Of a DNA stretch of 23,809 nt, positions 1 to 23,809 are shown piece after piece (positions within the stretch are counted from its first letter, which is position 1; every line of letters starts with the position of its first letter). Origin of the DNA: a virus. The notes beneath the pieces were generated by a model. It did not search any database, was not told where the DNA came from, and saw nothing but the letters and a program-made list of their open reading frames with translations. A program made the translations under genes and the position numbers. Location of the stretch: the IMG/VR virus record IMGVR_UViG_3300013126_000247, positions 1-23,809 of that record; one strand, 5' to 3'.

Positions 1-3000
1 GTGGGGCAGTCGTACCGGCGGCGGTGTTGGTGGCCCAGTAGGTAATTTTGCCGTTGTTCTCGATTTTGTAAATATCGTCCGGTGTACTATTTTGAACCAA
101 AAATGCGCCCACGCCTGCGGTGGTGTTTTCGCCTCGAACGTGAAGACGGGCAGAGGAAGTAGTCGCTCCAATAAGAACATCCCCATTATATAATAATTTA
201 ATATTAGGAGACCATAATAAATAATTTAAACTACTGCCTGTTGTATTAATTGTCGGATTTAAATGCAATAATGTAAATGAACCTGTACTTATTTGGTTAA
301 TTGTTGGTGTTATGCTTAATGCTTTTGTATTTGCAGAATCAGCATTAAAATTAAAAGTATTTGATATTGTTACCGAACTCCCTGCTGCGTTTCCAGTGCT
401 GCCACCAGCAAAACCTTGCAAATCTAATGAACCATAACGCCCAACAAAGCTAGTTATTGTATTAAGTGACGTCACCTCAATATTATTACCAATCCTTCTA
501 AAGCCACCTGAATTACTTGTACCTTCAGCTTGTATTACCCAACTCCCTGATGTACCTGAAACCTTTAAGTGGCCTGTTGAACTTACCATCCCGTCGTCTC
601 TAACGTTTAACAAGTTAGCTGGAATAGTATCATTATTTTGTACTAATAATGCACTTGATGTAGATAAATTGTTTTCGCCTTGAACGTGAAGGCGAGCGGA
701 GGATGTATACGTCCCAAATGACGCGTTTCCGGCGTGCGTCATTCTCGCAAGTGCATCTGTTGATTGAATAGAATAGACATTCGTTTGTGTGCCTGCGGTG
801 GTTGGGGTTAAATCATCAATTAATAATCCTACCGTGTTCGTGATGGTAGAGCCGACCGCGTGTGTAGGAAGCTTAATCTTCAACCCTTGCGCATCTGTAA
901 TCGTTCCTCCGGTTGAATTGTTAAGCATTAATATCTCAACGCCACGCAAAGAAGAAGCGCGGGAAGTAGTTGTTTCATTTTGAGCCACAAAGTATGCACC
1001 CCAAACTTGATTACTTGTTGATGTATTCCTGTTATTCGCATTAAACGCCATAGCTCTAGCGCCAAAAAATGGCTCACTACCTGCGTAAGTCATACCCCCG
1101 ACAAAAAAACCAACATCCTGAGAGAGACCTCCAGAAACAGTGTTTGTAATTGTAGGGCCTCCCGAAAATACACGATATGTGGTGGGAGATGAAATAGTGA
1201 AGGATTTGCCCAGTGCAATAGTACCATCATCGGCAGCCGATAGATACTCACTATAGCCTGAATCCCTGATTGATAGAGATGTAGTTGACGATGTCGCTCC
1301 GTCGCCTTTAATGTTTAATTTAGCGGTAACGGCAGGGTTTCCGATTGAAGTGGTCCCGTTATCCAATACGGAAAACAGTTCTACGTTAGACGAATTAGTA
1401 AGCCTTGTATTAACAGTCGTTAGCGTACCGCCCCCCTTCACGTTAAAGCGGCCCGTTGGCGAACTCGGATCGCCGATGTTAACTTGACCTGTATTTGTAA
1501 GCGCTGTTTTGTCGTATGTGAATCCATTACTACCTGCAAACGAACCGTCATCATTAAACTGTATTTGCGTAGTAGAACCACCAGGAGTACCACCTCCACT
1601 ACCTAACGCTCCCCATACACCATTAGCTCTACCTTTAAATGACATAGTAGTACTATCATATACCATCATACCGTCAGTAGCAGATCCTAAACTAGAATTA
1701 ATTTGAGTAGTAGTAAGTCGAGGTAATAGCAATCCTTTAGAGTTACTGTCTAATGTAAGAATAGCATTAGAATCTACAGAAGGAGTTGCAGAATCTCCAA
1801 TATAAGTATTAGGAGCAACAGTTAAACTTTGAGAATTATTTAAGTAAATATAATTAGCTCCTGAAGGACTTCCTATAAATACATCTTGAGTAATATCACT
1901 AACAGCAAATGCTGGGTTAGCATTTTGATGACGTATATTAAATAAACTTGATGTATTTATTTGAATATCAGTTAATGTTTGATTAACCCAGTTAGTCCCA
2001 TTATACCTAAGAAATTGGTTTGTAGTTGGTGAAGGTGCGACTACATCAGTAAGATCATTTAAAGTTTTTATAACTCCAGATAACACACCAGCGTTACTTA
2101 GAGATAATGTAGATGCATCTAATGAAGTTTTAAATAATCCGTCACCAGTAGTTATACCTATTAATCCAGATGCTGTAGAAACTGATGTAGGAATATTAGT
2201 AATACTAACCGTTCCGTCTAAAAGAATTTCATTTCTTACAAAAGTATTTGAACCAGTGTTATAAACAGTATTAATAGCTAAAGGTGTAGAGCCATAACCA
2301 TTAACATTATTATAACTATTAAATATTAATGATGATCGATACTGACTAGGTGAATCATTGAAAGTAATATTATTTATTTTAACAGTAGTTTGATTAATTG
2401 TATTAGTTCCTTCTATAGAATTAAATGATATAGAAGGACTTGATTGAATTACATCTGATAACTTTAAATTAGTACCATCCCAAGTAAGTTTAGAAGATCC
2501 TCCAAACGCCCCACTATTATTAAATTGAACTTCAGTATTATTACCTCCAGGTGCAGTAGAGTAATTAGGTATATTTAAAACACCATCTCCAGCTAATGTA
2601 GCTGCTCCACTTGTACCAGTAGTAGTAAGTGTAAGTGGTACTTGGAAATTAAGAGTTTTATTTTCCCAAAGACTATTACTAGAATTATACCTTAACACTT
2701 GGTTATTAGTAAGAGGATCTATAATATTAACATTATGTAATTCTTCTATTTCATAACCATTTTGTATCTTATATACAATACTTCCATTAGTAGGAGATGT
2801 TCTTGCTACTACACCTATAAATACTACGTGATTAGGTGCAGATGGTTTTACATTAGTTACATATCCAGCAGTATTAGGGTCTAACCAAAGATTATCACCA
2901 TCTACTAAAGTAACTGAAGTAAATGGATTTGTAGCAGTTGTTCTAGTATCCAAATTATGTAAGCTACCCATAGCAGCAACTAAACCATCATTATTAGGAT

Positions 3001-4645
3001 TTATATCATTTATAACAACACCAAATGTTTTAGAAGAAGTTGCTTCTGAGTTAGCTTGTGCTTTAAAAGCATTAGGACGATTACCAGTAGAACCACTTAA
3101 ATATACAATAGTTCCTCTATATAATGTATTAGTACTTGAGTTGTTTCTTACTACTACGGGAATACTTTCAGCATAATCTACTACACCATCATTATCAGTA
3201 TCATATACAGATTTCTGCATATCTCCTGATCCAATAGTTATACTTACGTTTTCCCACTGAGATGTAGTAGAATTATATTGAAGTATTTGACCATTGTTTA
3301 ATGTACCTATTGTAACATCTGTTAATCCATTTAAATTCAAGCTCGTAAGGTAGCCTTGTGTAGCATGATTACCCCAAGAGTATGCTGTATTCCAATTGGT
3401 AGAATTATTTACAATTGAACTTCCCCAAGCAGTACCAGTAGATATTGGAATACCTGCTGAAGGATAAATCATTGAGTTAATGGTCCAAGATCTATTTTGA
3501 GATAGATCATAAGATTCTCCATTAATTGTAATAGTTCTTGTTGTTGGTACACCACCCAAACCTGTTAAAGAATAATTAGGAATATTTAATGTACCACTAT
3601 TTAAAGTAGCCGGGCCAGATGAGTTGTTTGTAGTAAGTAATATACCACCACTACCTCCAGTAGATATTAAAGTATTATTTACAAATGCTAATCCAGCGCC
3701 AAGAGATATTTCTTGAACAGTACCTGTTGTAGCATCATATCTACCTAAAAGTTTAGATGATGTTACATTTTGTAATTTACTATAAGTTACTGAATTATTA
3801 TTTAATATCCATACACTACCGTTATTACTTAATGTAATATCACCTTTATCCCCATCGGCTACTATTTGAGCTTTTAAATCTACATAAGCTTTATCTACAA
3901 GAGATCTGTCAACATAATTATTTGAGTAATCATTTTTATATACAAGACCTTTAAAATTAGGATAAGCTCCCCAAATAGTAAATTGAGTTTTATCTGTTTT
4001 TAGTACTGGAAATTCTGTACTAGTATATAATATATAATTATTATAATCGTGAGTTAAAGCTAATTCATCTTTTGATATAGATACACTAGGAGCATATCCA
4101 GTTTGACTAAATACTTTACCTAATTTTACATAACCTTGTGTATTAATTTCTAAACCTATACCATTAATACTATTAAAATCATTTGATACTACACCATTAA
4201 TATCGCCAATTTTTACAGTTTCATCATTACCTGTATTAATACTAAATGAACTATTAACATTAGCTATTACATTTGCAGCAATATCTCCGCTACCAGTGTA
4301 TATACCATTTAAACCAGAACCTCCTCCAGCTCCCATTACTGCAGTTTCTAATATCTGCAATGCTTGTTTAATAGTTGAGTTATCAGGAATAATATTACCA
4401 TTAAAAGAACCTAACGTTGAAGATCCTTCTGGCATTCCTGTCAATTGTATTAATTCAGCTAACCCTGGAATTGTAATAGTATCATCTTGTAATTTTTCAT
4501 TTATCCATATAGCCAAATCAATACCTTCATTACCTAACCCAGTTGTAACTGTTTTACCTATTACACCAGGTAAAGCAGTTGTAACTTGAGTTTTAACTGT
4601 AGTTAATGGTAATATTAGTTTTTTATATTTATCGTAAATTCCCAT
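1..4645 (-). CDS. Giant tail-fibre protein, C-terminus off the left edge
   Basis: An open frame of 1548 codons starts MGIYDKYKKLILPLTT and reads without a stop to the window edge; I checked the frame at several points between 4645 and 1 and found no shift. It is low in complexity, rich in Asn, Thr, Ser and Gly, with no membrane segment. Fibre-type repeats are visible: three L-x-x-(L/V)-T/N-D/I-V...NxQxLxYN...WxN units near residues 440-470, 640-670 and 865-895; two TxxQFNxxGxFxGS units near 711 and 1037; a WNTAYSWGNHATQGYL unit near 420; and two SSARLHVxGEN units near 1321 and 1503. Such repeats are known from long fibres of Bacteroidota phages, which bind the host surface. A terminator precedes the gene, so it is probably a separate transcription unit. 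Codons become more GC-rich left of about position 1500, suggesting a swapped distal part. Role as fibre is well supported; receptor unknown. Confidence 0.85.
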   Translation of the reverse strand, partial: MGIYDKYKKLILPLTTVKTQVTTALPGVIGKTVTTGLGNEGIDLAIWINEKLQDDTITIPGLAELIQLTGMPEGSSTLGSFNGNIIPDNSTIKQALQILETAVMGAGGGSGLNGIYTGSGDIAANVIANVNSSFSINTGNDETVKIGDINGVVSNDFNSINGIGLEINTQGYVKLGKVFSQTGYAPSVSISKDELALTHDYNNYILYTSTEFPVLKTDKTQFTIWGAYPNFKGLVYKNDYSNNYVDRSLVDKAYVDLKAQIVADGDKGDITLSNNGSVWILNNNSVTYSKLQNVTSSKLLGRYDATTGTVQEISLGAGLAFVNNTLISTGGSGGILLTTNNSSGPATLNSGTLNIPNYSLTGLGGVPTTRTITINGESYDLSQNRSWTINSMIYPSAGIPISTGTAWGSSIVNNSTNWNTAYSWGNHATQGYLTSLNLNGLTDVTIGTLNNGQILQYNSTTSQWENVSITIGSGDMQKSVYDTDNDGVVDYAESIPVVVRNNSSTNTLYRGTIVYLSGSTGNRPNAFKAQANSEATSSKTFGVVINDINPNNDGLVAAMGSLHNLDTRTTATNPFTSVTLVDGDNLWLDPNTAGYVTNVKPSAPNHVVFIGVVARTSPTNGSIVYKIQNGYEIEELHNVNIIDPLTNNQVLRYNSSNSLWENKTLNFQVPLTLTTTGTSGAATLAGDGVLNIPNYSTAPGGNNTEVQFNNSGAFGGSSKLTWDGTNLKLSDVIQSSPSISFNSIEGTNTINQTTVKINNITFNDSPSQYRSSLIFNSYNNVNGYGSTPLAINTVYNTGSNTFVRNEILLDGTVSITNIPTSVSTASGLIGITTGDGLFKTSLDASTLSLSNAGVLSGVIKTLNDLTDVVAPSPTTNQFLRYNGTNWVNQTLTDIQINTSSLFNIRHQNANPAFAVSDITQDVFIGSPSGANYIYLNNSQSLTVAPNTYIGDSATPSVDSNAILTLDSNSKGLLLPRLTTTQINSSLGSATDGMMVYDSTTMSFKGRANGVWGALGSGGGTPGGSTTQIQFNDDGSFAGSNGFTYDKTALTNTGQVNIGDPSSPTGRFNVKGGGTLTTVNTRLTNSSNVELFSVLDNGTTSIGNPAVTAKLNIKGDGATSSTTSLSIRDSGYSEYLSAADDGTIALGKSFTISSPTTYRVFSGGPTITNTVSGGLSQDVGFFVGGMTYAGSEPFFGARAMAFNANNRNTSTSNQVWGAYFVAQNETTTSRASSLRGVEILMLNNSTGGTITDAQGLKIKLPTHAVGSTITNTVGLLIDDLTPTTAGTQTNVYSIQSTDALARMTHAGNASFGTYTSSARLHVQGENNLSTSSALLVQNNDTIPANLLNVRDDGMVSSTGHLKVSGTSGSWVIQAEGTSNSGGFRRIGNNIEVTSLNTITSFVGRYGSLDLQGFAGGSTGNAAGSSVTISNTFNFNADSANTKALSITPTINQISTGSFTLLHLNPTINTTGSSLNYLLWSPNIKLLYNGDVLIGATTSSARLHVRGENTTAGVGAFLVQNSTPDDIYKIENNGKITYWATNTAAGTTAP

Positions 4646-4656
4646 AAGTTAACTAA

Positions 4657-4695
4657 TAAAAAAGGGCCTTGCTGACACAAGCCAACAAGACCCTT
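4657..4695 (-). terminator. Rho-independent terminator after the 473-residue virion gene
   Basis: Read on the minus strand, AAGGGTCTTG (4695-4686) pairs with CAAGGCCCTT (4671-4662) over ten pairs including one G-T, followed at once by a T run (4663-4657). It lies between the stop of the gene ending at 4728 and the start of the fibre gene at 4645, so it should end most transcripts before the fibre gene. Confidence 0.85.
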
Positions 4696-4727
4696 GTTAA
4701 TAAAATTAAGACAGACGAAACTTCCAC

Positions 4728-6149
4728 CTACAAAGAAGTATCGGCAATATAATCTACACCGCCATAATTAGTTTTGGCAGAGTTTAACCAAGCAACAAGA
4801 ATGTTAGTAGCATCTGTAACTGTATTAGCAGATGCTGTACCGGTACCGGCATCATTACTTGTAGTCATTGTAATAGGTGCGTTACCAGCAGCAATTTCAG
4901 TAGTAACGTTATTTACAGTAGGTGTAAATGTTGACAGTTTTTCACATGGAAACAACAGTGTAACATTTTTAGGAGATGTTACTTCTGTAGTTAACGGATT
5001 TTCAGTATCGTAGTAATCAATGCTTAATGTAGTGTACAGTTTAGACTCATTGATATAATCTTTACCTTCTGCAAACCATTCACCATGCGGATGATTTTGT
5101 TTGGTATGTACTGTCAGCAAATAACGATCACGAGACTGAATACGCAGTTTAACACCAGTATTAATTGATTCTTCAGCCCACATTTTAGTTACTGTAGGTT
5201 TAGGAGAATCTACATCAGCAAATCCACCTCCAAAACTAACTTCAGCACTAGTTTGAGTTTGTTCAATATTGTCATAATAAGCTGCACGCTTAGCTGGAAG
5301 ACCAAGTACAATGATAGCGTCTACATCGGCAACTGTACCAGCAGTAGCAGAATTAACGTTAACAATAGAAGATGTTCCTGTAAGTGTAGCACTATCAGCA
5401 TTCAGTTTAGCAAGAGCAGTTACAAATGCTTCATCAGCAGTAATAGAATAAGTAGTACCGTTAATAGTTTGAAATGGTACAGAAGTTCCTGGAGCAATAG
5501 TACCAATTGTAGTACCAGTACCGCCAGCAATTTTAACACCAAACGCAACTACTTCACGACTTCCACGAATCAGTTTGCTGTAACTGTTAATTTCAGTTAC
5601 TACATTTTTTAATACATAATCTTTGGGTGCAACTGTACCAAGTGTAGTAAAATCTTGAGCAGGAACTACAACAGACAATACATCATCGTTTGCTCCAAAA
5701 GTACGATCATTACGTACAGACAGCAAACGAATATATGCTTTGTATTCTACATCATCAGATGGTACATCAAAACCAGTGGCAACAAAACCACCGTAACGAC
5801 CATAACGAGCTTTACGAATAGCTACACTGCGAATTTTGTCGGCACGAATAACGCCAGACTCAAGATAACCTTTATCACCAACTTCCCATACATCAGCAAG
5901 CTGAGTATTAGCTGAAGCAGGTGTACCTGTAATAAGTTTAATTGCTCGTACTTCAGTAGCATCATCAGTAGAAGCAATAAATGTACCAAGTGGTTTTGTG
6001 CCGCTATAATCCCAAGACAGGACTCCAAGTTGACCATTGGCTACATTAAGAGCGCTTGTAGCAGTGGTAAGAGTACCAGTTGCAAGCGTTTGATCACCTG
6101 TTACATTCATGATAACAGGGATAGAAAGTTTGTTAGTTCTTTTTGACAT
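4728..6149 (-). CDS. Virion structural protein, 473 residues (tail or neck, unassigned)
   Basis: A 473-residue protein, MSKRTNKLSIPVIMNV..., rich in Thr, Ala, Val and Ser, with no signal peptide or membrane segment. The regular beta-strand-like pattern, position after the adaptor-like gene and before the fibre gene, and a strong dedicated terminator directly downstream all fit an abundant virion component such as a tail, neck or head-decoration protein. Its codons are more GC-rich and more even than those of the neighbouring small genes, as are those of the capsid gene, which fits high expression. It starts 2 bases after the upstream gene's stop on the same strand. I do not recognise a named family; a sheath- or tube-like role cannot be excluded because no tape-measure gene is in view. 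Confidence 0.6.
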   Translation of the reverse strand: MSKRTNKLSIPVIMNVTGDQTLATGTLTTATSALNVANGQLGVLSWDYSGTKPLGTFIASTDDATEVRAIKLITGTPASANTQLADVWEVGDKGYLESGVIRADKIRSVAIRKARYGRYGGFVATGFDVPSDDVEYKAYIRLLSVRNDRTFGANDDVLSVVVPAQDFTTLGTVAPKDYVLKNVVTEINSYSKLIRGSREVVAFGVKIAGGTGTTIGTIAPGTSVPFQTINGTTYSITADEAFVTALAKLNADSATLTGTSSIVNVNSATAGTVADVDAIIVLGLPAKRAAYYDNIEQTQTSAEVSFGGGFADVDSPKPTVTKMWAEESINTGVKLRIQSRDRYLLTVHTKQNHPHGEWFAEGKDYINESKLYTTLSIDYYDTENPLTTEVTSPKNVTLLFPCEKLSTFTPTVNNVTTEIAAGNAPITMTTSNDAGTGTASANTVTDATNILVAWLNSAKTNYGGVDYIADTSL

Positions 6150-6151
6150 AA

Positions 6152-6904
6152 TTAAATTGTTCTTGTAATTTTATCTTCAGCAATTTGAATTTTAGATAAA
6201 TCTTCTATAGATCTTGCTATAAGTTGTACAGCAATATCTACAATAATAGTGTGAGCACTTCCAGTATCAGGTAATTCACAATTAATAGATGGTGTTGTTG
6301 CAGATGGCGCAGTTAAATCACCATTAATATATTCTAAACTATTATACCCACTATAAAACATTTTTCGAGGTTCTTTTAAATAAGTAAGTGTAGCATTAGT
6401 TGGTGTAAATTGACCACCTGTATATACAAGTATTGATTGATTTCCAGCTACAGAAGTATTACCTGTCATAGTAGCTAAACATCGTTTCCATACTTTAGAA
6501 GGTTTAGTATTTTCATTTAATAACATACCTTCTAAATCATTATGTCTAATAATGTTTAAATCAATTTTACCACAATTAGAATTAATATAACCTGATACAA
6601 AGTTTCGATATTTATGAACTAAGTTGTCAAGATTTATCCTATAAATATTAGGTTTAATTAAAGTTAATGACGCATCTTCTTCAGGAATAACTAAAGAAGA
6701 TAACATATCCATACGTTGTTGAGTAAATTCAAATCCAAGTTTAAAACGTTTGGCAGCATTTGCAGAATAACATATTTCAACGAATTCATTCTGAGCATCG
6801 TTTAAAAAATCGTCAATAAATGCTGTAGGCAAATCTGTTTTATGATTTGAATTTAATTTGTTAAACCGAAGTTTGACCTCGGAATGCATTCGTTTAATAT
6901 CCAT
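6152..6904 (-). CDS. Head-tail adaptor / ring-like protein
   Basis: A 250-residue protein with a helical N-terminal part (residues 1-60, MDIKRMHSEVKLRFNKLNS...) and a C-terminal helix near 225-245 (VDIAVQLIARSIEDLSKIQI). This layout resembles connector proteins that dock under the portal in podovirus-like and crAss-like phages, where a C-terminal 'D-x-A-x-x-x-x-x-R-x-x-E-D' helix is common. The gene lies three genes after the portal and one after a structural-type protein, packed with only 1-2 bases between neighbours, so it is co-transcribed with them. Family membership is by pattern and position only; a structural comparison would be needed to name the ring it forms. Confidence 0.5.
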   Translation of the reverse strand: MDIKRMHSEVKLRFNKLNSNHKTDLPTAFIDDFLNDAQNEFVEICYSANAAKRFKLGFEFTQQRMDMLSSLVIPEEDASLTLIKPNIYRINLDNLVHKYRNFVSGYINSNCGKIDLNIIRHNDLEGMLLNENTKPSKVWKRCLATMTGNTSVAGNQSILVYTGGQFTPTNATLTYLKEPRKMFYSGYNSLEYINGDLTAPSATTPSINCELPDTGSAHTIIVDIAVQLIARSIEDLSKIQIAEDKITRTI

Positions 6905-6905
6905 G

Positions 6906-8039
6906 TTATTCTAACCAAACATTTTTAGTACTCAATTCTTCATAAAGATCTTTATACCAATTGGTAACTTCTTTATCTTTAGAATTGAATATATTATATT
7001 CACGTTGAAGGTTACTTACCAAAGCATCATAAGTAGTATGTTTATACATATTAGGTTGACTAATTTTAGAATGCCAGATATAGAAACCATCTCTTACAGT
7101 GATAACATCTGTATTAATCGCTTGACCTACAAGATACATAATCTTTACACGTTCACGATTTTCTTTAGATGTCATCATATCATACAGTTTTGAAAACTTC
7201 TCAATATTTTCTAACTGATATGTAGATTGTTCATGCAGATAGTCAGATATATTTTCTTTTACTGTACTATCTCGAAGTTTACCTTTAACAATTGGTGTAC
7301 CATCATGATTTGTTAACAGTGTACCTAACATATATATATTATATGGTGTACTGTTAGTTTTCATAGTATACCACTTACCAATGGCATCTTCAATAATATC
7401 TCTACGTTTTTGTTTTTCCATTTGAGCCTCATTCTCTTCAGAAATATACCAGTCATGCACAGAAGCGTTTACTTCGTTTTTAACTTTAGCAATTTTATGA
7501 TGCATTTTAATAAGTTGAATAGCAATTCTTCCACGAGGTGTTTCATCGGTAAATCTATTAGGACTATCGTACAATACAATTTTAAATGTTTCTAAAAAGT
7601 TACGTTCTTTATTAAGACTTTGTTTCCAATTAGAACTAAACATTGTACCAGTTACTTCATCAGTATAGAAATTATAACCAACATTATCCATAATTTCATA
7701 CTTAGTCTGCAACTTAATTTGACTTTGTTTTACAATAGATTCTAAATGTTTTAACCAATCTTGTGATAAACCATATGTTTCAATAATATCTTCAGGTTTA
7801 GAATCTTTAAAAGGATTTTCAATCATACGATCTAAACCAGTAATAAGTTTATTAGTAGTAAGATTTAACCTGAAAGAATATTCAGATGGCACACCAAATT
7901 CTTTATTTTTATTCATTCCTGTAGTAGGAACAAATTCTCCAGTTTTAGCTTGTACAGTGTACACTTGTTTATGGCGACCTTGAGCTGAAATACGAGGTAC
8001 TGGATTAACAAAAATTGTAGTTATTTCTTGACTTTTCAT
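6906..8039 (-). CDS. Structural-module protein of unknown function, 377 residues
   Basis: A 377-residue soluble protein starting MKSQEITTIFVNPVPRISAQ. It is rich in Lys, Asn and aromatic residues, mostly helical in pattern, with a charged segment near residues 195-230 (EENEAQMEKQKRRDIIEDAI). There is no signal peptide, membrane helix or catalytic motif that I recognise. It is the first gene after the capsid terminator and lies one base from the adaptor-like gene, so a head-completion, neck or packaged internal role is reasonable but unproven. Its AT-rich codons are unlike the capsid gene's, suggesting lower expression. Confidence 0.45.
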   Translation of the reverse strand: MKSQEITTIFVNPVPRISAQGRHKQVYTVQAKTGEFVPTTGMNKNKEFGVPSEYSFRLNLTTNKLITGLDRMIENPFKDSKPEDIIETYGLSQDWLKHLESIVKQSQIKLQTKYEIMDNVGYNFYTDEVTGTMFSSNWKQSLNKERNFLETFKIVLYDSPNRFTDETPRGRIAIQLIKMHHKIAKVKNEVNASVHDWYISEENEAQMEKQKRRDIIEDAIGKWYTMKTNSTPYNIYMLGTLLTNHDGTPIVKGKLRDSTVKENISDYLHEQSTYQLENIEKFSKLYDMMTSKENRERVKIMYLVGQAINTDVITVRDGFYIWHSKISQPNMYKHTTYDALVSNLQREYNIFNSKDKEVTNWYKDLYEELSTKNVWLE

Positions 8040-8072
8040 GTCTTTAGCTTTTCTTGCTATTTATGTAGGTTT

Positions 8073-8108
8073 AAAAAAAGTGACCGTTGATTGTCGGCTC
8101 AACGGTCA
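8073..8108 (-). terminator. Rho-independent terminator after the capsid gene
   Basis: On the minus strand TGACCGTTGA (8108-8099) pairs perfectly with TCAACGGTCA (8090-8081), ten pairs around an eight-base loop, followed by C and seven T residues (8079-8073). It sits 12 bases after the capsid gene stop and is one of the two strongest terminators in the window, isolating capsid mRNA from the genes downstream. Confidence 0.92.
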
Positions 8109-8119
8109 AAGCCATCAAA

Positions 8120-9721
8120 TTAAACAGTCGGGACAAAAGCGATGCGACCAACACGGGTGACATCCCATACGCACAGACTTCCGCTCATTTCGCGGTAAAT
8201 ACCAAGTTCTTTATTGTTAGAGTAAGCATTAGAACCATCTTTAACAGCACCTGTTTCAAAGTTATAAACGTTAGAAACGCTGTAATAAGATTCAACACCA
8301 TCTTGCATTACCATAGTGATATTTTCATCACGGGCAGCATCATTAGCTTTTTGCTCAGATGTACCAAAGTCAAAAATGTCCATAGCATAAGACTCAATAG
8401 TACGATTAGTACCTGGAGCCAGTTCAGGGAACAGTTTACGATCATCTTTGATAGGATCATGTACAATCTCAACAATTACACCATTCATCATTTTGATTTT
8501 GGTAAACTGAGCACCAAACTCAAGTTCGTTTTCATGGTATCCTTTAGGATCGGAACGCTTAGAAGCAAACAGTGTATCAATGTATTGGAATTGAGAAGCC
8601 TCTTGAGCAATCAGTCGGCTAAGAAATTCAATACCAGCTTCACCAGAAGCAATTACAATATGACGATCAGCAAATGACTTACGAGTGATGAAAATCTGAG
8701 AAAGATATTCATAAATTTCACTTAGTGTAAGTGTACCATTATGCTCTTTATAGTGACCATCTTTTACAATTTGCCTCCAACCTGGAGCAGCTTTAATAGT
8801 ACGACCAGAATCACGATCTACTGTTTTTTGCAGTTGACCCCATTCCATAGCCATTTCGCGATCCATTTCTGTACGCTCAAGAAGACGAGCTTCAATTTTA
8901 GAAATGAATACACCTTTTTCATAAACAGTTTTGTCATTAGACTGGAACTGCTGTTGATAAACATAACCAGAACTAACTGCACTTTCATTATAGTTAGAAC
9001 CACCTACACTGTAACCCATGCTAGCAGGCATTGGGCGACCTTCAGATTTACAAGCAATTTCAGTACGAATAAATTTGTCAGTAAATTCAGCTTTATTAGC
9101 ATAGTTAGATACCCAAGACTGAAGCTTGAACATTTCACCATACTGATCTGGAGCATATTTAGTATTCAGTTCGTCAGATACAAGACTGGATACACGCATA
9201 GCCCTACGACCTGGTTGCAGGTATTCCAAAGGAATCCAAGCATTCAGATCACCAGTTTGAAGTTCAACTTCATACTCCCAAGAGTTAGTGCTACGTTGAA
9301 CAGGATGTCCGAGAATACGGAGCAACGGAAGATCAGAACCTTCCAGTTTGATAATAGACGGCTCATGCAGCCAATCACGATCAAGAGCAATCTTAAACGG
9401 AAGACCTCCTTTACCAGGAGTAGTGCTTGATGTAATTACTTCAGTAAAACGGAAGTTTACATCAGCATCTCCCATAAGATACCATTGATAATCATCAGTG
9501 CCTCCAGGAAGCACATAAACATTTTTCTTGGCAATAGTCATGTACGTAAACTTCTTATTAATCAGATGGCTACCAAGTTTAGAAGAAAATAATTGTGAAG
9601 TACGTACACCAAAGTTAAATGGTTGATAACGCCGAAACATAGCGGCATGAGTAAGGGAGTCAAAGAAACTACCACCCCACGCGTGACGTTCTACAGTTTG
9701 TAATGCTGTTTTTCTTTCCAT
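8120..9721 (-). CDS. Major capsid protein
   Basis: A 533-residue protein starting MERKTALQTVERHAWGGSFF. Length, position after portal and acidic scaffold-like genes, the dedicated downstream terminator and comparatively GC-rich, even codon use all indicate the abundant shell protein. Features typical of HK97-fold capsids of this phage type can be traced: an N-terminal arm (1-60), a loop-rich region with Gly/Pro turns (70-180), a long helical 'spine' stretch near 260-320 (KIEARLLERTEMDREMAMEW), and a central A-domain-like region near 340-440 with IVIASGEAGIEFLSRLIAQE and VIVEIVHDPIKDD. No separate protease gene is visible next to it, and I see no obvious prohead-cleavage site. The assignment rests on context and overall pattern rather than one diagnostic motif. 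Confidence 0.8.
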   Translation of the reverse strand: MERKTALQTVERHAWGGSFFDSLTHAAMFRRYQPFNFGVRTSQLFSSKLGSHLINKKFTYMTIAKKNVYVLPGGTDDYQWYLMGDADVNFRFTEVITSSTTPGKGGLPFKIALDRDWLHEPSIIKLEGSDLPLLRILGHPVQRSTNSWEYEVELQTGDLNAWIPLEYLQPGRRAMRVSSLVSDELNTKYAPDQYGEMFKLQSWVSNYANKAEFTDKFIRTEIACKSEGRPMPASMGYSVGGSNYNESAVSSGYVYQQQFQSNDKTVYEKGVFISKIEARLLERTEMDREMAMEWGQLQKTVDRDSGRTIKAAPGWRQIVKDGHYKEHNGTLTLSEIYEYLSQIFITRKSFADRHIVIASGEAGIEFLSRLIAQEASQFQYIDTLFASKRSDPKGYHENELEFGAQFTKIKMMNGVIVEIVHDPIKDDRKLFPELAPGTNRTIESYAMDIFDFGTSEQKANDAARDENITMVMQDGVESYYSVSNVYNFETGAVKDGSNAYSNNKELGIYREMSGSLCVWDVTRVGRIAFVPTV

Positions 9722-9737
9722 GATAAATTTTGTTTAA

Positions 9738-10751
9738 TCAGATAATCGGAATTTCGTCATCTGATTTTGAATTTGGGTTTTTAAAATTAGATTTAGTTGA
9801 TAATGTTGGTGAATTTACAATGTCTTGAAATCTTGATTTAAACTCTTTAGCTTTTGGTGTTTCAATTGAATTAATAAATTTACTATAGTCAATATCACCA
9901 TTATTATAATAAGTAAGAAAATCTACGAGTTTAACTAAAGATTTTGGATTTTTATAAACATCTTGTAATATTTGATTTATATTAGTAAAGTTTTGTCGAA
10001 TTTGATTAATTTTTGTTGGTTTCCAACCAGTAGCTTCAAGTTCATCATTTACTGATGCAATAAATTGATTGCGCTGTTGAGTTTGTTGAAGCTTTTCATT
10101 TTCTTTATCACTAATAAGTTTTTCTGATTTAGGTGTTTTTTGTTTTTCTTGTTGAAACTTTTCATGTTCTTTCTTAGCTTCATCAAGTAAATCACCTTCA
10201 TCTTCTAATGAGTCAAGTGCTGCATTAATTGCTTTTGGTTTTAAACCACGTTCTTCGTATACTTTATATAAATAATCTCGAGCATCATCCATTGTAGAAA
10301 TATCTACATTTTCAGGTTTAGTTTCATCAAGATAAGTATTTAAAAAATTAACAAGATCATCTCTAGTAATATTATCTGAAGCGAACGCAAATCTAATAAC
10401 ATTTTTAGTGAGATCTGGAGCTTGTTGAATAATACCATTTAATACTCGTTGTGGTAATGTATCCAAAGACTCTTCAATCTTTTCCCAGGAACCATCAAAA
10501 GATTCACGATCAGATTCATCAAGAATACCTTTATTAATAAGTTCTTCAAAAATAGCTACTGCTGCAGCATCTGCATTTTCACCATATTCTTGTTTATTAT
10601 CTTCTTGTTTATCATCTGACATAATAACATCTTCTGCTATATCAGGATCTTTCTCTTGTTCAGGTTCTTTTTTAGTAGTATTATTTTTATCTTCTTGAGA
10701 AATATCTTCAATTACGATATCTTCAAATTCAGGGATTGTTAAATTTTCCAT
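9738..10751 (-). CDS. Probable scaffolding protein
   Basis: A 337-residue, highly charged, mostly helical protein. Residues 1-60 are very acidic (EFEDIVIEDISQEDKNN, then runs of Glu/Asp/Lys), residues 185-245 look like a Gln/Lys/Glu-rich coiled coil, and the C-terminal third is basic and Asn/Ser-rich, ending DDEIPII. A charged coiled-coil protein encoded exactly between portal and capsid genes is the usual place and character of a scaffold that organises prohead assembly and then leaves. It starts ATGGAAAATTTAAC; a 16-codon upstream frame overlaps this start. No enzymatic motif is seen, so a scaffold-protease fusion is unlikely. A minor head protein is the alternative. Confidence 0.6.
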   Translation of the reverse strand: MENLTIPEFEDIVIEDISQEDKNNTTKKEPEQEKDPDIAEDVIMSDDKQEDNKQEYGENADAAAVAIFEELINKGILDESDRESFDGSWEKIEESLDTLPQRVLNGIIQQAPDLTKNVIRFAFASDNITRDDLVNFLNTYLDETKPENVDISTMDDARDYLYKVYEERGLKPKAINAALDSLEDEGDLLDEAKKEHEKFQQEKQKTPKSEKLISDKENEKLQQTQQRNQFIASVNDELEATGWKPTKINQIRQNFTNINQILQDVYKNPKSLVKLVDFLTYYNNGDIDYSKFINSIETPKAKEFKSRFQDIVNSPTLSTKSNFKNPNSKSDDEIPII

Positions 10752-10837
10752 GCAAATGTAGGATTAATTTTAAGTTTAGTTTTTTCCATTATAGTAATAA
10801 TAACATTTTTTATGATTTTATAATCAATACTGCAAAA

Positions 10838-13432
10838 TTATTTTTTAGTTGTTTTTGATTGCGACGCCTTCTTTTTATCAATGGTCAGTTTTTCTTTATC
10901 AACTTCTTTTTGATGTTCAAATTTAGCCTGTTCCAATTGGAACTTGGATTGATCTAAATAATGATTTGCTACATCTAATACATCAGGTAATCCATTCTTG
11001 TCAACATCTTTATCTTCATTCCAAGCCATTGCCCCAATAGATGCTGTCATAACATCTGTAGTACGATCTTCTTCAGCTTTAACTCGAATCTTTTCAATTT
11101 CATGAGCTTGGATATCTTCTCGAGCTTCAACTTGCATTTTAACTTGACGTTCTTGAGATTCAAGTTGTTTTTGTTGCATTTCTTGTTGACGTTGTTGTTG
11201 CTTAGCTTCTTCCATACTTATTAATTTATGGATTTCTGCAGGTGGCGCACCACTAGTTAACGCCATAATTAATTGTGAGATAGCGGTCATACCTTGACCA
11301 CCATTCTGAGCAAATGACATACCGTAATTAAACATAGTATCGATATATCGCTGACTTCTACCAGAATCTCCAAGATATAATCCTACACTATTATGATCTA
11401 ACATATCAGGAGTTACTCTAAGAAGTTCTTCCATACCGTTAGGCATAATATAATGTAAAGTATGTTCTTTTAATTGAGGATTTTGGGTAAATATATTTTT
11501 ACAATAAGTTGTAAAGTTAATTAACCAATCATTGATAGCATATTTCCAAACTTCATTATGCATGTAAAAATAAGGTTCTGTAATATTATATGATTGAGCA
11601 ATAGCTTGTTGATTATCTGCTACATTTGATCTACTATCAAATAAAGCTTCTCGTTGAGGAGATACTCCCATAGCCATACCAATTTCTTTTTTTAATATTT
11701 CAGCAAGATTTTGAAGATTGAATATATTCATAGCATTATCAAATGAATTACCTTTAGATCCAGGAGAACGAGTGGCTGGAGGTAATCCTCCAAGACTTGT
11801 TTGAGAACCTGAGTAAAAGTTAATACCTGTCTTTTTAAGGAATGTATACCATGTTAAAAACTTGTCACGAATATCATTACCCATAAAATCTTTACCTAAA
11901 TCATCAGGTATTTGATCTACATCAATATCTAAATTAGAACCTAAATACCTAGATAATTCTCTATTTTCAATATGCTTGATATATAACAATTGAAAATAAG
12001 AAGGTAAAGCACGTTGTAATAATGATACTGATTTAGCATTACGAGCACTAAATACAGCACCTTTAGTAGATAACTCAAATGTTCCAAATGGATCATCTAT
12101 ATTAGTATGTTGATTAGGAACTTCTCTACAAATAGGATATACAAGATTACCTAACCTTACAATTTCATATTTACGAGGAATCCATATTTTTTCAGCTTTA
12201 TATTCAGTGCCAGTTACAGTATCAAACCATACTAAACGTGTAGTTTGTACACCATATCTATTAGTAAACTTTTCGCTATAAGCACTATCAGGAATATTGT
12301 CTGAAAATGATGATGGTAATACAGTTACAACTTCTTTATTATAATCATCTATGTACGATAAAAATATTACTTCTTTAAATGCTTTAAACTCAAAATGAGT
12401 TTCCCAAATTAAGTCTGATTGACGAGCTAATGATTGAGCTCTTGACTGGTGCATACCAATAGTTTTATCATGTACTAATTGTTTATCTGCAGCCATTAAT
12501 AATTCTTGATTAGTCTTATCATATGCGTATGTAGCAGTTTTACTACCTACAGCATGACGTTTATCTGCAACAGCAGTTGTATAATTATTAATACCTAACT
12601 TTTGAAGTTCTTCATCAGTTAGATCATAATTATTAAAAATTTCAGCAGGAGTGATAGCTTGTCTATAACAAAAATAATCACCCTTATGAATAAACCTTTC
12701 ATTTGGAGATTTATGATAAATTGAAAATAATGGGTTACGTAACTCTAAAACAGGTTTTCCATGTTTCCAACCTGAATAAATAAAACATCTGTCTACTTTA
12801 ATAACGTCTTCAATTGTTTCAAGTTTTTTAGCTTTAATATCTTGATCGTACATTAAATAATTTAATGCCTTAGAATAAAATATTTCAATTTCAGATTGCC
12901 ATGTTTTTACAGCTAAATCTGCTGGTTCTAATTGTGTACGTAATGATTTAACATATTCATCAACTTGTTCTTTAGACATACCTTGCATTTGAGCTTTTTG
13001 AGATTCCATTTGAATACCCAATTTCTCATCTACAGATGCTTTAATAGCATTAAACAATGCTTCATTTTTATCTTGAATTGCTTTAGCTGTTAATAACACG
13101 ATTTTAAAATCATCGCTACGCTTTAGCATTTCACCTTTAAGAGCATTTACTTTATTATGTAATTCAGGATAAGGTACAAGCTCTTCTTCAATTTGTCCTA
13201 TATCTTCTCCAAGTGGATTACAAAAAGCTTTTACTTTATCTTTAAAACCACTTAAATTATTATTTGCAACTTCATATGACATTTTCATCATATCATAATC
13301 TTCAACAACTGCTGTTTGCAATGGTATTACATAATTCATGTAACGTTTAAACCAATCACAATCATCAGAATATTTTTCTTTTTCAGAAACTTTTAAAGTA
13401 AAAACTGGATTCTTTTTTTGTAGTTTAGCCAT
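10838..13432 (-). CDS. Portal protein
   Basis: An 864-residue protein, the ring at the capsid vertex through which DNA is packaged. It lies downstream of the terminase and upstream of the scaffold and capsid genes, and its length is within the range of large portals of podovirus-like Bacteroidota phages. Visible parts: a helical N-terminal part (20-190) with a Lys/Gln-rich coiled coil; a mixed wing/stem region (200-560) with FETWHFEFKAF-like beta strands; a Gly/Ser turn near 545-565 (SGSQTSLGGLPPATRSPG) followed by MGVSPQREALFDSRSNVAD, a tunnel-loop-like stretch; and a long C-terminal coiled coil from about 740 to 800, very rich in Gln and Glu (EEAKQQQRQQEMQQKQLESQ), ending in a Lys-rich tail. 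It starts 12 bases after the chaperonin stop. Confidence 0.82.
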   Translation of the reverse strand: MAKLQKKNPVFTLKVSEKEKYSDDCDWFKRYMNYVIPLQTAVVEDYDMMKMSYEVANNNLSGFKDKVKAFCNPLGEDIGQIEEELVPYPELHNKVNALKGEMLKRSDDFKIVLLTAKAIQDKNEALFNAIKASVDEKLGIQMESQKAQMQGMSKEQVDEYVKSLRTQLEPADLAVKTWQSEIEIFYSKALNYLMYDQDIKAKKLETIEDVIKVDRCFIYSGWKHGKPVLELRNPLFSIYHKSPNERFIHKGDYFCYRQAITPAEIFNNYDLTDEELQKLGINNYTTAVADKRHAVGSKTATYAYDKTNQELLMAADKQLVHDKTIGMHQSRAQSLARQSDLIWETHFEFKAFKEVIFLSYIDDYNKEVVTVLPSSFSDNIPDSAYSEKFTNRYGVQTTRLVWFDTVTGTEYKAEKIWIPRKYEIVRLGNLVYPICREVPNQHTNIDDPFGTFELSTKGAVFSARNAKSVSLLQRALPSYFQLLYIKHIENRELSRYLGSNLDIDVDQIPDDLGKDFMGNDIRDKFLTWYTFLKKTGINFYSGSQTSLGGLPPATRSPGSKGNSFDNAMNIFNLQNLAEILKKEIGMAMGVSPQREALFDSRSNVADNQQAIAQSYNITEPYFYMHNEVWKYAINDWLINFTTYCKNIFTQNPQLKEHTLHYIMPNGMEELLRVTPDMLDHNSVGLYLGDSGRSQRYIDTMFNYGMSFAQNGGQGMTAISQLIMALTSGAPPAEIHKLISMEEAKQQQRQQEMQQKQLESQERQVKMQVEAREDIQAHEIEKIRVKAEEDRTTDVMTASIGAMAWNEDKDVDKNGLPDVLDVANHYLDQSKFQLEQAKFEHQKEVDKEKLTIDKKKASQSKTTKK

Positions 13433-13443
13433 TTTAAAATTTA

Positions 13444-14895
13444 TTACTCGTTATGTACAACATACGAAGTGTTAATCAAAAGTTTAAATAATGATACTGC
13501 ATTTGTCAAGGAACTAATAACTACACTTGACGGATCAATAATGTTTTCATCGTAGGATTTAGATCGTACATTGTACGGAATATCTGTCTTTAAAGTTCTT
13601 GTAATATTAGCATTTTTTAAAATCTGACTGTAGGGTTTATACAGGACGTCTTTAATTAATTTAAAAATAGGACTATCTTTAAACAAAGGTATAATTTGCA
13701 CTAGTTCAACACCAGCTCCTCGAACATAACCATTCTTAATAGCTACTGACACTGCACCAATAGCATCTTCAATTCGATCATATTCTTCTTTTAGATTTTT
13801 TTCAGTAACTCCGCCAACATAAATAATAGCACCAGTTTGATTTAACCTATGAATTCGATTTGTATAATCTTCAATATCATAAATTTCAGTACTATTATCA
13901 GCAAGTTTTTGTAATTGATTTAAACGACGATTAAGTTTAGTAAGTTCAGGTTTATTATAAATTGTAAAATCATGTTGAGAAATTACAATTTTATTTACTG
14001 TACCATCATCATTAGCAAATGACATTATATCTTTATAATTTTCTTTACTGTAATTACCATACCCAGGAGTTTTAACTAAACATATTTTTAACCCATTTTG
14101 CATTTTATTAGTTAGTGCAAATCGAACAAATGCATCTGAAAACATAGGCGCCATAATTACAATAGCATTATCATTTTCTAAACAGTATCCTAAAATCTTT
14201 TCATAAGATTGAGGTGATGATACAAGTTCTTCTTCAAGAATTAACGTAGCACTTTCAAGAGTACAATTACCATTTTCTTGATTTGCAAATCGTGTATTAA
14301 CCATACCAGATTCAAAATTTAAACCTTCAATTAAATCATAATACGTTTTATCAGATACTTTAGATTCTTCTAATGAAATATTTGCTTTAAAACCAGTTTT
14401 AGAATAAATATCTTTAATTAAAGCTGCAATCTTTGGTGATTTACTAGATGTAAGTGCAATCTTGTAAATATCATCAATATTATCTACAGGTTTAGATTGT
14501 TGTGTAATAATAGTTTTAAATTTTTCTACAAAATCATCAAGATCTTCAATAAATTTATTAACATCTGTAATATCTTGAATATAAATAGAATCAATTAAAG
14601 AACGTACGAATAAAATAGTAGATGTAGTACCATCACCACATTGTTCTACAGTTTTATTAGCTGCGTTAATAAGTAATTTAGCTCCAATATTGTTTTGAGG
14701 ATCGGGTAGCGAAATAGCTTTAGCTACTGATACACCATCTTTAGTAAAGTTTAAATCTTTATTATTACTAAGAATAATATTTTTACCTGAACCTCCCATT
14801 GTAGATATAACTACATCAGAAGCTAGTTTTATACCATCAATGATAAATTGTAAGTCATCATTGATTATTTTCGTTGTAGGTTGTATATTGTTCAT
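13444..14895 (-). CDS. Phage-encoded GroEL-like chaperonin, divergent
   Basis: A 483-residue group I chaperonin-like protein, about 60 shorter than typical GroEL. Equatorial signature parts are kept: MGGSGKNIIL near 33-42 in place of LGPKGRNVVL, FTKDGVSVAKAI at 50-61, and GDGTTSTIL at 87-95 with the ATP-hydrolysis Asp88. The apical part shows EGLNFESGM and LKICLVKTPGYGNYSKENYKDI, matching the substrate-binding domain. RIEDAIGAVSVAIKNGYVRG near 370-390 keeps the second catalytic Asp, and YNVRSKSYDENIIDPSSVV is the C-terminal equatorial segment. The Gly-Gly-Met tail is absent; it ends YVVHNE. Its first 38 bases overlap the terminase gene, so they are translationally linked. With the GroES-like gene it probably forms a folding chamber for capsid or fibre proteins. 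ATP motifs intact, so likely active. Confidence 0.9.
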   Translation of the reverse strand: MNNIQPTTKIINDDLQFIIDGIKLASDVVISTMGGSGKNIILSNNKDLNFTKDGVSVAKAISLPDPQNNIGAKLLINAANKTVEQCGDGTTSTILFVRSLIDSIYIQDITDVNKFIEDLDDFVEKFKTIITQQSKPVDNIDDIYKIALTSSKSPKIAALIKDIYSKTGFKANISLEESKVSDKTYYDLIEGLNFESGMVNTRFANQENGNCTLESATLILEEELVSSPQSYEKILGYCLENDNAIVIMAPMFSDAFVRFALTNKMQNGLKICLVKTPGYGNYSKENYKDIMSFANDDGTVNKIVISQHDFTIYNKPELTKLNRRLNQLQKLADNSTEIYDIEDYTNRIHRLNQTGAIIYVGGVTEKNLKEEYDRIEDAIGAVSVAIKNGYVRGAGVELVQIIPLFKDSPIFKLIKDVLYKPYSQILKNANITRTLKTDIPYNVRSKSYDENIIDPSSVVISSLTNAVSLFKLLINTSYVVHNE

Positions 14896-17230
14896 GAAAA
14901 CGTTTTATTTTTTGTTGTATATCATCAGGTCTAAAGATATTAGGATTCATAGATAATGCCGCTAGAGGATTATGTCTATGTTTCTTTTCTTCTTCTCTGA
15001 TTTGTAAGTGTCTTAATTCTTTCATTACAAAAGGTGCCATAATAAAAGCAGAAACAGCATCAAAGTTTTTATGTTTTTTTAACTCAAATGCTAACATTTG
15101 ACGTATTAAAAATATATCAGGTAATGTTTCAACAAATCGTATTTCTTTATTATTATAAATCACTTGTTGCATTAAATAATCTGAAGCATCACCAATCATT
15201 TCAAGTTTTTGTTCTATACCGTTTAGCATAATACCATAACTTAATACTTTCTTTTCGTAGGCCGAACTACCTTTTTCTCTAGTAGGACTTAACGCTAATA
15301 AATTTAACTTGTTACGTCTTAAAAAATAACCTCTTACAGAATCACCTCGGTTTGCTTCATACCATAAACTTCTATTATTATTACCATAATATGCAATAAT
15401 CTTTTCAATATTTTCATAATAACCATCACGTCCTTTAGGGTGTTTACCAACGTAAGAACATACCATACTTCCTCCATTATAAGGCGCTCCATATTTAGGG
15501 TTAATAAAACCATAAAAAGCACCTAACGATCCGCCTTCATCAACATCATCTGCAACATAAGGATCTAATACAAAGAAATACATATCTGGAGGTATTTCGC
15601 CATTTACTAATTCAGGTTCTTGATATATTAAAATAGAACCATCTAATTTAGTATTTGTGTGATTATAAGGAAACTCATAAAAAGGTTCAGCATTTAAATC
15701 AGGTTCTGATTTTACACCATATTGTCTAGTAGAATCCCAAAGTAAATTTACAGGTTGACCAATAGTTCTATATTTACCAAATTTTACAAGTTCTTTTTCT
15801 CTATCCATTAATTCCATTACTGGAAAGTGATGTCCTTTAGATGAATGCCACATATCAGATGGTATCAACGGATAATTCATTTTTTCATTACGTAATGCTT
15901 CAGGATCAGTTGATTTACCAGCTTCAATACGCCTGTCCATATAAAATTGTAAAGCTTTTTCTACATCAGTATTTCCATTTTTATCTTTAAATTGAGAGTT
16001 AGTTAAATAAGCAGATAAGAAAAAACCTATTTCACCATTATTTTCCCAAATATCATTATAAGCTAAACAATTATAATCTCTAGGATTATTAAAAATCTTT
16101 TTTGATTGCTGTACTAATTCAATATTACCTGATGTACCAATACCAACTTGTACTCCAAATTGATTACCATTAGGATCTGTTACAGTACCCACATTAGAAA
16201 ACCAAGCATCAACAATATTAGACATTAAACCAATTTCTTCATATAATATTAAAACATAACGTCCACCTGCTGCAGCTGCTTCACCACCTTGTTTTTTATC
16301 AGAATAGTTTACATGTATAAGTTTAGTTTTAGTACCTAAACCATGAATCCATCGATTATTTATTTTAGCTGAATATTCATATCTAAACGGATTCTTTTTA
16401 TTGCCTACTCCAATAGAACCTTCCCAATCTCGATAAAAAGGGTTGGGAGTATAATCATCATCACCTCTATCAGCTTTACCCCATACCCCTAAATCATTAT
16501 CTGTTCCAAATGCTTTTAAACCTTCTTCAATTTTAGTACAAAATTCAGATGATTTATCAGTATTACCGGAACCTACACATACTTCAATAGTAGGAGGATT
16601 ATCAAAATCTTCTTGTGTAAAATACTTTAATCCATCAAATGTTACATGGTGTCCAGATATACCAGAAAAAGTAAATGATTTACCTCCGCCACGTGATCCA
16701 AATACTAAAAGATTTTTAGCTGGATTTTCATATAAAGGAGGACCTTTAACTTTATCATGTAACTTTTTAATATTTTCTCTAGGTGCTATAAAAGTTTTAA
16801 GTTTACCTTTAGAACTTACTAAATTTGGATTATTTGTATCTGCTATACTTTGACATTTTAATACATCATAATTAGATGTATATTCATCATCATCTCTCCA
16901 ACCCGAAAAACCTTGACATTCAAGATAAGCATAATGTAACATCCAATCTATATCTCGAATGTCAGGTCTTACGTATCGGCGAACTTTTTGTTTTTTATCT
17001 ATGTCAAGAATTGAAAAGAAATTACCATAAAAAAATAAAGTTCCTGGCATAAAACGCCAACCTCCTGAATCAAATCCCCATAATCCTTCTATACAATGTT
17101 TTGTATATAATGACCATATTTTACTAAATTTTTCATTATCAGGATGAAGTTTAGGAATTTTTACTTTCCATGTATCTATATTTTCAATTTTGATCAAATC
17201 CTTTTTCAATAGATCTAAGTTCTGTATCAT
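14858..17230 (-). CDS. Terminase large subunit
   Basis: A 790-residue ATP-driven DNA-packaging motor and headful nuclease. The ATPase domain has a Walker A motif GSRGGGKS at 178-185, a Walker B-like RYVLILYEE at 324-332 with adjacent acidic residues, and a coupling motif GIGTSGN at 363-369. The nuclease domain shows an RNase H-like first strand YFFVLDPYVADD at 551-562 (Asp556, Asp561), YEANRGD at 624-630 with Glu625, and NFDAVSAF at 722-729 with Asp724, giving the usual acidic metal-binding set. The protein is longer than many terminases, with about 170 residues before Walker A. The start overlaps the preceding gene by 47 bases and the end overlaps the chaperonin gene by 38. No frameshift or intron is seen. 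Confidence 0.92.
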   Translation of the reverse strand: MIQNLDLLKKDLIKIENIDTWKVKIPKLHPDNEKFSKIWSLYTKHCIEGLWGFDSGGWRFMPGTLFFYGNFFSILDIDKKQKVRRYVRPDIRDIDWMLHYAYLECQGFSGWRDDDEYTSNYDVLKCQSIADTNNPNLVSSKGKLKTFIAPRENIKKLHDKVKGPPLYENPAKNLLVFGSRGGGKSFTFSGISGHHVTFDGLKYFTQEDFDNPPTIEVCVGSGNTDKSSEFCTKIEEGLKAFGTDNDLGVWGKADRGDDDYTPNPFYRDWEGSIGVGNKKNPFRYEYSAKINNRWIHGLGTKTKLIHVNYSDKKQGGEAAAAGGRYVLILYEEIGLMSNIVDAWFSNVGTVTDPNGNQFGVQVGIGTSGNIELVQQSKKIFNNPRDYNCLAYNDIWENNGEIGFFLSAYLTNSQFKDKNGNTDVEKALQFYMDRRIEAGKSTDPEALRNEKMNYPLIPSDMWHSSKGHHFPVMELMDREKELVKFGKYRTIGQPVNLLWDSTRQYGVKSEPDLNAEPFYEFPYNHTNTKLDGSILIYQEPELVNGEIPPDMYFFVLDPYVADDVDEGGSLGAFYGFINPKYGAPYNGGSMVCSYVGKHPKGRDGYYENIEKIIAYYGNNNRSLWYEANRGDSVRGYFLRRNKLNLLALSPTREKGSSAYEKKVLSYGIMLNGIEQKLEMIGDASDYLMQQVIYNNKEIRFVETLPDIFLIRQMLAFELKKHKNFDAVSAFIMAPFVMKELRHLQIREEEKKHRHNPLAALSMNPNIFRPDDIQQKIKRFHEQYTTYNENNQ

Positions 17231-17792
17231 CAGATATATCAGCTTTAATTGTTTTCTTTTCTCGTGCAGTTAACTTTCTACCACCATATAATTGAATTTC
17301 TTTATTCTTTTCTTCAGCATATTTTTGTACTATTTTATCAAAGTCTTCTTCCATTTTAGGTGTTTTAGCAATAGCATTATCAATAGCAGTCATTGTTTCA
17401 AAATTGTAATCAGCTTCTTTTAAAAATTGATTACGTTTTTTAAATAAATCTTTTGTAGTTTTTAATAATCTTTGTATAACAGTTAAACACGTTTCAGGAT
17501 ATTCTTGCAAGCATTGTAAAATAAGTTCATCTTCAATATTAAAATCAGAATTAAAGTTCTTACAAACATTTAAAATTTCACTGTAAGTTAACCTATAATA
17601 CAAGTTTATATCTTCATCTGGTTCTGATAAAAAGAATATACACCACATATCTTTAGAAGATTGATCTTTATTTTTTGTAGTATCTTTATCATATAAACTT
17701 GCAAAAGGACTGACAAATCGCAAATGAGGATTTAATTCCCAAAAATTAACATCAGGTTTTAAATCTTTTTTTATATTGATAAATGTATTCAT
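17184..17792 (-). CDS. Pre-terminase protein, possible small terminase role
   Basis: A 202-residue, charged, helical protein starting MNTFINIKKDLKPDVNFWEL. There is a central segment of alternating helices (65-140) and a basic C-terminal stretch (GGRKLTAREKKTIKAD near 169-185). It ends 47 bases inside the large terminase gene, and its start shares a base with the stop of the peptidase gene upstream. Position directly before the large terminase and a predicted oligomer-forming helical character are compatible with a small terminase subunit, but I cannot point to a DNA-binding motif, and several crAss-like phages lack a recognisable one. Treat the role as positional inference. Confidence 0.4.
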   Translation of the reverse strand: MNTFINIKKDLKPDVNFWELNPHLRFVSPFASLYDKDTTKNKDQSSKDMWCIFFLSEPDEDINLYYRLTYSEILNVCKNFNSDFNIEDELILQCLQEYPETCLTVIQRLLKTTKDLFKKRNQFLKEADYNFETMTAIDNAIAKTPKMEEDFDKIVQKYAEEKNKEIQLYGGRKLTAREKKTIKADISDDTELRSIEKGFDQN

Positions 17793-18223
17793 TATAGAGG
17801 ATCTACAATTAAAAGTTTATCTATATTTGTAACACGACAATCTGAATGCAACCATCCATCAGTAAATTTGTAATTTTCTAAAGTTGTTAAACCAAATTTT
17901 TTAAAATGTTCTTGATTTTTAATAACTTCATCAAACATTTGTTTAGCATTCATTGTACCAATATTACAGTCAAATGCTCGACCAAATTTATGTTGTGAAT
18001 ATTCACTTCCAATATTAACACGAGGAGGTCTGTAACCACGATAAGAATAGGGTCCTCCATTATGCCAATTATTAATCTTTACAGGTACTTCAAAAAATTC
18101 ACGATAAGCAGTAGCAATATCAATAATTTTAGGATCGATAAACCACAAAGATTTTTGACCATATTGTTTAAATATTTGAGGAGGTACAAATTCTTCAATT
18201 TCAAAGTATTTATTTAATTTCAT
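17792..18223 (-). CDS. Peptidase M15-type cell-wall hydrolase
   Basis: A 143-residue single-domain zinc peptidase of the M15 (VanY / D-Ala-D-Ala carboxypeptidase, L-Ala-D-Glu endopeptidase) fold. Zinc-site motifs are intact: SQHKFGRAFD at 76-85 supplies His78 and Asp85 (SxHxxGxAxD), and GWLHSDCR at 123-130 supplies His126 and Asp128 (H-x-D). There is no signal peptide or anchor, so it acts either as an endolysin released by a holin or as a virion-associated enzyme. It lies in the head gene block rather than beside a recognisable holin, so I cannot decide between these. Its start overlaps the stop of the 82-residue gene by four bases (ATGA type). Confidence 0.85.
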   Translation of the reverse strand: MKLNKYFEIEEFVPPQIFKQYGQKSLWFIDPKIIDIATAYREFFEVPVKINNWHNGGPYSYRGYRPPRVNIGSEYSQHKFGRAFDCNIGTMNAKQMFDEVIKNQEHFKKFGLTTLENYKFTDGWLHSDCRVTNIDKLLIVDPL

Positions 18224-18468
18224 TTTATAATTGTTTGTAATTGTAAAAAATCACTCGATTCATCATCGTAAGTTATTACTACAATTTTGGTTGTTGTTTT
18301 ATTTGCTTTATACCAAAATGTAATATTTGGCATATTTACTGTATATTTAACACAACTACACAGTGGGTTTATACGAATAATCTTTTTATCATTGTCATGC
18401 GTAAAAGTATGTCTAAACGTAGAACCTTTACTAATTGTCTGTTGTACTGTTTTTTGTAAGAATCCCAT
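18220..18468 (-). CDS. Small protein with a DUF1573-like Cys motif
   Basis: An 82-residue protein starting MGFLQKTVQQTISKGSTF. Residues 31-70 (RINPLCSCVKYTVNMPNITF then YKANKTTTKIVV) resemble the beta-sandwich pattern of DUF1573 proteins, in which a CxC-type site sits before a strand pair; here it reads CSC. Small versions of such proteins occur in many Bacteroidota phages with no known function. The gene starts 38 bases inside the preceding gene and overlaps the peptidase start by four, so it belongs to the same operon. There is no signal peptide. The DUF1573 likeness is a pattern judgement. Confidence 0.55.
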   Translation of the reverse strand: MGFLQKTVQQTISKGSTFRHTFTHDNDKKIIRINPLCSCVKYTVNMPNITFWYKANKTTTKIVVITYDDESSDFLQLQTIIK

Positions 18469-18850
18469 AACGATTTAAAATCCATTTAATTTCATTTTTG
18501 TTACGAATCCATAACTTTTCAATCAATGTTTTATTAAAATTATCATACAATGTAATATATACATTTGGGCCAACATGTTCAAATTCAAGTGTATAATACA
18601 AAGGTTCTGAATGAGGAACATTAATGTAAAACTTACAAAACTCATCAAAATCTTTTTTTAAAGTAAACCCTAAATCTATAATATCTTGTTTATCTAACCA
18701 TTTTACTTTAAAATCAGACATGGGTACGTTTAAATTAGTATGTGGTGTAATTACATATGGAACATAGTTATCACCTTCTTTAATTTTACACTCAAATCCT
18801 ACATGTAATTCGTCTACTGTTGGTATGTAATGATTAAGCATTGAGTACAA
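18431..18850 (-). CDS. Conserved-type phage hypothetical protein, 139 residues
   Basis: A 139-residue protein: MYSMLNHYIPTVDELHVGFE, then VKWLDKQDIIDLGFTLKK near 49-66, then a beta-rich half (YYTLEFEHVGPNVYITLYDN) and a C-terminal helix IKNEIKWIL-like near 115-130. The 'IPTxxEFHVGFE ... WLDKxDIxxLGF ... K(S/N)ExKxIL..LGI' layout recurs in small hypothetical proteins of Bacteroidota phages, including crAss-like ones, with no assigned function. It overlaps the co-chaperonin stop by 17 bases. No motif for catalysis, membrane or DNA binding is visible. Confidence 0.65.
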   Translation of the reverse strand: MYSMLNHYIPTVDELHVGFECKIKEGDNYVPYVITPHTNLNVPMSDFKVKWLDKQDIIDLGFTLKKDFDEFCKFYINVPHSEPLYYTLEFEHVGPNVYITLYDNFNKTLIEKLWIRNKNEIKWILNRYGILTKNSTTDN

Positions 18851-19427
18851 CCATTATTTCATGACTGGGAACGAGAAGATATCCATAATGCCTGTTAGAA
18901 GGATCGGTAGATATAATTACCGAATTAGCATCAGGATGCATGTAACCATAAGGTACAACAATTGAAGCATTATGTCCAGCTCCAGCTACTCGTACAGGAG
19001 CAGATTCAAGTTGTACAATATTACCTGGTTTTACACTAACCATCTGAGGTGTAGATACTACAACTGCTTTATTAGAATAAGGATATGGAGATTCCATTTC
19101 CATTAATGATCCTACACCACTATTAGTAGGTACTGGTAATACTTGTTTATGAGGAATTAACAATCCATTATCAGTCTTTGATGGTTCAAGTAAAAATACT
19201 CGTACTAATACTTTATTTAAAGGTCGTACAGATGTATACAACTCATCTAATTTAGTAACATTTTCATTATATTTAAAAACAGATTCTAACTGTTCTTGAG
19301 TCATAATCTCATCTTTAATTGAGTTATTACTCATATCGATTTGTTGACTTTTAATATTACCGTCTTGAGCGCGATGTTCATTTAACAAATCTTTCATACT
19401 TGTTTTTGCCTTTGGTTTGTCTTGCAT
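18834..19427 (-). CDS. GroES-like co-chaperonin
   Basis: A 197-residue protein, about twice the length of GroES. Residues 1-62 are a charged helical extension not found in GroES. The GroES-like fold begins at YTSVRPLNKVLVRVF (64-78), equivalent to the 'IRPLHDRVIVKR' first strand, followed by a Gly-containing mobile-loop region (TDNGLLIPHKQV), the strand NKAVVVSTPQ, VKPGNIVQL for 'VKVGDIVIF', and a C-terminal YLLVPSHEIMVVLNA matching 'ILAIVEA'. An insertion of roughly 40 residues (GHNASIVVPYGYMHPDANSV region) suggests an enlarged dome or loop, as in T4 gp31-type proteins that enlarge the GroEL chamber for capsid protein. It probably partners the GroEL-like protein encoded five genes later in the same operon. 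Confidence 0.8.
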   Translation of the reverse strand: MQDKPKAKTSMKDLLNEHRAQDGNIKSQQIDMSNNSIKDEIMTQEQLESVFKYNENVTKLDELYTSVRPLNKVLVRVFLLEPSKTDNGLLIPHKQVLPVPTNSGVGSLMEMESPYPYSNKAVVVSTPQMVSVKPGNIVQLESAPVRVAGAGHNASIVVPYGYMHPDANSVIISTDPSNRHYGYLLVPSHEIMVVLNA

Positions 19428-19713
19428 ATTTGTAGGTGTTAGTTTTTAATTGATTTAAAAATTTAAGATATTCAATATTTTTTTCTGTTCCAACATATTT
19501 TGATTCATACGTAGTATTATGAATACTTCCCAACAATCTTTTAAAATTAATGTAAAACGTAATAAAGTTGTGAATAATAACTCCTCCTTTAGCTTCTAGA
19601 GGATTTGATAAATAATATCTTAACCCGTCATAAAATGATTGAATTATAATCTTAATTTGTTCTTCAGGTAAATCATGTTTTTTGGCAAGTTTTTGTATAA
19701 TATCAGGATTCAT
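19378..19713 (-). CDS. HU/IHF-like protein
   Basis: A 111-residue protein. Residues 4-55 follow the HU/IHF pattern: two helices (IIQKLAKKHDLPEEQIKIII, then FYDGLRYYLSN) then a short strand pair GGVIIHNFITFYI that mirrors the family's 'V.L.GFGTF.V'. Instead of the classic Pro-tipped DNA-clasping arm, the C-terminal half is basic and helical (KYARQTKGKNKYERF). IHF-like genes are known in the structural block of crAss-like phages, which supports the call. It could bend phage DNA during packaging or transcription. It overlaps the co-chaperonin start by 50 bases and the preceding gene by four (ATGA). Confidence 0.55.
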   Translation of the reverse strand: MNPDIIQKLAKKHDLPEEQIKIIIQSFYDGLRYYLSNPLEAKGGVIIHNFITFYINFKRLLGSIHNTTYESKYVGTEKNIEYLKFLNQLKTNTYKYARQTKGKNKYERFVK

Positions 19714-19907
19714 AACATTTCTATTTTAGTTTTTTTAGTAATGATGATTTTCATACCATGCAAATTATCTAAATCTGGAGTTTCTAATTCTCTGGTTAAA
19801 AATCTATAATGTTCCAAATTTATAAATAATAAACTAACAGCTGTATTATACTTTTCATAAAACTTTAATTGCATATCAAGTATAACATCAAGAATTGATA
19901 ATCCCAT
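19710..19907 (-). CDS. Small hypothetical protein, 65 residues
   Basis: A 65-residue protein, MGLSILDVILDMQLKFYEKY, helical to about residue 45 and ending in a Lys-rich strand GMKIIITKKTK. No family is recognised. It overlaps the gene before by 20 bases and the HU/IHF-like gene after by four, so translational coupling is likely and it is a genuine gene of the late operon. Met12 (MQLKFYEKYN) is an alternative start that would remove most of the overlap. Confidence 0.6.
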   Translation of the reverse strand: MGLSILDVILDMQLKFYEKYNTAVSLLFINLEHYRFLTRELETPDLDNLHGMKIIITKKTKIEML

Positions 19908-20298
19908 TTTCTATAATTTTTATTGGTATTACAAATTTAACTTTTTTTCCTGATCTTACATACTTTTGAAATGATTTAAAAGCAGGATTCAAATAATAAC
20001 CTTTATCTTCTTTTACTAAGAAACCTTTTTCACTTAACTGCTTACATTTAGAATATAAATTAGATAACGGTGTATTTGTAGATTGCTCTAATAATTTACC
20101 ATTTTCTTTTTCAAGTATAGATAACTCATTATCTTCCATACTTAAAATAACACTTAATATGTCACAATCTTTATCCGATAATATTGGATTTCTTACATTT
20201 AATAAATAACAGTATAACTTCCAAAAGTCTTTTTCTGTACGTTCATGATATGTATCAACATCAACGTTTAGTTTCTTGTTCAGTAGGTTCAGTTCCAT
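19888..20298 (-). CDS. Winged-helix-like hypothetical protein
   Basis: A 136-residue protein starting MELNLLNKKLNVDVDTYHER. Residues 75-110 (TPLSNLYSKCKQLSEKGFLV then KEDKGYYLNPAF) have the helix-turn-helix plus beta-wing pattern of MarR/phage-type winged-helix DNA-binding domains, preceded by helical segments (30-65). A role as a late transcription regulator or a packaging-associated DNA-binding protein is possible, but the similarity is by pattern only. The gene overlaps the stop of the first late gene by 38 bases and that of the next gene by 20. Confidence 0.55.
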   Translation of the reverse strand: MELNLLNKKLNVDVDTYHERTEKDFWKLYCYLLNVRNPILSDKDCDILSVILSMEDNELSILEKENGKLLEQSTNTPLSNLYSKCKQLSEKGFLVKEDKGYYLNPAFKSFQKYVRSGKKVKFVIPIKIIENGIINS

Positions 20299-20689
20299 TG
20301 TCTTTATTTTTATTTAAATCTTCTTTTTCAGGTTCTTCTTTTTTATGAGGATCATATAAAGAAAAACCTTTTCCTTTTTCCCACTCTACTATTATAGGAT
20401 TTTCTCCTAAACCTGTAAATTTTAATTTCATGCTACGTTGTAATTTAGAGATTGATGATTTGTCACGCAAAGGTATGTAATTATTTTTATTTCGAACTAT
20501 TCCATTTATATCATATAATCTATTACCTATTTTAGTAACTACATGATCACCATCATAATAAGCTATAGCATTTGGATATAATGAATGCAATATAGTAAAC
20601 ATATTATAACAACTACCTTTAGTAAATATATCTACCATTGCTGGATGACTGTTACGAATTAAACTTATTCGATGTAAAATTTCATTCAT
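20261..20689 (-). CDS. Possible cysteine-peptidase-like protein, first late gene
   Basis: A 142-residue protein and the first leftward gene after the divergent region. The core (20-65) reads GSCYNMFTILHSLYPNAIAY, then DGDHVVTKIGNRLYDINGIV: Cys27 at a helix start, His49 before a strand and Asp60 in the next strand, in the order Cys-His-Asp used by papain-fold and NlpC/P60-fold enzymes. Similar short 'GxC...HV...YYDxxG' proteins are common and uncharacterised in Bacteroidota phages. The last 30 residues are a Glu/Lys-rich disordered tail. There is no SD sequence before the ATG, only an AT-rich leader. Enzyme activity is an inference from the residue order. Confidence 0.6.
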   Translation of the reverse strand: MNEILHRISLIRNSHPAMVDIFTKGSCYNMFTILHSLYPNAIAYYDGDHVVTKIGNRLYDINGIVRNKNNYIPLRDKSSISKLQRSMKLKFTGLGENPIIVEWEKGKGFSLYDPHKKEEPEKEDLNKNKDNGTEPTEQETKR

Positions 20690-20719
20690 ATTAAACTATA
20701 TTGTATTTTAGATATACCT

Positions 20720-20936
20720 CTCCCTATGCCCGTTAATTGTCTTAACCGGAGAATCAATATACGTTCTTCACGTAACTGACATCTTACTTAAAGTTTTCCT
20801 TGTAGCCAGTGCATTTACAAACCTCGATGAATTACCAGTCTTTATACCTTTTCGGTTATTGGTGATTCTGGAACCAAGCCTACTAACTTCGGCTCACCCT
20901 CTAATTCATCTCAACTACAAGCTTATATACTTTAAG
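20720..20936. ncRNA. Candidate structured RNA with three nested long-range helices
   Basis: Three perfect helices are nested: 20787-20794 with 20929-20936 (8 pairs), 20799-20805 with 20915-20921 (7), and 20826-20834 with 20902-20910 (9). Within the innermost lies an ACC/GGT stem closing a GAAAA loop when read on the minus strand. To the left, TACGT/ACGTA (20760-20774) and GTTAA/TTAAC (20732-20746) form local hairpins. No reading frame spans the region. The extent and nesting suggest a folded RNA such as an intron-domain remnant, a riboregulator or a large phage RNA; I match it to no known family. Pairing alone does not give the strand, though the minus strand would place it in the leader of the late operon. 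Confidence 0.5.
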
Positions 20937-21097
20937 CATTTTTGCAATTGGCGGGGACACCTCGGAATTATGTTGACTATTATTTCAAGTCTATCCCTAC
21001 TACCCACCGTCTGATCCAGGCCCTGTTCTCTCATGGTTATGAGTTGCAACCGGATGATTTGATTTATGAGATCAAATTGCGGTACAAAGATAAGTAA
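20936..21097 (+). pseudogene. Start-less C-terminal coding fragment
   Basis: A 53-codon plus-strand frame beginning right after an in-frame TAA at 20933-20935 and ending at TAA 21095-21097. It reads AFLQLAGTPRNYVDYYFKSI, then PTTHRLIQALFSHGYELQ, then PDDLIYEIKLRYKDK. Composition and GC-rich codons (CTG, CAG, GCC, ACC) look like a real protein end, unlike the AT-rich surroundings, but there is no ATG in frame. It is probably the 3' remnant of a gene disrupted at about 20936, or an exon after an intron-like element. Family not recognised. A TTG start at 20942 cannot be excluded. Confidence 0.45.
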
Positions 21098-21406
21098 AAA
21101 AAAATAACTTGAAGAACCGATAATAGTGGTTTTGAAAAAAAACCTTATTTTATAACGGATAACGCAAAAAGAAAATTTAAATATTTTTTTATAAATTTAG
21201 TTTTTGTATTTTATATAAAAAGATGCCCCCCGGAGTCTTTTTTTTAAGTTGACTCCCCCCCCTATTTTTTGTGAGGATTATAGGTGTTTGGGTATCCCAG
21301 ACCCCACCCCCCACTAAATTATAGCTGGGGAAGGTCCCCTGGCGTTATTTTTCATTCTCTTCTAACTTTTTTTAACCCACCGCTCTTGTCCATTAGCGGT
21401 ATATAA
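21098..21406. other. Divergent intergenic region with GC-rich hairpins and C-tracts
   Basis: No gene is seen. The left part (21098-21220) is very AT-rich with runs of A and T and a GGTTTT/AAAACC stem. It is followed by unusual GC islands: six C at 21226-21231, GGAGTC/GACTCC (21232-21237 with 21251-21256), eight C at 21255-21262, TGGG/CCCA (21289-21299) and GGGGA/TCCCC (21327-21339). A TATATAA box-like string lies directly before the ATG at 21407. The arrangement between divergent gene blocks suits promoters or a replication origin, but I see no clear Bacteroidota -33/-7 promoter or iterons. Confidence 0.4.
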
Positions 21407-21994
21407 ATGAAAGACTATTGGTTCATGGAAAACCATTTTGTTGTTGTTGCTCTGAGTGGTGAGCATATGCTCGTAACACCTCAGTCTGTCAACCATTCTA
21501 GGTTTGGCATGTACGCAGAAGTGTGTACGCAGGGGTTGGTTTGTCCATCCCTATTCTCAGTTGTCGACATGGGTTATCCCATGGACGATGCTGAGTGGCA
21601 GACTCAAGCAGAGATTGAGACAACATCTTGGGGCCAAACCCTCGAGACGTCTCAATCTTTTCTCTTTGAGAGTATGCCTTTTGGGCCTGTTTCAATTGGT
21701 ACATACCCCAATGGGGAAAAGTACCAGTACAGGATCACTGCGCCACTTACTCACGAACATGTGGGTATGTTGCTGGGCATTGACAGTTCTTCCCGAAGGG
21801 TTTGGGAGGGTCAATTGTCTATTGCCTTATCCGTTTTGGCTTCTCAGCGGGCGTTTCGGCATTGGAATCCGTATCTGAAAGATTTGCAACTTCCGTCTGT
21901 TGCGGAAGTTGCGGGTCATTGGCCCGATTGCTGGACTGATGAAGCTGCTAATACATTTGTAGCTAAAAAGCTACAGATTGTTATCAGAGATTGA
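21407..21994 (+). CDS. Hypothetical protein, 195 residues, first rightward gene
   Basis: A 195-residue soluble protein starting MKDYWFMENHFVVVALSGEH. It has no membrane segment or signal peptide. A strand-rich first half (FVVVALSGEHMLVTP; VGYPMDDAEW-like turn) is followed by YQYRITAPLTHEHVGMLLGI near 107-125 and a helical, Trp-rich end (WPDCWTDEAANTFVAKKL). I recognise no family. ATG at 21425 (Met7) is an alternative start. Codons are distinctly more GC-rich than in the late genes, suggesting a different origin or expression class. Its TGA stop is the first triplet of the 255-bp structured repeat. As the first gene of the rightward block it may be an early host-takeover protein, which is inference. 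Confidence 0.65.
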   Translation: MKDYWFMENHFVVVALSGEHMLVTPQSVNHSRFGMYAEVCTQGLVCPSLFSVVDMGYPMDDAEWQTQAEIETTSWGQTLETSQSFLFESMPFGPVSIGTYPNGEKYQYRITAPLTHEHVGMLLGIDSSSRRVWEGQLSIALSVLASQRAFRHWNPYLKDLQLPSVAEVAGHWPDCWTDEAANTFVAKKLQIVIRD

Positions 21995-22246
21995 AGGAAT
22001 ACCAGTTACACTTCTGGTTTATCAAAAAGTGTTATTAATTGTAATATAACTGTGTAAATATGCTGTTCCAGAAATACAGCTATTACAATTAACTTTAATT
22101 CCATTAGTTGTAATTACAACTACACTACTAGCTTCAGCCTATTGAAGAGTATTACATAACAACAGAGTTTATGTAATATAAGTGTAAACTATGTAGCAGT
22201 ACATAGAAATAGGACATTTATGAATATGACTACTCAATAGGGTCGA
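21992..22246 (+). repeat. Structured direct repeat, copy 1 (255 bp)
   Basis: This copy matches 23558-23809 except for one T/A change and one extra CTA triplet. It begins with the TGA stop of the preceding gene and is built from inverted repeats: ACCAG/CTGGT (22001-22018); a 12-pair stem 22035-22046 with 22081-22092 enclosing GCTGT/ACAGC; an 18-bp perfect palindrome TAGTTGTAATTACAACTA (22105-22122); a 10-pair stem 22150-22159 with 22169-22178; CTATGTA/TACATAG (22189-22206); and the 5' arm GACTACTC (22228-22235). There is no coding frame of note. It could be a transcribed RNA, a terminator-processor, or a recombination or replication site. Confidence 0.9.
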
Positions 22247-22294
22247 AATTCAACCTGCAGTAAAACCAGTTATGCTGGCAGGGCGAGAGTAGTC
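22228..22294 (+). ncRNA. Stem-closed RNA-like domain upstream of the 60-residue gene
   Basis: GACTACTC (22228-22235) pairs perfectly with GAGTAGTC (22287-22294). Inside, CCTG (22254-22257) pairs with CAGG (22279-22282) and directly stacks on CCAG/CTGG (22266-22278), leaving unpaired stretches of 18 and 8 bases. It starts inside repeat copy 1 and ends 31 bases before the ATG at 22326, a position that would suit a 5'-leader regulator. It matches no riboswitch or ribozyme consensus I know. Confidence 0.45.
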
Positions 22295-22325
22295 AATAAA
22301 AATTCACTTTCAAATTCTATTCAAC

Positions 22326-22508
22326 ATGAAAAACACAATACTCCAGCACTCAGGCTGGTATTCAAGCAGCTTCTCTTCAGACTCCGAAGGCGTCCAATAC
22401 GTAGTCATGCACTACATAAGACCAGCCGAAGAAGGTATAGACGCCCCAGAAGGGGCTTGGTTTCATAAAGCCGGCGAAGACGTCGGTGAAACCGTTGTAC
22501 ATTATTAA
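22326..22508 (+). CDS. Small acidic hypothetical protein, 60 residues
   Basis: A 60-residue acidic protein, MKNTILQHSGWYSSSFSSDS, then EGVQYVVMHYIRPAEEGIDA and PEGAWFHKAGEDVGETVVHY. It is a plausible compact beta protein rich in aromatic and acidic residues, of the kind seen among phage early and inhibitor-type proteins, but I recognise no family. It is flanked on both sides by structured elements: a stem-closed domain ends 31 bases before the start, and a three-way junction begins one base after the stop codon. It has no clear SD sequence. Coding is supported by codon use and isolation, not by homology. Confidence 0.55.
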   Translation: MKNTILQHSGWYSSSFSSDSEGVQYVVMHYIRPAEEGIDAPEGAWFHKAGEDVGETVVHY

Positions 22509-22509
22509 G

Positions 22510-22573
22510 ACAGTATTTGTTCCCTACACAGGGCGTAGGGCTAAGTAGGTGGGCTGCACTTAGCAAATACTGT
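22510..22573 (+). ncRNA. Perfect three-way-junction element
   Basis: ACAGTATTTG (22510-22519) pairs with CAAATACTGT (22564-22573), ten perfect pairs. Enclosed are CCCTAC/GTAGGG (22522-22527 with 22535-22540; 7-base loop) and CTAAGT/ACTTAG (22541-22546 with 22558-22563; 11-base loop). The only unpaired junction bases are TT at 22520-22521. All 22 pairs are Watson-Crick. It starts one base after the stop of the 60-residue gene. The compact junction resembles a ligand-binding or ribozyme-like RNA or a processing signal; no known class fits. Confidence 0.6.
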
Positions 22574-22577
22574 AAAT

Positions 22578-22604
22578 AGTAACCAGAGAAAACTGGTGGT
22601 TACT
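22578..22604 (+). other. Hairpin after the three-way junction
   Basis: AGTAACC (22578-22584) pairs with GGTTACT (22598-22604); an alternative inner pairing CCAG/CTGG (22583-22596) is possible. No T run follows on the plus strand, so it is not a standard terminator. Confidence 0.4.
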
Positions 22605-22833
22605 AAAATAAAACCGTGCTTGGCCATGATTTAATCTGCTCAAGTTCCCAGATAAGCGGTTCTAAATAAAAAATGTTTAGACAATTAAGGCGTGAAAATC
22701 GTGCGTTAATCAATTGATTAGGTTTGTCAAAACAAAGTTGCAGAATCTTTGATAAAATCTGCTGTTGTGTTATCGGATTACCGGATATCACAATGTATGA
22801 CACAGGTAAAATCCCGATTTCTTCGTCGGTCAT
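22603..22833 (-). CDS. Doubtful minus-strand frame in the spacer
   Basis: A 76-codon frame read from Met at 22833 (MTDEEIGILPVSYIVISGNP, then ITQQQILSKILQLCFDKPNQ) that occupies the otherwise empty spacer before the gene at 22874. The residue mix is protein-like, but it opposes all neighbouring genes, has no SD sequence, and its last codon overlaps a hairpin arm. A longer version starting at 22899 would overlap the plus-strand gene. It may be a remnant of a transferred gene or chance; no family is recognised. Confidence 0.2.
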   Translation of the reverse strand: MTDEEIGILPVSYIVISGNPITQQQILSKILQLCFDKPNQLINARFSRLNCLNIFYLEPLIWELEQIKSWPSTVLF

Positions 22834-22873
22834 ACGCAGTCTATCAAACTGCCTTGTAAAGAAGGTTAACAAA

Positions 22874-23560
22874 ATGAAAAATGCAGTAATAATCGACAAC
22901 CCAAGTTTGAAAATCGAAGTTGATTTTAACTACAACAAAGTAATCTACGATATCAAAGGCGGAGCTAAGGGCTACAACTTTGACGTAGCAAACCTACCTG
23001 CAGTAGTGCAGGAATTCCTAAAAAGCAAAAGAGGGGCTAATGCGTGCCACAGACACGCTTCGGCAAGGAAGCTGCGCAATTTTGTCGCTTCTCAATTTTC
23101 CCACATGATTGCGGTTCAGCAGCAGGAAGCAATTCACCAGCGGCAACTTGAAAAAGAGCTGGAAAAAGAAAGGGAACAAAACCAGATCAAGGAAAACGTG
23201 GAGAAATTCTTTCTTCGACCTACTCTTGAGCACTGGGACAATATGGTGCCTAGCGTACAGGCAGGTATTCTCCCCCTCGTTACTCCTACTGGTGGATGGT
23301 CAGCACCACTCTTTATGGGTGAGTGCAAAACAGCTTTAAACCGCCTTACAGCCTGTAAAAAGTCTTTGGACGAAAAAATAAAAGAGTACCAAAAATTCGC
23401 ACCGGTGAACCTTATCCAAGGTTACAATAACGTGGGCTACACGAAAGCGTGGCTGCACAACACCGAAATCCGGCTATTGATTCCCGAATGTTTGTTAGAC
23501 TTTGATCAAACAGTCGAGAGACTAGAAGCCAGAATCTCTTATCTTGAGAGCCTGGCCTGA
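22874..23560 (+). CDS. Hypothetical coiled-coil protein, 228 residues
   Basis: A 228-residue protein. I chose ATG at 22874 (MKNAVIIDNPSLKIEVDFNY) over the upstream in-frame ATG at 22724 because it follows an AAGAAGG SD-like string at good distance and the upstream 50 codons look non-coding (Cys/Ser/Ile-rich). Residues 1-40 are a beta-type domain (IEVDFNYNKVIYDIKGGAKG), 55-75 are basic (KSKRGANACHRHASARKL), and 85-120 form a strong Gln/Glu/Lys coiled coil (QRQLEKELEKEREQNQIKEN). The C-terminal half is helical, with a last coiled-coil-like stretch DQTVERLEARISYLESLA. No family is recognised. GC-rich codons match the other rightward genes. Its TGA stop is the first triplet of repeat copy 2. Confidence 0.65.
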   Translation: MKNAVIIDNPSLKIEVDFNYNKVIYDIKGGAKGYNFDVANLPAVVQEFLKSKRGANACHRHASARKLRNFVASQFSHMIAVQQQEAIHQRQLEKELEKEREQNQIKENVEKFFLRPTLEHWDNMVPSVQAGILPLVTPTGGWSAPLFMGECKTALNRLTACKKSLDEKIKEYQKFAPVNLIQGYNNVGYTKAWLHNTEIRLLIPECLLDFDQTVERLEARISYLESLA

Positions 23561-23809
23561 AGGAATACCAGTTACACTTCTGGTTTAACAAAAAGTGTTA
23601 TTAATTGTAATATAACTGTGTAAATATGCTGTTCCAGAAATACAGCTATTACAATTAACTTTAATTCCATTAGTTGTAATTACAACTACACTAGCTTCAG
23701 CCTATTGAAGAGTATTACATAACAACAGAGTTTATGTAATATAAGTGTAAACTATGTAGCAGTACATAGAAATAGGACATTTATGAATATGACTACTCAA
23801 TAGGGTCGA
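23558..23809 (+). repeat. Structured direct repeat, copy 2, running to the window end
   Basis: These 252 bases are the same as 21992-22246 apart from one base change (TTTAAC for TTTATC near its base 33) and loss of one CTA triplet. They carry the same set of hairpins and the 18-bp palindrome. It too begins at the TGA stop codon of the gene before it, although the bases upstream of that TGA are unrelated between copies. The window stops just after GGGTCGA, so the partner of the GACTACTC arm lies outside. Confidence 0.9.

Follow-up and report, generated by a model that had tools for sequence, protein, structure and literature searches.

A duplicated hairpin-rich element beginning at gene stop codons as a candidate boundary of a cargo slot in a crAss-like phage

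RESULTS

A near-identical element begins at the stop codons of two unrelated ORFs

The stretch of DNA analyzed here (hereafter the window, 23,809 bases) is a viral contig of a crAss-like phage: profile matches on its minus strand identified a Crassvirus-type major capsid protein, a terminase, a portal and a GroEL-like protein. A repeat element that is AT-rich, hairpin-rich and non-coding sits where the oppositely directed gene arm begins, with one copy at 21992–22246 and another at 23558–23809. Alignment agreed with the initial annotation, which had described two near-identical copies separated by one base change and one triplet indel. Positions 21992–22127 and 23558–23693 are 99% identical and positions 22127–22246 and 23690–23809 are 100% identical; the single-base difference is a T at 22022 in copy 1 and an A at 23588 in copy 2, and the triplet at 22124–22126 of copy 1 is missing from copy 2.

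Each copy had also been said to supply the TGA stop of an unrelated gene. Indeed, the first codon of each copy is the in-frame stop of the ORF upstream, gene 1 (21407–21994, plus strand, 195 amino acids) for copy 1 and a 228-amino-acid ORF (22874–23560, plus strand) for copy 2, a pattern seen at these two genes only. The codons directly 5′ of the TGA are unlike (GAT vs GCC). The start of the 228-amino-acid ORF is a chosen ATG at 22874, the longest frame opening at a TTG at 22724. An in-frame extension of 20 residues is open past the TGA, and programmed TGA read-through was considered and set aside, as nothing else spoke in its favor.

Comparison with a near-identical phage sets the boundary of the element

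The 99,040-base contig IMGVR_UViG_3300013132_000033 (hereafter G001), a crAss-like phage contig from IMG/VR that is linear and of completeness not given, is near-identical to the window. Positions 1–22308 of the window align to it at 99.7% identity, with 47 substitutions across 22.3 kb, and the sequences diverge directly after 22308. Because the two part at this point, the unit that they have in common is 317 bp long (copy 1, 21992–22308, plus strand). By this comparison, the true right boundary is 22308, and the length of 255 bp given initially is an accident of the contig end. The flanks of the element vary: on the left lies gene 1 or the 228-amino-acid ORF, and on the right a 60-amino-acid ORF (22326–22508, plus strand) or an unrelated stretch of G001.

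Copy 2, delimited by comparison with copy 1 and with G001, measures 252 bp (plus strand) and runs to the last base of the window, its right flank lying beyond the contig. It reaches the contig end 120 nt past its last difference from copy 1, and these 120 bases are identical in the two copies, a pattern that resembles the end of an assembly graph. The element pair could thus be an assembly artefact or chimera, in which copies from different strains were joined at the repeat; copy 2 stops exactly at the contig end, as where a short-read assembly graph merges, and G001 and the window share 182 nt preceding the join at 22308. We consider this quite unlikely, as the copies bear different markers and a chimera would still require the element to lie beside several different genes.

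The segment between the copies is missing from G001

G001 carries a single element, 3′ of its gene 1. Neither the 60-amino-acid nor the 228-amino-acid ORF has a match in G001 (best E 0.93 for the latter). The element of G001 is mosaic with respect to the two markers available: at 22022 it shares the T of copy 1, and the triplet is absent from it, as from copy 2. A crossover joining copy 1 to copy 2 with excision of about 1.57 kb would leave such a copy, and insertion by the reverse route would fit equally. Chance mutation could also yield the mosaic, and two markers cannot prove a crossover.

G001 has 108 called ORFs, and 46 that belong to this gene arm were scanned. They match 21 Pfam families, none of which is an integrase, transposase or reverse transcriptase. 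A GIY-YIG homing-endonuclease-like protein is also encoded in the scanned arm, and one of the 46 ORFs matches a Sak4-like PHROG (phrog_124, E 2e-21; among the best 25 of 42 PHROGs). These data bear on a further explanation, that the element is a non-autonomous mobile element (IS200/IS605-like or another MITE) that inserted twice. Its two copies, the hairpins near both ends and the differing flanks would suit such an element, but terminal inverted repeats or a target duplication were not clear by eye, and no transposase is among the 21 Pfam families that the scanned ORFs match. Moreover, G001 has one copy, and a search for diverged copies in G001 or the window found nothing convincing (best E 1 with nhmmer; with permissive blastn, a best E of 0.015 at 66.7% identity over 84 bases); no further copy was found in the records of 26 relatives either. 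What is missing from G001 is the whole segment, not merely one element. A MITE or IS200/IS605 derivative was accordingly rejected as quite improbable.

Gene 1 is hypervariable up to an unchanged element

Between the window and G001, gene 1 differs by 30 substitutions in 588 bp, as compared with none in 314 bp of the element (Fisher p = 4e-6 against the element and 4e-36 against the rest of the alignment). The variation covers the entire gene and reaches 5 nt 5′ of the TGA. It changes 23 codons, 6 of them silently. An A on the coding strand is involved in 24 of the 30 changes, which are weakly strand-specific (13 of the A/G plus A/C kinds vs 5 of the T/C plus T/G kinds).

In a diversity-generating retroelement (DGR), a variable region is followed by a hairpin downstream, and the present locus resembles it in that a hypervariable gene end precedes an invariant structured stretch. 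The element might then direct mutation of the preceding gene, as do the hairpin and IMH region behind a DGR variable region; the reach of the changes to 5 nt before the TGA, the share of them that involve A and the 6 silent codons among the 23 changed fit this idea. Against it, G001 has neither a reverse transcriptase match nor a template repeat. PF00078 (RVT_1) was found in 0 of 1 record (G001, a linear contig of completeness not given), compared with 3 of 14 control rings. Besides gene 1 itself, the best template-repeat candidate in G001 was 24 bp long (E 2e-4; score 21) and the others were weaker, the reversed-sequence control being empty at threshold. The spread of the variation throughout gene 1 and the weak strand asymmetry also argue against a diversity-generating site, which we judge highly improbable. 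Import of a diverged allele is the simpler reading of the hypervariability. Under allele import, the element would have come along with the gene and been kept conserved, either by constraint or by copies exchanging sequence.

The element is rich in stems on both strands

The initial annotation had named four inverted repeats, and a stem scan recovered them all: a 12-pair stem at 22035–22092 (22035–22046/22081–22092), an 18-bp perfect palindrome at 22105–22122, a 10-pair stem at 22150–22178 (22150–22159/22169–22178) and a 7-pair stem at 22189–22206 (22189–22195/22200–22206). An additional 9-pair stem spans 22227–22295 (22227–22235/22287–22295), partly outside the 255 bases. Non-overlapping perfect stems of at least 7 pairs add up to 47 bp, compared with 13.8 ± 8.6 bp in shuffled sequences; none of 1000 shuffles reached 47 bp, and 6 of 1000 contained a stem of 12 or more pairs. 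The RNA folded better than its shuffles on the plus strand (z −3.55, 0 of 100 shuffles folding as well) and on the minus strand (z −2.95, 1 of 100), so that both strands fold about equally. In the predicted fold both variable sites are unpaired, and no stem carries any change among the three known, nearly identical copies (two in the window and one in G001).

Structure is not confined to the element. A second structured stretch follows the 60-amino-acid ORF at 22510–22605 (plus strand; 10-pair stem 22510–22519/22564–22573 and 9-pair stem 22577–22585/22597–22605). Near the slot, at 70–75 kb of G001, the sense strand has a mean folding z of −2.53, the late arms ranging from −0.2 to −0.9, and 13.5 kb of the G001 arm contains 25 perfect hairpins, compared with 4–9 in six other stretches of 13.5–14 kb. 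A high content of structure is thus a local habit in this part of the arm, and the element exemplifies it strongly.

Scans for regulatory signals covered positions 20690–23809. Promoter-like sites of the sigma70-like type, the one type within the scope of the scan, numbered 3 compared with 7.2 expected by chance; copy 1 had no such match and copy 2 had one, a weak one (9 of 12). Terminator-like sites numbered 6 compared with 2.3 expected, none of them within either copy. A search of the same region against Rfam 15 with E up to 5 found no family within 21992–22289 or copy 2. One match, to SNORD102, started at 22290 and scored 23.7 bits, below the gathering score of 47. At the gathering threshold, G001 gave three tRNA matches only. 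A known Rfam 15 RNA family was thus rejected as an identity for the element.

It is possible, though doubtful, that the element is a functional 3′-UTR or non-coding RNA that folds in the mRNA and brings about termination, processing or protection at the 3′ end of the upstream gene, its duplication being incidental. Stems far above those of shuffles, the placement at two stop codons and an element free of substitutions next to a changed gene 1 all point this way, as does the structure-rich sense strand of the surrounding arm (G001 70–75 kb). On the other side stand the lack of an Rfam match over the stems and of a terminator-like site in the element, the similar folding of both strands, and the three copies themselves, which are too nearly identical to yield covariation.

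GC-rich ORFans occupy a probable cargo slot

The ORFs beside the element stand out in base composition: gene 1 (47% GC), the 60-amino-acid ORF (48%) and the 228-amino-acid ORF (45%) lie at 45–48% GC, compared with 30% for G001 overall. None of the three has a naming match in Pfam, PHROGs or NCBIfam. A PHROG transposase match of the 228-amino-acid ORF (E 0.0088) spans a charged helical part and was not believed. Gene 1 and the 228-amino-acid ORF had no useful match among phage proteins or solved structures. In viral contigs, searches for gene 1 found no relative but the G001 copy, and the 228-amino-acid ORF had no useful match; gene 1 was not found in genome contigs. The predicted structure of the 228-amino-acid ORF is helical and of low confidence (mean pLDDT 52) and that of gene 1 has a mean pLDDT of 30, both models being too poor for a structure search.

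A sister phage, IMGVR_UViG_3300032296_001939 (hereafter L018), is 80.7% identical to the window across a 16.4-kb alignment. The leader between the divergent gene arms (20690–21356, plus strand) is alignable with gaps in L018, where homology ends at about 21356, beyond a stem-loop at 21324–21343. Past the leader, L018 has a different open frame in the slot of gene 1; its contig terminates within that frame, whose visible 190 bp are 55% GC. GC-rich ORFans thus probably occupy a cargo slot between a conserved leader and the element.

DISCUSSION

Several known systems resemble the arrangement described here. The promoter-early stem-loops (PeSLs) of T4-like phages were reportedly described by Arbiol et al. 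in 2010 and Comeau et al. in 2014. A PeSL unit joins a strong sigma70-like early promoter to a stem-loop that acts as an effective terminator. According to one report, PeSLs are stem-loop units that recur between the genes of a variable region, and recombination between units shuffles genes among related phages (PMC4503421). The present element is likewise a repeated stem-loop unit beside variable ORFans, and by analogy it may work like a PeSL boundary. We do not class it as a PeSL, however, because neither copy has a terminator-like site and the sole resemblance to a promoter is the weak match in copy 2. It also differs in being long (317 bp, five perfect stems), in being a single duplicated element and in belonging to a crAss-like phage.

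In integrons, a structured attC site lies directly behind each cassette gene, and the element is similarly placed immediately 3′ of a gene. An attC site was nevertheless rejected: PF00589 (Phage_integrase) was found in 0 of 2 records (G001 and L018), compared with 14 of 14 controls, and the core pair GTTRRRY/RYYYAAC was not found, a site at 22248–22254 being without a partner. In addition, attC sites are generally shorter than the 317-bp element. Phage morons are extra genes of foreign base composition between regulatory stretches, and the cargo ORFs here likewise differ in base composition and lie between such stretches; in contrast to morons, the boundary is a long repeat common to unrelated cargo.

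The segment present in one phage and absent from another, the mosaic copy and the other cargo in L018 together indicate that the element probably bounds a slot and that its copies probably recombine. The initial annotation had offered a choice between cassettes or a recombination module and a conserved 3′-end RNA; it is the former half that gains support, from a segment missing in a near-identical phage, a mosaic at two markers and another gene in the sister slot. We therefore favor, at about an even chance of being right, the reading that a cargo slot has its 3′ boundary in the element and that the element copies recombine to add or remove the segment between them. The 317-bp element would close off, on the 3′ side, a slot located where one gene arm begins, and its near-identical copies would offer a long homology, such that homologous recombination between them gains or loses the intervening segment. 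Element copies in two co-infecting phages may serve as alternative partners. The hairpins, judging from their position and structure alone, would most likely serve the cargo transcript as an insulator, terminator or protector of its 3′ end. Recombination as the cause of the presence or absence of the segment, as well as its direction and agent, is what we infer; a plausible agent is the phage's own Sak4-like annealing protein. Sak-type annealing proteins are described as promoting both phage mosaicism and the recombination of diverged DNA (PMC5499656).

A more far-reaching version of this model, which we consider unlikely, is an integrase-free cassette system in crAss-like phages. Its units would each consist of a gene plus the element, the invariant hairpin element, from the stop codon on, would form the 3′ end of the mRNA and also offer an annealing site for swaps, and the genes inside would be diversified fast.

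If the element does bound a cargo slot, a repeated boundary would mark the start and end of accessory cargo in a crAss-like phage, and the idea of shuffling at boundaries would extend from T4-like phages to another order. Accessory cargo of other phages often consists of counter-defence genes, and the boundary would help to locate such cargo. Weighing against the favored reading, no further genome with the element was found. In viral contigs, searches with exact patterns (37, 23 and 22 bases long) reached only G001, and an exact 23-base pattern found nothing in genome contigs; both are searches that diverged copies would escape. The 26 relatives, which are the 27 loci found by terminase minus G001 and have mostly short records, gave three chance-like matches of 17–25 nt to the element, in 2 of the 26 records. 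Their records contained neither gene 1 nor the 228-amino-acid ORF at E up to 0.1, in a protein search run without a positive control. Six plasmid records gave a best E of 0.3, at chance level. An AT-rich match of 34 nt (88% identity, E 0.03) is common to 7 Flavobacterium phage records and was taken as chance rather than as a relative of the element. The same match has an E of 4e-6 in a small search set, and in one Flavobacterium phage record it falls between genes, next to ones resembling VirE and VRR-NUC.

Substitutions between the window and G001 are concentrated in gene 1

We compared the window with G001, the near-identical 99,040-base crAss-like phage contig. Gene 1 (window 21407-21994) differed by 30 substitutions and a 6-bp indel within 588 bp, whereas the remaining 21.7 kb differed by 17 substitutions. 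Adenine on the coding strand was involved in 24 of the 30 gene 1 substitutions. Outside gene 1, 13 of the 17 substitutions fell, in clusters, within a 1,548-aa ORF (window 598-2904) that by eye is tail-fibre-like; the ends of both contigs also lie inside this gene, at most 24 bases apart.

A tandem array of mini-genes in G001

On the minus strand at 58.46-60.07 kb (L013:18456-20000 and L014:1-72, two stretches of G001), 12 mini-gene units form a tandem array, with a readable ATG in 11. The units are 43-47 aa long, apart from one of 79 aa, and most follow the pattern M...GGSW...C...R...GFRLIKxLK, being conserved at the ends and hypervariable in between; their GC content ranges from 23% to 55%. 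The array looks like a variable-region array. Despite this appearance, no reverse transcriptase was found in the single linear G001 contig. FGE-sulfatase matches were obtained for 2 of the 46 ORFs scanned in the G001 arm that carries the element, one of which we took by eye to be the 202-aa ORF at 60130-60738.

Surroundings of the hairpin-rich element and a short match to it

Hairpins were commoner at 70-78 kb of G001 (L014:10000-18000) than in the late arms, and this enrichment extended inside ORFs. To the right of the single G001 copy of the element, the DNA at 76.4-76.7 kb is unrelated and carries an open frame running antisense; by eye it holds a tRNA-like 3' half, for which neither ARAGORN nor Rfam returned a call.

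The 34-nt match to the element in Flavobacterium phage FPSV-S1 is intergenic, in a stretch rich in GTTACAC/GTGTAAC repeats (L017:440-710 of that phage record) adjoining VirE-like and VRR-NUC genes. Akin short words were also seen by eye in the element, and a replication-site link is conceivable.

Separately, the window encodes a phage GroEL-like chaperonin (13444-14895) within the structural gene block.
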